From Clostridiaceae bacterium JG1575 (GTDB lineage Bacteria; Bacillota; Clostridia; Clostridiales; Clostridiaceae): DNA of 64,000 nucleotides. The position numbers and the translations under genes are program-made. This document shows, piece by piece, positions 1 through 64,000 of this stretch. How positions within the stretch are numbered: position 1 is the stretch's first letter; the number at the start of each line of letters is the position of its first letter. The stretch spans positions 9,700-73,699 of the forward strand of contig LQGW01000055.1 of NCBI GenBank assembly GCA_002838815.1. The letters run 5' to 3'. The notes beneath the pieces were generated by a model that saw only the letters and a program-made list of their open reading frames with translations, ran no database searches and was not told the origin of the DNA.

Positions 1-30
1 GAACAGTCCGTTGCTCGATGCAACTTTTAT

Positions 31-59
31 AGAATATCACCGACCGGTGAGCTTGTCAA
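31..59 (-). promoter_or_regulatory. Sigma-A type promoter reading off the left edge
   Basis: On the minus strand there is TTGACA (plus-strand 54-59), a 17-base spacer and TATTCT (31-36), close to consensus. Transcription would begin near position 24 and leave the window. The predicted RNA start contains a short GTTGC/GCAAC stem. The gene served lies outside the window. Confidence 0.7.
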
Positions 60-450
60 CACAATTTTTAACTTTTTTTGTTAATTTTATGTTGTCCGCT
101 CGAAGCGGTGTACTACCTAGTATAAGCTTCTGACATCATGAAAGGAATTCCTTACATCCCCAAAAAAGGCGCTTATACGCTTTAATCTCGAGATTTCTCG
201 TCTTTTCATAAGGTTCATCCTTACGATACACCTGGATCCGTTCCTCTTGCTTTTCACGGTTTCCCCCTTTGTCTTTTGCAACCTTCCGATTTTTAGACGT
301 GCTTTCTCGGCCCTCATCACGCTTAAAATTTCTCGACGCATTCCTTGAAATACCGTTTATATGCGCGCTTTTGCCCCTCTTCAACGCTCGTTCTACCCAG
401 AGCGTTGGAAATGCCTCAGGGTTTTTTCGTAGTTCCAGCCCGTAAGTTCT
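60..450. other. Gene-poor left flank
   Basis: No convincing gene is visible. It begins with an AT-rich tract (about 60-95) behind the left-edge promoter. Two overlapping minus-strand reading frames of 74 and 116 codons are Lys/Arg-rich, match no family I know and have no clear ribosome binding site, so they are not called as genes. Confidence 0.5.
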
Positions 451-478
451 TTGGGAGAGGGAGCGTTCGTCGTATAAT
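451..478 (+). promoter_or_regulatory. Promoter of the PAP2 gene
   Basis: TTGGGA (451-456), a 16-base spacer and a perfect TATAAT (473-478) lie 34 bases before the start codon of the PAP2-family gene at 512. The -10 is consensus and the -35 is partial. Confidence 0.6.
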
Positions 479-511
479 AGAGGCATTCGTCAAAAGGAGT
501 CTCAATACGAT

Positions 512-1135
512 ATGTTTCAAGAAGCCATCTCCCTTATGGGTCGTCATTTTTCGGACATTCGCTGGATCGGTCTTATCTTCCTCTTCGCCATCGGCTACGG
601 CTTTCTCAACCGTCCTTGGTTCGGAAAAAAGCCTTTTTCCTTGGTGCTGCCTTTGGATAAAAAAATCCCCTTCGTTCCTTGGACCATTGTGCCCTATAAC
701 TTCTGGTACCCGATCCTTTTGCCCACCTGCGTTTGCCTGGCCATCTGGGAAAAGCCTCAGTTTTACCATTTTCTAAGCGCCTACGCCCTGGGCTCCTTTG
801 CGGCTTTTCTAATTTTTTTATTCTTTCAAAATGAGGTGCCTCGCACAAATTCCTTGGAAGGGTCGGCATTTTCTCGCTGGCTTTTGCGCCTCACTTGGCG
901 CATGGACCGCCCCTACAATGGCTTCCCTTCCATCCATGTATTCGCCTGCACCCTGACCCTTCTTGCGGTTTTTGCCTCTTCCTTCCCCCTAGCCGGCAAA
1001 CTGTTCATCGCCGTCTCTCAGCCCATCATCATGGCCTCCACCTTAACCACCAAGCAGCACGTCGTCCTGGATGTGTTGGGCGGGGCCTTCCTGGCTTGGC
1101 TCTCTTGGACCCTGTCCTCCGGCCTGCTCTATTAA
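512..1135 (+). CDS. PAP2-superfamily membrane phosphatase/phosphotransferase
   Basis: This 207-residue polytopic membrane protein has about five or six hydrophobic segments. It carries the three C-terminal PAP2 motifs in weakened form: an RxxRP-like stretch near 130-134, PSIH with the catalytic-type His142, and a final motif with His183 and Asp187. The usual SR of the third motif is ST here. Family members remove or transfer phosphate on lipids such as undecaprenyl pyrophosphate or phosphatidate at the outer membrane face; Aur1/Ipt1-like transferases are related. Start choice rests on ATG at 512 with AAAAGGAG about 12 bases upstream. It is monocistronic, with its own promoter and a shared terminator downstream. 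The exact lipid substrate cannot be read from sequence. Confidence 0.8.
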   Translation: MFQEAISLMGRHFSDIRWIGLIFLFAIGYGFLNRPWFGKKPFSLVLPLDKKIPFVPWTIVPYNFWYPILLPTCVCLAIWEKPQFYHFLSAYALGSFAAFLIFLFFQNEVPRTNSLEGSAFSRWLLRLTWRMDRPYNGFPSIHVFACTLTLLAVFASSFPLAGKLFIAVSQPIIMASTLTTKQHVVLDVLGGAFLAWLSWTLSSGLLY

Positions 1136-1150
1136 AAATCGCATTCGCCG

Positions 1151-1200
1151 TATAAAAGGAACAGATCCACCTCTTGGGAAGTGGATCTGTTCCTTTTATA
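1151..1200. terminator. Bidirectional terminator between convergent genes
   Basis: A perfect 20-base inverted repeat (arms 1151-1170 and 1181-1200, 10-base loop) with TTTT/AAAA ends lies between the PAP2 gene and the oppositely oriented ABC transporter gene. It can stop transcription from both sides. Confidence 0.9.
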
Positions 1201-1271
1201 TGGGTTTATTCCTTAGGTCGCTTCCGGGATCGGCTCCTCCCCCCCGGGACGTGGGATGGGGGCGAGCGTCC

Positions 1272-2987
1272 TTAAAACCCTTGGGTTTGGTAAAGACTTG
1301 CGTACACCCCGCCCTTGGCCAAAAGCTCCTCATGGGTTCCTTCCTCTGCGATGCCGCCTGGAACTAAGACAATTATTCGCTGAGCGTTGCGGATCGTCGC
1401 CAAGCGGTGGGCGATGATGAACGTCGTACGCCCCTTGGCCAATTCTTCAATGGATTCTTGAATGATGCGCTCGGATTGATTGTCCAATGAGGAGGTGGCT
1501 TCATCCAAGATCAAAATGGCGGGGTTCTTTAGGAACATCCGGGCGATGGAGAGCCGCTGCTTTTGTCCACCGGAGAGCTTTACGCCCCGCTCTCCGATCT
1601 GCGTGTGATACCCACCGGGCATTTCAGTGATGAAATCGTGAGCGTTGGCGAGCTTGGCCGCCCGGATCACTTCCTCTTCGGTGGCGTTGAGCTTTCCGTA
1701 GGCAATGTTATCAAAGATGGTCCCAGTGAATAAGAAGACGTCTTGCTGTACAATGCCAATGTTTTGACGTAGGGACTTCAAGGTCACCCCTTGAATGTTT
1801 TGTCCATCCACGAAGATGGCGCCTTCATTAACTTCATAAAATCTGGGAATTAGGGAACAAAGGGTCGTCTTTCCCGCCCCCGAAGGACCTACCAAAGCGA
1901 TGGTCTCCCCAGGAGATACCGTAAGGTTGATGCCCGAGAGAACCTGTTCTTGATGGTCCTCGTAATGGAAGGTCACATCCTGGAAGCGGACCTCTCCTTG
2001 AACTGCTTGAAGCTCCTTCGCCTCGGGCGTGTCCTTGATGTCCGCCGTCAACGCCATGACCTCTGAGAACCGGCGAAAGCCCGCCATGCCCCGCTGAAAT
2101 TGCTCAACGAATTGCGCCAGACGCTTCACCGGGTTGATCATCAGGCCCATAAAAAGAATGTAGGCCGTGAGATCCGCCACATCAATGCGTCCTTGGTACA
2201 CAAATACGCCCCCCGCAATGAGCGCCACGAGATTTAATAAGTTTGCAAAGAAATTGACGCCGCCGCCGAAGATGCCCAAAAATCGGAAACTTTTGCTGCG
2301 CAACCGCTTGAACTCTTGATTGTTGACGTCAAAGCGCGCTTGCTCGTATTCCTCGTTGGTAAAAGACTGCACCACGCGGATGCCCGAGATGGAATCCTCC
2401 ACCGTGGCATTAATCTCCCCTTGGGAAACCCGAAGGTCCTGAAAGGAGCGGCGCATGCGCACATTGTAGATGAGGGCAAACCAAACGAGGAAGGGAATGA
2501 TGGCAAATAAGATCAAGGTCAGCGGGATGTTGATGCTCATGAGGAGAAGGAAGGACCCCGTCAGCATGACAAGGGAAATGAATAAATCCTCCGGGCCATG
2601 ATGCGCAAGCTCCGAAATCTCATTGAGGTCGTTGACCAATCGAGACATGATCTGTCCTGTTTTGGTATCGTCAAAATACGAAAAGGACAACCGCTGGAGC
2701 TTTTCAAACATATCCTTGCGCATGTCATACTCCATGCGCACCCCGAGGACGTGGCCCCAATAGTTCACGAAATAGTCCAGAAAAAAACGAAGGATGTAGA
2801 GCAAAAGCAGAAAGACGCCAAAGCGCAGAATCAACGAAAGATTCCGATCGGGAATGTATTGGCCGATGAAGCGCCGCGTCACCATGGGAAACACCAGATC
2901 CGTCGCGGAGATAAAAAAGGCACAAAGCAAATCCAAAAAAAAGAGTCGCTTGTGCGGTCCGTAGTAGCGGATAAATTCTCGTATCAT
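1272..2987 (-). CDS. ABC transporter, fused permease/ATPase (MsbA/MdlB-type exporter)
   Basis: A 571-residue half-transporter: about six N-terminal membrane helices (ABC transmembrane domain, roughly 15-310) followed by the nucleotide-binding domain. Walker A (GPSGAGKTT), the LSGGQKQR signature, Walker B (ILILDEATSSLD) and the switch His (AHR) are all intact. It should work as a homodimer exporting a lipid, drug or peptide; the substrate is not predictable. An upstream in-frame ATG would give a longer protein, but the ATG at 2987 has AAGGAGGG just ahead and begins the family-typical N-terminus, so it is preferred. The gene stands alone and ends against the shared terminator at 1151-1200. Confidence 0.92.
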   Translation of the reverse strand: MIREFIRYYGPHKRLFFLDLLCAFFISATDLVFPMVTRRFIGQYIPDRNLSLILRFGVFLLLLYILRFFLDYFVNYWGHVLGVRMEYDMRKDMFEKLQRLSFSYFDDTKTGQIMSRLVNDLNEISELAHHGPEDLFISLVMLTGSFLLLMSINIPLTLILFAIIPFLVWFALIYNVRMRRSFQDLRVSQGEINATVEDSISGIRVVQSFTNEEYEQARFDVNNQEFKRLRSKSFRFLGIFGGGVNFFANLLNLVALIAGGVFVYQGRIDVADLTAYILFMGLMINPVKRLAQFVEQFQRGMAGFRRFSEVMALTADIKDTPEAKELQAVQGEVRFQDVTFHYEDHQEQVLSGINLTVSPGETIALVGPSGAGKTTLCSLIPRFYEVNEGAIFVDGQNIQGVTLKSLRQNIGIVQQDVFLFTGTIFDNIAYGKLNATEEEVIRAAKLANAHDFITEMPGGYHTQIGERGVKLSGGQKQRLSIARMFLKNPAILILDEATSSLDNQSERIIQESIEELAKGRTTFIIAHRLATIRNAQRIIVLVPGGIAEEGTHEELLAKGGVYASLYQTQGF

Positions 2988-3011
2988 AATACCCTCCTTG
3001 TTCTGAAGTCC

Positions 3012-3017
3012 ATTATA
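3012..3017 (-). promoter_or_regulatory. Probable -10 box of the ABC exporter gene
   Basis: A perfect TATAAT on the minus strand lies 25 bases before the chosen start codon. No good -35 is seen at the right distance (CTCTTT at 17 bases), so the call rests mostly on the -10. Confidence 0.4.
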
Positions 3018-3141
3018 GCCCAACCCTCTTCGAAAAAGAGCCAGTACAAAACGGAATCTGATGCGTCCCAAGAAAACTGCGGCCGAATGAGAAGAAGCGC
3101 TTCTTTTTCCAAAAAATTTGCAAGATCCCCCAAGATCCCTA

Positions 3142-3150
3142 TGCTATGAT
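3142..3150 (+). promoter_or_regulatory. Extended -10 promoter of the GDPD-ndk pair
   Basis: TGCTATGAT is an extended -10 element 49 bases before the start codon at 3199. No convincing -35 is present, as is common with TGn-type promoters. Confidence 0.5.
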
Positions 3151-3198
3151 GAATAAAACCCTGAGTTTTCGAACCGATTTTTAAAGGAGGTTCTTTTC

Positions 3199-3942
3199 AT
3201 GAAGATCTTTGCCCACCGGGGATATTCCATGAAATACCCGGAAAATACTGAAATATCGTTTCTTAAGGCCATTGAAGCCCACTGCGACGGGTTGGAGTGC
3301 GACGTGCAGCTTACGAAGGACGATATTCCCGTGATCCTTCACGATGAAACCATCGACCGGACGAGCAGCGGATCCGGGCGCGTCTGCGATTATACCTATG
3401 CCGAACTTTTAGCCTTCGATTTTGCCCACGCCATGCCCGGCGCCTATGGTCCGCAGCGCCTTTTGACTTTGCCGGAGCTTTTGCTCCTCGTACGAAAGGC
3501 CCCACAGAACCTGACGCTAAACATTGAATTGAAAAACAGCGTCCTCCCCTATGAAGGACTGGAGGAAATTGTTCTAAAGGAGCTCCGGCCCTTCCGAGAT
3601 CTCGACATCCTGATCTCTTCCTTCAATCACCGCTCCATTCAAAAAATGAAGCAGTTGGCCCCACACATCCCCTGCGCTCCCCTCTTGGACCGCAAGCAAA
3701 AAAAGGTCCTGGAGGTTATAGAATCTCTTGGCGTCAAAGGGGTGCACCCCTCCATTCTGCTTTTGGATGAAGAACTCATCCGTCACCTAAAACAAGACGA
3801 GTATTTCATCAATGTCTACACCGTCAATGACCCCGGCGTCGCCCGTCTGTTGGACCAAGAAGGCGTGGACGGCATTTTTACCGATTGCTGCCTGGAAATG
3901 AAGGAGGCCTTAACGAATGGAACAAAGTCTGATTTTGATTAA
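3199..3942 (+). CDS. Glycerophosphodiester phosphodiesterase family protein
   Basis: A 247-residue single-domain GDPD protein without signal peptide, so cytoplasmic (UgpQ-like). The N-terminal HRG of the metal/catalytic site, the GLECDVQLTKD segment carrying the metal-binding Glu/Asp pair, and the HDET motif with the second catalytic His are all present. The family cleaves glycerophosphodiesters to glycerol-3-phosphate plus an alcohol, which would feed the glycerol-3-phosphate enzymes encoded at 40-43 kb (inference). The start has an excellent AAAGGAGG 8-9 bases upstream. The 3' end overlaps the nucleoside diphosphate kinase gene by 26 bases, indicating translational coupling. Confidence 0.92.
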   Translation: MKIFAHRGYSMKYPENTEISFLKAIEAHCDGLECDVQLTKDDIPVILHDETIDRTSSGSGRVCDYTYAELLAFDFAHAMPGAYGPQRLLTLPELLLLVRKAPQNLTLNIELKNSVLPYEGLEEIVLKELRPFRDLDILISSFNHRSIQKMKQLAPHIPCAPLLDRKQKKVLEVIESLGVKGVHPSILLLDEELIRHLKQDEYFINVYTVNDPGVARLLDQEGVDGIFTDCCLEMKEALTNGTKSDFD

Positions 3943-4348
3943 ACCTGATGCTGTAACCCATCACCTCATTGGCGCCATCATCGGCCGCTACGAGGAGGAA
4001 GGATTAACGGTGTCCGCGCTTCAGATGCTTCGGCCCACTCAGGAGTTGGCCGTGGCGCATTATGCCGAGCATCAGGGAAAACCCTTCTATGAAGCCCTGC
4101 TGAGCTTCATCACCTCCGGCGATGTCGTGGCTCTGATCTTGTCCGGCGAAGACGCCATTGCGAGGGTGCGCCTCCTAAACGGAGCAACGGATCCCCAAAA
4201 AGCCGATGCGGGCACCCTAAGAGCCCTTTATGGAGAAGATCCGATGCATAATGTGGTTCACGCATCGAATTCATCCGCCAACGCCCAGCGAGAAATCGCC
4301 CTTTGGTTTCCCAAAAGCGAAACAAGCCATGTCCCCAGCGAGGGATAA
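3917..4348 (+). CDS. ndk: Nucleoside diphosphate kinase
   Basis: A 143-residue NDK that transfers the gamma phosphate from NTPs to NDPs through a phosphohistidine. The active-site His115 lies in NVVHASNS, and the N-terminal LIKPDAV signature is intact. The nucleotide-binding stretch reads GTLRALYG rather than the more usual GTIRxxxG, a mild divergence. Start is ATG at 3917 with AAGGAGG nine bases ahead, inside the end of the phosphodiesterase gene. The following hairpin at 4388 ends the two-gene unit. Confidence 0.93.
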   Translation: MEQSLILIKPDAVTHHLIGAIIGRYEEEGLTVSALQMLRPTQELAVAHYAEHQGKPFYEALLSFITSGDVVALILSGEDAIARVRLLNGATDPQKADAGTLRALYGEDPMHNVVHASNSSANAQREIALWFPKSETSHVPSEG

Positions 4349-4387
4349 GAGCCTCTCGCCCGTCAACCCCGGCCAAAAAAAATAAAC

Positions 4388-4430
4388 GCCGTACGACTTC
4401 TTTGAAACAAGAGGCCGTGCGGCATTTTTT
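4388..4430 (+). terminator. Terminator after ndk
   Basis: An imperfect GC-rich hairpin (GCCGTACG with CCGTGCGGC, including a wobble pair) is followed by TTTTTT. It overlaps the last bases of the convergent HAD gene. Confidence 0.75.
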
Positions 4431-5118
4431 ATGGTTGTTTTAGCTCCTCAAGGGTCAACGCCGTAAATTGTTTCGCTAGGGCGTCGTCCAACACCAAAAG
4501 ATCCGAATAGACGGTGGCGCCCAGCTCTTCGATGGGCTCCGTGGGCGCAAGCAAATCCGGGATCATGACGCAAGGGATGCCTGCCCGATGGGCTGCGAGG
4601 ATGCCATGATAGGCATCCTCCACCACCAAAGCATCCTCTGCGGGGACCTTGGCGTGGGCAAGGCACGTCTGAAAAATCTCCGGATCGGGCTTGGAGCGCG
4701 ATATATCTTCGGCGCCGACGAGAAAATCAATCATCTCCCAAAGCCCCAGCCGGCGGAGAAACTCTTGCGAACGGCCCCGAGCAGAAGACGTGGCGACGCA
4801 TACGTCCACCTTCCACTCCTGCAGGTGCAAAAGGAGCGTCTTCGCGCCGGGTTTAGCCTGCAATTCCCGCTCAAAGACGCTTCGACAGCGTTTTTTCTTG
4901 GCCTCAATGAATTCCTCTACCATACCCTCATGCTCAAAATAGGGCAAAAGCTCGTCGCGGACGCTGGCGGTGGTGCGACCAATGAACCCGCACGCCATCT
5001 TATGCGTCATGGGAATGCCAAATTCGCGCCCCGTGGAAATCCAAGCCTCAAGGCTTGTGGGTTCGGTGTCGATGAGGGTTCCATCCAAGTCAAAGAGGAC
5101 CAGTCGAGGCGGTCTCAT
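4429..5118 (-). CDS. HAD-superfamily hydrolase (beta-phosphoglucomutase-like)
   Basis: A 229-residue HAD phosphatase with motif I DLDGTLIDTEP near residue 10, motif II TSS near 117, a conserved Lys in the SKPDPEIF stretch, and motif IV VVEDAYHG with the metal-binding acidic residues. An alpha-helical cap between motifs I and II places it in the PGMB/Gph/YhcW class acting on small phosphorylated metabolites. It is the last gene of the thyA-folA operon and overlaps folA by four bases (ATGA), so a role in nucleotide pools is possible but not shown. Substrate is unknown. Confidence 0.9.
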   Translation of the reverse strand: MRPPRLVLFDLDGTLIDTEPTSLEAWISTGREFGIPMTHKMACGFIGRTTASVRDELLPYFEHEGMVEEFIEAKKKRCRSVFERELQAKPGAKTLLLHLQEWKVDVCVATSSARGRSQEFLRRLGLWEMIDFLVGAEDISRSKPDPEIFQTCLAHAKVPAEDALVVEDAYHGILAAHRAGIPCVMIPDLLAPTEPIEELGATVYSDLLVLDDALAKQFTALTLEELKQP

Positions 5119-5630
5119 TGGCCCAAGGGAGGCGCAAGGGAGGGACGAATCCGCTCATAATCGATGTAGGTCATGCGCGTGCCCGTGGCCTCATCCATCA
5201 CCTCAGTTTCCTCCAGGGGCTTAAATTCCTCAAGGGATAGTTCCGGGAAGAACGTATCGCCTTCAAAGGATTTATGAATGCGCGTGAGGTAAATCTTATC
5301 CACATACGGCAGGATTTGGCGGAACAGCTCCCCGCCGCCAATGATGAAACTCTCGGATGGGGAAGCCATAAAAGGTTCGATCTCTCCTAGGGAGTGAATG
5401 ACGCGGACCTTCTCGTTCGGGGAATTGAATTGCTTATTTTGCGTCAGCACGATATGTTCGCGACCCGGCAAGACCCCTGGGAGCGATTGAAAGGTTTTTC
5501 GGCCCATGATCATGGGTTTGCCCATGGTCAGCTTTTTAAAGCGTTTAAGGTCTGAAGGCAAATGCCAAATCAGCGTACCATCGCGGCCAATGACGTTGTT
5601 TTCTGAAGCAGCAACAATAATAGATAACAT
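5115..5630 (-). CDS. folA: Dihydrofolate reductase
   Basis: A 171-residue DHFR reducing dihydrofolate to tetrahydrofolate with NADPH. Visible are the N-terminal strand with IGRDGTLIWHLPSDLKRFK (substrate-side acidic residue and folate contacts), MGRKTFQSLPG of the NADPH site, and IIGGGELF of the cofactor-binding loop. Length is slightly above the usual 160 residues. It overlaps thyA by one base (TAATG) and the HAD gene by four, so the three are translationally coupled; ThyA generates the dihydrofolate this enzyme recycles. Confidence 0.95.
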   Translation of the reverse strand: MLSIIVAASENNVIGRDGTLIWHLPSDLKRFKKLTMGKPMIMGRKTFQSLPGVLPGREHIVLTQNKQFNSPNEKVRVIHSLGEIEPFMASPSESFIIGGGELFRQILPYVDKIYLTRIHKSFEGDTFFPELSLEEFKPLEETEVMDEATGTRMTYIDYERIRPSLAPPLGQ

Positions 5631-6421
5631 TAAACAGAAACCTCCATGGGGATCTTCCCAAGATGTTCGTAATTTTCCAATACGATATCCTCAATGGTAA
5701 AGTCGTAAAAATCCCGGATGTCGGGATTGATCCAGAGGGTGGGGGCGGGTTTGGCCTCTTCTCTTCGTGAAAGCTGCGTTTGCATGCCCTCCTGTTGATT
5801 GTCGTAGATGTGGGCGTTGTTGATGACGTGGGTGAAAAGACCCGGTTGAAATCCCGTTACCTGAGCGATCAAATGTTGCAACACCGCGTACTGAATCATG
5901 TTGAAGGGTACCCCCAAAGGGAAATCCGCAGAGCGCTGCACCAGCATCATGTTGAGTCGACCGTCCGTGACGTCCCAAAGCGTCATAAAGGCGCAAGGAT
6001 AAAGAGATCCGCCTTCCAAATAGTCGTTTTGCCAAAGGCTCATGACCATCCGGCGATTTTGGGGATTCTCTTTGAGCTGGCGAATTAAGTCGTCTACCAG
6101 ATGGTATTTCTCCACGATCCACCCATAGGAGGTGCCAATGGTCCCATCTTCTTGAGCCCATTCGTCCCAGATGTGCACATTCATCCGATGCAATTCTTCA
6201 ATGGAGTTGCTCTTTTTTTGATAGATCCAAAGAAGCTCCTGAACGGCGGTTTTAAACGGGACAAATTTGGTGGTGAGAATCGGCAAATCATGCGCCAAGT
6301 CAAATTGCATGATCTGATGGGGCAGTTTGGTTGCGGGCATCCCGGTGCGATTCTGGTCGTGATATCCATGGGAGAGAATTCGCTCGATAATTGCCAAGTA
6401 TTGGTCATCTGCCGTGGTCAT
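5630..6421 (-). CDS. thyA: Thymidylate synthase
   Basis: A 263-residue ThyA that methylates dUMP to dTMP with methylenetetrahydrofolate. The nucleophile is Cys143 in LYPCAF (most homologues have PCH), followed by [12 protein letters not shown], which binds dUMP phosphate and pyrimidine, and the NAHIYDNQ stretch. The C-terminus ends VSV instead of the usual (I)AV. Start is ATG at 6421 preceded by AGGAGG. It is the first gene of the thyA-folA-HAD operon; I could not define its promoter with confidence in the 160-base upstream gap. Confidence 0.95.
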
Positions 6422-6580
6422 GAAAAGGGTCCTCCTGTAGGTGCAGTGTAGATGGCCCGATGTCGGCGCCGGGCAAGGGGAATAAGGAGCGAGAGATCAC
6501 GCATACAAGGGGACATCCATTACGCGCTCTTAGTCAAATAATATACTGATTGGGGCCTTCAAGCAACCGCTCTCGGGTCG

Positions 6581-7288
6581 TCACCCTGCAATGGCCAGTT
6601 CACGCTCGGGAAGAAATCCTACGGTTTTCGCATATTCTATGCTCCACCAGCCATCTTCTTGATGCAGCAACGTCACAGGACTACCTTTTGGCAAAACCCC
6701 CAGGCAATGGTAGTGAGCCCCTCGCCCCGAGCGTACCGAAAGATCCCGAGGCCCGACCTTGGCGTTGCAGGGACCATCCTTTGGCAATCCGTAGCGGGGC
6801 GCCGTCCCCAAAAGAACCTTGCCCCGAAAAAACCGAACCATCCGCCAAAAAAGCGCCCATAACTCAGGATCCCCCAAAAGACCCTCCCCTGGGCGGATCG
6901 CGGGCGAAGGTAAGAGGACCTCCAGGTCCCATTCGTCCAAGAGCGCCGCGGCAAGCTGAACGCTCCGCTCCAAGGCTTGGGCCGGTGCGGCGTCGGAGCA
7001 GACCAAAATCCCTAATGTATTGCCGTTATGATAGGGGCCGAGCGGCTCGGGCAGATGCCAGGCTGCTTTTTGGGGCGCCAAAAGAGAAATTACCTGGGCC
7101 TGGTCCACCACATAGTGAACGCTTCGGCCAACGCCTGGAACCGCAAAATACACGCTGGCGGCCAACGCCTCAGAGGGCTTCTCGCCGCCGAGCTCCTCAT
7201 GAATGATCAACGCCTTGGGCACATTGCCGAATCCATGGTTGGATATGATTCGCCGCTCCCGCACCGGAAGCTTCCACTGTTCCGTCAT
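6581..7288 (-). CDS. N-acetylmuramoyl-L-alanine amidase-like protein with C-terminal SH3-type domain
   Basis: A 235-residue protein. Residues about 20-150 look like an Amidase_2 fold: a strand ending in His30, VHYVVD with His58, AAWH with His78, and NTLGILVC. The late zinc-ligand pair typical of XlyA/CwlA enzymes (His then Cys in a CP motif) is not visible; that region reads RPGEG followed by LLGDPEL. Residues about 175-230 resemble a bacterial SH3 domain (LSVRSGRG, LPKGSPV, GWWSIEY, GFLP). There is no signal peptide. It could be a wall-binding or endolysin-derived protein with reduced activity. The start is supported by GGGAGGTGAT. It follows the nitrilase gene by 54 bases and may share its transcript. 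Confidence 0.65.
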   Translation of the reverse strand: MTEQWKLPVRERRIISNHGFGNVPKALIIHEELGGEKPSEALAASVYFAVPGVGRSVHYVVDQAQVISLLAPQKAAWHLPEPLGPYHNGNTLGILVCSDAAPAQALERSVQLAAALLDEWDLEVLLPSPAIRPGEGLLGDPELWALFWRMVRFFRGKVLLGTAPRYGLPKDGPCNAKVGPRDLSVRSGRGAHYHCLGVLPKGSPVTLLHQEDGWWSIEYAKTVGFLPERELAIAG

Positions 7289-7342
7289 TTACGTATCACC
7301 TCCCCCTACAAATAAGCCTAGGGAAGGAAAATGGCAAAGACC

Positions 7343-8194
7343 TTAGGATAACCCACTGCGGCGCTCCAAAGAGAGGCGCAAGCGAAATTCAGCATAAACG
7401 TCTTCGCGGTTTTGCGCCACCAAGGGCATGATGCGCCGAACCTCCTGCTGATGCGAGAAATCCAGGGAGACCATGAGCAACCCCTCCTCCTCCTCGAGCT
7501 TCCCCAAAAGCGCTCCGTCGGGGCCAAAGGCCATACTGTGCCCATAGCTTTTCCCGTGACGCTTTTGGCCGGTTTGGTCGCTGGAAACAATAAAGAGTCC
7601 ATGCTCGATGGCCCGGGCGCGCAAGAGCGTTTCCAAGTGGTATTGGCCCGTGGCCCAAGTGAAATTGCCGGGCACAAACACCACCCGAGCGCCCGCCAGG
7701 GCCATGAGACGAAAGGGCTCAGGAAACCTCAGATCGTAGCAGATGGCGGTCCCCACGGCAATGCCTTCCAACTGCGTAACGGTCAGATGATCGCCCGCCT
7801 GATATAAATCTGCCTCACGAAACGGCTCTCCCCGAAAGTCCAACCCCTCAAAGAGATGTACCTTGTCGTAGATGCCCGAGAGTTGCCCCTCTCGATCCAC
7901 AAAAAATGAGCGATTGCGGGGTTTTCGTTCCACACATTGCGTCAAAATGCTGCCCGCAGAGATCATCAGGGAGTGTTCCTTAGCCAGACGCTGCAAGAGC
8001 TGGGTGCTTCGGCCCAAGGGTGGTTCCCCAAAAACCTTTCCCCGTTCAAAGGGCAGATAATTCATAAATTCCGGGAAGGCAATGAGATCCGCCCCTCGAT
8101 TTTTAGCCCGTGCAGCTAAGGATGCCGCCCGAGCCAAGTTATCCTCGGGATGATCCTTGGAATCCATTTGCGCCAATGCAACCTGCCATTTCAT
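7343..8194 (-). CDS. Carbon-nitrogen hydrolase (Nit2/omega-amidase-like)
   Basis: A 283-residue nitrilase-superfamily amidohydrolase with the full catalytic triad: Glu42 (FPEF), Lys111 (YDKVHLFEG) and Cys152 (CYDLRFPE). Close relatives are cytoplasmic omega-amidases that hydrolyse alpha-ketoglutaramate/alpha-ketosuccinamate, or deaminated-glutathione amidases; the sequence does not separate these. A longer frame begins upstream, but the ATG at 8194 has AAAGGAGAG at good spacing and matches the family N-terminus (KWQVALAQMD). Upstream lies gene-poor DNA. Confidence 0.9.
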   Translation of the reverse strand: MKWQVALAQMDSKDHPEDNLARAASLAARAKNRGADLIAFPEFMNYLPFERGKVFGEPPLGRSTQLLQRLAKEHSLMISAGSILTQCVERKPRNRSFFVDREGQLSGIYDKVHLFEGLDFRGEPFREADLYQAGDHLTVTQLEGIAVGTAICYDLRFPEPFRLMALAGARVVFVPGNFTWATGQYHLETLLRARAIEHGLFIVSSDQTGQKRHGKSYGHSMAFGPDGALLGKLEEEEGLLMVSLDFSHQQEVRRIMPLVAQNREDVYAEFRLRLSLERRSGLS

Positions 8195-8377
8195 AAGCTG
8201 TTCTCTCCTTTGCGGGGCTTTGTAGCCCCTTGTTACTCCATCATGGCCTTCCCTCGGCCAAGGGTTTGTCACCTTAAGGCAATCGTTTAAAACCCAACAG
8301 CCCCGGATCCGGGCACTTCATGCGATCAAAGGTTGCCACTAAAAATCAGCTCTGCCCAAGGGCAAAGCGGTTTCTGC

Positions 8378-8397
8378 TGCACCATACCGGCATCGAA
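8378..8397 (-). pseudogene. tRNA 3'-end remnant
   Basis: These 20 bases match 18 of 20 positions of the 3' end of the tRNA-Arg gene at 8968-8987 (T-arm plus acceptor). The rest of a tRNA is absent, so it appears to be a relic duplication or recombination scar about 590 bases downstream of the cluster. Confidence 0.5.
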
Positions 8398-8441
8398 ATA
8401 ACCCATTATATAGGCTTATGCGGTGATAAATCGTGAGCTAT

Positions 8442-8463
8442 TGCCAATCCTGCAGGATTGGCA
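8442..8463. repeat. Small perfect inverted repeat
   Basis: Nine-base arms (TGCCAATCC and its complement) flank TGCA, followed on the plus strand by CCTTTT. It may be a weak terminator or a protein-binding palindrome; no adjacent gene explains it. Confidence 0.45.
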
Positions 8464-8908
8464 CCTTTTCACTATCGCAGGATGGACAAACCATCATTGC
8501 CGCTGAGTCCTTTTAAAAAGAAATTGCCATAGGTTCTGACCAAAGGATCCGTAGAGCCCCTTGAGGAAATGGGCGCCTTTTTACTCCCCTGTATCTATGG
8601 TGATGGCTCCATGTAGTCTATTTTTCAACTTGTCTTTTTTCTCTTGGATGGTCCCTTTTTTATAAAAAAGGGAGCGGATGATCATGAGCAACCAAATAGC
8701 AACAAGCAACGTGTTCCCCCTGCTTTCCATTCTATTCGGATGGACCCCTTGAGCACAAACGAAAGGACATGCGAATGAACTCCCGTGGACCATACGATTT
8801 TAAGGAAAAAGGATGAAGCAAATCGCATAAAAGCCTTTTTTGCTAACATCCATGGTAGGTTCTTTTTTTGCCGGCCAACTCTATTGGTGGAAGCGCCCAA
8901 ATTTGAAT

Positions 8909-8960
8909 CAAAAAGAAGTGAGCAACACCAAATAGCATTGGTGATACTCACTTCTTTTTG
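8909..8960 (-). terminator. Terminator of the tRNA operon
   Basis: A long two-part hairpin (AAAAAGAAGTGAG pairing with CTCACTTCTTTTT, inner stem ACACCA/TTGGTG) lies five bases beyond the CCA end of the last tRNA. On the minus strand it ends in TTTTT. Confidence 0.85.
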
Positions 8961-8964
8961 GATC

Positions 8965-9039
8965 TGGTGCACCATACTGGAATCGAACCAGTGCCTAAGG
9001 CTTCGGAGACCTTTGTCCTATCCACTGGACTAATGGTGC
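8965..9039 (-). tRNA. tRNA-Arg (anticodon CCG)
   Basis: The cloverleaf is complete: acceptor GCACCAT/ATGGTGC, D-stem GTCC/GGAC, anticodon loop CTCCGAA (CCG at 34-36), T-stem ACTGG/CCAGT, encoded CCA. It reads CGG codons and is the last gene of the operon. Confidence 0.95.
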
Positions 9040-9083
9040 CTGTTCATAGAATCAGGAATCGGTGGAGTCGAAAGGACAGGCTC

Positions 9084-9159
9084 TGGTCGGGGTGACAGGG
9101 CTCGAACCTGCGACCTCATGCTCCCAAAGCACGCGCGCTCCCAGCTGCGCTACACCCCG
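9084..9159 (-). tRNA. tRNA-Pro (anticodon TGG)
   Basis: Acceptor CGGGGTG/CACCCCG, D-stem GCGC/GCGC, anticodon loop TTTGGGA, T-stem GCAGG/CCTGT with one wobble, encoded CCA. It is the ninth tRNA of the operon. Confidence 0.95.
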
Positions 9160-9191
9160 GCGCCCGTTGCTTACTCTTTCTGAAAAGAAAA

Positions 9192-9267
9192 TGGTGATCC
9201 ACCGGGGAATCGAACCCCGGACACCATGATTAAAAGTCATGTGCTCTACCGACTGAGCTAGTGGATC
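9192..9267 (-). tRNA. tRNA-Lys (anticodon TTT)
   Basis: Acceptor GATCCAC/GTGGATC, D-stem GCTC/GAGC, anticodon loop CTTTTAA, T-stem CGGGG/CCCCG, encoded CCA. Confidence 0.96.
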
Positions 9268-9271
9268 GTAT

Positions 9272-9347
9272 TGGCTGGGGTAGCTGGATTCGAACCAACG
9301 AAATGCCAGAGTCAGAGTCTGGTGCCTTACCGCTTGGCGATACCCCA
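9272..9347 (-). tRNA. tRNA-Gln (anticodon CTG)
   Basis: Acceptor TGGGGTA/TACCCCA with G discriminator, anticodon loop CTCTGAC, encoded CCA. It resembles the tRNA-Gln(TTG) at 9930 closely, suggesting duplication. GatCAB, encoded at 13-16 kb, would amidate Glu-tRNA-Gln in an organism lacking GlnRS. Confidence 0.95.
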
Positions 9348-9454
9348 ACATCTTTTCAGCATATAAGCATGATGTTGTTTCGACGGATTCTCGCAAAGGC
9401 GAAAACCTCTTTTCTTTAATAAAGGGTGATACAATCACCCTGGATTCTTGTGTA

Positions 9455-9531
9455 TGGGGTGAACGATGGGACTCGAACCCACGACAACCAGATCCACAAT
9501 CTGGCGCTCTACCAACTGAACTACGTCCACC
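9455..9531 (-). tRNA. tRNA-His (anticodon GTG)
   Basis: Acceptor GTGGACG/CGTTCAC, anticodon loop TTGTGGA, C discriminator with an encoded G at position -1 opposite it, the identity element of histidine tRNAs. CCA is encoded. Confidence 0.95.
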
Positions 9532-9534
9532 ATA

Positions 9535-9611
9535 TGGTGCGTCACAAGAGATTCGAACTCCTGGCCCTCGCCTTAGAAGGGCGATGCTCTATCCAGCTGA
9601 GCTAGTGACGC
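9535..9611 (-). tRNA. tRNA-Arg (anticodon TCT)
   Basis: Acceptor GCGTCAC/GTGACGC, D-stem GCTC/GAGC, anticodon loop CTTCTAA, T-stem AGGAG/CTCTT, encoded CCA. It reads AGA/AGG codons. Confidence 0.95.
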
Positions 9612-9620
9612 GAAAAAAAA

Positions 9621-9694
9621 TGGAGCGGGTGAAGGGAATCGAACCCTCACGACCAGCTTGGAAGGCTGGGATTCTACCATTGAACTACACCCGC
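9621..9694 (-). tRNA. tRNA-Gly (anticodon TCC)
   Basis: Acceptor GCGGGTG/CACCCGC, anticodon loop CTTCCAA, T discriminator and encoded CCA. Its first base directly abuts the 3' end of the upstream tRNA-Gly(GCC), with no spacer. Confidence 0.95.
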
Positions 9695-9768
9695 GGAGCG
9701 GAAGACGAGATTCGAACTCGCGACATTCACCTTGGCAAGGTGACGCTCTACCACTGAGCCACTCCCGC
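9695..9768 (-). tRNA. tRNA-Gly (anticodon GCC), 3' end lacks encoded A76
   Basis: Acceptor GCGGGAG/CTTCCGC, anticodon loop TTGCCAA, T discriminator. Only CC of the CCA end is encoded; the next base is G1 of tRNA-Gly(TCC). Maturation must cut exactly at the junction and a CCA-adding enzyme must supply the last A. Confidence 0.93.
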
Positions 9769-9791
9769 ATATTACTATTCCATTTTTTTCT

Positions 9792-9876
9792 TGGTGCAGG
9801 TGAAGGGATTCGAACCCCCACACCCGAAGGCGCTAGATCCTAAGTCTAGTGCGTCTGCCAATTCCGCCACACCTGC
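9792..9876 (-). tRNA. tRNA-Leu (anticodon TAG)
   Basis: An 85-base class II tRNA with a long variable arm. Acceptor GCAGGTG/CACCTGC, anticodon loop CTTAGGA, encoded CCA. Confidence 0.95.
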
Positions 9877-9929
9877 CGACAACTGTATAGCCATTATAGC
9901 TGATGCTCCGTCAAAAATCAAAAGAAATT

Positions 9930-10005
9930 TGGCTGGGATAGCAGGACTCGAACCTACGAAATGCCAGAGTCAAAGTCTGGTGCCTTACCACTTGGCTATA
10001 TCCCA
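9930..10005 (-). tRNA. tRNA-Gln (anticodon TTG)
   Basis: Acceptor TGGGATA/TATCCCA with G discriminator, anticodon loop CTTTGAC, encoded CCA. It is the first gene of the ten-tRNA operon, 86 bases after the promoter -10. Confidence 0.95.
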
Positions 10006-10090
10006 GAGTCATATCCTTCCGCAATCTCGACGCTTCGGGGACCGTTGTTCCCGCCTCGATTTCATCGATCGTTTCTTGACGACAATAACC

Positions 10091-10119
10091 ATTTTACAGC
10101 AACCAAGGCGCCTCGTCAA
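10091..10119 (-). promoter_or_regulatory. Promoter of the tRNA operon
   Basis: On the minus strand, TTGACG (plus 10114-10119), a 17-base spacer and TAAAAT (10091-10096). It is the only near-consensus promoter seen ahead of the ten tRNAs, so they are probably one transcript. Confidence 0.8.
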
Positions 10120-10303
10120 CCGTTTTTTCGTCATTTTCGGGAAGTTTTTTTCTTCCGGTCCGCCGGTGCACGACACCTTGAACGGCCTACTTGCAGAGTA
10201 TAACGGATGGAGGCGTTGATTGCAAGAGTCTTTGGACGTTTTTTGCATTTTTAGGGCTTTGAAGGCTCAAAACCGAAGCACTGCGCTCTTTTTTGCGCTC
10301 CCT

Positions 10304-10798
10304 TCATACAACTCCGGGCTTTTGAAACGGCCATAGAACCCCCTTGGCCTGCCCTGCATTTACGGTCAAAAATGCCACGCCTGGGGCAGAACCTCCTCGG
10401 GGTTCGGTGCAAGAGCCCGGATTTAAAAGAAGAACGCCGCCTTCTTGGCCCAGAAACGGACGGTGGGTGTGCCCGTAAAGGGCCACCTGGCAGCCTTCTT
10501 CCTTGGCCCTTCGGATCAGGCCTCGATGCCCCTCGCGCACGCCCAAGGCATGCCCATGGGTCATATAAATGCGCACTCCCTCAAGCTCAATCACGCGTTC
10601 GCTCGGCCAGGGGCCGTAATCCATGTTGCCGCTGATGCCGATCAGCGGCAGGTCGTGCAAAAGGTCCCGGTGGAGGAGGGGGCGCGCCCCATCCCCCAAA
10701 AACAACACTTTTTGAGCTCCTTCCCGAAGAAAAACCTCAAAAGCCCGATCCACCGCCGCCTCATCAAAATGGCTGTCGGAGAAGATCCCGATCTTCAA
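10304..10798 (-). CDS. YfcE/MJ0936-type metallophosphoesterase
   Basis: A 164-residue calcineurin-like phosphodiesterase. Metal ligands are visible in order: SDSHFD near 8-12, FLGDGA near 34-37, SGNMD near 57-60, MTHGH near 79-83 and YGHTHRP near 110-114. YfcE relatives hydrolyse phosphodiesters in the cytoplasm; the physiological substrate is uncertain. It is the last gene of the long pcrA-ligA-gatCAB-rph series and overlaps the preceding pyrophosphatase gene by four bases. In many Bacillota this gene follows rdgB, as here. Confidence 0.9.
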   Translation of the reverse strand: MKIGIFSDSHFDEAAVDRAFEVFLREGAQKVLFLGDGARPLLHRDLLHDLPLIGISGNMDYGPWPSERVIELEGVRIYMTHGHALGVREGHRGLIRRAKEEGCQVALYGHTHRPFLGQEGGVLLLNPGSCTEPRGGSAPGVAFLTVNAGQAKGVLWPFQKPGVV

Positions 10799-11439
10799 AG
10801 GTTCACCAACTCCTTACGCAGCTTGGCCAGGGCCCGTCCCCGATGCGAAACGCTGTTTTTCTCCACCCCGGAGGCTTCAGCAAACGTTTTGGCCAAATCA
10901 TTGGAAAAGAACAATGGGTCGTAGCCAAAGCCCTCAAACCCTTTCGCTTCTTCAATGATGTATCCCTTCGCTTCGCCCGTGACCCGCAGATCCACCTTAT
11001 GCCCCACCAATGCCATGGCGCAGACGAATTTCGCCTTGCGTTCCTCCAAAGGAACCCCGGCAAGATCGGCAAGGAGCTTCTCATTATTGGCTCGATCGTC
11101 CCCATGGCGTCCCGCATAACGGGCGGAGAACACCCCTGGGGCGCCGTTCAAATAATCCACCGACAAGCCCGAGTCGTCCGCCAAGACCAAGACCGCATGG
11201 CCTTTCTTGTCTTTGCCAGCGCCCTCCTCCCGCTTGGTTTTCCTCTCTTTGGCCCGCACCGCCTCATAGATGGTCCGAGCCTTGATGAGTGCATTTTCCA
11301 TAAAGGTCGCGCCCGTCTCTTCGGGATCCACATCAATCCCCTCGTCCTTCAGCGATCGGATCTCTACGTCCAAATCACTCAATATGGCCTTAATTTCCTT
11401 AATTTTATGCTCGTTGTTGGATGCCACAATGATCTTCAT
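10795..11439 (-). CDS. XTP/dITP pyrophosphatase (RdgB/HAM1 family)
   Basis: A 214-residue house-cleaning NTPase that hydrolyses non-canonical purine nucleoside triphosphates such as dITP and XTP. Motifs: ASNNEHKIKEI at the N-terminus, ADDSGLSVD in the middle with the catalytic acidic pair, GFGYDPLF near 160 and SHRGRAL near the end. I chose the ATG at 11439 (AAAAGGA eight bases upstream, family-typical N-terminus) over a GTG at 11460 that overlaps the rph stop codon. A Lys/Arg/Glu-rich insertion near residues 70-90 is longer than in most homologues. The rph-rdgB-yfcE order is common in Bacillota. Confidence 0.93.
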   Translation of the reverse strand: MKIIVASNNEHKIKEIKAILSDLDVEIRSLKDEGIDVDPEETGATFMENALIKARTIYEAVRAKERKTKREEGAGKDKKGHAVLVLADDSGLSVDYLNGAPGVFSARYAGRHGDDRANNEKLLADLAGVPLEERKAKFVCAMALVGHKVDLRVTGEAKGYIIEEAKGFEGFGYDPLFFSNDLAKTFAEASGVEKNSVSHRGRALAKLRKELVNL

Positions 11440-11456
11440 TTGTTGATTCCTTTTTC

Positions 11457-12161
11457 TCACATGCGCGTTTTTTCTAAAATTTGACGAATGCCTGCTTCGC
11501 CAAGATCGAGCATCTCATTGAGCTGCTGCCTGGTATAAGCCCCTTTTTCTGCAGTTCCTTGCACTTCAATGATGCCTGCGGCCTCGTCCATTACAAGATT
11601 TAAATCGACGTGGGCCTCAAGGTCTTCCTCATAGCAAAGATCCACCATCGCTTCCCCTCGAACTAAACCGACGCTCACGGCACCAATGCGCCGCACCACG
11701 GGGTTCTCTGAAAGAATCCGTCGCTCCAACAGACGCCTCGCGGCGCACTCCAGGGCGCGGGACGCCCCTGAAATGGAAGCGCAGCGGGTTCCGCCATCCG
11801 CCTGCAGCACATCGCAGTCCACCACCAAAAGACGCTCGCCCAAACGGTCGAAGTCCAACATAGCGCGTAAGGATCGTCCAATGAGGCGCTGAATTTCAGC
11901 GGACCGGCCATCGAGCTTCAGACGCTGAATGTCCCGAGGCTTTCGCCGCGCGGTGGCCGAGGGCAGCATAGCGTATTCCGCTGTGAGCCAACCCTTTCCC
12001 GTATTTAAGCGGTGATGGGGAACGCGTTCCCCGAGGCTCACGGTGCAAAGCACAACGGTATTGCCTTGGCGATAAAGAACGCTGGAGAGGGCATTTTTTG
12101 TAAAATCATCCGTGAGGGCCACGGGGCGAATGGCCCCAGGCTCCCGCTGATCGCATCTCAT
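11457..12161 (-). CDS. rph: Ribonuclease PH
   Basis: A 234-residue phosphorolytic 3'-5' exoribonuclease that trims tRNA 3' ends. Typical blocks are RxPGAIRPVALT at the N-terminus, GWLTAEYAMLP near 60, DIQRLKLDGRSAEIQRLIGRS-type region near 80-95, DCDVLQADGGTR near 115-127 and DLNLVM near 190. Overlaps the upstream HypE-like gene by four bases. Several tRNA genes lie just downstream, one of them needing 3' end maturation. Confidence 0.95.
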   Translation of the reverse strand: MRCDQREPGAIRPVALTDDFTKNALSSVLYRQGNTVVLCTVSLGERVPHHRLNTGKGWLTAEYAMLPSATARRKPRDIQRLKLDGRSAEIQRLIGRSLRAMLDFDRLGERLLVVDCDVLQADGGTRCASISGASRALECAARRLLERRILSENPVVRRIGAVSVGLVRGEAMVDLCYEEDLEAHVDLNLVMDEAAGIIEVQGTAEKGAYTRQQLNEMLDLGEAGIRQILEKTRM

Positions 12162-13156
12162 GATCTCGCCTCCTCAAACAATCGATAGATTTCATCCTTA
12201 GCAGGTGGCGCCATGGGGTGCCGTTCACCAGAGGGTTCTTGCATCAGGCAATCCGTCGGGGCCGTCAAATGACCGATGATGGTCCCGGCAATGCCTCGGG
12301 CGGCCAGAGCCTCCAAAAGCGCCTGCGGATCCTCTGTGGCAAAGAGCATCGCCCCTGAACTGATGGTTCGGCTCTCCTCCAGCCCCAAAGCCCGAATCAG
12401 TTTCAAGGACGCGGGGGCAAACGGCAGCGCTCTGCGCTCAATAACGCACCCCAGACCGCTGCCTTGGGCCAATTCATAGACCGCTCCTTGAATGCCACCC
12501 TCGGTAACGTCATGCATGGCATGGACCGAAAGTTCTTTGCCCACTTCTCCTTCAGGAATCACAGAAAGCAGCTCTGAGAAGCCCTCAAGCTGGGCCCAGT
12601 CTTCAGGGGAAAAGATCGCTTGCGCCGTCGCCTTGGCCTCCTCCAAAAGAATCAGCGTCCCCTCAATGGCCAGCATCTTAGACACGACCAAGGCATCCCC
12701 TGCCTTGGCGCCACCAGTATAAATCTCCTCGCCTGCAGGAACAATCCCCAGAGCCGTCAAGGAAAGTAGGGGGCGGTTCACAGCATCCGTCACCTCGGTG
12801 TGGCCGCCCAAAATCTGAATGTTGTGCGCCACACAGAGCCTATGGAGTTCACCCATTATGTCTTCTAAGACTTTTTTTTCGGTACGGGGGGGCAACAGGA
12901 GCGTCACCATAACCCCAAGGCCTTCGGCGCCGGAGGTGGCCAGATCATTCATATTGATGTGGAAGGCTAAGGTCCCCTGATGCGTTGAGGCGGCCGTGAC
13001 GGGGTCCGTGGTCACGGTCAGCACCGTTTCGCCCAGGCGGATAAAGCTGCAGTCCTCGCCCAAACGGCCGGCTAAAAGCACCTCTTGTCGCGGCGCGCCC
13101 GTATAGTTTGACAGCAGGGTTTTTAAATCCTGCGTGTTGAGTTTTCCAGTTTCCAT
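12158..13156 (-). CDS. AIR synthase-related protein (HypE/PurM-fold)
   Basis: A 332-residue protein of the PurM/HypE/ThiL/SelD fold: N-terminal ATP-binding half with GEDCSFI, TTDPVTA and NDLATSGAEGLGVMV, then GGHTEVTDAV, then a C-terminal half with HDVTEGGIQGAVYEL and PFAPASLKLIRALG. HypE itself dehydrates carbamoylated cysteine in hydrogenase maturation and ends in PRIC; this protein has no such C-terminal Cys, so it is probably not a true HypE. Start at 13156 rests on AAGGATGG upstream; a longer frame to 13354 begins inside the gatB terminator region. It sits between gatB and rph in an operon with no hydrogenase genes. Function unknown. Confidence 0.75.
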   Translation of the reverse strand: METGKLNTQDLKTLLSNYTGAPRQEVLLAGRLGEDCSFIRLGETVLTVTTDPVTAASTHQGTLAFHINMNDLATSGAEGLGVMVTLLLPPRTEKKVLEDIMGELHRLCVAHNIQILGGHTEVTDAVNRPLLSLTALGIVPAGEEIYTGGAKAGDALVVSKMLAIEGTLILLEEAKATAQAIFSPEDWAQLEGFSELLSVIPEGEVGKELSVHAMHDVTEGGIQGAVYELAQGSGLGCVIERRALPFAPASLKLIRALGLEESRTISSGAMLFATEDPQALLEALAARGIAGTIIGHLTAPTDCLMQEPSGERHPMAPPAKDEIYRLFEEARS

Positions 13157-13277
13157 GTTTCCATCCTTCGTGTTTTTGCGTCCCTTCTCTTGACGATGAC
13201 TCGCCAAGAGAAGGGATTGCCCTTTCATTGTACACCAAAACTCCCGGCAAAAAATAGAGGATCCTACGGGAAAGCAA

Positions 13278-13315
13278 ACGGGATTCGCGGGGCCCAAAAG
13301 GCCTGCGGATCCCGT
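13278..13315 (-). terminator. Hairpin after gatB
   Basis: An imperfect stem (ACGGGAT..CGC..GGCC with its complement) lies just after the gatB stop codon, followed on the minus strand by TTTGC. The U-tract is poor, so it may only attenuate read-through to the HypE-like gene. Confidence 0.5.
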
Positions 13316-13322
13316 ATACAGC

Positions 13323-14759
13323 TTATTGGCGGGCGCGTTTTTCCACTTCCTCACTCACCAAGCGGTTGATGATGGAGGGGTTTGCCTTTCCCTTAGTGGC
13401 CTTCATCACCAGTCCCACGGCAAAGCCGACGATTTTGGTTTTGCCGTTGCGGTAATCCTCAATGACTTTGGGGTTGGCGTCCAGAGCCTTTTGCACTTCG
13501 CGCAGGAGCTCGTCTTCATCAGAAACCTGAGCCAATCCCAAGGACTCCACAAGGGCCTGAGGCTTTTTGCCTTCATGGAACATGGCTTCGAGGACCTTCT
13601 TCCCCGCGGCATTGCTGATGGTTCCCTCGGCGATGAGGACCGTCAGATCGTAAAGGTCCTTCGGGGTGAACGTCAACTCTTGTGCGGTTTTCGCCTCCTC
13701 ATTCAAGAGACGAGAAACATCACCCATCAGCCAATTGGCGCAAGCTTTACCATCGCCACTCAATGCCGCGGCCTCATCGAAGAATTGGGCCATGGCCCGC
13801 TCCTGCGTAAGCACCATGGCGTCATAGGCGGAGATGCCGTAATCTCTTACAAAGCGTTCCGCCTGGTCGTGGGGCAGCTCGGGCAAGGTCGCCCGCACGC
13901 GTTCAATCCATTCGTCATCAATGGCGAGCCCCACCAAATCCCCCTCTGGGAAGTAGCGGTAGTCGTTGGCCATTTCCTTGCTGCGCATCAGAAGAGTTTG
14001 CCCGCAAGCCTCGTCCCAGCGGCGAGTCTGCTCGAGCATCTCTTCGCCCTGCGCCAAAGCCTGGGCCTGGCGCTGGGTTTCATAGGCCACCGCTTTTTCC
14101 ATGGCTTTAAAGGAATTGAGGTTCTTAATTTCGGCCCTCACTCCGAAGGTTTCGGATCCCTCGGGCATAAGGGACACGTTGAGATCCACCCGAAGGGAAC
14201 CCTCCTCCATGCGAACATCTGAGACCCCGATGGCCTGAAGGATGGCTCGCAGCTTAGTCATAAAGGCCGTTGCCTCTTCCTTGGACCGAAGATCCGGTCG
14301 GGTGACGATCTCGATCAAGGGGACCCCGGCGCGGTTGTAATCCACAAGAGTGCCGGCTTTTGTATGGAGCTGTTTGCCCGCATCCTCTTCCATGTGAATG
14401 CGCTCAATGCGGATCTTTTTTTTGCCCTGCTGCGTATCGATCTCCACCCATCCATCGGTGCAGATGGGCAGCGCTTGCTGAGTAATTTGATAGTTTTTTG
14501 GAGTATCTGGATAAAAATAGTTTTTTCGGTCATACCGCTGATAGGGCGTGATGTTGCAATTTAAAGCAAGCCCCGCCTTGATTGCCCGCGAAACCACTTC
14601 TTTATTGATCACGGGTAGGGCCCCCGGCAGGCCGAGGCATACCGGGCATACATGGGTGTTGGGCAGGCCGCCGAATTCTGTGGAACAGCTGCAGTAGGCC
14701 TTGGTTTTGGTGGAGAGCTCTACATGGCACTCCAAGCCAATGACTGTGGTGTAATTCAT
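13323..14759 (-). CDS. gatB: Glu/Asp-tRNA(Gln/Asn) amidotransferase subunit B
   Basis: A 478-residue GatB, the subunit that binds misacylated Glu-tRNA-Gln or Asp-tRNA-Asn and phosphorylates the side chain before amidation. Recognisable blocks are IGLECHVELSTKTKAYCSC at the start, CPVCLGLPGALPV, NYFYPDTPKNYQI, and LMRSKEMANDYRYFPEGDL, with the helical and YqeY tail domain in the last 150 residues. Length is standard. It overlaps gatA by four bases (ATGA). Confidence 0.97.
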   Translation of the reverse strand: MNYTTVIGLECHVELSTKTKAYCSCSTEFGGLPNTHVCPVCLGLPGALPVINKEVVSRAIKAGLALNCNITPYQRYDRKNYFYPDTPKNYQITQQALPICTDGWVEIDTQQGKKKIRIERIHMEEDAGKQLHTKAGTLVDYNRAGVPLIEIVTRPDLRSKEEATAFMTKLRAILQAIGVSDVRMEEGSLRVDLNVSLMPEGSETFGVRAEIKNLNSFKAMEKAVAYETQRQAQALAQGEEMLEQTRRWDEACGQTLLMRSKEMANDYRYFPEGDLVGLAIDDEWIERVRATLPELPHDQAERFVRDYGISAYDAMVLTQERAMAQFFDEAAALSGDGKACANWLMGDVSRLLNEEAKTAQELTFTPKDLYDLTVLIAEGTISNAAGKKVLEAMFHEGKKPQALVESLGLAQVSDEDELLREVQKALDANPKVIEDYRNGKTKIVGFAVGLVMKATKGKANPSIINRLVSEEVEKRARQ

Positions 14760-16216
14760 AGCAATTCCTCCGCCTTTTTCTCGGTATAGTCGGTCTTCTC
14801 TTCAAAGGCCTGCACCAATTCAAAGAGTCGCCGCTCTGAAAAATAGTTGCCCATGAGCTGGCAGGAGACCGGAAGACCGTCCACAAATCCCATGGGGAAC
14901 GCAATGGCGGGAATGCCGGCTATGTTCGCAGGAACCGTATAAAGATCGTTCAGGTATTCTAAGACGCAGTTGTCGGGTCGCTCCCCTAAGCGGCGCGGCA
15001 ACGTCGGCGTCGTGGGTCCGATGATGGCATCATAGGAGGCGAACAAGCGCTGGAATTCTTCCCGGATCAAGGTGCGCACCTTTAAGGCGGTGTTGTAGTA
15101 GGCGTCATAGTAGCCCGCGCTGAGCACATAGGTACCAAGCATGATGCGCCGACGCACTTCCTCCCCGAATCCTTGGGTGCGGGACTGTACGTAGAGGTCC
15201 TTCATGGTTCCGTCGCCCAGGTTGCGCTGTCCGTAGCGGATGCCGTCAAAGCGAGCCAGATTGGAGGAGGCTTCGGCGGAGGCTACGATATAGTAGACCG
15301 CCAGTGAGTGCGGCACCATTTGTAGGTCCACGAGATCCACACAAGCGCCAAGACTCTCGAAGGTGTTCACTGCGGCATTCAGCTGCTGTTTCATAGGATC
15401 CTCCAAGCCTTCCAAGAAGCGTTTGGGCAACGCTAAGCGAACCCCCTCAAGGGAGGGCGCCTTCCCAGAGAGTTCTTCAGGCAGGGGCTGATCTGCACTG
15501 GTGGAATCCTTGGGGTCCAGACCCGCCAAAACCTGAAGCATCAGCGAGCAATCGCGGACATCCTGGGAGAAAATCCCAACTTGATCCAAGGTGGACCCAA
15601 AGGCGGTGATCCCGTAGCGCGAGATGCGTCCATAGGTCGGTTTTAAACCGACCAGGTTCGTGAAGGCCGCAGGCTGACGCACCGAGCCCCCGGTATCTGT
15701 GCCAAGGCTCACCGGTGCAAGACCCCCAGCCACCGCGGCGGCGGAGCCCCCAGAGGACCCCCCGGGAACCCGCGTCAAATCCCAAGGATTTTTCACGGGG
15801 CCATAGGCGGAGAATTCATTGGCGGACCCCATGGCAAACTCGTCCATATTGAGCTTGCCCAAAACGATCGCGCCGGCCGCCTTGAGCTTCTCCACGATGG
15901 TGGCGTCATAAGGCGCCACATAGCCTTCCAAAAAGCGAGAAGCGCAGGTGTTTTGCATGCCCTTAACGCTCATGTTGTCTTTTAAAGCTACCGGAATCCC
16001 GTGCAAAGGCCCAAGGCTTTCTCCGCTGCACCGAGCCGCATCACAAGCCTCAGCCGCCGCAAGGGCCTCTTCTCGGGCCACATAAAGATAGGCGTTCAGC
16101 GTGGGGTTGACTTCTTCAATGCGCTGTAAGTACGCCTCCACCAGCTCCCGGGACGTGAGAGTGCCCTCGGCCAGCTCCTTTTTCAGCTGCCAAACGGGCC
16201 GATTAAGATTCTTCAT
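14756..16216 (-). CDS. gatA: Glu/Asp-tRNA(Gln/Asn) amidotransferase subunit A
   Basis: A 486-residue amidase-signature subunit that releases ammonia from glutamine. The Ser-cisSer-Lys triad is visible: Lys in GIPVALKDN near 75, the GGSSGGSAAAVA stretch near 150-160, and the nucleophile region GTDTGGSVRQPA near 172-182. ATG at 16216 with GGAGGT just upstream is preferred to a TTG at 16228. It overlaps gatC by 14 bases and gatB by four, so the three subunits are translationally coupled. Confidence 0.97.
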   Translation of the reverse strand: MKNLNRPVWQLKKELAEGTLTSRELVEAYLQRIEEVNPTLNAYLYVAREEALAAAEACDAARCSGESLGPLHGIPVALKDNMSVKGMQNTCASRFLEGYVAPYDATIVEKLKAAGAIVLGKLNMDEFAMGSANEFSAYGPVKNPWDLTRVPGGSSGGSAAAVAGGLAPVSLGTDTGGSVRQPAAFTNLVGLKPTYGRISRYGITAFGSTLDQVGIFSQDVRDCSLMLQVLAGLDPKDSTSADQPLPEELSGKAPSLEGVRLALPKRFLEGLEDPMKQQLNAAVNTFESLGACVDLVDLQMVPHSLAVYYIVASAEASSNLARFDGIRYGQRNLGDGTMKDLYVQSRTQGFGEEVRRRIMLGTYVLSAGYYDAYYNTALKVRTLIREEFQRLFASYDAIIGPTTPTLPRRLGERPDNCVLEYLNDLYTVPANIAGIPAIAFPMGFVDGLPVSCQLMGNYFSERRLFELVQAFEEKTDYTEKKAEELL

Positions 16217-16508
16217 CGCTACCTCCAATCACCACCGGAACTCGGAGGTATCCCTCTACGCGATCGGGTGCGTTGGCCAAAAATCCTTGGGCACCCAGTT
16301 CCACCCCGGGCACATCCTCCCGAATACGGTTCGTGATGGGTATGGGGTTCACGGTGATGACCGCATCCCCCGTTTGGACTTCCTGCAGCTCGCCCACATA
16401 CTTCAAAATATTGTTCAAATCCTCCACTAAAGACTCCCGCTCGCGTTCCGTATAGGATAGGCGGGCGAGCTCTTCAATGTGCGCTACATCTTTTATGCTT
16501 ACCGACAT
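16203..16508 (-). CDS. gatC: Glu/Asp-tRNA(Gln/Asn) amidotransferase subunit C
   Basis: A 101-residue GatC that belts GatA to GatB and stabilises the complex. It has the family pattern HIEELARLSYTEREREXLVEDLNNIL near the N-terminus and a basic-hydrophobic middle (ITVNPIPI then REDVPG). First gene of the gatCAB set, downstream of yajQ with a 60-base gap. Confidence 0.93.
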   Translation of the reverse strand: MSVSIKDVAHIEELARLSYTERERESLVEDLNNILKYVGELQEVQTGDAVITVNPIPITNRIREDVPGVELGAQGFLANAPDRVEGYLRVPVVIGGSDEES

Positions 16509-16568
16509 CCGTCAAATCTCCTCATCTATAGTCTCATCCCTAGGCCAAGTTTGCGCTCCATTGCGTGC

Positions 16569-17060
16569 TTACCGATAATTGGTGAACTGAATGGCAAAAT
16601 CAAAATCTTCCGCCTTCAGCGCGGCAATGACCGCCTGAAGATCGTCCTTGTTTTTGCCCGTCACGCGCACGGCATCGCCCTGAATGGACGCCTGACACTT
16701 GAGCTTCAAGTTTTTGATGGCGGCGGTGATTTTTTTGCTTTGTTCTTTATCCAGCCCCACCTGAAGGGTGATGTCCTGCTTGATGCGCCCACCCAAAGAG
16801 GCCTCGGGGGTGCCGTAGGCTAGGGATTTGATGTTGATCCCCCGCTTGACCAGCTTGCCTTCCAAAATATCAATCACATTGCGCCGTTTCATATCATCGG
16901 GCGCATCCAAATGGAGTTGTTCGTCCTTGCGCTCGAGGGTAATCTTTGCCCCTTTAAAATCAAAGCGCGTGCTGATTTCCCGGTTCGCTTGATTCAGCGC
17001 ATTGTCTACTTCCTGCAGATCCACTTCGGATACGATGTCAAAGGATGCTTCTTTTGCCAT
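16569..17060 (-). CDS. YajQ-family nucleotide-binding protein
   Basis: A 163-residue protein that matches YajQ over its full length: EASFDIVSEVDLQEVDNALNQ-type N-terminus, ISTRFDFKGAK, and QVTGKNKDDLQ-like (VRVTGKNKDDLQAVIAAL) near the end. YajQ proteins bind nucleotides (cyclic di-GMP in some pathogens); function in Bacillota is not settled. GGAGGAACC upstream supports the start. It lies between the small membrane protein gene and gatC. Confidence 0.93.
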   Translation of the reverse strand: MAKEASFDIVSEVDLQEVDNALNQANREISTRFDFKGAKITLERKDEQLHLDAPDDMKRRNVIDILEGKLVKRGINIKSLAYGTPEASLGGRIKQDITLQVGLDKEQSKKITAAIKNLKLKCQASIQGDAVRVTGKNKDDLQAVIAALKAEDFDFAIQFTNYR

Positions 17061-17117
17061 GGATGGTTCCTCCTCAAATAGGGCCGTGGCGGCCCTTGTG
17101 CTTATGATATGCTACCG

Positions 17118-17158
17118 GACTTTTTCCCGGGGCGCTGCGAGCGCTCCGGGAAAAAGTC
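17118..17158. repeat. 19-base inverted repeat after a membrane-protein gene
   Basis: Near-perfect arms (GACTTTTTCCCGG.GCGCT) flank a three-base loop directly downstream of the stop codon at 17160. There is no U-run after the stem, so it is not a textbook terminator; it may protect the 3' end or separate ligA-side from yajQ-side expression. Confidence 0.6.
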
Positions 17159-17159
17159 G

Positions 17160-19525
<2,366 letters not shown>

Positions 19526-19626
19526 TCATGGCCTGGGTCCCGGGTCAAAAAAATTATAGCACGATCCGCTCATCTGTGCGCCCTCCCTCGCCTTGGAGCG
19601 AAGGGGGGCCTATGGTTTGGGACCTT

Positions 19627-21840
19627 TTAGTCCAACAAAAGCTTCAAAGGGGTCAAGGAGAGCATAAAGGTTTTTATGCCGTAGTTGTCAAAAACAATCT
19701 GGACCTTGGTGTCGTTTGATTCCTTCGTCACGCCCACCACCATGCCGTGACCGAATTTGGGATGAGAGACCTTTGTTCCAGCCTTGACCTCTTCAGGGGT
19801 CAGCCCTTTCTCCACATGGGTACGGATCGTAGGCGCTGCCGGACGAGAGAGTCCGTGCATGCCGCCAAAATCCGTTACCGCACGGTCCGCTCGGCTCATT
19901 TTCGGCTTCGTGTTGCCCAAGGCTTCCTTGAGCTCCTCAGGGATATCGGCAATGAAATTGGAAGGCGGATACATAACCGAGCGTCCAAAGACCCTCCGCA
20001 TTTCCGCATGGGTCATGTATAAGAGCTCCCGAGCACGGGTGATGCCCACGTAGGCCAATCGCCGCGCTTCTTCCATCTCGCCAGGCTCATCAAAAGCCTG
20101 GTGCCCGGGGAAAAGCCCGTTTTCCATCCCCACCATGAAAACCACAGGAAATTCCAGTCCCTTGGCCGAGTGCACCGTCATCAGGACTAGGGCATCGGCG
20201 TTCTCATCATAGCGGTCCACATCGGAGATGAGGGCCACCTCCTCCAAGAACCCCGCCAAACTCGCCCCGTCCTTTTGATCGTATTCAGCCGCCGCATTGA
20301 GTAATTCATCGACGTTCTCAATGCGAGACTGATCTTCGGGATCCTTCGAGGTCTCGTAGGCTTTGAGGTATTGGGTCCGCTCCAGGAGCGCTAGGAGCGT
20401 ATCGCGAACGGAAAACTCCGCCGCATCCACCATGAGGTTGTTGAGGAGATCGCGAAACTCGATGAGGCTTATGAGGGTTCGGCCGGAAAAAAGCGCCAAA
20501 TCTTCCAAATCCAGGAGCACATCATACATGTTCTCCTCGCGCGATCGGGCGCAGTCGGCCAGCTTTTGCACGCTGACGTCGCCAATGGAGCGTTTGGGCA
20601 CATTGATGATCCTTCGTAGCGACACCTCATCAAAGGGGTTGTTCAAGAGGCGAAGATAGGCCATGACGTCCTTGATTTCTTTTCGGTCGTAAAACTTGAG
20701 CCCCCCGACGATACGGTAGGGAATGCCCTCACGCATCAAACTTTCTTCAAAAATACGCGACTGCGCGTTGGTGCGGTAGAGCAAAGCGAATTCTTTGTAC
20801 TGTCGCCCGTCCAAAAAAAGTCGGCGCACTTCTTTAGCTACGAACTTTCCCTCCTCGGCATCGGAGAAGGCTTCATAAATGCGAATCTTTTCCCCCATGG
20901 GGTTGGCGGTGCGCATGGTCTTTTTCTTACGGGATTGATTGTTTTGAATGACGCTGTTGGCGGCCTTCAAAATCGTTTCTGTGGACCGATAGTTTTCCTC
21001 AAGCTTAATCACCTTGGCCGACGGGTAATCGGACTCAAACCCTAGGATGTTGCCAAGGTCCGCCCCACGGAAGCGATAAATGCTTTGATCGTCATCCCCC
21101 ACCACGCAGATGTTTTGGTGGGCGGCGGATAATAAACGAATGAATTGGTACTGGGCGTGATTGGTGTCCTGATACTCATCCACCATGATGTAGCGGAATT
21201 TGGTTTGATAAAACGCCAAAACCTCCGGCTCCTGTTGGAACAGCTGTACGGTGAGCATGATGATGTCATCAAAGTCCAAAGCCGAGTTTTGCTTTAGGCG
21301 CCGCTGGTACCGTTCATACACTTCCACAATGCGCGCCTTGCGGAAATTGGTGCTGTTGAGCTTGGCGTAGGCGGCCGGAGTGATGAGGGAGTCCTTTGCT
21401 GAGGAAATGGCCGATAGCATGTCCTTTTCGGAAAACTCCTTATTGCTGATCTTCAGTTCCTGCATGCATTGACGGATCAGGGCTTTTTGATCGTAGGAAT
21501 CATAAATGGTGAAATCCTTGCGATAGCCCAGTCGATCGATGTTGCGTCGAAGGATGCGCACGCAGGAGGAGTGAAACGTCGAGATCCACATGCCGTCCGC
21601 CTCAGGTCCGACAAGATCGCGGACCCGCTCCTTCATTTCATTGGCCGCCTTGTTGGTGAAGGTGATGGCCAAAATAGCCCAAGGGGGCACCCCCACCTCC
21701 CCGATCATGTAGGCAATGCGGTGGGTGATGGCTCGGGTTTTCCCAGAGCCGGCCCCCGCAAGGATCAGCACCGGTCCGTCCACCGTCGTGCATGCTTCGT
21801 ATTGTTCTTTATTTAAAAGACGTTGATAGTCCCGCTCCAT
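19627..21840 (-). CDS. pcrA: ATP-dependent DNA helicase PcrA/UvrD
   Basis: A 737-residue superfamily 1A helicase acting 3'-5' in repair and plasmid replication. Visible motifs: Q motif LNKEQYEA, Walker A AGAGSGKTRAITHR, DEYQDTNHAQYQ (Walker B), GDDDQSIYRFRGAD (III), LLYRTNAQSR (IV region), VLMTVHSAKGLEFPVVF (V) and RLAYVGITRARELL (VI). The C-terminal Tudor-like RNA-polymerase-binding segment (KVSHPKFGHGMVV) is also present. It heads the long minus-strand housekeeping series. Confidence 0.97.
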   Translation of the reverse strand: MERDYQRLLNKEQYEACTTVDGPVLILAGAGSGKTRAITHRIAYMIGEVGVPPWAILAITFTNKAANEMKERVRDLVGPEADGMWISTFHSSCVRILRRNIDRLGYRKDFTIYDSYDQKALIRQCMQELKISNKEFSEKDMLSAISSAKDSLITPAAYAKLNSTNFRKARIVEVYERYQRRLKQNSALDFDDIIMLTVQLFQQEPEVLAFYQTKFRYIMVDEYQDTNHAQYQFIRLLSAAHQNICVVGDDDQSIYRFRGADLGNILGFESDYPSAKVIKLEENYRSTETILKAANSVIQNNQSRKKKTMRTANPMGEKIRIYEAFSDAEEGKFVAKEVRRLFLDGRQYKEFALLYRTNAQSRIFEESLMREGIPYRIVGGLKFYDRKEIKDVMAYLRLLNNPFDEVSLRRIINVPKRSIGDVSVQKLADCARSREENMYDVLLDLEDLALFSGRTLISLIEFRDLLNNLMVDAAEFSVRDTLLALLERTQYLKAYETSKDPEDQSRIENVDELLNAAAEYDQKDGASLAGFLEEVALISDVDRYDENADALVLMTVHSAKGLEFPVVFMVGMENGLFPGHQAFDEPGEMEEARRLAYVGITRARELLYMTHAEMRRVFGRSVMYPPSNFIADIPEELKEALGNTKPKMSRADRAVTDFGGMHGLSRPAAPTIRTHVEKGLTPEEVKAGTKVSHPKFGHGMVVGVTKESNDTKVQIVFDNYGIKTFMLSLTPLKLLLD

Positions 21841-21991
21841 AGGTCGTTTCTCCTTTTCGCTCCGCGCGTCCTGCTGTCTTAAAATTATACAATGAATGCC
21901 GGGGCAGGAAAAGGCAAAAAGAAAAACGTCTGTTCGTATTTTGGCCTGTCCCCCAGAGCCTTGGCCCCTTTAAACGAGGTGCCTCCCCCAA

Positions 21992-22031
21992 AAAGACCCC
22001 TAGGATCCTCCCATGGGAGCGATCCTAGGGG
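21992..22031 (-). terminator. Terminator after the sensor kinase gene
   Basis: Hairpin CCCCTAGGATC ... GATCCTAGGGG (21997-22031) with CTTTTTGG following on the minus strand. Confidence 0.75.
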
Positions 22032-23266
22032 CGCGGGGGTCCGGCTTTTTTATGAGGAAGCTTGACTTGGAAGCGAATGTGTTGTGGGTCGGGTTTTTGC
22101 GCGAGAAGCGTTCCGCCGCATGTGGTTGCCAAACGTCGGGCAAGGGCCAACCCGATGCCGGACCCGCCCGTGTTTCGGGATCTCGAGGCATCGGAGCGAT
22201 AAAACCTTCGGAAGATATCCTCCAGCTGATCCTCGGGGAAATCATGAAAGCGATTGGTCACCGCCACCACCACCTGCCCCTTTTGAAGCTGCACCGTGGT
22301 TTCAATGGGCCCTGGCTCCGCGTAGCGAATGGCGTTGTCGTAGAGAATGCCAAAGAGGTCCTCCAAACAAGAGGGCACGCCCCAAACCAAAGCCTCCTTG
22401 GGTCCGCTTAACGGTAAAGTCTTGCCCGTGCTTGCCGCAAGGTCCCGCAGCGCCACCTGCTGCCCTTGCAAAAGGGGCATCAAATCCACCAGGGTCGACA
22501 CGTCCAAAGGGGCCTCATCGTAGCGGGAGAGCCGCAGCATATCCTGGATTAAAAGATTCATGCGCTTGACTTGGTTTTTGATTTTCGCCGTCCACTCGTT
22601 GGCGCCCCCCGTCATCTCCAATACGTCTGCCGAAGCGCTGATCACTGCAAGAGGCGTCTTCAACTCGTGACTTGCGTCATGAATGAAGGTTTTCTGCTGC
22701 TCCATAGCGTCCACAAGGGGCGCCACGGCCTTGGCCGAGAGGAGCCACAGCAGAAGAAAGACGACAAAAAGCGTCACCCCCAGCATCCAAAGGGAGGTCG
22801 TGAAAAAGCGGTGCAGGCTGTCCTTGGAGCCGCTCATCTCCAAAAAGACGGTCAAGGTTCCGTTGTGGAAGGTTTTTTTTCGGAAGCGAAAATTCCCCGC
22901 ATCTCCGGTTTCCTGCGAACCCAACATCACGTCCAGCACCAAGCCCTGAATTTCCTCCCCGCTGATGGAGACAATGTTGTCCCGGTTGGTGGTGAGCACA
23001 TCGCGTCCCGGAGAAGAAAAGACGCTGAAATATCGGGTGGAATAGGGCGACTCCGCGGTGAGGCCGTACTGCGATCGCTCCAAGGCCTTCGGAATGTGCG
23101 TGGGAAAGCGCCCCTGATTCTCCGCGATGAGGCTCGTTACGTAGTCGGCGCGACGATTCATTCCATAGGAGTTGATCGTGTGGATCAAGAGGATGAGGGC
23201 GCAAAGCACTAAGGTGATGGCCCCCATGGCCACGAGAAGGAATCGCTTTTTCAGCTGTTGTTCCAT
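22025..23266 (-). CDS. Two-component sensor histidine kinase
   Basis: A 413-residue membrane kinase: first membrane helix about 9-29, an extracytoplasmic sensor loop of about 125 residues, second helix about 160-182, dimerisation/phosphoacceptor H-box HDASHELKTPL near 200, N-box DNAIRYA near 330 and G-box GGSGIGLALARRL near 380. Start at 23266 follows GGGAGGG and lies five bases after the response-regulator stop codon; a TTG at 23299 is less likely. Together with the regulator and the upstream HtrA gene it resembles the secretion-stress CssRS-HtrA arrangement of Bacillus (inference from context). Confidence 0.93.
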   Translation of the reverse strand: MEQQLKKRFLLVAMGAITLVLCALILLIHTINSYGMNRRADYVTSLIAENQGRFPTHIPKALERSQYGLTAESPYSTRYFSVFSSPGRDVLTTNRDNIVSISGEEIQGLVLDVMLGSQETGDAGNFRFRKKTFHNGTLTVFLEMSGSKDSLHRFFTTSLWMLGVTLFVVFLLLWLLSAKAVAPLVDAMEQQKTFIHDASHELKTPLAVISASADVLEMTGGANEWTAKIKNQVKRMNLLIQDMLRLSRYDEAPLDVSTLVDLMPLLQGQQVALRDLAASTGKTLPLSGPKEALVWGVPSCLEDLFGILYDNAIRYAEPGPIETTVQLQKGQVVVAVTNRFHDFPEDQLEDIFRRFYRSDASRSRNTGGSGIGLALARRLATTCGGTLLAQKPDPQHIRFQVKLPHKKAGPPRP

Positions 23267-23270
23267 ACGC

Positions 23271-23945
23271 CTACCCTCCCAGCTCCAAGCGGTAGCCAAG
23301 ACCTCTTTGGGCCTTGATGGTCACCCGGGATCCCAAATCCTTCAGCTTTTTTCGAAGACCGGAGATGTTCACCCAAACGACGTTGATCTTTGCCTCGGTC
23401 TCCTCCCCCCAGATATTGTCCATCATCTGTTCCTTGGAGAGTATTTGGCCCCGATGGCGCATAAAAAACTCCAGGAGCTGAAATTCCTTGTTGGTGAGAG
23501 AAAGCTGTTGTTCGCCGCAATGAAGGCTAAAATCTGCCCGATTCAGGCTCAGATCCTCAAAAGTCATCGCCTCCCCATAGGTGCTTCGAGGCCGCCGTAA
23601 GAGGGCCTCCACCCGAGCCAAAAGTTCGGAAACCTCAAAGGGCTTGGTGAGGTAGTCATCCGCCCCAAGGCGAAGCCCCTCCACCTTATCTTCGACCCGG
23701 GACCGGGCGGTCAATAAAAGCACCGGGACATCCGCCCCCTGGGCCCGGAGGTTCGAGAGCACCTCAAGGCCGCTTGGGCCCGGCATCATGACGTCCATGA
23801 CGGCCAGATCGTAGCGGCCTTGCAATAGATAATCCAACGCATCTTCCCCGTTGTATACGGCCTCAGTGAGAAAGCCGGAGTGAGTCAAAATAGCCTCCAG
23901 GGCGTCCGCCAAATCCCGTTCGTCTTCCGCAATTAAAATCTTCAT
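23271..23945 (-). CDS. OmpR/PhoB-family response regulator
   Basis: A 224-residue two-domain regulator. Receiver domain: acidic EDERD near 6-9, phosphoacceptor Asp in MDVMMPGPSG near 51, Thr in LLTARS near 79 and Lys in YLTKPFE near 101. The C-terminal winged helix (about 128-222) contains LTNKEFQLLEFFM and the VWVNISGLRKKL recognition-helix region. SD GGGGAG precedes ATG at 23945. It lies between the HtrA gene (107-base gap) and its kinase (five-base gap). Confidence 0.95.
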   Translation of the reverse strand: MKILIAEDERDLADALEAILTHSGFLTEAVYNGEDALDYLLQGRYDLAVMDVMMPGPSGLEVLSNLRAQGADVPVLLLTARSRVEDKVEGLRLGADDYLTKPFEVSELLARVEALLRRPRSTYGEAMTFEDLSLNRADFSLHCGEQQLSLTNKEFQLLEFFMRHRGQILSKEQMMDNIWGEETEAKINVVWVNISGLRKKLKDLGSRVTIKAQRGLGYRLELGG

Positions 23946-24052
23946 CGTCTCCCCTTAATCCCTTCCCAAGGCAGCCTTTCGTTTTTTTTAGTATAGCACC
24001 AAAGGCCCGCTCCTTGGAGGTAGGAGAGCCCCTGCACCAAGTCCCTCCTACG

Positions 24053-25561
24053 TTAAGGCATCTGTCGGAAGAATTCTTGAATGTTGGAGGAATCTTGGGC
24101 AAAGGTCAGCTGAGTTTTATGCGGCTTGTCGCCACGATAATAGGTGACCTCGACTCGGTCGCCCACCTTATAATTCAAAAGGGCTTTTTTAAGATCGGTC
24201 ATGCCCGTCACCTTGTGCTGATCCACCGCCGTGATGATGTCCTCTTTCTTCAGCCCGGCCTCTGCTGCGGCGGTCTTCTTAGCCACTTCGATGAGGAACA
24301 CCCCTTCATTTACAGGGAAGCTGACGTCGGCATTGCGCAGCTTAACTTTAGCCACATCCATCCCCGTTACGCCCAAATAAACGGATTGGAACGAGCCGTG
24401 CGCCATGACTTTATCGATGATGGGCCGCGCGGTGTCGATGGGAATGGCAAAGCCGATGCCCGAAGTGGATCCTCCGGCCTTGGCCGTATTGATGCCGATG
24501 AGCTGGCCTGCGGCATTAAGGAGCGCTCCTCCAGAATTCCCTTCATTAATAGCGGCATCGGTCTGAATCAGTCCGGACATGGTGCCCCCCCCTTTTAATG
24601 TAATGGTGCGATCCAAGCCTGAAATGTACCCCGACGTCAGAGTGGACTGCAGATCCAAGCCCAGAGGGCTGCCGATGGCAATGGCTTTGTCTCCGACCTG
24701 CACGGATTGGCTTTGACCGATGGCCACGGGCTTGAGGCCTTTTTTCTCCACCTTGACCACCGCCAAATCCAAAGCAGCGTCGCTCCACAGGACCTTGCCC
24801 TTCACGGAGGCTTCATTGGAAAAGACCACCGTCAGCTCCTCGGAGCCTTCCACCACGTGAGCGTTGGTTAGAATGTATCCGTCCTCGCTGACGATGACCC
24901 CAGAGCCCACGCCACGAATCTCCTGGCGGCCGTTGCCGAAAAAGGTCTCCACCGGAACGTTGCTCTTGGTCGTGATGCCCACCACGCTCTGGGTCACCTT
25001 TTGCGCCACCTGGTTTTCCGGCGTCGTTTGAAGCTTTACCGGCTCTTGCGTCCGTACGGCCGCCGCAGACGCCGCTAGGGACGATTGCTCCTGGGTCGCT
25101 GGGGACTGGGTGGGGGGATGGAGGCGCTGACTGGCGTAAAGGGTCATCACGGAGCCCAAGATTGCCCCCGCCAAGGCCATGGCCATAAAGCCCGCCGCTC
25201 GCTTGCCGCTCCCGGATTTGTGGTCTATGGGGTTTTGTGGACCCCCTCCGGAGCCCTGGGGCTGTGCGTTGCTTAAAATACGTGTTGGCGGCAACTCCTC
25301 ATTCGTAATGCGATGCAGGTAGCGTTCCTCAGGCTCATCCCACCCTTGCTGAAGCGAAGGGTCCATCCGCGAAGCCTCCTTTGGCTCCCCGGATTGCGCC
25401 AAGGATTTTTCATCGAGGGGCTCCTGCTGGGAGGGCGAGAAGGAACTCTTTGAGGTCGCTTCCTCCCTTGGTTCTCTGGCTTCATCCGGAGGACTCGTTG
25501 CCTCAGCTTGCGCGGCGCCTTTCGGGGAAGGATCCCATGGATTAAATTCTTGATCAAACAT
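24053..25561 (-). CDS. HtrA/DegP-type membrane-anchored serine protease
   Basis: A 502-residue quality-control protease. A long acidic, Pro/Ser/Glu-rich cytoplasmic N-terminus (about 1-125) precedes one membrane helix (about 128-148), a trypsin-like domain with catalytic His in TNAHVVEG, Asp in DAALDLAVVKV and Ser in NEGNSGGALLN, and one C-terminal PDZ domain with KKEDIITAVD. This is the Bacillota HtrA layout. ATG at 25561 is preferred to a GTG at 25570 because AAAGGAG sits too close to the GTG. The two-component genes follow on the same strand, suggesting stress-responsive control. Confidence 0.94.
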   Translation of the reverse strand: MFDQEFNPWDPSPKGAAQAEATSPPDEAREPREEATSKSSFSPSQQEPLDEKSLAQSGEPKEASRMDPSLQQGWDEPEERYLHRITNEELPPTRILSNAQPQGSGGGPQNPIDHKSGSGKRAAGFMAMALAGAILGSVMTLYASQRLHPPTQSPATQEQSSLAASAAAVRTQEPVKLQTTPENQVAQKVTQSVVGITTKSNVPVETFFGNGRQEIRGVGSGVIVSEDGYILTNAHVVEGSEELTVVFSNEASVKGKVLWSDAALDLAVVKVEKKGLKPVAIGQSQSVQVGDKAIAIGSPLGLDLQSTLTSGYISGLDRTITLKGGGTMSGLIQTDAAINEGNSGGALLNAAGQLIGINTAKAGGSTSGIGFAIPIDTARPIIDKVMAHGSFQSVYLGVTGMDVAKVKLRNADVSFPVNEGVFLIEVAKKTAAAEAGLKKEDIITAVDQHKVTGMTDLKKALLNYKVGDRVEVTYYRGDKPHKTQLTFAQDSSNIQEFFRQMP

Positions 25562-25737
25562 ATGACTCACACTCCTTTGATGCTTTCATTCTAAAACCCT
25601 TGCCTAAAATGAACTTAAAAGCATACCGCTTTAAATGCAAACACTTTGTAACAAGCCATTGAATGCATGGAAAGGCTGCGGTAGTCTGGTATTAAGGAAT
25701 GATAAAAACCACTCAGTAATAAGGAAGGTGATCTCCA

Positions 25738-26757
25738 GTGATTGATTTGGTGGCTTTGGGCGAAGCCCTCATCGATTTTACCCAAGACCCAACCCTTGAA
25801 GGGGAACCCATTCGATACACCCAGCACCCCGGAGGGGCTCCGGCCAACGTTTTGGCCATGGCGGCGCGGTTGGGGAAATCCACTGCGTTCATCGGTTGCG
25901 TGGGCAAGGATGCCTTCGGGGCCTTTTTAAAGGAGACCATGGTACAAGCCGGCATTGACATCCAGGGGCTCGTTTCGTCCCCCCGCTATCCCACCACCCT
26001 TGCCTTTATTCACTCCGATGAACATAAGGACCCGTCCTTCAGCTTTTATCGAGAAGGTGCCGCCGACATCCATTTATCCCCTAAAGACCTCCCGCTCGCC
26101 CTTTTAAAAAAGACCCGCATCTTCCACTTTGGTTCCCTCTCCCTTACCCACGATCCCGCTCGTAAAGCCACCTTGGAGGCTTTAGACCTTGCCCGGGGCA
26201 ACGGTTCAGTGATCAGCTACGACCCCAATTACCGAGCCACCCTTTGGGCTTCGGAGAAAAAAGCCCAAGAATCCATTGCTTCGGTTTTGGCTCGCGTAGA
26301 CATCCTAAAGGTTTCTCAGAAAGAAATGGTGCTTTTGACCGGGGAAGAGGATTGGGTTCGGGGCTCCAGCATCCTTATGGGCCAAGGTCCCCGCTTGGTC
26401 CTCGTCACGCGAGGAGGCGGCGGAGCCTTTTTCAGAAACCGCCGAGGCTACGGTCGCATGGCGGCATTCCCTGTGCGCGTTTTGGATACCACCGGCGCGG
26501 GGGATGCCTTCATGGGGAGCTTTCTCTCCCAATTCCTAGAAACCGGAAAAGCTCCGGAAAACCTCTCCCCCAAGGAACTAGCGGCCATGGTTCGCTTTGC
26601 CAATGCCTCGGGAGGCCTCACGACCACAAGGCCTGGAGCCCTCTCGGCGCTGCCCACCCAAGAGGAACTCAACGCCTTTGTGGCCGAACACGAGAAGGAA
26701 GCTCAGATGCTGCCGGACGATCCTACTGCCTCAACAGGTTGCAACCCCCGGGCTTAG
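25738..26757 (+). CDS. PfkB-family sugar kinase, fructokinase-like
   Basis: A 339-residue ribokinase-fold kinase. N-terminal substrate-lid GEALIDF and PGGAPANVLAMAARLG (PfkB signature 1), SYDPNYRATLW in the middle, and the C-terminal anion hole DTTGAGDAFMGSFLSQ with the catalytic Asp (signature 2). Best fit is fructokinase or 2-keto-3-deoxygluconate kinase. Start codon is GTG at 25738 with AAGGAAGGTGATC ahead. The last 30 residues are a Glu/Pro-rich tail not typical of the family. The gene is divergent from htrA and followed by gene-poor DNA. Confidence 0.9.
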   Translation: MIDLVALGEALIDFTQDPTLEGEPIRYTQHPGGAPANVLAMAARLGKSTAFIGCVGKDAFGAFLKETMVQAGIDIQGLVSSPRYPTTLAFIHSDEHKDPSFSFYREGAADIHLSPKDLPLALLKKTRIFHFGSLSLTHDPARKATLEALDLARGNGSVISYDPNYRATLWASEKKAQESIASVLARVDILKVSQKEMVLLTGEEDWVRGSSILMGQGPRLVLVTRGGGGAFFRNRRGYGRMAAFPVRVLDTTGAGDAFMGSFLSQFLETGKAPENLSPKELAAMVRFANASGGLTTTRPGALSALPTQEELNAFVAEHEKEAQMLPDDPTASTGCNPRA

Positions 26758-28015
26758 CGCCTCCCTGAAACCCTCGCGTGCTGGCCAAGAGGGGGACGAT
26801 CCCGACTTCGGTGCGTACCGGCTGGGAAGACGCAAGCCCAGGGGCCACCCCTTAGGTCCCATGCGCGCCAACGCCTGTCGCCGCAGGTGCAAAAATGGAG
26901 TCCATCGCCTCTTTGGATCCATCCAGCGAATGAACCCATTGGAGCTCCCCGAGAAGTCCCAGCTCTCGCCTCGGCTAAAAACCCAATGGTTGCTCCTCCT
27001 GCTGAGGCGACTCAATCTGCTCAAATGAAGACCGATTGGAAGTCAGATCCATGGATTTCGCGGACGAAGTTTTGTCAACGAATCGATGGCCCTAGAAAAA
27101 CACATCCGTATTCCGATAACCCCCAAATCGCAGGCATTGCAAGGATGAACCGTAAAAAGAACCACAAGCCCATTGTGTTTTTACGCCATATGAAAGACCT
27201 TACGTTCAATACCGCCTACAAAGCCAGTGGGTTGTGCCGCACTCTCAGCGACTGTTTCCAAGTAAAAAGCGACCCAATTTCGATGCACGAAAGGCAGAGC
27301 TCCTAATGGCAAGTCGTCTCAGGGCCCTCCAGGCGCCCATTTGCTGCCTTTTTTGAGCTTTTGAAGCGCACGCTTCGCCCCAGAGCCTACCCCCTGCAAA
27401 AAAGAGAGGATCCTCCATGCGAGATCCTCTCTTTTTTTGCCGTTTTTCCATTTTTCCGTTTTTTCTTTGGGCCTCTTGAGGTGCTGACTGCTGTTTCATT
27501 TTTTCAACAGCTTGCCGCCCCTCCCCTTTCTTTTTCGCCACTTCCTGAGCCTAAATCTCAGCGGCGACGGTCCTTTTGGGGATTTGGTGGTTTTTGCGCC
27601 ATGGCTCTTTTTAGTGCGTTCGGTGGTCTAAAGACGGGATTGACCCAAGGCGTGGTCGTGGGCTTCCTGTTGCGTCAAAAGACAGCAGCTGCCCCATTTT
27701 TTGCCCACCGTCAGGGGGCCAATCCCCGGGGGAAATGAGTGACATTTCTAGCACATCAACAACTCAATGTCTATTTATTTTTGGAGAATTGCCGATATTT
27801 ATTAAGACCGATGGTACCCCCAAGTTGACCACGGACCGTGCATGGATCTAGGGCCCCTCTTGGGGAGAAGGTACGGGGTCAAAGCTTCATTCCCAAGAGG
27901 GAAGCTTTAAGCCGGATGGGAGATTCTAGGCCTGAAGACGCTTGGGACGGTGCGCACGTTCCTTGGCCGCATTGAAAGGGATGGTGCGATGGATTCGTTC
28001 AAAGGGTTCTTTGAT
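26758..28015. other. 1.25-kb region without a recognisable gene
   Basis: Short frames exist on both strands (up to 143 codons plus, 98 codons minus) but none matches a family I know, none has a good ribosome binding site, and the base composition shifts from gene-like to AT-richer near 27,000-27,300 and 27,740-27,830. It contains a strong terminator hairpin at 27398 and a weaker inverted repeat near 27882-27910 just after the RsuA-type gene. It may be decayed DNA or carry an unrecognised small RNA. Confidence 0.5.
27398..27438. terminator. Strong bidirectional terminator with no adjacent gene
   Basis: AAAAAAGAGAGGATC pairs with GATCCTCTCTTTTTTT around a small loop. It is 640 bases after the PfkB-family gene and about 580 bases beyond the 3' end of the convergent RsuA-type gene. 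Confidence 0.8.
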
Positions 28016-28798
28016 TTAAAGCAGCCCATCCCCATTCGAGGGATCGGCTGCCCCATGCAAGGGATCCGAAGGTGCTTTTTTTGACGCCACATGCTCTTTG
28101 AGAAGTAAGAGCTCTGCAGGCGTCAAGGGGCTATAGGCCCCTTCGGGCAGCTCCTCGGGCAAGGTCAACGGCCCAAAGGAACAGCGGTGCAACTCCAGCA
28201 CTTCGTTGCCCAAAGCTGCCACCATACGCTTCACCTGATGAAACTTTCCCTCCTGCAAAGTAATGGCCACCTGATGCCCTTCCGGGTCCAAAAGCTCCAT
28301 GTTAGCCGGTCGGCACTGGGTCCCATCTTCTAGAACAATGCCGTCCCGAAAACGTAGGGAATCCGCACGAGTAAAAGGATCCCTCAGATACGCGCGATAC
28401 ACTTTATCCACATGCCAGCGCGGAGAGAGCAGACGATGGTTTAGTTCTCCATCGTTGGTTAAAAGAAGGAGCCCCGTGGTGTCTTTATCCAAACGGCCGA
28501 CGGGAAAGGGGTCGAAGGCGCGGTCCTTCGGCGTGAGCAGATCACAGACGACCCCATCTGCTTCATCCCTCGTTGCGCTGAGTAAGCCCTTGGGTTTATG
28601 CATCATAAGATAAATGTATTCGCTCAAATCAATGGGTGCCTCGTCGATGCATACGTCCAGCGTTTCTTTGTCGTAGAGCGCCCCGGGATCCTTGGCCGGC
28701 GTCCCATGGACGAAGACCCTGCCTTTTTTGATCAAGGCCCGCACCTCTTTTCGGGATCCCACGCGAGCCCGGGAAAGGATCTTATCCAGACGCTCCAT
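28016..28798 (-). CDS. RsuA/RluB-type pseudouridine synthase
   Basis: A 260-residue rRNA pseudouridine synthase: N-terminal S4 RNA-binding domain (ERLDKILSRARVGSRKEVRALIKKGRVFVHG) then the catalytic domain with MMHKPKGLLSATRDE and the active-site Asp in GRLDKDTTGLLLLTNDG near 105. The RsuA group modifies 16S rRNA (position equivalent to U516). The C-terminus carries an extra Gly/Asp-rich stretch of about 20 residues. It overlaps the pgi stop codon by one base (TGATG). Confidence 0.93.
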   Translation of the reverse strand: MERLDKILSRARVGSRKEVRALIKKGRVFVHGTPAKDPGALYDKETLDVCIDEAPIDLSEYIYLMMHKPKGLLSATRDEADGVVCDLLTPKDRAFDPFPVGRLDKDTTGLLLLTNDGELNHRLLSPRWHVDKVYRAYLRDPFTRADSLRFRDGIVLEDGTQCRPANMELLDPEGHQVAITLQEGKFHQVKRMVAALGNEVLELHRCSFGPLTLPEELPEGAYSPLTPAELLLLKEHVASKKAPSDPLHGAADPSNGDGLL

Positions 28799-30150
28799 CA
28801 GTTGAGTTTCTCCTTGAGGCGCTGAGCGAGCTCTTCATAGCCCGGCTTTCCCAAAAGGGCAAACATATTCTTTTTGTAGGCTTCAACTCCAGGCTGATTA
28901 AAGGGATTGACGCCTAAAAGGTAGCCGGATACGGCGCAGGCTAGTTCAAAGAAGTAAACCAGCTCCCCATACCCCTCGGGGGTGATTTGGGGCAACTGCA
29001 AAATGAGATTGGGAACCCCGCCATCGTTGTGGGCAATAACCGTTCCCTGGAAGGCATAGTCGTTGACCTCATGCAAGGACTTTTCTGCGAGAAAATTCAA
29101 GCCGTCCAAATTGGCCGGATCCTTTAGGATTTTGACGTCGCGCTGAGGCTTTTGCACCCGCAGTACCGTTTCAAAGAGCATGCGCCGCCCGTCTTGAATG
29201 TATTGTCCCATGGAGTGGAGATCCGTGGAAAAAATCACCGAGGCGGGGAAAATCCCACGGCCGTCCTTGCCCTCGGATTCCCCGTACAACTGCTTCCACC
29301 ATTCCTGAAAATATTGAAAGCGCAGTTCATAGCTGACTAAAAGCTCCACCTCTTTGCCCGAGCGAGCCAATGCGTTGCGGGCGCAGGCGTACTGCAGTAC
29401 GGGATTTTCGGCAAACGGCGCGCTGAGGTAGTGGGCTCTGGCGGCCTTTGCCCCTGCCATCACTTGATCGATGGGGATGCCGGCGCAGGCCATGGGCAAA
29501 AGCCCCACGGCGGTGAGCACCGAGTAGCGTCCGCCCACGTCCGAGGGAACCACGAACTGCTCGTAGCCCTCTTTCTGAGCCAACCCTTTCAAGGCGCCTT
29601 TATCGGCATCCGTGGTGGCGAATATGCGCTCACAGGCGCCTTCTTTCCCGTATTTTTCTTCAAGATAAGCCTTCATCATGCGGAACGCAACCGCCGGCTC
29701 CGTAGTGGTGCCGGATTTGCTGATGACGTTGACGCAGATGTCTTGTCCCTCAATGACGTCGAGAAAATCACTGACGTAATCGGCGGACATGGTATGTCCC
29801 AAATAGTAAATCCGAACACCCGAACGCTTTGAAGACGACAGTTCGTTGCGAAAAGCGGGACCCAAAAGGTCAATGGCCGAGCGGGAGCCGAGGTACGAGC
29901 CGCCGATGCCGATGACCACCAAGGCATCCGCCATTGCCTGAATGCGGGCCGCCGCTTCGCCGATCCGCCGAAATTCCGTGGCATCGTATGCCTCGGGCAG
30001 ATCCACCCACCCTAAATAGTCATTCCCCAGACCGCTTTTTTCACGAACCGCGCGCAGCGCTTCTTCGGCAAAGGGCGCAAAGGGACGGATGGCTTCTAGG
30101 TTGGCCATCCCAAGGGTTTTGGATAAATCCAAGCTGAGATTTGTTTTCAT
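28798..30150 (-). CDS. pgi: Glucose-6-phosphate isomerase
   Basis: A 450-residue Pgi interconverting glucose-6-phosphate and fructose-6-phosphate. Signatures: GIGGSYLGSRSA near 80, VISKSGTTTEPAVAFR near 140 (sugar phosphate site), the GGRYSVLTAVGLLP block near 200, and NPFNQPGVEAYK near the C-terminus. Two ATGs are possible: 30156 overlaps the SprT-like stop codon but is one base from GGAGG; 30150 has seven bases spacing and is preferred. With the ROK and PfkB-family kinases nearby it serves hexose phosphate entry to glycolysis. Confidence 0.96.
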   Translation of the reverse strand: MKTNLSLDLSKTLGMANLEAIRPFAPFAEEALRAVREKSGLGNDYLGWVDLPEAYDATEFRRIGEAAARIQAMADALVVIGIGGSYLGSRSAIDLLGPAFRNELSSSKRSGVRIYYLGHTMSADYVSDFLDVIEGQDICVNVISKSGTTTEPAVAFRMMKAYLEEKYGKEGACERIFATTDADKGALKGLAQKEGYEQFVVPSDVGGRYSVLTAVGLLPMACAGIPIDQVMAGAKAARAHYLSAPFAENPVLQYACARNALARSGKEVELLVSYELRFQYFQEWWKQLYGESEGKDGRGIFPASVIFSTDLHSMGQYIQDGRRMLFETVLRVQKPQRDVKILKDPANLDGLNFLAEKSLHEVNDYAFQGTVIAHNDGGVPNLILQLPQITPEGYGELVYFFELACAVSGYLLGVNPFNQPGVEAYKKNMFALLGKPGYEELAQRLKEKLN

Positions 30151-30152
30151 TG

Positions 30153-30692
30153 TCATTCCTCCAAAAGGTTTTTTTTGGTCATCGGGCGGCCGCGGCGGAC
30201 CTCAAGGGTTAGCGGGGCGCGACAGCACGTGGATTGGTGCGTCTTTAAAAGCCGCAAGGCCGAATCTTTTCGGATGCGCTCGGCCACTTTTTTGTTGCAG
30301 ACGCTGCATCTTAGAAGATAGGCCGGCTGGTGTCGGCGCGCGGGCACAGGAACGGTGGCTTTTGAACTGATGCCCAAACGGTGGCAGACCGAGCGAAATA
30401 CGGCATCGTGATGGTGATTTTTTTGGTCCGAAGCGTTGGCGTAAAAATGGGCGTACTCATGAAAGACCACGGAGCGGATCACGTCCCTTGGCCAATACCC
30501 CTCCAGGATCTCCCGGCAAAAAACAAAGGATACGGGATCAATTCTTCCCGCAGTTTCTCGGAATCGGTAGGCGCCTACTGCTTTTGTCCCCTGGCGATAC
30601 GCTTCGATGGGGATCGCTTCGCAGCAAAGGCCTAAGATGGACTCGGCCTCCCGAAGCACTTCGCGCACCTCTTTGGATTGAATTTGTTTCAT
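30153..30692 (-). CDS. SprT-like zinc metalloprotease domain protein
   Basis: A 179-residue protein with a gluzincin HExxH site: His78, Glu79 and His82 in VFHEYAHF, a likely third ligand among His93-95, and a C-terminal zinc ribbon with Cys129, Cys132, Cys156 and Cys157. This is the SprT layout known from eukaryotic Spartan, which cleaves DNA-protein crosslinks; bacterial SprT is poorly characterised. The gene precedes pgi and overlaps its start region, so the two are coupled although functionally unrelated. Confidence 0.85.
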   Translation of the reverse strand: MKQIQSKEVREVLREAESILGLCCEAIPIEAYRQGTKAVGAYRFRETAGRIDPVSFVFCREILEGYWPRDVIRSVVFHEYAHFYANASDQKNHHHDAVFRSVCHRLGISSKATVPVPARRHQPAYLLRCSVCNKKVAERIRKDSALRLLKTHQSTCCRAPLTLEVRRGRPMTKKNLLEE

Positions 30693-30837
30693 AGGCTACT
30701 CCCTTTTTCCTATTATAAACCGAAATGGTCTGCCAGGGAGCATCGCTTTTTTCGAGCATTTTTCCAACCTCCCTTGCCTTCGCGATAGCCCCTTATTTGA
30801 CGCGTCTCCACGAATGAGAACGGAGGGGTTTCTCAAG

Positions 30838-30888
30838 AAACAAGACCGAGGGCCATCCCCTCCTGGGATCGCCCTCGGTCTTGTTTTT
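30838..30888 (-). terminator. Terminator after the Cys-motif protein gene
   Basis: A 16-base stem (AAACAAGACCGAGGGC with its complement) around a 17-base loop, with T-runs on both strands. It separates the Cys-motif gene from the SprT-like operon downstream. Confidence 0.88.
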
Positions 30889-30913
30889 CAGCGAATCAAC
30901 AACCGGTCTTGCG

Positions 30914-31456
30914 CTAGTCTAAAATCAGCTTATTGCCTTGGGCTTTCTCAGCGGGGCATTCTTCCAGATCCCGAACCGGGATCCGCCCATCCTTGATCAG
31001 TTCATCAGCCACCCAGCGAGCCACATCCCCCGTGATGTGGATGCAGTGCGCCTTGCGCTCGGGTGAGGCGAAATTGTCCCCGGCCCATTGTCTTGTGATC
31101 ACGCGGCAGCACGTGGCGCCATATTCTGAAACCACATAGTCATGGAGCCCCTTGGCCACCGGGAACATTTTGGAATTCATGGGTTCCCCTTCCATACGCC
31201 CATAGGCCATGCCAAGCGCCATCTGTCCGCCACTCACGGCGCCGCAAAGGCATTGCGCCTTGCCAAGGCCGATGGGGAACGAGGACGCCAAACGCACCAC
31301 TTCTTCTGGATAGGGATACCCTAAATATTGATTCAGAGTCTGAACCACGGCCTCCGAGCAAAAAAAAGTCCCCGAACGAAAATACTCCTCCGCCACTTCC
31401 TGCACCCGATCCAAAACTTCATTTCGAGTCATTTCTTTGGTATTAATCTTTTCCAT
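30914..31456 (-). CDS. C_GCAxxG_C_C family protein (putative redox/metal protein)
   Basis: A 180-residue protein with the Cys pattern that names the family: Cys in FFCSEAV near 33, CLCGAVSGG near 68-70, TCCRVIT near 115 and CIHI near 137. Such proteins are small, cytoplasmic, common in anaerobes and often near transporters or redox genes; a metal or cluster site is suspected but unproven. ATG at 31456 with GGGGGT is preferred to a start at 31543 that would lie upstream of the promoter -10. It is divergent from the TDT-type transporter gene, sharing a 180-base control region. Confidence 0.8.
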   Translation of the reverse strand: MEKINTKEMTRNEVLDRVQEVAEEYFRSGTFFCSEAVVQTLNQYLGYPYPEEVVRLASSFPIGLGKAQCLCGAVSGGQMALGMAYGRMEGEPMNSKMFPVAKGLHDYVVSEYGATCCRVITRQWAGDNFASPERKAHCIHITGDVARWVADELIKDGRIPVRDLEECPAEKAQGNKLILD

Positions 31457-31514
31457 TAGTACCCCCAGTTTAATGTGAGCAATCCAAGGGGACTGCTCTT
31501 TGAATCTATCGATG

Positions 31515-31543
31515 AGTATATCTTTTCTTTTTGATTTTGGCAA
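31515..31543 (-). promoter_or_regulatory. Promoter of the Cys-motif protein gene
   Basis: TTGCCA (plus 31538-31543), 17-base spacer, TATACT (31515-31520) on the minus strand, about 58 bases before the start codon. Its position supports the shorter start at 31456. Confidence 0.7.
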
Positions 31544-31570
31544 ATTGTTTTATCAAACGCAACAAATCAA

Positions 31571-31599
31571 TGTATTTAGATAAGTGAATATGGTATAGT
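31571..31599 (+). promoter_or_regulatory. Promoter of the TDT-type transporter gene
   Basis: TGTATT, 17-base spacer, and TATAGT (31594-31599) preceded by TGG, an extended -10. The two divergent promoters are back to back, with only about 28 bases between their -35 boxes. Confidence 0.55.
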
Positions 31600-31637
31600 C
31601 AATGGGAATTCATTTTACTCTTTGGAGGATCCGTTCG

Positions 31638-32567
31638 ATGACATTTTTACGTAAACTTCCCCTGCCCATGGCCGGAACTGCTTTGGGGTTTGCCGGCCTC
31701 GGAAATCTCCTCGCGCCCTACCACCCCCTGCTTCGCCCCTTCATGGGCGCCATCGCTGCCCTCATTCTCACAGCGCTTCTCATCAAAGCCCTGGTGCTTC
31801 CCAAAGACTGCAAAGAAGCCCTGCGCCACCCCTTAGTGGCGTCCACCATGGCCACCGCACCCATGGCGTTGATGATTCTTTCGACCTATCTTCCGAAGGG
31901 TCGTCTCGCTCAAGGCCTGTGGATCCTCTCCTTGGCCGCTCATGGCGCCTACCTTCTTTATTTCACCGCTCAGTTTGTCGTACAGCAATTTAAACTCCCG
32001 GGCGTTTTCCCCTCATGGTTTATCGTGTATGTAGGACCCGCGGCCGCTTCGGTCACAGCGGCTTATCACGGCTTTGCCGCCCAAGGACGCTGGGTGTTTT
32101 GGGGGTGCCTCGTCCTTTATCTTCCCATTTTAGCGTTGGTGGTGCGAAGAACCCTTTCAAAACCGGAGCTCCCAGAGGCCGCCCGGCCCTCCCTTGTCAT
32201 TTACGCCGCCCCAGCTTCTTTGCTTTTGACGGCATACATGGCTTGCTTTTCGCAAAAAAGCCCTGCTTTGGCCTGGATCCTTCTTGTCGTCTCCCTGCTT
32301 TTTTGGCTTTTTGCGACGGGTCTCTTGTTCCGCCTTGTAAAGCTCGCCTTCTACCCCAGCTACTCGGCCTTCACCTTCCCCTTCGTCATTTCTGCCCTGG
32401 CCTGCAAAGCCTTCCTTGGCTGGCAAAAGATGCAAGGCAAGAGCCTCCCCTGGTTGCAAAACCTCAACAGCCTTCAGATTCTTCTCGCCACGCTCTTGTG
32501 CCTTTTCACCCTCTGGCGCTATCTGGATTTTCTTTGGCGCCCCGCGCCCCAAGAGCCGAAACAATAA
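31638..32567 (+). CDS. TDT-family (TehA/Mae1-like) membrane transporter
   Basis: A 309-residue protein with about ten membrane helices and the typical TDT start (LPLPMAGTALGFAGLGNLL). The family includes tellurite/anion channel TehA and C4-dicarboxylate or sulfite exporters, so an anion or organic-acid exporter is likely; substrate not predictable. ATG at 31638 with GGAGG is preferred to one at 31602. Opposite-strand neighbour is the Cys-motif protein gene. Ends at a bidirectional terminator. Confidence 0.87.
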   Translation: MTFLRKLPLPMAGTALGFAGLGNLLAPYHPLLRPFMGAIAALILTALLIKALVLPKDCKEALRHPLVASTMATAPMALMILSTYLPKGRLAQGLWILSLAAHGAYLLYFTAQFVVQQFKLPGVFPSWFIVYVGPAAASVTAAYHGFAAQGRWVFWGCLVLYLPILALVVRRTLSKPELPEAARPSLVIYAAPASLLLTAYMACFSQKSPALAWILLVVSLLFWLFATGLLFRLVKLAFYPSYSAFTFPFVISALACKAFLGWQKMQGKSLPWLQNLNSLQILLATLLCLFTLWRYLDFLWRPAPQEPKQ

Positions 32568-32609
32568 CCATCTTTTTGAGTACGTCCCGTCTTGGAGCGT
32601 GTCTTGAAC

Positions 32610-32663
32610 AAAACCCCTCGAACGAATCCGCCCAGGTTTGGTTGATTCGTCCGAGGGGTTTTT
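32610..32663. terminator. Bidirectional terminator between convergent genes
   Basis: AAAACCCCTCG.ACGAATC pairs with GATTCGT.CGAGGGGTTTTT around a 15-base loop, between the TDT transporter and ROK kinase genes. Confidence 0.88.
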
Positions 32664-32730
32664 ATTAGGGATCATCGCTCCAGTGAGCGGCCCGCGTCGA
32701 TTCTGGCTCCCGGGCGGACTCTTTTTTTGC

Positions 32731-33732
32731 TTAGTCCGTGGGGCGCGGCGGGGAAGATGGTTCTCTCGAACGTCTTTTCGCGGCTCCTGCCTTATGTCTT
32801 GAGCGCTTGATGGGGGGGCGTCCCGGAAAGCGTTGGGGGCCCGGGGTATTTTTTAGCACCAGCTCCAAAGCTCCGTATAGGCCCGCCTCATTGCCAAGCT
32901 GTGCCCGGATCACCGGAATTTCTTTGGCCTTGAGCAGCGCAAAGCGTTCATAATGCGTTCGTACCATAAATAATAGTTCCGGAAAGCCTTCCATGACGCC
33001 GCCCCCTAAAACAAAGACCTCAGGATCCACGACGTTGGCGACGTTGGCCAAGGCCTGAGCGAGCATCCTTGCGCCTTTATCCAAAGCCTTTTGTCGCAAA
33101 GGATTCGTCGGACCCATCAGATCCTTAACCTCCATGGGTTCTCCTTTCAGCTCGGAGTAATTTTGGGCAAGCCCTCGTCCCGAAGAATACATCTCAAGGC
33201 ATCCAGAGCGTCCGCAGGTGCAGCGGCGGCCATGGGGGACCATGATCATGTGTCCCAATTCTCCGGCGAGACCGTGGCGCCCCTCAAGAATCCGTCCGTT
33301 TTGCAATAGTCCCGCGCCGATGCCCGTCCCCAAGGTCACCAACACCATATTTTTGGGGGCGCGCTCCATGGCGGACGCCTCCCCCAAGGCGGCAAGATTG
33401 GCGTCGTTGGCGATGAGGACCGGGCAGTCCATCCCCTCTTGCAATAGCTTTGCCACGGGCAGATTTTCCCATCCCAGATTAACCGCTCTAAGACAAACGC
33501 CCCCCCGAACGGGCCCGGGCACTCCCAATCCAACGCCTCTTAGGTCCTCTCTTTGAGCTCCGGCTTTTTCCAAAAGGCGCCAAACCGTTTGCGTCAAATG
33601 ATCCAGAACCCCTTGAGCTCCCTGCTGCTTAGGAGTGGCTCTTTTTTCCCGCAGCACCAACCGATTGCCCTCGAAGAGCCCGGCTTTGATGCTTGTCCCT
33701 CCGACGTCCAGCCCCACAACGATGTTTTTCAT
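32731..33732 (-). CDS. ROK-family sugar kinase (glucokinase-like)
   Basis: A 333-residue cytoplasmic kinase: ATP-binding DVGGTSIKAG near 9-18, GVPGPVRGGV, NDANLAALGE near 118, TLGTGIGAGLL near 140, and the ROK zinc motif CTCGRSGCLE near 183-192. Glucokinase activity is the most likely. The final 35 residues are a basic Arg/Pro/Ser-rich tail absent from usual ROK proteins. SD GGAGGG precedes ATG at 33732, with a near-consensus promoter about 130 bases upstream. Confidence 0.92.
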   Translation of the reverse strand: MKNIVVGLDVGGTSIKAGLFEGNRLVLREKRATPKQQGAQGVLDHLTQTVWRLLEKAGAQREDLRGVGLGVPGPVRGGVCLRAVNLGWENLPVAKLLQEGMDCPVLIANDANLAALGEASAMERAPKNMVLVTLGTGIGAGLLQNGRILEGRHGLAGELGHMIMVPHGRRCTCGRSGCLEMYSSGRGLAQNYSELKGEPMEVKDLMGPTNPLRQKALDKGARMLAQALANVANVVDPEVFVLGGGVMEGFPELLFMVRTHYERFALLKAKEIPVIRAQLGNEAGLYGALELVLKNTPGPQRFPGRPPIKRSRHKAGAAKRRSREPSSPPRPTD

Positions 33733-33862
33733 ACGATTGAACCCTCCGACTGTTCTTTTTTCGCCCTCACGCTGTCTAGCGCTTCAGCGAGGCCAAGGTG
33801 CTGTTGATCCACTCAATAGCTCCCTATGCTGGCTTATTTTTCTTTCCACCTTAGGCTTCCCT

Positions 33863-33891
33863 ACAATAATCCGTTGAAAATCTGCCGTCAA
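33863..33891 (-). promoter_or_regulatory. Promoter of the ROK kinase gene
   Basis: On the minus strand TTGACG (plus 33886-33891), a 17-base spacer and TATTGT (33863-33868). Confidence 0.65.
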
Positions 33892-33987
33892 TAAACAGAA
33901 TTTCACAATACAGGTTCCTTCCCATTATTTATGTCATATATCCGCAAAAAATGATACAGTTTCCTGGAAAAAAGCGGTAAAAAATTA

Positions 33988-34016
33988 TGTTCAAGTAAGC
34001 CCTTTTGGAGTATGAT
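33988..34016 (+). promoter_or_regulatory. Possible Rnf operon promoter
   Basis: TATGAT (34011-34016) is a good -10, about 97 bases before the rnfC start; the -35 at 17 bases (TGTTCA) is weak. Tentative. Confidence 0.35.
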
Positions 34017-34112
34017 ATGAAAGTAATGCAGTTGCCTAACAATAGAAATCATTGTAGTTTTTTTGATAATCTATTAAGGATTAACGGGGTAAATTACCAA
34101 GAGGAGGAAATA

Positions 34113-35456
34113 ATGGAGTTTGCAAAACGAGCATTCAGGGGCGGCGTCCATCCGCCCGAGAAAAAGCGGACAAAGGACTGTCCGATTACTGACATTAAAG
34201 ACATCAGCCTGGTTCGCATCCCCATGAACATGGCCATTGGGGCCCCTTGTAAGCCCACAGTGAAAGCGGGAGATCATGTGGACATCGGCCAGGTCATCGG
34301 AGAGCCCTCGGGCATTGCTGTGCCCATCCACGCCAGCATTTCGGGGAAAGTAAAGGCCGTGAAGGCCGAATACATGGGGACCGGCGACATGATGGTTCTC
34401 GTGGACATCGAGAACGATTTTCAATATACGGTGGCCGATACCGTCACGCCGCCGGTGATCAAAGACCAGGCGTCCTTTGTGGCCGCCGTCAAAGCTTCCG
34501 GCCTTGTGGGCTTGGGCGGCGCCGGCTTCCCCACCCACGTCAAAATGATGCCTCCGTCGGATAAAAAACCGGACGTGCTGCTCATCAACGCCATGGAATG
34601 CGAGCCCTACATCACTTCGGACGACCGTCAATGCATTGAAAATACGGCGTCCATCATTCGGGGCATTGCTCACGTCTTGAAGTGGCAGGATATCCCAAAA
34701 GCCCTGATCGGCATCGAAAACAACAAAAAGGAATCCGCCCAAGCCTTGAAGGATGAAATCAACGCCCAAGGCCAAAGTGAACGCATGGAGGTTCGGATCT
34801 TCCCGGTTCGCTATCCTCAAGGAGCGGAGAAAACCTTCATCCAGGCGGCCACGGGCCGCATCGTTCCCGCGGGGGGATTGCCCCACGATGTGAACGTAAC
34901 GATGATGAACGTCTCCACCGTCAACTACCTCAACATGTATTTGGAAACCGGTATGCCCCTGGTGCATCGGGTGTTGACGCTCTCTGGAGACTGCCCGAAC
35001 CATCCGGGCAACTACCGCGTTCCCATCGGGACTCGCATCTCTGAGCTCATCGAAAAGGCCGGCGGCACCCTCCGGGAACCGAGAAAGGTGCTCATGGGGG
35101 GGCCCATGATGGGTCTTGCCATGTCCGACTATTCGACGCCAGTCGTCAAAAACAACAACGCCATCCTCTTGCTGGATGAGGGGGCTGACGTGCCCAAGGA
35201 AGGACCCTGCATTAACTGCGGCCGCTGTGTGGACGCATGCCCCATGGGTCTTGTACCCAACCGCCTCAACAAGGCAACCAAACGAAAAGACTTTGATCGT
35301 CTGGATGAGCTGGCCGTGATGAACTGCATCGAATGCGGCTGCTGCTCTTATGAATGCCCGGCGCGCATTCAACTCGTTCAAAGCATTCGCACCGGAAAAA
35401 TCTTCTACCATTCGGCGCTGAAGAAGCTCCAAGAGAAAAGGGAGGCCGCAAACTAA
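34113..35456 (+). CDS. rnfC: Rnf complex subunit C, NADH-binding iron-sulfur protein
   Basis: A 447-residue peripheral subunit that binds NADH/FMN and relays electrons between NAD+ and the membrane part. GLGGAGFPTHVKM near 135-147 is the nucleotide/FMN-binding block (NuoF-like), ECEPYITSDDR follows, and two 4Fe-4S motifs CINCGRCVDACP and CIECGCCSYECP lie near 368-420. GAGGAGG just before ATG at 34113 fixes the start; the longer frame to 34005 has none. First gene of the operon, ending directly at the rnfD start codon. Confidence 0.96.
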   Translation: MEFAKRAFRGGVHPPEKKRTKDCPITDIKDISLVRIPMNMAIGAPCKPTVKAGDHVDIGQVIGEPSGIAVPIHASISGKVKAVKAEYMGTGDMMVLVDIENDFQYTVADTVTPPVIKDQASFVAAVKASGLVGLGGAGFPTHVKMMPPSDKKPDVLLINAMECEPYITSDDRQCIENTASIIRGIAHVLKWQDIPKALIGIENNKKESAQALKDEINAQGQSERMEVRIFPVRYPQGAEKTFIQAATGRIVPAGGLPHDVNVTMMNVSTVNYLNMYLETGMPLVHRVLTLSGDCPNHPGNYRVPIGTRISELIEKAGGTLREPRKVLMGGPMMGLAMSDYSTPVVKNNNAILLLDEGADVPKEGPCINCGRCVDACPMGLVPNRLNKATKRKDFDRLDELAVMNCIECGCCSYECPARIQLVQSIRTGKIFYHSALKKLQEKREAAN

Positions 35457-36404
35457 ATGAATCTCATTGTATCGAGTTCTCCACATCTTCGGGGAAAACG
35501 CACCACTCAAAATCTGATGCTGGATGTCATCATCGCCCTTATGCCAGCCCTTGCAGTCTCGGTTTGGATCTTCGGACCAAGAACCCTTTGGATCACCGCC
35601 ATTTCCGTGCTCTCTTGTGTGGCCTTTGAATTTCTTTCCAATAAAATCCGCAAAAAAGAGACCACCATTACGGACCTCTCCGCCGTGGTCACTGGCATTT
35701 TGATCGCCTTCAACATGCCTTCTTCTATTCCCCTTTGGATCCCTGTGCTGGGAGCGGTCATCGCCATCGTCGTCATCAAGGAAATGTTTGGCGGCCTGGG
35801 TCAAAACTTTGCTAATCCGGCCTTGGTGGCGCGGATCGTCTTGAGCCTGTCGTATCCGGCATTGATGAACAACTTTACGGTAACCAGCCGTTGGGCGGCC
35901 GCCGGTTCCTCCGGCACCGGAGACATGGTTTCCTCCGCCACGCCCTTGGCTTTGAAAGCCGCGGGCGAATACGTGCCGAACACCATGCGCATGTTCTTGG
36001 GACAGCACGCAGGAGTCATCGGAGAAGTCAGCGCAGCGGCACTGCTCTTAGGATTTTTGTACCTTGTGGTGCGTAAAGTCATCAAACCCTGGATCCCTCT
36101 TTGCTTTGTAGCCACCGTTGCCCTTTTGGCCCTGGCCACCAAAAACGATCCCCTCTTCCACATTTTGGCCGGCGGCTTGATGCTCGGCGCCATCTTCATG
36201 GCTACCGACTACGTTACTTCGCCCTCCACCACCAAGGGAATGATCCTATTTGGCATCGGCTGCGGGTTACTCACCGGACTCATTCGCTTCTTCGGCAGCC
36301 TGCCGGAGGGCGTTTCATACGCCATCTTGGTGATGAATCTTTTAGTCCCCACCATCGATAAATACACCGCGGTCCATCCCGTAGGAGGTGTGAAGCGTGC
36401 TTAA
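35457..36404 (+). CDS. rnfD: Rnf complex subunit D, membrane flavoprotein
   Basis: A 315-residue integral membrane protein with about nine or ten helices. A covalent FMN site is expected at Thr162 in SSATPLAL, which matches the S(T)xATPL pattern of RnfD/NqrB. The GGLGQNFANPAL block near 112-124 is conserved. Its ATG follows the rnfC stop codon with no gap, and its end overlaps rnfG by eight bases. In the complex it takes part in the electron path and in Na+ or H+ translocation. Confidence 0.95.
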   Translation: MNLIVSSSPHLRGKRTTQNLMLDVIIALMPALAVSVWIFGPRTLWITAISVLSCVAFEFLSNKIRKKETTITDLSAVVTGILIAFNMPSSIPLWIPVLGAVIAIVVIKEMFGGLGQNFANPALVARIVLSLSYPALMNNFTVTSRWAAAGSSGTGDMVSSATPLALKAAGEYVPNTMRMFLGQHAGVIGEVSAAALLLGFLYLVVRKVIKPWIPLCFVATVALLALATKNDPLFHILAGGLMLGAIFMATDYVTSPSTTKGMILFGIGCGLLTGLIRFFGSLPEGVSYAILVMNLLVPTIDKYTAVHPVGGVKRA

Positions 36405-36954
36405 AGAAAAAGAAGGCATTGTGCCAATTCTCGTACTCACCATTGTGGCCCTCATCATGGCGACGCTTCTCGCCATCACCAACGCCGTCACCAAGCCCAA
36501 GATTGATGCCGCAAAGGTCAGCGCCTACAAAGAGGCCATGGAGGCCTTGATGCCTGAAGCCAATGCGTTTGAAAACATCAAAGGGGTAGACGTCGACGGC
36601 GTCAAGGATATTTTCCTTTGCAAAAAGGGATCCGAACCCCTCGGGTATGTGGTCATCGCCGAAACTCAAGGTTACGGCGGCTCCCTGCCCGTCATCACGG
36701 CCTTCAAATCCGATAAAACCTTGGCAGGGATCTTCTCAAGCAAAACGGCGGAGACCCCGAACTACGGGAAAAAAATTGAAGAAGCCGACTATCAAAAACA
36801 ATTCAAGGGAATGGCTGCCACTCAGCCCTTCACCATTGGCAGTGAATCCGGTGCAACCCATTTTGATCAGATCAGCGGGGCCACCATCACGAGCAAAGCG
36901 CTGAAAAAAGCGCTCAACGCATCCCTGAAAGCCCTACAAGGGCTTGGGTATTAA
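36397..36954 (+). CDS. rnfG: Rnf complex subunit G, covalent flavoprotein
   Basis: A 185-residue protein with one N-terminal membrane helix (about 9-29) and an extracytoplasmic FMN-binding domain. The flavinylation motif SGATIT near 160-165 is intact, with Thr163 the expected FMN site. Start codon is GTG at 36397 with GTAGGAGGTG ahead, eight bases inside rnfD. Confidence 0.95.
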   Translation: MLKEKEGIVPILVLTIVALIMATLLAITNAVTKPKIDAAKVSAYKEAMEALMPEANAFENIKGVDVDGVKDIFLCKKGSEPLGYVVIAETQGYGGSLPVITAFKSDKTLAGIFSSKTAETPNYGKKIEEADYQKQFKGMAATQPFTIGSESGATHFDQISGATITSKALKKALNASLKALQGLGY

Positions 36955-36965
36955 GGAGGTCCCCT

Positions 36966-37778
36966 ATGGCAAAAAAAGAAACGCCGCTGCTCGAGGTATT
37001 CACTCGAGGCATCCTTAAGGAAAACCCCGTTTTAATGCTCCTTTTGGGCATCTGCCCCATCCTCGCGGTTTCCACCACCGCCATCAACGGCATCGGGATG
37101 GGCATCGCCGCCACCGTGGTTTTGATCGCCACGAACTTTATCATTTCGTGCATCCGAAACCTCGTCTCAGACAAGGTGCGAATTCCGGTATACATCACCG
37201 TCATCGCAGGCATGGTCACCATCATTCAGCTCTTCATCAAAGCCAATGTACCCTCCTTGGATGAATCCCTCGGGATCTTCATCCCCTTGATCACGGTCAA
37301 CTGCATCATCCTGGGCCGGGCCGAAGCCTTCGCCAGCAAAAACAATCCGCTGCGCTCCGTGGTGGATGCCCTGGGCATGGGCCTTGGCTTTACCCTAGCC
37401 CTGGTGATTCTCTCCTCGCTTCGGGAGATTTTCGGCAACGGAACCTGGTTTGGCAAATCCATCCCAGTCCTCTCCGATCATGCATTCAGCATCATCGCCA
37501 TGCCCCCCGGCGGCTTCTTCATCTACGGACTGATGATTGCCGGAACCCTCGGCATCATCCGCTTTATGGAAAACAATGCGCGCAACAAAGCCAAGGAACT
37601 GGCCAAGGGTGGCACGCTCACCGCGCAAGCCAGCGTGGTGGAGGATGGTTGTTCCTCAAGCTGTGCCTCGTGCCAAGCCGGCGCCGCCTGTGGAATGGCC
37701 GAATTCAGGGGACAGATGACCCCCAAAACAAAACTATGGATCCCAGGGAACCCCAAACGCCCTGAGGGGAAGGAATAA
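36966..37778 (+). CDS. rnfE: Rnf complex subunit E with Cys-rich C-terminal extension
   Basis: A 270-residue membrane subunit, six helices in the first 200 residues (RnfE/NqrD fold; the PLITVNCIILGRAEAFASKN block near 107-126 is diagnostic). RnfE is normally about 200-235 residues. This one continues past residue 205 with a hydrophilic tail holding four cysteines at 229, 233, 236 and 242 (C-x3-C-x2-C-x5-C). The tail is on the cytoplasmic or outer face depending on topology and could hold a metal or cluster; this is speculative. GGAGG lies shortly before ATG at 36966. Confidence 0.94.
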   Translation: MAKKETPLLEVFTRGILKENPVLMLLLGICPILAVSTTAINGIGMGIAATVVLIATNFIISCIRNLVSDKVRIPVYITVIAGMVTIIQLFIKANVPSLDESLGIFIPLITVNCIILGRAEAFASKNNPLRSVVDALGMGLGFTLALVILSSLREIFGNGTWFGKSIPVLSDHAFSIIAMPPGGFFIYGLMIAGTLGIIRFMENNARNKAKELAKGGTLTAQASVVEDGCSSSCASCQAGAACGMAEFRGQMTPKTKLWIPGNPKRPEGKE

Positions 37779-37781
37779 GCT

Positions 37782-38375
37782 ATGAATCAGTATCTTCAGT
37801 TGCTTTTCAACAGCATTTTTGTCAATAACGTGGTGCTCGTGCAGTTTTTGGCCATCTGCTCCTTCCTCGGGGTCTCTCGCAACGTCAAAACGGCCATGAG
37901 TATGAGCGGCGCCGTCATCTTCGTCATGCTGGGCGCCTCCGCCATCACCTACCCCATCAACACCTTTGTGCTCAAGCCCAACGGATTGTCCTACCTTCAG
38001 ACCTTGGTGTTCATCCTCGTCATCGCCTCTTTGGTGCAGATCGTGGAATCCATCCTCAAAAAATCCGTTCCGCCCCTTTATAAAGCGTTGGGCATCTATT
38101 TGCCCCTCATCACCACCAACTGCGCCATCTTAGGCATCACCCTTCGCAACGTGGAGTCCAACTACAACTTCGGATTGGCCATGACCAACGCCTTGGGCTC
38201 CGGCCTTGGCTACCTGCTGGCCATGTTCATCTTCTCTTCCATCCGCGTACGCCTGGAAGACTCCGAAGTGCCCAAAACCTGGGCAGGACTGCCCATTACT
38301 TTGGTTTCAGCCTCCATTGTCTCCGTATCCTTCATTGGATTCCGAGGCATCGCTGAAAACCTGTTTCGTTTTTAG
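37782..38375 (+). CDS. rnfA: Rnf complex subunit A
   Basis: A 197-residue six-helix membrane subunit homologous to RnfE, in inverted topology. Diagnostic blocks: FVNNVVLVQFLAICSFLGVS near 12-31 and LPLITTNCAILGITL near 106-120. The A and E subunits jointly hold an intramembrane 2Fe-2S cluster through Cys residues in such blocks. Starts three bases after rnfE. Confidence 0.96.
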   Translation: MNQYLQLLFNSIFVNNVVLVQFLAICSFLGVSRNVKTAMSMSGAVIFVMLGASAITYPINTFVLKPNGLSYLQTLVFILVIASLVQIVESILKKSVPPLYKALGIYLPLITTNCAILGITLRNVESNYNFGLAMTNALGSGLGYLLAMFIFSSIRVRLEDSEVPKTWAGLPITLVSASIVSVSFIGFRGIAENLFRF

Positions 38376-38386
38376 GAGGTGCCCTA

Positions 38387-39208
38387 ATGATCGCAGCCAT
38401 TGATCCTATGAGCATTGCCTTGCCGGCGGGATTTCTCACCGTCACGGCGCTCCTTTTGGGAACGCTCATCACCATCGTTTCAAAAAAATTTGCGGTTCCC
38501 GTAGACAACCGCGTCAACGACATTCTCGTTTTACTGCCCGGCGCCAACTGTGGCGCCTGCGGATATTCCGGCTGTTCGGGCTATGCAGAAGCTCTGGCCT
38601 CGGGCAAGGAAACCAACACTTCGAAGTGCATTCCCGGCGGCCCCGCCACCTCGGATGATCTTTCCGACTATTTGGGCTTTGCCTTGGAAGTGTACATGCC
38701 CATCATGGCTCAAGTGTATTGCCAAGGCACGACCGACCGCACCAAGCCCCGTTTCTCTTACGAAGGCACCCCCACTTGCAAAGCCGCGAACCTCGTGCAA
38801 AAAGGACCCGGCAGCTGCGTTTACGGTTGCTTGGGCTTTGGGGACTGCAAAGCCGTTTGCGAATACGACGCCATCCGCATCGAAGATGGTGTGGCGCGGA
38901 TCATTCCGGAAAACTGCATTGCCTGCGGCAAATGCGTCACCGAGTGTCCCAAATCCATCATCCACCTGGTGCCCAAACGGGAGAACGCCTACATCAATCG
39001 GTGCTCCAATCCTCTGCTTGCCCCCATTGTGAAAAAGAGTTGCTCCATCGGATGCATCGGCTGTACGCTCTGTGTGCGGGCCTGCAAATATGGCGCCATC
39101 ACCATGAAGGATTCCCTGGCCATCATCAACCAGGAAAAATGCGTTCAGTGCGGAGAATGCCTCAAGGTATGTCCCTCCAAGTCCATCATCATGGGCCTTG
39201 TTATGTAA
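38387..39208 (+). CDS. rnfB: Rnf complex subunit B, polyferredoxin
   Basis: A 273-residue subunit accepting electrons from reduced ferredoxin. N-terminal membrane helix (about 12-32), a 4Fe-4S domain with CGACGYSGCSGYAEAL near 54-69, then further Cys-rich clusters: C-x3-C-x5-C near 145-155, CIACGKCVTECP near 180, CIGCTLCVRACK near 218 and CVQCGECLKVCP near 247. GGAGG precedes the ATG. Last gene of the rnfCDGEAB operon, ended by a strong hairpin. Confidence 0.96.
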   Translation: MIAAIDPMSIALPAGFLTVTALLLGTLITIVSKKFAVPVDNRVNDILVLLPGANCGACGYSGCSGYAEALASGKETNTSKCIPGGPATSDDLSDYLGFALEVYMPIMAQVYCQGTTDRTKPRFSYEGTPTCKAANLVQKGPGSCVYGCLGFGDCKAVCEYDAIRIEDGVARIIPENCIACGKCVTECPKSIIHLVPKRENAYINRCSNPLLAPIVKKSCSIGCIGCTLCVRACKYGAITMKDSLAIINQEKCVQCGECLKVCPSKSIIMGLVM

Positions 39209-39221
39209 GGCCCTGCCCTCC

Positions 39222-39268
39222 AAGGAACCAAAGAGCCCCACTGGGCGCCTCTTTGGTTCCTTTTTTTC
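39222..39268 (+). terminator. Terminator of the Rnf operon
   Basis: AAGGAACCAAAGAG pairs perfectly with CTCTTTGGTTCCTT around a 13-base loop, then TTTTT. Confidence 0.93.
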
Positions 39269-39346
39269 AGCACCTACTTCATGGACCCCTTCGCGCAAAG
39301 CCCCCTCCCGTTCGCTCTGGGGCGAGCCGAACAATGCCTCAAGGAA

Positions 39347-39398
39347 CCCGAAAAAGCCAGGGAGCGGATCCAACAATCCGCCCCCTGGCTTTTTCGGG
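39347..39398 (-). terminator. Terminator of the glycerol operon side
   Basis: A long stem CCCGAAAAAGCCAGGG.GCGGAT with its complement lies 37 bases after the stop codon of the small membrane protein gene at 39435. The strong stem and internal A/T runs fit a terminator, although T-runs lie inside the stem. Confidence 0.7.
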
Positions 39399-39434
39399 CT
39401 GTTTCTATCTTTTCTGGAATGGCTTTTTCCGTCC

Positions 39435-39806
39435 CTACCCCTGATCCCTCATGGGCGCACGGCGCGCCCTCAAACGACCCAGGAGCATTCCTAAAAGGTT
39501 CGCGCCAAGGTAGGCGAGGAAGAAGAGGGCGTCTTTATCCAACACCAACTCCCCCGCCCGAACCCGGATGGCGATGAAAAAGACGGCCAAGAGGACAATG
39601 AGCTGAAAGAAATCCGCAGGGCCTCGGCGGTTGGTCAAAAAGGCGGTGAGGAAGAACACGAGGGGGAATCCCGCATAGACAATGGCCGCAACTCGGATGA
39701 TGCCTTGGAATTCATGGGTCTGGATCCAAAAGAGGTCTTCAAAGAATACCCCCAATACTACCAGCAGGGCGCCTAAGAGGATCCAGGGGAAATTTTTAGG
39801 ATGCAT
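39435..39806 (-). CDS. Small membrane protein of the glycerol operon region, unknown function
   Basis: A 123-residue protein with three or four likely membrane helices (about 7-27, 36-58, 66-82, 92-110) and a basic tail. No family recognised. Start ATG at 39806 is preceded by AAGGAGGG, which lies in the 3' arm of an 11-base inverted repeat that would hide it (see 39816). It is 86 bases beyond the DUF1667 gene on the same strand, so it could be the operon's last gene or a separately controlled one. Confidence 0.65.
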   Translation of the reverse strand: MHPKNFPWILLGALLVVLGVFFEDLFWIQTHEFQGIIRVAAIVYAGFPLVFFLTAFLTNRRGPADFFQLIVLLAVFFIAIRVRAGELVLDKDALFFLAYLGANLLGMLLGRLRARRAPMRDQG

Positions 39807-39815
39807 GATCGACCC

Positions 39816-39855
39816 TCCTTATGATGCGGTGAAGTGAATACCCTCATCATAAGGA
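39816..39855 (-). promoter_or_regulatory. Inverted repeat overlapping a ribosome binding site
   Basis: Perfect 11-base arms TCCTTATGATG (39816-39826) and CATCATAAGGA (39845-39855), 18-base spacer. On the minus strand the downstream arm contains part of the AAGGAGGG Shine-Dalgarno of the membrane protein gene. It could be an RNA hairpin that blocks translation or a repressor operator. Confidence 0.6.
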
Positions 39856-39892
39856 AGGATCATGAACCGATCGTGACGCTCCCATGAATTTT

Positions 39893-40282
39893 TCAAGGGC
39901 TGCTTGGCCCCTCTTTTTTACCCAGCACGGGCGCGGTGGCGATGAGATCCGCCTCGAGACCGCCTACATGGGGGACGAGCACCTGGCCCAAGGAAATGGG
40001 CGCTGGCACGATGGTCCCTTTTAAAAGGGCCATCACGTCCAAAAGGCGCTCTTTAGGGATGGGAACGCTGGTTTTCACCGAAACCATTTGTTTTTCTCCG
40101 CCACGGACCCGAAGGCAGGTCGTGAGAGTCCGCATGGGGTGGGTCATTTCCCGCAGGGCATGTCCGACGCCCCGAGGGCACCCGTTGCCCGACACCTTCC
40201 AGGATTCGGGATCTTCGGCTGGGCCGCTCACCGTGAGGCGGCAGCCCATGGGGCAAAGGATGCAGGTCATCTCTTTAATCAT
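39893..40282 (-). CDS. DUF1667 family iron-sulfur-type protein
   Basis: A 129-residue protein with a Cys motif CILCPMGC (Cys7, 10, 14) and NGCPRG (Cys35), suggesting a metal or cluster. DUF1667 proteins are nearly always encoded after GlpA/GlpB-like flavoproteins in anaerobes and probably act as an electron-transfer partner. ATG at 40282 (GGAGGG upstream) overlaps the GlpB-like gene by eight bases; a start at 40306 is rejected. Confidence 0.9.
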   Translation of the reverse strand: MIKEMTCILCPMGCRLTVSGPAEDPESWKVSGNGCPRGVGHALREMTHPMRTLTTCLRVRGGEKQMVSVKTSVPIPKERLLDVMALLKGTIVPAPISLGQVLVPHVGGLEADLIATAPVLGKKEGPSSP

Positions 40283-41555
40283 GGTTTCCCTCCACAGTCG
40301 CTTCAATGGCTCCCCCTTGGGGATTCCAGGCCTCCGGAGAGAGGGTCGTCTGAATCATTTCCGAGGGCAAAAGAATGCGATGGTACGTTTCTTGGAGGCG
40401 CCGTCCGTCCTGGGTTAAAATCACCTTGGCGCCCCGGACGACGTTTTTTGCCCGCAAAAACAAGGGGATGGGCTCTTGAGTCTCGCAGCGTAGTCTTTGG
40501 GGTACCACGCTCGCAATGCCTTCTCCCGCCTGAAGGGGCAAGGCCTTAACAGGCCCCAGCCTTCCTTTGGCATAGCGGGCAGCCATGACGCCGGCCTGAC
40601 GTCCTTCCTTTGTGACAAAATCCACCACGTCGTGGACGTGCAACACATTGCCGCAGCTGAAAAATCCCGGCTGATCGCACATCAAAGCGGAATCCACCGC
40701 CGGCCCCCCAGTTTTGGGATCCAAGCCGATGCCAACGCTAAGGGGCAATTCAATTTCAGGGATGAGCCCCACCGATAAAAGAAGGGTATCGCAGGAGATT
40801 TCTTCTTGGCTTCCCGGAATGGGTCTTCGCTGTTCGTCCACTCGGACCAAGCTCACAGCTTCCACCCTCGTGTGCCCATGAATGGCGGCGATGGCCGTCG
40901 AGCATTTTAAAGGAATGTCAAAATCCTCAAGGCACTGGGCCACATTGCGGGCAAGGCCCGAGGAGTGCGGCATGATTTCCACCACAGCCCGCACCTTAGC
41001 TCCCTCCAAGCTCATGCGCCGGGCCATGATCAGCCCAATATCCCCCGAGCCGTAAATCACCACCTCGCGTCCTACAAGGTATCCCTCTTCATTCGCCATC
41101 TTTTGGGCAAAGCCCGCGGTATAGATGCCGCTGGGGCGAACCCCTGGCAGGGCGATCGCTCCGGCGGTGCGCTCGCGACAGCCCGTAGCAAACACCACGG
41201 CCTTGGCTTTGATTTGCAAAAGACCCGCCGCACACGCCACCGTCAGTTCATGATCCGCCGTAAGGCTCAGCACCATGGCATTTAAAAGCACCGGCACCCG
41301 TTGCGTCTTGATTTGCTCAATGAATCGCTGGGCGTATTCGGGCCCTGTGAGCTCTTCCCCGAATTCATGCAGGCCAAAGCCATTGTGAATGCATTGATTG
41401 AGAATCCCGCCCAGCTCCTCGCTGCGCTCGATTAAAAGGGGGCGCCCCCCTTCTTTTTGGACCGATAACGCGGCGGCCAGTCCAGCAGGTCCTGCCCCGA
41501 TAACCACCACCTCGACCTCTTGAAAAAAAGGCATCGTAGTTTCATTATTCTTCAT
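40275..41555 (-). CDS. FAD/NAD(P)-dependent oxidoreductase, GlpB-like partner
   Basis: A 426-residue flavoprotein with two dinucleotide-binding motifs: GAGPAGLAAAL near 20-30 for FAD, and VIYGSGDIGLIMARR near 165-180 for NAD(P). The CxxGxRERTAG stretch and LLLSVGLIPE follow the disulfide-reductase-like fold. In anaerobic glycerol clusters this protein pairs with a GlpA-like subunit and a DUF1667 protein to pass electrons from glycerol-3-phosphate to a carrier. Overlaps GlpA-like by 11 bases and DUF1667 by eight. Confidence 0.9.
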   Translation of the reverse strand: MKNNETTMPFFQEVEVVVIGAGPAGLAAALSVQKEGGRPLLIERSEELGGILNQCIHNGFGLHEFGEELTGPEYAQRFIEQIKTQRVPVLLNAMVLSLTADHELTVACAAGLLQIKAKAVVFATGCRERTAGAIALPGVRPSGIYTAGFAQKMANEEGYLVGREVVIYGSGDIGLIMARRMSLEGAKVRAVVEIMPHSSGLARNVAQCLEDFDIPLKCSTAIAAIHGHTRVEAVSLVRVDEQRRPIPGSQEEISCDTLLLSVGLIPEIELPLSVGIGLDPKTGGPAVDSALMCDQPGFFSCGNVLHVHDVVDFVTKEGRQAGVMAARYAKGRLGPVKALPLQAGEGIASVVPQRLRCETQEPIPLFLRAKNVVRGAKVILTQDGRRLQETYHRILLPSEMIQTTLSPEAWNPQGGAIEATVEGNHD

Positions 41556-43071
41556 CTTGATTCCATCGTCCGTCCTTTCGTTCGCGCCCGAGCTCTTCCT
41601 TGGTTCTGGCCCGAAGGATGGCGGAGCCCTTGGAATCCTTCAGCACCTGCGTGATGGGGATGCCCTGCTCAGCGGCCAAAAGGGCCATGACTTTCGGCCC
41701 GCAAAAGGTCCCTTGACAGCGCCCCATGCCGGGTCTCACCCGCCGTTTCACCCCGTCCATGGTTATCGCCGCTGCGGGAGAGCGCAGCGCTAGAAGAATC
41801 TCTTTTTCCGTCACCGTTTCACAGCGGCACACCACATGCCCCCAAGCGGGATCTTCAGCAATGGCCGCTTTTTTTTGTTCTGCGCTCATGTGGGAAAAGT
41901 TAGGGATTCCACGACGCTCGCTGATCCAATGCTCTTTCGGGTCCTCTGGGAGGCGCCCCGATCGGCACATCAGCTCATACACCATTTCACCGATGGCTGG
42001 AGAGGAGGCGAGTCCTGGAGATTCAATCCCCCCTGCATGAAAAAATCCGGGGGACTGACGGCTTTCATAAATCATAAAATCTCCCGTATCCGGGGTGGCC
42101 CGGAGCCCTGAAAATACCCGAATCGTTTTTTGCAGGCGCAGCCCGGGCACGGAGCGCCGAGCTAAGGCATCAATTTGCGCGAGCCCCGATGGCGTCGTAT
42201 CCTTTAAAAATTCTTCCTCGCTGACCGCTACGGAATTGGGTCCGATCATCAAATTACCATGCACCGTGGGGGTCACGAGAACCCCTTTGCCCAAGGGTGT
42301 GGGGGCTTGGAAAATGACGTGGGAGACCATGGCCCCCTCCGAGCGGTCCAACAGTCGGTACTCGCCCTTTCGGGGATGAATCGTATACTCGTGATCCCCC
42401 ACCATGGCGCCAAGATCCGCCGCATGAATGCCCGCCGCATTGACAACGGTTCGGGTCTGTAAGGGACCTTGACTCGTCTCCAATAGAAACCCGTCCGAGT
42501 GGGGGATAATGTTCAAAACCTGTCGGTCCCGTTGAAAAATCACCCCGTTGGCCATCGCGTTCTCTAAAAAGGCCAAGGTCATGGCAAAAGGGCAGACAAT
42601 GCCCGCCGAAGTGCACAACAAGGCGCCTCGCACCTCATCCGATAAGGCGCCCTCCAGGGCCAAAACCTCTTGTCTGCTCAATAAGGAGAGCCCTTCCACA
42701 CCGTTGGCCCTGCCGCGCTGCAACAGCGCCTGTAGCACCGCCTCTTCATCTGGTGTGAAGGCCAGGACCAGAGATCCCGTAGGTTCATAGGGAAAATCCA
42801 GCATTTGGGCAAGCTTGGGGATCCTCTGGGCCCCGCGCACATTGAGCTTAGCTTTGAGCGTGCCGACCTCACAGTCGTACCCGGCATGGACGATGGCGCT
42901 GTTTGCTTTGCTGGTGGCTTCCCCCGGCTCCAGATTCTGGTCGAGGATGAGGGTCCGCCAGTTTTGTCTGGAAACTTCCCGGGCTACGGCGCAGCCTGTG
43001 ACGCCGGCCCCGATAATAACTACATCGTAAAGAGGGGGTTCCCCCATTTCTTTATTATTCGTCCTTGGCAT
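41545..43071 (-). CDS. Glycerol-3-phosphate dehydrogenase, GlpA-like with BFD domain
   Basis: A 508-residue FAD-dependent DAO-family enzyme oxidising glycerol-3-phosphate to dihydroxyacetone phosphate. FAD-binding [13 protein letters not shown] near 22-34, [13 protein letters not shown] near 60, and a C-terminal BFD-like 2Fe-2S segment with CRCET and [12 protein letters not shown] near 415-465. An LhgO-like 2-hydroxyacid oxidase is the alternative, but the glycerol kinase neighbour argues for GlpA. ATG at 43071 has AAAGGAG eight bases upstream, placing the first 17 bases inside glpK; a later ATG at 43047 is poorer. Confidence 0.9.
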
Positions 43072-44623
43072 TGGTGAGATCTCCTTTATTGGCCTCAATC
43101 GCTTTCTTCGTTTCTTCGGTTTCCTCATCCTGCGCCCAAGCCATAGACCGCTCCACGGCCCGTTGCCATTGCCTGTAGTTTTTCTCCATTCCCCTGCGAT
43201 CCTGCTGGGGGAGGAAGGTCCGCTCGCAGGCCCACTGGGATTCAATGGAGGTCATGGAGGGGAAAAATCCCGCGGCGAGGCCGGCAAGATACGCGGCGCC
43301 AAGGGCGGTGGTCTCCACCGTTTGGGCGCGCTTCACGGGGCAACCCAATAAATCGGCCTGAAACTGCATTAAAAAGTTGTTGGCGCTGGCGCCTCCATCC
43401 ACCTTCAAAAGCGGCAGGGGAATCCCCGAGTCTTTTTCCATGGCGCCCAGGACGTCCCTGGTCTGATAGGCGATGGATTCCAGGGTGGCTCGAACCAAAT
43501 GCTCCCGGCGCACGCCTCGGGTCAACCCCACAATGGTGCCTCGCGCATACATGTCCCAATAGGGCGCTCCCAAGCCTTGGAAGGCGGGCACCACATAAAC
43601 CCCCTTGGTATCGGGCACCATGGAGGCATAAAACTCCGTCTGAGCGGCATCATACACCAGCCGCAGCTCATCGCGCAGCCACTGCACCGAAGCGCCTCCC
43701 ATGAAAATGGACCCCTCCAAGGCGTAAGTGACCCCTTCTGGCAGGCCCCAAGCAATGGTGGTCAGGAGCCCTTGCTTTGAAGAAACCGCTTGGCGACCCG
43801 TATTCATGAGCAGAAAACAACCCGTGCCGTACGTATTCTTCGACATGCCCTTGGAAAAGCAGGCTTGGCCAAAGAGCGCCGCTTGCTGATCCCCCGCAAC
43901 GCCAAGGATCGGGATGTTCGCAGCCCCAAAGGTCCCTTCATCCGTAGTGCCGAAAATGCCGCTCGAGGGTCGGACCTCGGGCAATAGGGCCCTAGGGATG
44001 TCAAAGAGCTTCAATAGCTCGTCGTCCCATTCCAGAGTATGTATGTTGAAAAGGAGCGTGCGGCTGGCGTTGGAATAATCCGTCGCGTGGACCTGGCCCC
44101 GCGTAAGATTCCAAATCAACCAAGTATCCATGGTGCCTAAGAGCAGCTCGCCACGCTGGGCACGCGCCCGAGCGTTGGGCACCTGATCCAAAAGCCAGGC
44201 AACCTTGGTGGCGCTGAAATACGCATCCAGCAACAAGCCGGTTTTTTGCCGAATCATGGGCTCATAGCCTTCTTTTTTCAACCGTTCGCACTTTGCCGCC
44301 GTGCGCCGGCACTGCCAACCGATGGCTGGGGCAATGGGTTTCCCTGTGACACGATCCCACATCACCACGGTTTCTCGCTGATTGGTGATGCCCATGGCCG
44401 CCACCTCATGGGGGCTCGTACCGGTGCGCTCCAAGACCTCTCGAGCCACACCCATCTGCGTCGCCCACACGTCCATGGCGTCCTGCTCCACCCACCCAGC
44501 CTTCGGGTAGTGCTGCGGGAATTCCTTTTGGGCCTGCCCCCTCATGCGCCCTTCTTGGTCGAATAAGAGCGCTCGGGAACTCGTCGTTCCCTGATCCAGT
44601 GCTAAAATGACTCGCTTTTTCAT
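43055..44623 (-). CDS. glpK: Glycerol kinase
   Basis: A 522-residue FGGY kinase phosphorylating glycerol. [15 protein letters not shown] at the start (phosphate 1), MGITNQRET near 80 with glycerol contacts, the [15 protein letters not shown] phosphate-2 region near 260, and [21 protein letters not shown] near 400 (adenosine). The final 25 residues are a charged extension rich in Glu/Lys. First gene of the operon, an extended -10 lies about 70 bases upstream. Glycerol-3-phosphate made here is oxidised by the next genes. Confidence 0.96.
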
Positions 44624-44690
44624 GATTGCTTCCTTTCCTTGACGCTCCGAGACTCGGCGTGGCCCCTTGGTGGTGGGTCCTCTTCGATCA

Positions 44691-44699
44691 ATTTTAGCA
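44691..44699 (-). promoter_or_regulatory. Extended -10 promoter of the glycerol operon
   Basis: On the minus strand TGCTAAAAT lies 67 bases before the glpK start. No clear -35 and no catabolite-repression site recognised. Confidence 0.45.
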
Positions 44700-44719
44700 T
44701 ATCTTGGCGCCGGCCTTTT

Positions 44720-44750
44720 GCCCCCGCATCGAGGATTTGCTATATAATGG
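44720..44750 (+). promoter_or_regulatory. Promoter of the ArsC/Spx-like gene
   Basis: TTGCCC (44720-44725), 19-base spacer and consensus TATAAT (44745-44750), about 70 bases before the start codon at 44820 and divergent from the glpK promoter. Confidence 0.6.
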
Positions 44751-44819
44751 GGGTATGCGCTCGCCCCTTCTGGGGGCTTGGCGTTTCGCTATTGAATGAT
44801 AAATAAAGGATGAGTTTCC

Positions 44820-45197
44820 ATGAAAAAAGATCAATTAACGCTTTATGCTTATTCGCGCTGCAGCACCTGCCGCAAGGCGATGGCCTGGTTGGATGCCCAT
44901 GACATTGCCTATGAGGTGGAAGAGATTTTGGACAATCCCCCCACGACAACCCTTTTCCATCATTGGTTGGAAGCGCAAGGCGTGGCCTTATCTTCCCTCT
45001 ACAACAGCTCCGGAGAAAAGTATCGGGAACTACGCATGAAGGACCGCATTCCCACCCTCTCTTTGGAGGAACAGGTTGCGCTTTTGGCCTCCCACGGAAA
45101 ACTCGTGAAGCGACCCTTACTCACCGACGGCAATGAAGTATTGGTGGGCTTCAAGGAGCCCCAATGGGCCCAGGCCCTCCTGGAGAGCCACTCATGA
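44820..45197 (+). CDS. ArsC/Spx/MgsR family thioredoxin-fold protein
   Basis: A 125-residue protein with CSTCRKA near 15-21 (a CxxC redox pair) and RPLLTDGNEVLVGF near 97-111, the hallmark Arg-Pro of the ArsC family. Spx-type members bind RNA polymerase alpha subunit; YffB/ArsC-type members are reductases. Nothing here decides between them. Its stop codon overlaps the methyltransferase gene start (ATGA). Confidence 0.85.
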   Translation: MKKDQLTLYAYSRCSTCRKAMAWLDAHDIAYEVEEILDNPPTTTLFHHWLEAQGVALSSLYNSSGEKYRELRMKDRIPTLSLEEQVALLASHGKLVKRPLLTDGNEVLVGFKEPQWAQALLESHS

Positions 45198-45862
45198 CCC
45201 TTTTTGACGCAGCCGCTGAACACTATGAGGCGTGGTATGAAACCGAGCCCGGGCGCTACGCGGAGGAAGTAGAGACCAAAGCCCTGTTCTCCTTATTCCC
45301 TCCCGACCCGCTGCAAGTGCTGGATGCCGGCTGTGGCACCGGTCACTTCACGCGTCTATTCGCTCGTCTGGGGCACCGCATGACGGGGGTGGATGAATCC
45401 GGGCAGATGCTTCGCGCCGCCCTGACCCATACCCCCTCGGCGCTTCCCATTTCTTATGAGCAGATGGACCTCTACCACTTGGAATTCCCCGACGCTCATT
45501 TTGATGCCGCCGTCTCCGTGACCACCTTTGAATTTTTGGAACACCCCCAGCGCGCCTTCGAAGAGTTGTTTCGCGTGATCCGTTCCGGAGGGGTTCTTTT
45601 GATCGGCACGATTCTTCAGGGCGGCCTTTGGGCCAATGCCTATGAGAAGGCGGCCAAATCAGGCCATGCGCTTTTTCAAAAAGCCCGTTTCTTAAGCCTT
45701 CCCGAGCTTTTAGCGCTCTCTCCGGAAACCCTTGTGGCCATGGATACCTCGCTCTTTCAAAGCCCCGAAGCCCCCCATGAGGACTTCACTCACGCCAAGG
45801 AAGAGGTCCTTCGTACCGTCAATCCCCCGGGCTTCGGCGCCTTTCTCTTTCAAAAGCCCTAA
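45194..45862 (+). CDS. SAM-dependent methyltransferase (class I)
   Basis: A 222-residue Rossmann-fold methyltransferase: YEAWYETEPGRYAEEVETKAL at the start, motif I VLDAGCGTGHFT near 45-56, GVDESGQML near 70, SVTTFEFLEHP near 115 and IRSGGVLLIGTI near 137. Small-molecule substrate unknown (UbiE/BioC-like). Start at 45194 overlaps the ArsC-like stop codon, so the two are coupled. Ends before a hairpin at 45928. Confidence 0.85.
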   Translation: MTLFDAAAEHYEAWYETEPGRYAEEVETKALFSLFPPDPLQVLDAGCGTGHFTRLFARLGHRMTGVDESGQMLRAALTHTPSALPISYEQMDLYHLEFPDAHFDAAVSVTTFEFLEHPQRAFEELFRVIRSGGVLLIGTILQGGLWANAYEKAAKSGHALFQKARFLSLPELLALSPETLVAMDTSLFQSPEAPHEDFTHAKEEVLRTVNPPGFGAFLFQKP

Positions 45863-45927
45863 GATCTTCCACTCAAAAGCCCCCCGCTACGTTCCCTGCT
45901 CTTCGCAGGCCGCCCGCCGGCAAAAGT

Positions 45928-45966
45928 CCCCGCAACACTCCGTTTTTTTGCGCAGCGGGCTTTTTT
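45928..45966 (+). terminator. Terminator after the methyltransferase gene
   Basis: Nested stem: CCC and CGCAA pairing with TTGCG and GGG, ending in CTTTTTTG. The outer GCCCGC/GCGGGC is an alternative pairing. Confidence 0.6.
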
Positions 45967-46310
45967 GCGTGGGGCTCTTGCCGGCGCTCACGAGCGCCCG
46001 CGCCCCTATGAAGAAGGCGCGAAAAACAGGGGGGATCCTCAAAACCTCTTGGGGCCCAAACTTTTTGCGCATGAACCCCCGCCACAGGAACGAACGAGCG
46101 CAATCTGGAGGCGGTCGCGTCTCCTTAGAGACCCCCTTGCCTTTCTCTTTTGTCGCCCGCAGCGCCTGCTTTTTTCACGAAACATGAAGTCGTTCAGGTT
46201 TTTCAGCCGCTCAATGGATGCGTTTTCTTTTTGAGGCCCCTAAAAGGCGGACGGCGTCTGAAATTGGATCAAATATAATGAGGTTTCGTTGATTTGAGTT
46301 GTAAACGGAT

Positions 46311-46331
46311 GTCATTCTCATTCTTATGAAT
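46311..46331. promoter_or_regulatory. Putative metal-regulator box
   Basis: The minus strand reads AAGAATGAGAATGAC, resembling Fur/PerR-type boxes. A similar AAGAATTGAGAATG lies in opposite orientation at 46417-46430, overlapping the promoter -35 of the ferritin-like gene. Confidence 0.35.
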
Positions 46332-46421
46332 AAACATGCTATTTTGGTCCATAGAATCATGAATTTATTAAATGTGAGCCCACTCCATCACTTGTTAACT
46401 TTTTGATTAGAAAAAAAAGAA

Positions 46422-46450
46422 TTGAGAATGTGAAATGGATCTATTATCAT
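46422..46450 (+). promoter_or_regulatory. Promoter of the ferritin-like gene
   Basis: TTGAGA (46422-46427), 17-base spacer, TATCAT (46445-46450), 56 bases before the start codon. Confidence 0.65.
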
Positions 46451-46506
46451 TAATTTAACAATGTATCTCCCTCGGGGACGCATGAATTACAAAAGGAGGA
46501 AGGAAT

Positions 46507-46995
46507 ATGTCAGTGACAGTGGATGGCAAGAAGTTCTTGGAGCTCATTGCCGGAAATGAAATGAAGGTGGCCAAACTCTACCGGGACATCGGGGACGAGG
46601 TCGGTCTGGGACAAGGGTTCTTTGAGCGCATGGCGGCAGACGAGGACAAGCATGAGATCATCTATCGGGGATTGCTCGGGCGCCATGAAAATGACCTCAT
46701 TCGGGAAACAGAGGCCAGCACCGCGCACTATGTGGAACTCTTATTGGAAAATGATTTGCTCCAGCACGTCGACGAATTGGTCGAAAGCGCCCGCCATCTG
46801 AATTTCAAAAGTCAGATTTTTGATCTTTGCGAACGCATCGAGCGGGATTCCGTGATGTACGTTCGAGAGTTCATGGATCTTTATCCGGATGTAGCCCCCC
46901 AGGAAATGAAAATTATCTTACAAGAAGAGAAAAAGCATTTGCAGATGATTCTTGAGAAAAAAGCCGACCGCTCATTCTTTGGCATCGGAATGTAA
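46507..46995 (+). CDS. Ferritin-like/rubrerythrin-type diiron protein
   Basis: A 162-residue all-helical protein without rubredoxin domain. Candidate iron ligands: Glu18, Glu46 with His49 (AADEDKHE), Glu109/Glu112 (CERIERD) and Glu140/Glu141 with His144 (EEKKHLQ), the ExxH spacing of the ferritin-like superfamily. It probably removes peroxide or stores iron. AAAGGAGG lies before ATG at 46507. Metal-box-like sites overlap the promoter, fitting regulation by iron or peroxide. Confidence 0.8.
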   Translation: MSVTVDGKKFLELIAGNEMKVAKLYRDIGDEVGLGQGFFERMAADEDKHEIIYRGLLGRHENDLIRETEASTAHYVELLLENDLLQHVDELVESARHLNFKSQIFDLCERIERDSVMYVREFMDLYPDVAPQEMKIILQEEKKHLQMILEKKADRSFFGIGM

Positions 46996-47073
46996 CCCCA
47001 GAGGAGACGCGCCCTTCGGGGCCCTTCATTGCGCTACTATTTATGTGTATTTTATCAGGAGGAATTTTTAATC

Positions 47074-48555
47074 ATGATTACTTTTCTCATCGGCCTCGCC
47101 ATCCTCATCGGCGGCGGCTTCCTTTACGGAACCTTCTGCGAGAAGCTCTTCCAACCGGATGATCGCAAAACGCCCGCCGTCGCATCCTACGACGGGGTAG
47201 ACTATGTGGGCATGAAGAAGTGGAAAAACTCACTCATTCAGCTGCTCAACATTGCCGGAACCGGACCCATTCTCGGACCCATTCAGGGAATTCTCTTTGG
47301 CCCCTTAGCCTTCTTGACCATTCCCCTGGGTTGCGTTTTGGCCGGCGCCATGCACGACTATTTCTCGGGCATGATCTCCATGAGAAACAACGGCGCGCAG
47401 ATGCCCAAAATGATCCAAAAATACTTAGGGAAAAACGTACGCTCCTTCTACAATGTGGTCATCATGATCTTGATGCTCCTCGTGGGTGCCGTGTTTATCT
47501 ACACCCCCGGAGACCTCATCGTCGGTGAAGTGCTCAAGCAGCCCACGACCTCTTCGAATCCCACCACTTGGATCGTTTATGCGCTGATTTTTGCGTATTA
47601 CCTCATCGCAACCTTATTCCCCATCGACCAGATCATCGGTCGGGTATACCCCATTTTCGGAGCCTTCTTGGTCCTCTCCGCCGTGGGCATCTTCATCGGG
47701 GTTATCGTACATCCCGTGCAACTGCAGAACGTGGATTTTAGTAACCTCGCGGCCCAAAATAAGACCAACCTGCCTTGGATTCCCATCTTCTTCATCACGG
47801 TTGCCTGCGGCATTCTCTCGGGATTCCATGCCACCCAGGCCACCCTTATTTCCCGTTCCGTAACGAAAGAGAAAGAAGGCAAGGGAACCTTTTTCAACAT
47901 GATGCTCGTGGAAGGCTTCATTGCTATGTGCTGGGCTGCCGGGACCATGATCGTCGCCGACAAAGTTGGCTACTCCATGAACAGTGCCGTAAAGGCCCCG
48001 GCCATGATCGGTATCATCTCTAGAGACTTCCTTGGCAGCTTTGGCGCCATCTTTGCCATTATCGGCGTCATCGTTCTCCCCATCACCTCCGGGGATACCG
48101 CCCTGCGTTCGCTGCGTTTGATCATCGCCGAGCGCTTCAACATCGACCAAGTATCCAAAACCAAGCGTTTGGCTGTTTCCGCCGGCATCTTCATCCCCTG
48201 CGCCGCCATTTTGATCTTCGCTAAATTGAACCCCAATGGCTTCAATCTTCTGTGGCGCTACTTTGCCTTCACGAATCAGTTCATCGCCATCTTCGCCCTC
48301 TCCATGATTTCAGTCTATCTCTTCATTCATAAGAAGAACGGCTGGGTGGCACTCTTGCCGGGATGCTTCTACACCTTTGTGGTTATGAGTTTTATCATCC
48401 ACGCCCCCATCGGGTTCCAAATGTACCGCTTGGAAGGCGCCAAGAGCTATCTCTACTCCTACATCCTCTCCGGAGCCATCACCGTAGTTTATGCTTGGTA
48501 CACCGTGAACTACGCGAAAAAACACGGGATCTCCATTGAGGACCGCAAGATCTAA
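47074..48555 (+). CDS. CstA-family carbon-starvation/peptide or pyruvate transporter
   Basis: A 493-residue membrane protein with about 13-16 helices. The CstA core is present: LLNIAGTGPILGPIQG near 66-81, GAMHDYFSGMISMRNNG near 93-109 and GFHATQATLISRSVTKEK near 250-267. It is the short form (E. coli CstA is about 700 residues). CstA takes up peptides, and the related YjiY/BtsT takes pyruvate. AGGAGG lies about 11 bases before ATG at 47074. It follows the ferritin-like gene by 78 bases and may share its promoter. Confidence 0.92.
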   Translation: MITFLIGLAILIGGGFLYGTFCEKLFQPDDRKTPAVASYDGVDYVGMKKWKNSLIQLLNIAGTGPILGPIQGILFGPLAFLTIPLGCVLAGAMHDYFSGMISMRNNGAQMPKMIQKYLGKNVRSFYNVVIMILMLLVGAVFIYTPGDLIVGEVLKQPTTSSNPTTWIVYALIFAYYLIATLFPIDQIIGRVYPIFGAFLVLSAVGIFIGVIVHPVQLQNVDFSNLAAQNKTNLPWIPIFFITVACGILSGFHATQATLISRSVTKEKEGKGTFFNMMLVEGFIAMCWAAGTMIVADKVGYSMNSAVKAPAMIGIISRDFLGSFGAIFAIIGVIVLPITSGDTALRSLRLIIAERFNIDQVSKTKRLAVSAGIFIPCAAILIFAKLNPNGFNLLWRYFAFTNQFIAIFALSMISVYLFIHKKNGWVALLPGCFYTFVVMSFIIHAPIGFQMYRLEGAKSYLYSYILSGAITVVYAWYTVNYAKKHGISIEDRKI

Positions 48556-48581
48556 TCGCGGATCATAGATCCCCAAAAGAA

Positions 48582-48635
48582 AACCGCCTCGATCCCTCCT
48601 GCATCAAAAAGGAGGACCGGGGCGGTTGCTTTTTG
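48582..48635 (+). terminator. Terminator after the CstA gene
   Basis: AACCGCC.CG.TCCCTCC pairs with GGAGG.CCG.GGCGGTT, followed by GCTTTTTG. Confidence 0.8.
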
Positions 48636-48685
48636 TGTTCTGCTCCGGCTCAGGGTAGAATAAACCCAAGAGAGGAGGCGATTTC

Positions 48686-49198
48686 ATGGAGGTCTTCACC
48701 GGGCCCATCGCCCAAGGGGCCGAGATTTTAGCGGCTCGAGAGCGGCGCGGGCGATACCTCAAAAAAGAACTACGTCGTGGCGCGCCGCTTTTATGTCTGA
48801 CCCTCAACATTCCGGGGCCTCAAAAAAGAGGCCCGGACGTGCTGCGGGTCCATGACGTGGCCCGAAGGCGAGTTCAAGCGGCCTTTCCCCAAGCCATCCC
48901 TTGCGCCGTTTTCGTTGATGCGGCAGGCCCCTTTGCGCTTTGGCGCCTTTTGATGGACGGCACCGAGGCGAAGCGCCGAGCAATATCCCTAGAGCAGGCC
49001 GATGCCTTGGGCCGGCTCATGGACTTGGATGTGCTCGAGGGCGAGGGGCCCCTTTCCCGAAGTGCTGTGGGCGCACCGCCCAGACCCTGCTTTCTTTGCG
49101 CCAAGGATGCGCGAATCTGCCGAAGACTTGGCACACATTCGCCCGAAGCGATCCAAGCGCACCTTGAAGCGATCGTGCGCTCAGTCCTCCAACGTTAG
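48686..49198 (+). CDS. CitX-like apo-citrate lyase phosphoribosyl-dephospho-CoA transferase
   Basis: A 170-residue protein with CitX features: REXRGRYLKKELRRG-type N-terminus, NIPGPQK, GRLMDLDVLEGEGPLSRSAVGAP near 114-135, and the closing CFLCAKDARICRRLGTHS. CitX attaches the 2'-(5''-phosphoribosyl)-3'-dephospho-CoA prosthetic group to the acyl carrier subunit of citrate lyase. No citDEF, citC or citG gene is in the window, so its target must be encoded elsewhere or be different. AGGAGG precedes ATG at 48686. Its 3' end overlaps the convergent ldh gene by four bases. Confidence 0.8.
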   Translation: MEVFTGPIAQGAEILAARERRGRYLKKELRRGAPLLCLTLNIPGPQKRGPDVLRVHDVARRRVQAAFPQAIPCAVFVDAAGPFALWRLLMDGTEAKRRAISLEQADALGRLMDLDVLEGEGPLSRSAVGAPPRPCFLCAKDARICRRLGTHSPEAIQAHLEAIVRSVLQR

Positions 49199-50139
49199 TC
49201 GAGGCGTTCCGCTAAATTCTTCAAGAGATCGTAAAGCAGCGAGGAGGAGTCCTCCAACGCCATTGTCTCCTCGTCCGAGAGGTCCGGCACCATCTCTTTT
49301 TCCACGCCATGACGCCCAACCACACGGGGCACAGAATAATAGACGCCGCGCTGCTCGTCCAGATTCGATACGGACAAAATCCTTCGCTCATCCCGTAAAA
49401 TAGCTTCGGTGATGCGCCGCACCGCAAGAGCCACCGCGTAGTTGGTATAGCCTTTGCGGGAAATGATGGCGGCGGCGGAGCCCCGAACTTCCCTTAGGGC
49501 CTCTTGCTGAAGCTTTTCCAGATCTAGGCCCTCGTTTTCAGCAGCCTGGGCCAAGGGCACACTGCCCACTGCGGCACTGGACCAAAGAGCAAATTCCGAA
49601 TCGCCGTGTTCTCCGGCGATGTGGGCGTGTACCGAGCGCGCATCCACCTCAAAGGCCCGGCCCAAGACATAGCGCAGCCTCGAAGAATCCAGTACCGTGC
49701 CCGAGCCCAGCACCCGGCGGCTGGGAAACCCCGAGAGCCGATAGGTTAAATAGCTTAGAAGATCCACGGGGTTGGCCACGACCAAAAGAATGGCTTGCGG
49801 CGAAGCCTTGGCGATTTGCGGGATCATGTCCCGATAGATGGCGGCGTTTCGCTGGAGCAGATCCAATCGGGACTCGCCTTCTTTTTGATTTGCTCCGGCG
49901 GTCAATATCACCAGATCACTGTCTTTAGTGTCCTCATAGGATCCGGCCCGCAAGGCCACCGGAGGATAAAAGGCGGCCCCGTGGGCGATGTCCATCACTT
50001 CCCCTTCGGCCTTCTTTTTTTCCCGGTCCACCAGAACAATTTCCTGGGCCAGTCCTTTTTGTGCGAGGGCAAAGGTTACCGCCGATCCCACAAAACCAGC
50101 CCCCACCACGGAGAGTTTGACTCCTTTTTTCATTTTCAT
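49195..50139 (-). CDS. ldh: L-lactate dehydrogenase
   Basis: A 314-residue NAD-dependent enzyme reducing pyruvate to L-lactate. NAD motif GAGFVGSAVTFAL near 11-23, the Asp of LVDREKKK, VANPVDLLSYL near 118, and the catalytic His in AGEHGDSEF near 170. Residues ANQKEGESRLDLLQRN in the active-site loop carry Gln87 instead of malate-type Arg, favouring lactate over malate. Start is ATG at 50139 with GGAAGGAAGG ahead; a longer frame from 50154 is less likely. Confidence 0.94.
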   Translation of the reverse strand: MKMKKGVKLSVVGAGFVGSAVTFALAQKGLAQEIVLVDREKKKAEGEVMDIAHGAAFYPPVALRAGSYEDTKDSDLVILTAGANQKEGESRLDLLQRNAAIYRDMIPQIAKASPQAILLVVANPVDLLSYLTYRLSGFPSRRVLGSGTVLDSSRLRYVLGRAFEVDARSVHAHIAGEHGDSEFALWSSAAVGSVPLAQAAENEGLDLEKLQQEALREVRGSAAAIISRKGYTNYAVALAVRRITEAILRDERRILSVSNLDEQRGVYYSVPRVVGRHGVEKEMVPDLSDEETMALEDSSSLLYDLLKNLAERLD

Positions 50140-50195
50140 GCACCTTCCTTCCAAGGGATGGATTCCCTGTATTATTTTTTAACTTTACTCTTTAA

Positions 50196-50204
50196 ATTAT
50201 ACCA
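50196..50204 (-). promoter_or_regulatory. Extended -10 promoter of ldh
   Basis: Minus-strand TGGTATAAT, 57 bases before the ldh start codon. Confidence 0.6.
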
Positions 50205-50309
50205 TTGAACCCCCATCAATCCCGATAATTTTGTATCACATTTGAAAACAAACTGTAATACTTTATCTCTCCATCCACCGCTTTATTGGGCCGGAGGGCT
50301 TTCTTTTTA

Positions 50310-50318
50310 TGCTAAAAT
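50310..50318 (+). promoter_or_regulatory. Extended -10 promoter of the sigma-54 gene
   Basis: TGCTAAAAT, 50 bases before the start at 50368. Another weak candidate (TTGTAT-17-TGTAAT) lies near 50,230. Confidence 0.5.
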
Positions 50319-50367
50319 GAAGGAAGACGTCTGGGCAATGGGCCGCCGGAGAAAGGGGGAAAGGATC

Positions 50368-51705
50368 ATGGAACTCTCGCAGCATCAACGCACCGAACTG
50401 CATCTGTCCCTTACGCAGGAAATGCTGACCTCCATCGGTATTTTGGAGCTCTCAGGCTCCGACCTTTTGGATTTTTTAGTAGCGGAGTCTCAAAGCAATC
50501 CCGCCCTGGACCCCGATGAAGCCCTCATTCAAGCCGATCGAGCCAAGGAAGCCTTGGCTCTCTCGCGCATAGCTCCCCTCTTGAGCGACCCCACGGACCC
50601 TGCCTTCCCCCAAGATGAGGTCTCCGAGGGAGACCCGCTTTTGTTCATTCCCTCGCCCACCAGCCTCTGTGCGTATTTGACCGCGCAGCTGGGCGAGATG
50701 CCTCTCGCTCCCCAGGTGCTGCAAAGCGCCCTATGGATCGTCAACCAATTGGATGAGCGTGGCTATTTTCATCCTGAGGACCAAGAGGCCGCTCCGCCGC
50801 ACTATAGCCACTGGACCGAGGCGCGCTTCGCGGTGCAAAGCCTCGATCCTCCGGGCATTGGGGCTCGAGACCTCACCGAGTGCCTAATCCTTCAACTGCG
50901 GGCGAAAGGACATGAGGATCCCATCTTGGAGGCCCTGCTCCGAGAAGACTTGGACGCCTTAGCTAAGGGCGCGTTTGGCCCTCTTGAACGCAAATACGGC
51001 TCCCGAGACTTTGAAGCCGATCTCCTGCTCCTTCGCTCACTGACCCCAAAACCCGCGGTGGGCTACTCCGATGGAAGCATCCCCCAGACCCTCTTGCCGG
51101 ATCTCACCTTTGCGTCAAAGGGAGATGCGGTGCAGGTGACCCTCAATCACCAATTCATTCCCCGCCTAAAGGTTTCGGGGCGTTACCTATCCATGCTCCA
51201 GCAGCTGGAGCCTCAGGAGCAGCCTCTCTACCAGCAGTATCTGCGCCGCATTTCGGGGATTTTGGAGGCGATTGAAAAGCGCAACGAGACCCTGCTACGC
51301 ATAGGAGAGTGCATTGCCGCCCATCAGCGGGAGTATCTTCTCTCCAAGATCGCCGACCCCTTGCCCCTCACCATGAATGAGGTGGCGGATGAGTTGAGGA
51401 TGAACCCTTCCACCGTGTCCCGGGCGGTGAAGGACAAATACGTGCGCTTGGACCAACGCATCGTGGCGCTTCGCTTCTTCTTTCCCTTGGGTGTCGCCAC
51501 CGCCCAGGGAGATAAAACCAACCGTTCCGCCGTTTTAAAGCGCCTGGAATCCCTGATCCTTAGCGAAACAAAGCCCTACTCGGATGCGAAACTTGCGCAC
51601 CTTTTAAGCCTTCAGGGCGTCCAAGTCTCCCGGCGCACCGTCACCAAATACCGCGAACTTTTGGGGTTCCCCCGCGCTGGGGTCCGAATTCCCCCCACTC
51701 CTTAA
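50368..51705 (+). CDS. rpoN: RNA polymerase sigma-54 factor
   Basis: A 445-residue sigma-54. Region I (Gln/Leu-rich activator-interacting, LHLSLTQEMLTSIGILELSG near 13-32), acidic region II, core-binding domain with SLDPPGIGARDLTECL near 155-170, HTH with TMNEVADELRMNPSTVSRAVKDKY near 338-361, and the RpoN box SRRTVTKYRELLG near 424. It directs transcription from -24/-12 promoters with AAA+ activators. No activator gene occurs in the window. AAAGG-rich sequence precedes ATG at 50368; a longer frame to 50242 lacks support. Divergent from ldh. Confidence 0.93.
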   Translation: MELSQHQRTELHLSLTQEMLTSIGILELSGSDLLDFLVAESQSNPALDPDEALIQADRAKEALALSRIAPLLSDPTDPAFPQDEVSEGDPLLFIPSPTSLCAYLTAQLGEMPLAPQVLQSALWIVNQLDERGYFHPEDQEAAPPHYSHWTEARFAVQSLDPPGIGARDLTECLILQLRAKGHEDPILEALLREDLDALAKGAFGPLERKYGSRDFEADLLLLRSLTPKPAVGYSDGSIPQTLLPDLTFASKGDAVQVTLNHQFIPRLKVSGRYLSMLQQLEPQEQPLYQQYLRRISGILEAIEKRNETLLRIGECIAAHQREYLLSKIADPLPLTMNEVADELRMNPSTVSRAVKDKYVRLDQRIVALRFFFPLGVATAQGDKTNRSAVLKRLESLILSETKPYSDAKLAHLLSLQGVQVSRRTVTKYRELLGFPRAGVRIPPTP

Positions 51706-51726
51706 CCCCAGAGGTCCACTCCATCG

Positions 51727-51789
51727 ACGACAAATCCCCCCAGGTGTTCTTAGCCCAAAGGACCAAGAACACCTGGGGGGATTTGTCGT
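51727..51789. terminator. Bidirectional terminator with 25-base perfect stem
   Basis: Arms 51727-51751 and 51765-51789 are exact complements around a 13-base loop, between convergent rpoN and nucleoside hydrolase genes. T-rich sequence follows on the plus strand. Confidence 0.9.
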
Positions 51790-51823
51790 TTCTTTTTTCT
51801 CGCTTTTTTTGCCCCTGTTTATT

Positions 51824-52771
51824 CTAGGGCGTAGGGGGCCAGCATCCGTCGTAATAATCCGCCATCTTTTGCAACAGGGCATAGAACGCCTCAGCCGCCA
51901 CCGTCCTGCCGATGGAGGCATTGGGCTCTGGCGCATCAAAAATCATCACGGTCTGCCCAAAGCTTTCCTTGGACGCCGTTTCGCAGTCCAAGCGAGCGCT
52001 TTGGTAGGTGAAGGCCTCGGGGATCACGAGGGAAGCCACCACCAAGGCGTCGTGCAAAATGACGCCGTCCGGCCGCTGAAAGGGATTCTTCGTAGAGAAG
52101 ATGAAATCGTTCATGCCTTTTAAAAAACCCCCCAAGGGGTTGGGACGCTCCAATGCCCGCATCTTCTGCTGCGTCAAAATGGTTTGAGTCGTGAGGTCCA
52201 GTCCGTAAAGGACGATGGGGACCCCGCTTTGAAAAACCATTTTTGCAGCGTGGGGATCGGCCCAGACGTTGAATTCTCCGTAGGGGGAATGATTGCCCGA
52301 GGTGGCGGAGCCCCCCATCATTCGAATTTCTTTGATGAGCTCCTTGAGTTGGGGGCGACGCCAAAGGGCAAGGGCCAGATTTGTGAGGGGCCCCACCGCA
52401 AGGACGATGAGTTCTCCGCGATGGCGTAGGGCCGCCTCATATAGGGCGTCGAGAAAAGAGGGGCCCCCCGGATCTTCAGAGCATTCGGGCAGGACGCCAA
52501 AGCCCAGCCCGCCGGCTCCGTGGACGAGGGACGCATCTTCTTTCTCCCGCAGCAAAGGCCCCGCAGCGCCGGCGCAAACCGGCCCCTTCAAATGTAAAAA
52601 AGCGGCGAGCTTTCGTGAGTTGGCGTACGTGGCGTTTAAACCAACATTTCCCGCCACAGCGGACAATCCCGTCACCAAAAGCTCCGGGCAAGCTGCGGCC
52701 AAGCATAGCGCATACGCATCATCAATTCCCGGATCGCAGTCGATCCAAATGGGTTGGGGGTTGTTCATCAA
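51824..52771 (-). CDS. Inosine-uridine preferring nucleoside hydrolase
   Basis: A 315-residue enzyme cleaving the N-glycosidic bond of ribonucleosides. The calcium/ribose-binding cluster DCDPGIDDAYAL (Asp11, 13, 17, 18) is intact; AVGPLTNLALAL near 122, MMGGSATSGNHSPYGEFNVWADPHAA near 151-176 and HDALVVA near 240 complete the site. It is the last gene of the operon and overlaps the upstream degenerate paralogue by four bases (ATGA). Confidence 0.94.
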   Translation of the reverse strand: MMNNPQPIWIDCDPGIDDAYALCLAAACPELLVTGLSAVAGNVGLNATYANSRKLAAFLHLKGPVCAGAAGPLLREKEDASLVHGAGGLGFGVLPECSEDPGGPSFLDALYEAALRHRGELIVLAVGPLTNLALALWRRPQLKELIKEIRMMGGSATSGNHSPYGEFNVWADPHAAKMVFQSGVPIVLYGLDLTTQTILTQQKMRALERPNPLGGFLKGMNDFIFSTKNPFQRPDGVILHDALVVASLVIPEAFTYQSARLDCETASKESFGQTVMIFDAPEPNASIGRTVAAEAFYALLQKMADYYDGCWPPTP

Positions 52772-53496
52772 AGCAGTTCTCCTAACAGCGTTTGAGCCAG
52801 TTCTTGGGCGTGTGCTCGAGCCTCATCAGAAAAGCCCAGGATCCGCCAAACGTTGGGCGGCCGGCCGGTGGTGCCCAGAAGGTCCCAAACCATCAACCCA
52901 CGGGTCAAGCGGCCACAAAGGTCCACGTCCACAGCGCAGGGCGCTCCCTGAAACCATTCTGGGTGCTCCCGCAGAGTCATCAAAAGCGCCAAGGGGGATG
53001 CCTCACCTAAGACCTCCTGGGGAATCCAGCAAAGCTTCACGCCCGAGCGAAGCACCAATTGAGCCGATTCGGGGTCGTTCAACGCAACCAAAGCGCCTCG
53101 GGCACTCTGCCCGGCCCCATAGAGGGCGCCTCCGGTGCAGTAAACGCAATGGATGCGCTCCTTCACCTGCGGGTCGCCGGCAAGAATCTGAGCGAGGGTG
53201 GTAAAGGCGCCCAGCAAAAGGAGGTCCATGGGCTCAGATTCCCGCTTCAGACACTCTTCCCAGCCATCAGCCGCTGCGCTTTGCTGGAGTGAGGGCCAAG
53301 GGCCCAGCATCGGTCGAGGGGGCTCATTTAGAATCTTTAGCCGCCCCACCGCCAAAGATCGGTCCAAAGATGGACGGTTATTGGGAAGACGGGCGATGCG
53401 CAGGCCTCCTGCCGCAAGGGCCGACCAGTCGATGCGTGAGAGCGTTCTAGGGATGGGATCGCTCCAATCTAGGAGCCAAGGACGGGGGGTTTGCAT
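52768..53496 (-). CDS. Nucleoside hydrolase-like protein lacking the catalytic Asp cluster
   Basis: A 242-residue paralogue of the adjacent nucleoside hydrolase. The central block LLGAFTTLAQILAGDP and GGALYGAGQSARGALVALN followed by DPESAQLVLRSGV aligns with AVGPLTNLALAL, GGSATSGN and DPHAAKMVFQSGV of the neighbour. The N-terminus, however, reads WLLDWSDPIPRT where the active enzyme has DxDPGxDDA, and about 70 residues are shorter or altered. It is probably inactive and may form a heterocomplex with or regulate the neighbour. Overlap by four bases implies coupled translation. Confidence 0.7.
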   Translation of the reverse strand: MQTPRPWLLDWSDPIPRTLSRIDWSALAAGGLRIARLPNNRPSLDRSLAVGRLKILNEPPRPMLGPWPSLQQSAAADGWEECLKRESEPMDLLLLGAFTTLAQILAGDPQVKERIHCVYCTGGALYGAGQSARGALVALNDPESAQLVLRSGVKLCWIPQEVLGEASPLALLMTLREHPEWFQGAPCAVDVDLCGRLTRGLMVWDLLGTTGRPPNVWRILGFSDEARAHAQELAQTLLGELL

Positions 53497-53547
53497 ATCA
53501 ATACCTCATGGACTTTAAAAAATGGGACCCGAACAATCTCGGAAGGA

Positions 53548-54195
53548 TTAGTGCGTAGTGCCTAAAGCGGCCATTGGCCTTGGGGACTTTGAGGGTTCGA
53601 TGAGCACGCGCAGCGCCGCAAGGAGTGCTTGCTGAATGTCCTGTGGATTCATGGAGGCATACTGCGGCTTGTCTGCCGTTTGGCTGGGGATAAAAGGAAC
53701 ATGGATGAACCCGGCGGGAAGGTCGCGCTTTTGCTGGGCCAAGGAATGAAGCACTCGGTAAAATACAGCGTTGCAAACAAACGTTCCCGCCGTATAACTC
53801 AAAGTGGCCGGCAGCCCCTCACCTTGAATGGCCGCCACCATCTGATGAACGGGCAGGGTCGCGAAATAGGCACAAGGGCCCTGGGCCTCCAGGGGATGCC
53901 CTTGCGGCTGAAATCCATCGTTGTCGGGGATGCGGGCCTCCTGCCAGTTGATCGCTGCAAATTCCGGCGTCACACAGGTACGGCCTCCCGCCTGACCTAC
54001 TAGAACCACGGCGTCCACCTGTTCTTCATCCACCGCGCGCAACAAAGGCTCGAGGCAGCGCTCAAAGGCGGTGGGAATGCATAAGGGCACAAGCTGTGCG
54101 CCCAGATATGCCTTGGGCAGGGAGGAGACCACCTCCCAGGCGGGATTGATGGATTCCTCCCCGAATGGGGTGAAGCCGGTGACTAAAATTTTCAT
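53548..54195 (-). CDS. pcp: Pyroglutamyl-peptidase I
   Basis: A 215-residue cysteine peptidase removing N-terminal pyroglutamate from peptides. Catalytic residues Glu78 (TPEFAAIN), Cys141 (AGTFVCNAVFY) and His165 (FIHVPFIP) are all in place. A 15-20 residue C-terminal tail is extra. Overlaps the upstream membrane-protein gene by four bases (ATGA). Confidence 0.94.
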   Translation of the reverse strand: MKILVTGFTPFGEESINPAWEVVSSLPKAYLGAQLVPLCIPTAFERCLEPLLRAVDEEQVDAVVLVGQAGGRTCVTPEFAAINWQEARIPDNDGFQPQGHPLEAQGPCAYFATLPVHQMVAAIQGEGLPATLSYTAGTFVCNAVFYRVLHSLAQQKRDLPAGFIHVPFIPSQTADKPQYASMNPQDIQQALLAALRVLIEPSKSPRPMAALGTTH

Positions 54196-55502
54196 GAGGA
54201 TGAACGCTCCTTCGCTATTTTTTGAGCCAGCGCATGGTGGCGGCCCGCTTGAGGATAGTAGACGGTTTTCGAGACCACCCGAGAATGGGGGCGGCGATAT
54301 TCTTGCTCCAAAAAAGCATAGTACGAGCCGGGGCTGATGATTCCGGAAATGTTGATGATGTCGATGCCCGACTGTCCGACGATGGCGTCGGCCAGCTGCA
54401 CGCAGTTGGTGGAAAAGACAAAGTAGGAGCGAAACCGGGACCCCCGGAATTTATAGGCCTTCAGGGTGTGGTTCCAATTGACCCGTTGCGTATAGGCATC
54501 CGTCTGCTCCATTTTTCGGTTGTCAAAGGGCACGGTCTGGGAGAGAATCTCTTGGAGACGCGATTCCACTCGCTCCCGCTGCTCATTCGTCAGATGGATG
54601 CCGTAGACAAAGGCCAGACGATCCTTATTTTTTTCGATGGCTTTTTCATAATCCTCGTGGGGAATGACGCGCAACACCCCATCCCCCAAGGTGCCGAAGA
54701 GACGATTGGAAAACTTGTCGTAGGCGCCATAAGAATAGTTGAAGCCCTTATAGGTGATGTCCACATGGCCAAAGCGTCCGAAGCCTTTGGGGTTGGCGTG
54801 CACCCAAACTTTGAGGTCGCTTTCTTCCTCTTTTTTGACGTAGGGCAGTTGCTCCCCTTGCTGACCCTCCGCCATAAAGCGGTTGAAGGCCAAGAGCGCC
54901 TGGTAGGGCAACAAGGCGCTGAGCCCCGCCGGAAGTGTGATGCGGATGCGCCGCTTCAGATTGGTGATGGGTTCGGTTTTTAGATAGGTGATTTCATCGA
55001 TTAGCGCTGAGAGGCCCACCAAAACCAAGTACCACCCCAAAATTTCATAAAGAATGGGAGCACGCGCTGCGGTATTGCCGGCAATGATGCCCACAAAGGT
55101 CAAGTTGAGCAGCGCCTGAACCAGGTTCCAGCGGCGGTTGTGCACTCCGTCTCGCCTCAAAAGATGCCAGGTAATGGCGTAGGTGATGCCCATCCAGAGA
55201 AAATAGCCTAAGATGATCCCGGTCAAAAAGGAATTCGGCCAGCGAGAAAAATAAAAGACGAGGCCAAGAAGAATCTGCACCAAGGACTGTCCCACATGCC
55301 CAAGCCCGCGCTTGAGGCCGCTTTTCATGATTAAAAAGGGCACCTGGATGAGACCAATGCCCCCCAAGGCTACGCTGACGATGCCCACCAGGCGTATGAG
55401 GGGAAAGATGGCCTGATTGCGAAAACGAATCAAAAGAATGCCCAAGCAAAGAAACAATACGCCCGATAAAATCGGGAGGTACCCGCGATATTTACGAACC
55501 AT
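54192..55502 (-). CDS. Membrane protein with DUF308-like helices and predicted permuted papain-like domain
   Basis: A 436-residue protein. Residues about 8-190 form five or six helices, resembling HdeD/DUF308. After a linker the C-terminal 220 residues contain FGHVDITYKG (His near 260) and STNCVQLAD (Cys near 370), the His-then-Cys order of permuted NlpC/P60 (YiiX-type) domains, followed by ISPGSYYAF. I infer a papain-like hydrolase or acyltransferase fold; the match is by pattern only. ATG at 55502 with AAGGGGGAA is preferred to 55523. First gene of a four-gene operon with pcp and the nucleoside hydrolase pair. Confidence 0.65.
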   Translation of the reverse strand: MVRKYRGYLPILSGVLFLCLGILLIRFRNQAIFPLIRLVGIVSVALGGIGLIQVPFLIMKSGLKRGLGHVGQSLVQILLGLVFYFSRWPNSFLTGIILGYFLWMGITYAITWHLLRRDGVHNRRWNLVQALLNLTFVGIIAGNTAARAPILYEILGWYLVLVGLSALIDEITYLKTEPITNLKRRIRITLPAGLSALLPYQALLAFNRFMAEGQQGEQLPYVKKEEESDLKVWVHANPKGFGRFGHVDITYKGFNYSYGAYDKFSNRLFGTLGDGVLRVIPHEDYEKAIEKNKDRLAFVYGIHLTNEQRERVESRLQEILSQTVPFDNRKMEQTDAYTQRVNWNHTLKAYKFRGSRFRSYFVFSTNCVQLADAIVGQSGIDIINISGIISPGSYYAFLEQEYRRPHSRVVSKTVYYPQAGRHHALAQKIAKERSSS

Positions 55503-55714
55503 TGATTCCCCCTTCCTGCGCACCCAACGCTCCTTTTTTGAAAAATCAGCGAGGGCTCGCTCCCAAGAGCTCTCCTTAATAGTACCGCAAAAGGCTCCTA
55601 CTGTCCCTTCTCTGCTTCGATGGGTCCTTTAAAAAAGCACGTCCCCCCATTCATAGCCTCCTCTTCCCCCCCTTAGCCCCCTCTCGCTGGTCGGCGCCGG
55701 AGGACTCCTACGAG

Positions 55715-55751
55715 AAAAGCCCCCTCTCACCTGGTGCGAAAAGGGGGCTTT
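55715..55751 (-). terminator. Terminator after the lipoprotein gene
   Basis: AAAGCCCCCT pairs with AGGGGGCTTT around a 16-base loop; the minus strand ends in TTTTCTCG. It touches the stop codon at 55750. Confidence 0.8.
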
Positions 55752-56976
55752 AGTGCGGGCTTTTGAGGTGCGTGCTGCGAGGATAGGGCTTGCCGTTTTT
55801 CGGCGGATCCTGCAAGGGGCTGTGCAGCTTGATCAGTTCAATGCTCGAGAGCCGTGCGTTGTTTTTAGTGATGGCAAAGCGCAACGTGAAGCCGTTTCTG
55901 ATGACTTCATACCATAAAAGATCCGCGGTGTCCCGTTTGCGGGGCTTATACGGCTGGATGTAGCCAAAGAGCTTTTTCTGCGTCATACCGTTGCAAAGGG
56001 TGTGGGAGAGCTGCATGCTTAAGGGATCGTTGGGCGTTTGGTTTCGCACGCCGATGACCAGTGCCTCGGAAAGATCCATCATCGTGGCGGCATGGTTGAA
56101 GACCTTAAGGGTGATGCGTTGGCTTCCTCGTTTTAAGCGAAGGGGGCCTTGGGTCTGGGGAATCATGGGATAAATCCGCTGGTTGATTTCCCAGCCGTTA
56201 TTTTGAAACTGGCGAAGCTCGGCGGGCAAGCGGTAGAACTCCCCCTCAAGGAGGAGCCGTCCGGTGGAGATGTCTTCTCCCCAATGCGGCTCTTCCAGAT
56301 GGAGAAAGAGCGGCTCGATTCCCATATCCTTCGTCTGCACGGCATGGCGCACGGAAAATCCTTCAATACGGTCGTTCCGACTGTAAAGAAAAATCCGTTC
56401 ATCGCCCCGATGGTATTCCAACTCCTCCCCATAAGTCGTGGGACGGACCTTCATCGGTCTTCCGCGCTTCACATGAAGCTCCGAGCGCTTCATGCCTTGG
56501 CGCAGCGTCTCATCCAAGCGAAAAAAGACGGGAGCAAAGTTTGGATTTTGCGTCACGCGAACTCCGGCGATCCAGCCGGACTTTAAAACAATGGGGTCTG
56601 AAGCTGTGAGGTTTCCTGCAATGCAATGAAGCACGGCGTTGCCTTTATAAAGCACGACATTTTCATAACAAACGCCCGGTGGCAACCATTCGTAATCCCA
56701 AGACGGATCCAAGGTCCAGCCCTTTGCCAACAACTCTTCAATGCGGCAGGGGATCTGGATCGTTTCTCCTTCCAAGGAGAATTCAAAGGGCTCCCCTTTG
56801 GGCAACGGAATCCGTTTGGGCCGCTGCGCCGGCTGCGGCTCCACTTCAAGGAGCACCTTGCCCGAGGAGCGCGTCAGATGAATTCCTTCGGGAGTTTGAC
56901 ACCCCGAGAGGAACAAAAGGACCATTAAAACCCAAGATAATCTCTTGGATTTTTGTATAAACCAGTGAGCCTTCAA
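55750..56976 (-). CDS. Lipoprotein with two related domains, unknown function
   Basis: A 408-residue lipoprotein. Signal peptide with lipobox LFLSGC puts the lipidated Cys at 26. Two segments look homologous: one near residues 60-145 (EGETIQIPCRIEELLAKGW ... VLYKGNAVLHCIAGNL) and one near 245-335 (EGEFYRLPAELRQFQNNGW ... LKRGSQRITLKVFNHA), each with a conserved GW after an amphipathic helix. Family not recognised; such domains occur in lipoproteins of anaerobic Bacillota. Start is TTG at 56976 with GGGAGGAG at proper spacing, giving a clean signal peptide; a TTG at 57024 is rejected. Confidence 0.75.
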   Translation of the reverse strand: MKAHWFIQKSKRLSWVLMVLLFLSGCQTPEGIHLTRSSGKVLLEVEPQPAQRPKRIPLPKGEPFEFSLEGETIQIPCRIEELLAKGWTLDPSWDYEWLPPGVCYENVVLYKGNAVLHCIAGNLTASDPIVLKSGWIAGVRVTQNPNFAPVFFRLDETLRQGMKRSELHVKRGRPMKVRPTTYGEELEYHRGDERIFLYSRNDRIEGFSVRHAVQTKDMGIEPLFLHLEEPHWGEDISTGRLLLEGEFYRLPAELRQFQNNGWEINQRIYPMIPQTQGPLRLKRGSQRITLKVFNHAATMMDLSEALVIGVRNQTPNDPLSMQLSHTLCNGMTQKKLFGYIQPYKPRKRDTADLLWYEVIRNGFTLRFAITKNNARLSSIELIKLHSPLQDPPKNGKPYPRSTHLKSPH

Positions 56977-57099
56977 GCGTTTCTCCTCCCTAAGGGGGTG
57001 CCATGTCCCCGTTTTTTGCTTCAAAGATCATTTTACAATACTTTGAGCAGAAAATGAAGAAGGTCAAGGAACGAGCCTGCCCCCTCTGAAGGCTTCCTG

Positions 57100-57744
57100 T
57101 TACTCCAAGGCCCCATAGGTCCTCACCACAGGTTGAACGTAGAGAATGCCCGCTCCGGGCTCTTCGAGGTGCATCTTGGCGGCAATGGCTTGGCAAAGCG
57201 CCTGGGTTTTATGCTGTGGCGTCAATAATAGCAGCATTTCCTTTTCCGGCTGTATGTCCATCATGAACACTCGGGCGGTTTCATGAGGTCCCGCTCCCCG
57301 AGCATTGACGATGGTTCCGCCCTGGGCGCCGGCCGCCGTGGCGGCCGCCATGGCTTCCTCGGCCTTTCCTTTATCGACGATCACGGTAATTAGTTCATAC
57401 ATGGTGGATTCCTCCCGCTCTTGCCTGGCATCGGATGATTGAAATGTAGTGCCTCCCCACACGGATCCTACCGGGATCGAAAAGGCAATGCCCCCTCCGG
57501 GGCGCTCAAGGTAGTGGCGCTCTGCCAAAGTGGCCATAACCTTTCGGGCCGTGGGTTCTTGGGCGAGCATCCCAATGATTTCTTTTCTGGTTCGGTCCAA
57601 TCCCCAAAAGCTCCAGCGACTGCCTTCATAGGTTCCAAACCCCATAAAGGTCGTGGCCCCGCTCATGCCCTCTTCTCGGGCGATATGAATCAGTCGGTCG
57701 GCCGCTCCTTCTGCGACGATGACGTAAATCAATTCCAAGTTCAT
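57100..57744 (-). CDS. Tandem P-II-like protein (two fused domains)
   Basis: A 214-residue cytoplasmic protein with two copies of a P-II/GlnB-like ferredoxin fold: residues 1-97 and 114-214. Each begins with an ELIYVIV/ELITVIV strand and ends with LAERHYLERPGGGIAFSIPV or IAAKMHLEEPGAGILYVQPV, an exact structural echo. The T-loop lacks the uridylylated Tyr of GlnB. P-II trimers normally bind 2-oxoglutarate/ATP; a fused dimer would need a different oligomer. Overlaps the DUF1538 gene by four bases (ATGA), so it is very probably that protein's regulatory partner. Confidence 0.8.
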   Translation of the reverse strand: MNLELIYVIVAEGAADRLIHIAREEGMSGATTFMGFGTYEGSRWSFWGLDRTRKEIIGMLAQEPTARKVMATLAERHYLERPGGGIAFSIPVGSVWGGTTFQSSDARQEREESTMYELITVIVDKGKAEEAMAAATAAGAQGGTIVNARGAGPHETARVFMMDIQPEKEMLLLLTPQHKTQALCQAIAAKMHLEEPGAGILYVQPVVRTYGALE

Positions 57745-59225
57745 GAATGGATCTCCTTTTTGCGGCCGCTGTAGCGAAAGAACACGCCCAGCACCTGCAG
57801 CGCAATGAGGGGTGTCATGGCCACCATGGCAATCATACCAAAGCCGTCGGCCACAGGGGAAGCCCCGGGCGTGGCTTTGGTGATCCCTTGCATAAACGCA
57901 AGAATAAAGGTGGCGGTCATCGGCCCAGAGGCCACGCCTCCAGAATCAAAGGCGATGCCCACAAAAAGCTTCGGGGCAAAAAAAGAAAGCAAAAACGCCG
58001 TAAGGTAACCCGGCAGCAAATAATGCCACAATAGAAGACCCGGGGTAATGATTCGAAGGGCCGAGAGCGCCACTGCGGCCCCCACGCCCAGGCAAAGCAT
58101 CGAGAGCACCAAAGGACGTGGCACATAGCCTGAAGTGACCTCTTGGACCTGATGGGTGAGCACATGGACCGCAGGCTCGGATAGTATGGTAAAAAATCCC
58201 AAAAGAAACGCCGCCAAAAGTAAGGGCCCCGCGCCATACGAGCGGGTTAGGCGATACCCCAAAAGACGGCCCACCTCCATAAAGCCCGCATGCACGCCCC
58301 AAAGAAAGAGCACAAGACCCAAAAAGGCAAAGAAGAAACTCAAAAGGATTCGCCTCGCCCCGCGCTTGGACCAGTGCCGTCCCTTCCCTTGAAAAATCAG
58401 GAAGAAAACCAGTAGGGGCAGCAAGGACACCAAAGAATCCAGCGCTAAAGTGGGAAGGATGGCGAAAAAAGCCCCCGTCCCCGAACCCGCCATCGATTCG
58501 TTCAAGCCGATGGCGCCAGATAGCGGCGAGCCGCCTCGCACAATGCGCAGCAAAAGCACCGCCAAAATGGCCCCAGCCGAGGCCAAACCGACTAAGCCAA
58601 AGGCATCCTCCTCCGAGCCCTTACTGTCCTTTTTCAGGGCCGAAACCCCAAGAGCCAAGGCTAGGACAAAGGGAACGGTCAAGGCTCCCGTGGTGGCGCC
58701 GGAGGCATCGAAGGCCACCGCTAAAAAGTCCGGCCCCACCCAAAAAGCCAGAAAAAGAATCAATCCGTAGGCCACAAAAAGCATGCGTTGCAGCGCAATG
58801 GCGTAGAGAATCCGCAAAAGCCCCAAGGTGATTACCAGCGCCACCCCTAGGGAAACCACGCCGATCAAAAGCCCTCGGGGCAACTCCCCTCGGGTGATGC
58901 CTTCCAATTGGCCGGCCAGGATCTGAAGATCCGGTTCCGCCAGGGTGATCAAAAACCCTAAAAGAAGACCCAGCGTCAGGACCAGCCACACCTTGCCCTT
59001 TCGCGTCATCCAAGAGCCTAAGGAAGCCCCTAGGGGCGTAATGCTGCCTTCAATGCCGATGAGCAAAAACGTCAGGCCCCCAAAAATCAGCAACACCCCC
59101 AAGGAAAAGCGCAGCAAAAGCTCGCCCGGCAGGGGGACCCAGGTGGCGTGGAGCAATAGCACCAACAGGACGACGGGGGCTAAGGATGCCCCCACCTCCT
59201 TCATTTTCACGGTCAATTCATTCAT
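57741..59225 (-). CDS. DUF1538 family integral membrane protein
   Basis: A 494-residue protein with 12 or more helices in two repeats; each repeat has GFLITLAEPDLQILAGQ/GFFTILSEPAVHVLTHQ, then SLGVALVI/CLGVGAAV and AFDASGATTGALTVPF/AFDSGGVASGPMTATF. This pseudo-symmetry suggests an inverted- or direct-repeat transporter. DUF1538 proteins are commonly adjacent to P-II-like proteins; no substrate has been settled to my knowledge. Translationally coupled to the tandem P-II-like gene. Confidence 0.88.
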   Translation of the reverse strand: MNELTVKMKEVGASLAPVVLLVLLLHATWVPLPGELLLRFSLGVLLIFGGLTFLLIGIEGSITPLGASLGSWMTRKGKVWLVLTLGLLLGFLITLAEPDLQILAGQLEGITRGELPRGLLIGVVSLGVALVITLGLLRILYAIALQRMLFVAYGLILFLAFWVGPDFLAVAFDASGATTGALTVPFVLALALGVSALKKDSKGSEEDAFGLVGLASAGAILAVLLLRIVRGGSPLSGAIGLNESMAGSGTGAFFAILPTLALDSLVSLLPLLVFFLIFQGKGRHWSKRGARRILLSFFFAFLGLVLFLWGVHAGFMEVGRLLGYRLTRSYGAGPLLLAAFLLGFFTILSEPAVHVLTHQVQEVTSGYVPRPLVLSMLCLGVGAAVALSALRIITPGLLLWHYLLPGYLTAFLLSFFAPKLFVGIAFDSGGVASGPMTATFILAFMQGITKATPGASPVADGFGMIAMVAMTPLIALQVLGVFFRYSGRKKEIHS

Positions 59226-59265
59226 ATCCTCATCCTTTCTTGCAACCCATTTTACTCCTCTTGCC

Positions 59266-60675
59266 TTACTTCAAGATGGCCTTGATCTCCAAGTAGTCCT
59301 CCAGGCCATAAAGGCCCATTTCTCGGCCCAGCCCAGATTGGTGGTATCCCCCGAAGGGAGCCTTAGGATTGGCCTTGCCGGCGTTTAAATAGACGTTGCC
59401 CGTGCGAAGGCGCAGCGCCACCTTGTAGGCTTCCTCCTCGGGCCCCACCACCGCACCGGACAATCCGTAGGGGGTGTCGTTGGCCCATTCTATGGCCTCC
59501 TCCACCGTATCATAAGCCATGACGCAGAGCACCGGTCCAAAAATCTCTTCTTGGGCGATGGTCATTTGGGGCGTCACATCGCTAAAAATGGTCGTCGGGA
59601 TGAAGTACCCGGCGCCCTGGCGCGGCGTACCCCCGGTCAACACCCTCGCCCCCTCGCCCTTGCCTTTTTCGATATAGTTCAACACCCGCTCGTACTGATC
59701 CTTGGACACCACGGGGCCAAGCTTAGTGGCGGGATCCAAGGGGTCTCCCATGAGGCCCACGCGCTGCACATAATCCAAAAGAAGAGCTTCCACTGCTTGA
59801 CGCTTTTCCCGAGGCACCAAGAGTCTGGTCAGGGCCGAGCAGGACTGACCAGAGTTGTTGAGGATGGTTTCCATGCAGCGGGACACCGCTTGGGTTTCCT
59901 CCCCTTCGGGCAACAAAATCAGGGCGGATTTACCCCCGAGCTCCAAAATAAGCTTTTTAATGCCCAGGGCGGCCTGTGCATAAAGGCTTTGACCCGCCTT
60001 CGTGGATCCGGTGAACGAAATCAACCGCACCTTGGGGTGCGCCGCCAACGCTTTGCCCGTTTCTGCGCCTGAGCCCAAAATCAGGTTGAACACACCCTCG
60101 GGCAGTTTTGTCTCATGGATGATCTGCGCCAGGGCCAGAGCCGTGCGGGGAGTCAAGCTGGCAGGCTTGACCACCACCGTATTCCCCGCCAAAAAAGCCG
60201 GGGTTATTTTTCGCTGGATCTGATTGAGGGGATAGTTCCAAGGCGTAATGCAGGCGACAACACCAAAGCCTTCTTTCAAGACGGTGACGTTTTCCAACTC
60301 TTCTTTGAAGAAAAAGCGAGGCAATTCCTCCAGCGTGGCTCGAATTTCTCGAATGCTGCCCCCCACCTGCACCCCTCGGGCAAAGGTGATGGGCGCGCCC
60401 AGCTCTTCCACGATGAGCTTGGCCAGCTCCTCTTGATGCCGTTCAATCCCGTCGGCAATGGCCGCCAAAAATGCCGCGCGCTCTTCCAAGGGCCGCGCAT
60501 TCCACTCGGGAAACGCCTTATGGGCCGCCGACACCGCCTCGTCTATTTCTTCTGGGGTCGCGCAGACCATCTTGCCGATTGGTTCCAAAGTCGCGGGATT
60601 CGTCCCTTCCACCCACTGCGTGCCGTCCGAGGCGCGCCACTTTCCGTTGATGTATAGCTGATCGTATTGTTTCAT
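59266..60675 (-). CDS. Aldehyde dehydrogenase (NAD(P)+)
   Basis: A 469-residue ALDH oxidising an aldehyde to the acid. Catalytic Glu in LELGGKSA near 245 and Cys in GQSCSALTR near 280; NAD-binding TPWNYPLNQ near 140 and FTGSTKAGQSL near 220. Best match is succinate-semialdehyde/ betaine-aldehyde-like subgroup; substrate unresolved. ATG at 60675 with GGGAGGAATT is preferred to a much longer frame to 60756. An extended -10 (TGGGATAAT) lies about 40 bases upstream. Confidence 0.9.
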   Translation of the reverse strand: MKQYDQLYINGKWRASDGTQWVEGTNPATLEPIGKMVCATPEEIDEAVSAAHKAFPEWNARPLEERAAFLAAIADGIERHQEELAKLIVEELGAPITFARGVQVGGSIREIRATLEELPRFFFKEELENVTVLKEGFGVVACITPWNYPLNQIQRKITPAFLAGNTVVVKPASLTPRTALALAQIIHETKLPEGVFNLILGSGAETGKALAAHPKVRLISFTGSTKAGQSLYAQAALGIKKLILELGGKSALILLPEGEETQAVSRCMETILNNSGQSCSALTRLLVPREKRQAVEALLLDYVQRVGLMGDPLDPATKLGPVVSKDQYERVLNYIEKGKGEGARVLTGGTPRQGAGYFIPTTIFSDVTPQMTIAQEEIFGPVLCVMAYDTVEEAIEWANDTPYGLSGAVVGPEEEAYKVALRLRTGNVYLNAGKANPKAPFGGYHQSGLGREMGLYGLEDYLEIKAILK

Positions 60676-60842
60676 GCGAATTCCTCCCTTTGATGTCCCT
60701 TCGTATTCTTCTTTCATTATCCCAAAAGAATCCTCCGGATCTGGTCTCTTTGCCAAGGATTTAGAAAATCGTTACGCCTTATTCGCACTCCTGTCCATTA
60801 TCAGACACCTTTTCCAAGCCAAGGGCTTCTTAAAGCACCCCA

Positions 60843-60875
60843 TAAAAAAGCGCACCCTCAAAAGAAAGGTGCGCC
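60843..60875 (-). terminator. Terminator after the PTS EIIC-like gene
   Basis: GCGCACC pairs with GGTGCGC around an 11-base loop; minus strand continues TTTTTTATG. Confidence 0.85.
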
Positions 60876-60902
60876 TCAATGGACGAATGGATTGTTGATT
60901 TT

Positions 60903-61940
60903 TTAGGCGATGGTGGGCAAGGTCATATCTCCCGGTCGAAGCATTCCCTTTTTTCGTAAAAGCCAAGCCGTTAGCCCTGAGAGCACGCCCGGAAGAATAA
61001 AATGCATCATGAGAATCTGGAGCAACACTTGAGGCGAGGTACCCATGACCGAAGTCATGGCAAACTGACCCACAAGACCGGAAGTCCCCATGCCGGCTCC
61101 CCCCGCATTGGATCGCATGCCCAGCACCGCTGTAGAGATGGGCCCAAGGATCGCCGAGGCGAGAATAGCGGGCAGCCAAATCACGGGTTTTTTGATGATG
61201 TTGGGGATCTGCAACATGGAGGTGCCGATGCCCTGAGCCAAGCTTCCGCCAATCCCGTTGTCCTTGTAGGAAGCCACGGCAAAGCCGATCATGTTGCAGC
61301 AGCAACCCACGGTAGCCGCCCCAGCCGCTAAGCCTGAGAGGCCCAAGGAGATGGCTAAGGCCGCAGAGGAGATGGGCAGCGTCAAGATGATGCCCATGAG
61401 GACGCTGAGCACAATACCCATGGGAATGGGCTGAAGCTCTGTGGCTCGATTGATGAGGGCGCCGAGGGCATTCATGACTTGAGCCATGGCGGGGCTGATG
61501 AAAACACTGGCTGCTCCGCCCACCAAAATCGTGACCAGCGGAACCAAGACAATATCCACCTTGGTTTTTCCCACAATACGACGCCCCGCCTCTGAAGCCA
61601 GCAGGGCCGCCGCAAAGGCGCCCACGGGTTCTCCGATGACGATGAACGCTTGTCCCGAGTCCAAAAATCGAACCGTTCCTGCGCCCATGGCTCCGACGGC
61701 GGCGCAGCTCATCATCACCAAGGCCGGTGCGTGGAGCGCATGCGCAACCCCTACGCCGATGGCGGGGCCCATCATGCGCTGAGCGATATTGCCGAAGCTG
61801 ACCAATGAAGTAAGGCCCGTCAGCGTACCGATTTGCTTGGTGATGAGTCCGATGAGCAACGAAGAAAACAGACCCCAGGCCATTCCATTTAAGACCCGAA
61901 CAATATAATCCCGAATGCGGTGCTGTGGTTTTTTTGTCAC
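60903..61940 (-). CDS. PTS EIIC-like membrane permease (PTS_EIIC_2)
   Basis: A 345-residue protein with nine or ten helices and repeated Gly-rich blocks: GPAIGVGVAHALHAPALVMMSCAAVGAMGAG near 58-88, GEPVGAFAAALLASE near 103-117, and GMRSNAGGAGMGTSGLVGQFA near 278-298. It matches the PTS_EIIC_2 family, seen without EIIA/EIIB partners; whether it works with the PTS is open. A consensus TATAAT promoter lies 43 bases upstream. The alternative frame of 392 codons across the same DNA is a shadow. Confidence 0.87.
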   Translation of the reverse strand: MTKKPQHRIRDYIVRVLNGMAWGLFSSLLIGLITKQIGTLTGLTSLVSFGNIAQRMMGPAIGVGVAHALHAPALVMMSCAAVGAMGAGTVRFLDSGQAFIVIGEPVGAFAAALLASEAGRRIVGKTKVDIVLVPLVTILVGGAASVFISPAMAQVMNALGALINRATELQPIPMGIVLSVLMGIILTLPISSAALAISLGLSGLAAGAATVGCCCNMIGFAVASYKDNGIGGSLAQGIGTSMLQIPNIIKKPVIWLPAILASAILGPISTAVLGMRSNAGGAGMGTSGLVGQFAMTSVMGTSPQVLLQILMMHFILPGVLSGLTAWLLRKKGMLRPGDMTLPTIA

Positions 61941-61982
61941 AATAAATCACGGTCTCCTTGCTGCTAGCGTTATTTTGAACAC

Positions 61983-62010
61983 ATTATAACAGACCCCACC
62001 CCATCTCAAA
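61983..62010 (-). promoter_or_regulatory. Promoter of the PTS EIIC-like gene
   Basis: On the minus strand TTTGAG, 16-base spacer, TGT-extended TATAAT (61983-61988). Confidence 0.65.
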
Positions 62011-62361
62011 GGCGACCGTTCTTTTTATGCTGTGAGTTTCATCCCTACCGCACGGCTTTTTTGCCTCCTCAATGACCAATGACGCGAAAAGCCAAGGAAT
62101 TTTAACCCAGAGCCTCAATACTTTCATAGTCTATCCTGGGGAATCCGTTGGCCATTACCAGAAGCCACCCCTTGCCTTGATTGAAATAAAATACAATGCA
62201 CGCCGTCAAATGCGAATCATTATTTTTCATTATCTTTCATCATTTTTATTTTTTCTTTTTTTCAGAGGTTCAAATTCCTAATTGGCGAGGATTAATCTTT
62301 CATTTAACAAATCATTAAATTCTTCCAAATTAATCCTCACCACCTTATCAAAGGGTTTTGT
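62011..62361. other. AT-rich intergenic region, divergent genes
   Basis: About 500 bases lie between the EIIC-like gene and the next start. Beyond the two promoters there is a pyrimidine-rich tract (62220-62270) and a 10-base inverted repeat (62287-62338). No gene is supported. Confidence 0.5.
62287..62338. repeat. Inverted repeat upstream of the secreted-protein promoter
   Basis: GAGGATTAAT (62287-62296) and ATTAATCCTC (62329-62338), 32-base spacer, placed 24 bases before the -35. Plausible two-site operator for a dimeric regulator. Confidence 0.5.
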
Positions 62362-62390
62362 TTGTATTTTCTGATATCTTTTGATATATT
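62362..62390 (+). promoter_or_regulatory. Promoter of the secreted-protein gene
   Basis: TTGTAT (62362-62367), 17-base spacer, TATATT (62385-62390), 51 bases before the ATG. Confidence 0.6.
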
Positions 62391-62440
62391 GCCATGGGGT
62401 CGCCCCAGGCTGCCCGACGAAACTTTGGAGGTATTGATTG

Positions 62441-64000
62441 ATGCATTGGACCAAACGTTCCCCTTGGGGTCTTCCCCTCTTCGCCCTGTTTCTAATGCTC
62501 ACCCTCTTGGCCCTACCCAAAACGGCTCGGGCCGCCGAAGCATCCAGCGAACTGTCTGAACCGACCTTGACTTTGCCCGCTGCAGGAGGAGAGGCCGTCT
62601 TGCACTTAACGGTCAAAAATGCGGTAAAAAGCGAAATTTCCTACCGCTTCATCCGCGTATTCGGGAGCGAAGAAATCGAATATAACGGACTGCAGATTCT
62701 CTTGGAAGGGGAACAAAGCCCCTACGCCCTACGCGTTCCCCTGCCTGAAAACACCAAAAAGACGCCCGCCGTCTATCGCCTCTATGCCCGGGCCGGACAA
62801 AGCCCCGAAACAGTCTCCACCCTCACGGTGGCAGCCCCTTCAGCGGATTTTCCTCAGGACCTTTTTGCTCGGGCCTCCCTTTGCGTCGATCAAAGGACGC
62901 TGATGGTGGTTTTTGAAGGCGCTGTGACTTTCGCCCAATCCCTGGAAGAGGTTCGGGCCAACCTAAGGATTCAACCTTCCCTCTTTAAAGAGCCCCAGCC
63001 GTTAGCCCCTGGGGATCGAGTGATTCTTGAAGGAGACACTCTTACCCTTCACCTGCAAGAGTCTTTGGATGCCGCCGCCCCCTCCCTAAGGATCCCTGAA
63101 GGACTCTTGACGCATCGCGGCCGGCCCCTGAGCGCAAAAACCTTACTCATCGCCCAAGCCGTCCCCACCGCTCATCGTTTAGAAACTGTGGGCGATGTCG
63201 TCTTTGACTGGCGGGGCGGCACCGCCAAAGCAAAGATTATTGGGGAGAACCTGGGCAAGAGCACCGTAGGCCATGTGCTGGCACTGGGCAGCCCATGGGA
63301 GCGTCCCCTCCCGGTACGCGTCGAAGGCTCCGGTAAAGAGCAGCTGCTCTCGTTCTCCATGCCGCCCAATTTCTCCGATCGGACCACCAGCTACGTCCTA
63401 AAGGTTTCTCTCAATGGGGGAGCGCTCTTTCTTTACGATATGCTGGTCTCGCTGGATGGAACGGGCAAGCTCGCCTACGGCGTTCTGCCCATGAGAAGCC
63501 GTCCTGGAGTTCCGACCCTATCCTATGCCTCCATCTCCTCGTACGGGACCAACCTCACAGGGGACCCCAAAAAGACGGAACTCCCCCTCATTCAGGAAAG
63601 CAAAAAAACGCGCATGGCTCTTTTCGGAACCAACTTAAATGAACACCTCACCCGCATTCGCATCACCGATCAGCAAGGCGTTGAGTGGCCTATCGACCAC
63701 GAGCCCAACCTCGAGAGCGTGAATCATGTGGTCATGGTTTGGACGAATACCTTGGGCGAGCTCACGGGGATCCGGGGCTTTGGCACCCACCAGCTTTTGG
63801 AAGTTATTTTGCCCCGCAACGTACGCACTCCTTCAGGGGATCCCATGACCTTTCACTATGAGGTGGCTGTGGACGGCAAGAACTTTGACAAAACCCAGGG
63901 TGTGGACGCCTTGGTCTTGATGGATCCAAACGATCCCGGCAGCCGCATCGCCCACGTGAAAAAGGTCACCGTGTCCTATCGGAATGAGCGGGGGGATCAG
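62441..64000 (+). CDS. Secreted multidomain protein, 3' end outside the window
   Basis: An open frame of 520 codons continues past the right edge. ATG at 62441 has GGAGG nine bases ahead. A classic signal peptide (charged MHWTKRS, hydrophobic 10-25, cleavage after ALPKTARA) is followed by beta-rich, Ig-like sequence with no obvious enzyme motif: SEPTLTLPAAGGEAVLHLTV, GTNLTGDP and GTNLNEHLTRIRI repeats with IPT/TIG-like phrasing (about residues 365-405). Likely a cell-surface or S-layer-like protein. Codon use resembles its neighbours. Function unknown. Confidence 0.8.
   Translation, partial: MHWTKRSPWGLPLFALFLMLTLLALPKTARAAEASSELSEPTLTLPAAGGEAVLHLTVKNAVKSEISYRFIRVFGSEEIEYNGLQILLEGEQSPYALRVPLPENTKKTPAVYRLYARAGQSPETVSTLTVAAPSADFPQDLFARASLCVDQRTLMVVFEGAVTFAQSLEEVRANLRIQPSLFKEPQPLAPGDRVILEGDTLTLHLQESLDAAAPSLRIPEGLLTHRGRPLSAKTLLIAQAVPTAHRLETVGDVVFDWRGGTAKAKIIGENLGKSTVGHVLALGSPWERPLPVRVEGSGKEQLLSFSMPPNFSDRTTSYVLKVSLNGGALFLYDMLVSLDGTGKLAYGVLPMRSRPGVPTLSYASISSYGTNLTGDPKKTELPLIQESKKTRMALFGTNLNEHLTRIRITDQQGVEWPIDHEPNLESVNHVVMVWTNTLGELTGIRGFGTHQLLEVILPRNVRTPSGDPMTFHYEVAVDGKNFDKTQGVDALVLMDPNDPGSRIAHVKKVTVSYRNERGDQ

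Follow-up and report, generated by a model that had tools for sequence, protein, structure and literature searches.

Transporters can be controlled by direct docking of a P-II protein (reviewed in PMC10710835). In the GlnK-AmtB pair, the P-II protein is encoded together with its transporter and is a single-domain homotrimer with a long T-loop, Tyr51 and an ATP/2-oxoglutarate site; in the cyanobacterial SbtB-SbtA pair, a non-nitrogen P-II-like protein with a single P-II domain controls a secondary transporter for bicarbonate. The PII-NG proteins, a proteobacterial clade of single-domain P-IIs (e.g., Geobacter GSU2134), cluster with the CzcABC metal/proton antiporters, which are RND heavy-metal pumps (PMC7726332). 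As for the DUF1538 family, the pair UmpAB of Halomonas zhaodongensis, encoded by two separate genes, works as a heterodimer, a Na+(Li+,K+)/H+ antiporter whose optimum lies at pH 9, as demonstrated in E. coli KNabc in a paper that does not mention P-II (PMC5484666). DUF1538 has also been ranked within the top 20 predictors of the pH at which growth is optimal (PMC13255231).

The locus presented here, part of a 64,000-nucleotide stretch of DNA from Clostridiaceae bacterium JG1575 (the window), carries a gene for a fused DUF1538 membrane protein together with one for a tandem P-II-like protein. It is like GlnK-AmtB in that a P-II fold is encoded with a transporter, and like SbtB-SbtA in that a P-II-like protein outside nitrogen control would act on a secondary transporter, but the transporter family differs from both and the P-II protein has two domains rather than one. 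The parallel with PII-NG beside CzcABC, a P-II gene in an operon with a (here putative) cation/proton antiporter, is striking, although the type of pump, the single P-II domain and the proteobacterial host are all different. The features of the locus, in window positions, are the following.

57741-59225, (-) strand: fused DUF1538 membrane protein gene, 494 aa
58932-58937, (-) strand: E97-P98, break of the discontinuous helix in repeat 1, E97 invariant (alignment, helix map, charged-residue scan)
58707-58712, (-) strand: F172-D173 of AFDASGATTG in repeat 1, D173 97% conserved (alignment, helix map, charged-residue scan)
58173-58178, (-) strand: E350-P351 of SEPAV in repeat 2, invariant (alignment, helix map, charged-residue scan)
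57945-57950, (-) strand: F426-D427 of AFDSGGVASG in repeat 2, D427 invariant (alignment, helix map, charged-residue scan)
57100-57744, (-) strand: tandem P-II-like gene, 214 aa
57412-57744, (-) strand: N-terminal P-II domain, about residues 1-111 including the linker (alignment, residue table)
57103-57411, (-) strand: C-terminal P-II domain, about residues 112-214 (residue table, group consensus)

The sequence-only reading of this locus had placed both open reading frames exactly, as re-reading them from the window confirmed, and had described the P-II-like gene as overlapping a two-repeat DUF1538 gene. This is indeed the arrangement found: the genes share a 4-base ATGA overlap, with the P-II gene as the downstream one, and an AAGGAG ribosome-binding site sits in the 3' end of the DUF1538 gene. 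When the window and 48 related loci were scanned with Rfam, no riboswitch came up directly upstream of the pair, and riboswitch control was rejected on this basis. Adjoining the pair (54192-57024) are two ORFs without a significant Pfam match, encoding a 443-aa protein with an N-terminal membrane part and a 424-aa probable lipoprotein; ten clustered tRNA genes lie elsewhere in the window, at 8968-10005(-).

That two P-II-like folds share one chain, a claim which the sequence-only reading had made to depend on structure prediction of the halves, is borne out. Pfam P-II (PF00543) matches the 214-aa protein in two stretches (E 4e-14, 53.2 bits against a cut-off of 25), and the two halves resemble each other with a self-similarity score of 99, compared to a maximum of 53 in 1000 shuffles. 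In the AlphaFold2 model (pLDDT 86, pTM 0.81; the input alignments for this and the model below were built only from sequences gathered in this analysis), each half forms the ferredoxin-like order strand-helix-strand-strand-helix-strand, and Foldseek pairs the model with experimentally determined GlnK/P-II structures (E 6e-6, target TM up to approximately 0.78). SbtB is a weak, sub-threshold profile match (E 0.2), PstA is not among the matches, and the best PDB profile match is 9p1x, a structure with two P-II chain types that may be NifI. NifI1 and NifI2 are P-IIs of different type that work jointly, which is the likeness to the two domains found here, but they are encoded by separate genes and their target is nitrogenase.

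With E. coli GlnB as the residue reference (sequence checked against 1pil), the tandem protein retains the equivalents of Thr29, Gly35 and Lys58, and its T-loop is 5 residues shorter. The uridylylation site Tyr51 is absent (T52/P166 at this position), as is the ATP-site Lys90 (I86/I200), and the C-tail TYGALE has no arginine where Arg101/Arg103 would be. The marks of a canonical GlnB or GlnK, namely Tyr51 with a full-length T-loop, the ATP-site basic residues and linkage to Amt, are all missing. Across the P-II subfamily, too, the uridylylation tyrosine is gone, as are several basic residues of the ATP site. What the P-II subfamily does keep is a glycine loop with a GRGxGxHE motif, complete only in the C-terminal half, where GGTI..RGxGxHE...QPEKE forms a conserved putative ligand loop; the loop of the N-terminal domain is degenerate, with the Gly35 equivalent retained and the second glycine and H-E motif gone. 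The same holds across relatives, in which C-halves and single-domain P-IIs share a near-invariant GGT...RGxG, followed mostly by HE and further along by PEK, and in which most N-halves lack the second glycine as well as the H-E pair. Judged from these residues, the tandem protein looks like a combination of one ligand-competent and one degenerate domain. Canonical ATP/2-oxoglutarate sensing seems doubtful because Tyr51, Lys90 and Arg101/103 are lost and one half is degenerate, and a ligand other than ATP/2-oxoglutarate is likely.

The genomic context also departs from that of GlnK-AmtB. No Amt was found in the window genome, which is 97% complete, in a search where 14/14 controls were positive, and a whole-genome Pfam search returned no P-II above the cut-off besides the tandem gene of the window. 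Since both are lacking, the tandem P-II does not belong to the usual ammonium module, and classical nitrogen signalling was rejected as the main reading, given a genome without Amt or canonical GlnB/GlnK and the loss of key residues. Below the Pfam cut-off, two additional tandem P-II-like ORFs in this genome have no DUF1538 gene next to them: one of 213 aa (L066:4602-5243(+), contig C52), whose neighbours look like an esterase and DNA polymerase IV, and one of 273 aa (L067:5304-6125(-), contig C29), with no obvious partner.

For the 494-aa protein, Pfam DUF1538 (PF07556) likewise matches in two stretches (E 8e-125, 414.6 bits), the halves give a self-similarity score of 235 against a shuffled maximum of 95 (1000 shuffles), and the AlphaFold2 model has two similar halves (pLDDT 85, pTM 0.86). 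Each half contains two helices broken at conserved acidic motifs, [AS]EP (E97/E350) and FD[AS][SG]G (D173/D427), and the carboxylates E97, D173, E350 and D427 may be those that carry the ions. The protein had been taken for a membrane protein of unknown function; this does not hold for its family, in which Halomonas UmpAB is characterised (PMC5484666). UmpAB belongs to the same Pfam family and has two DUF1538 repeats working as a pair, so that the window protein is predicted to combine an UmpA-like and an UmpB-like repeat in one chain as a putative cation/proton antiporter core, but it scores far below the NCBIfam UmpA and UmpB equivalog cut-offs (NF041627, 143.6 bits vs. 490; NF041628, 121.4 vs. 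500).

This distance bears on what is transported. The substrate may be something other than Na+/K+, such as a divalent metal, ammonium or a small anion, with the P-II protein sensing it or a related metabolite; besides the low equivalog scores, this would suit the association of PII-NG with the CzcABC metal/proton antiporters (PMC7726332), a conserved loop H-E pair that could bind metal, and the lack of a PDB relative by sequence or fold. No PDB relative of the DUF1538 protein was found by profile search or by Foldseek at E<=0.001, and fold relatives were rejected accordingly. We nevertheless regard another substrate as unlikely, if well worth keeping in mind, as the sole DUF1538 pair to have been characterised exchanges monovalent cations for protons and the invariant acidic residues fit cation/proton exchange.

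It is clear from the distribution of the two families that they belong together. Among 300 genomes of one phylum, taken from the relatives to be Bacillota (299 sampled plus that of the window), DUF1538 is present in 101, a P-II resembling the tandem protein in 103, and both in 100 (Fisher p 4e-75, relatedness uncorrected), so the co-occurrence on which the sequence-only reading had staked its coupling of sensor and transporter is there. A set of 80 DUF1538 loci from GTDB genomes, found with DUF1538 alone and without use of P-II, spans methanogens, Deltaproteobacteria, Chloroflexi, Bacilli, Clostridia, Balneolaceae, Spirochaetes, Aminicenantes and Caldiserica; in 75 of them a P-II gene lies directly downstream on the same strand, with a median gap of -8 bases. 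One of the other five is cut by a contig end and four have no P-II (three Sutcliffiella-type and Metabacillus lacus), nor did a profile search, run with no positive control, find one elsewhere in these four genomes. As natural P-II-less variants, these loci (L111, L137, L139 and L155) are useful controls. Across 72,556 plasmids, a DUF1538 query and an independent single-domain P-II query return the identical nine records, including three-gene umpA-umpB-P-II operons in the alphaproteobacteria Methylocystis (L090) and Chelativorans (L089), there carried on conjugative or mobilizable plasmids. The pairing is near-obligate and recurs across bacteria and archaea, and it is very probable that DUF1538 transporters come with a regulator of their own, built into the system.

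The genes flanking the module are varied, with about half on the opposite strand, and the module is therefore self-contained; a conserved third partner was rejected on a Pfam scan in which no family occurred in more than 4/69 or 4/74 of the neighbours. Some loci depart from the common layout. In a rare case (L077/L078, genome G218) the two are separated, with DUF1538 on one contig and the tandem P-II on another, and do not appear to be neighbours. At L072:1660-4513 (genome G037) a first DUF1538 gene is truncated beside two ORFs resembling an insertion element and is followed by a second, intact DUF1538 gene and two P-II genes. A single-chain DUF1538-P-II fusion at L079 was dropped, as runs of N bridge the join.

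The breadth of this distribution also affects the choice of ligand. A P-II protein of PstA/DarA type could tie cation efflux to c-di-AMP: the window genome encodes a diadenylate cyclase, K+ homeostasis in Firmicutes is under the control of c-di-AMP, and this nucleotide has a P-II-like receptor in PstA (PMC4316997). The only c-di-AMP riboswitch in the 48 related loci, however, comes after the P-II genes and precedes another gene. The same operon also occurs in alphaproteobacteria and Balneolaceae, groups that to our knowledge are not known for c-di-AMP signalling, and we hold this explanation to be very improbable.

Domain numbers follow a pattern as well. Five arrangements are seen: a split DUF1538 pair may be joined by one P-II gene, by two, or by a fused P-II, and a fused DUF1538 either by two P-II genes or by a fused one, the last being the arrangement in the window. 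In the 80-locus set, all 21 fused DUF1538 genes are accompanied by two P-II domains, compared to 33/59 of the split pairs with P-II, which have either one or two (p 7e-5, phylogeny uncorrected), in agreement with the earlier suggestion that the transporter halves match the two-domain sensor. A tree of P-II domains sets N-halves and most first genes apart from C-halves, second genes and singles, and the two types are therefore probably old paralogues that were later fused. Fusion is thus no defining trait of the system but one of the forms taken by a widespread operon of two to four genes. Proteins of the P-II superfamily are trimers with the ligand at the subunit interface, and the fusion of two domains may change this classical trimer, as the sequence-only reading had proposed. 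The correlation of domain numbers, together with near-exclusive mutual co-occurrence over many phyla, favours a physical partnership over a P-II protein that merely shares the operon and acts on transcription or relays its signal elsewhere. P-II proteins can have several partners and the window genome has the two further tandem P-II-like ORFs without DUF1538, but we consider such a role improbable.

With this in mind, we lean towards reading the two genes, by analogy with the systems above, as a transporter under ligand-dependent gating by its own P-II-like protein, and hold this with moderate confidence. The 494-aa protein would be a fused UmpA-UmpB-type secondary transporter, most likely a Na+/K+-proton antiporter in view of Halomonas UmpAB, with its ion path formed by the four carboxylates at the helix breaks of the two repeats. 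The 214-aa protein, a dedicated regulator with one degenerate and one ligand-competent domain, would bind a cytosolic small molecule and then dock on the transporter, opening or shutting it in the manner of GlnK on AmtB or of SbtB on SbtA. Against this reading, the window protein reaches only 143.6 of the 490 bits of the UmpA cut-off, so the ion could differ, and several nucleotide-site residues are lost from the tandem P-II. Moreover, the P-II-controlled transporters that we know of are trimeric or of ABC type, and for DUF1538 only the UmpAB heterodimer is known. UmpAB is active in E. coli with no P-II added and four loci lack P-II; the P-II protein is therefore not needed for basic transport. 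A bolder version, which we find rather doubtful and offer tentatively, is that DUF1538 transporters make up a new structural class among cation/proton antiporters and depend obligately for their gating on a P-II subfamily of their own, which would have a new ligand (not ATP/2-oxoglutarate), with one P-II domain per repeat in fused forms and a complex symmetry unlike the known trimeric ones.

In the open-access literature (subscription papers and preprints being outside its scope), texts naming DUF1538 do not name a P-II annotation alongside, and tandem or fused P-II gave no match. RefSeq already labels the DUF1538 and P-II genes side by side, so the novelty lies in recognition of the system and not in unseen genes. 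If the gating reading is true, many bacteria and methanogens would couple ion and pH homeostasis to a metabolite signal, and the missing ligand would become directly testable. A large class of genes labelled "P-II family nitrogen regulator," which are probably unrelated to nitrogen, would be explained as well.
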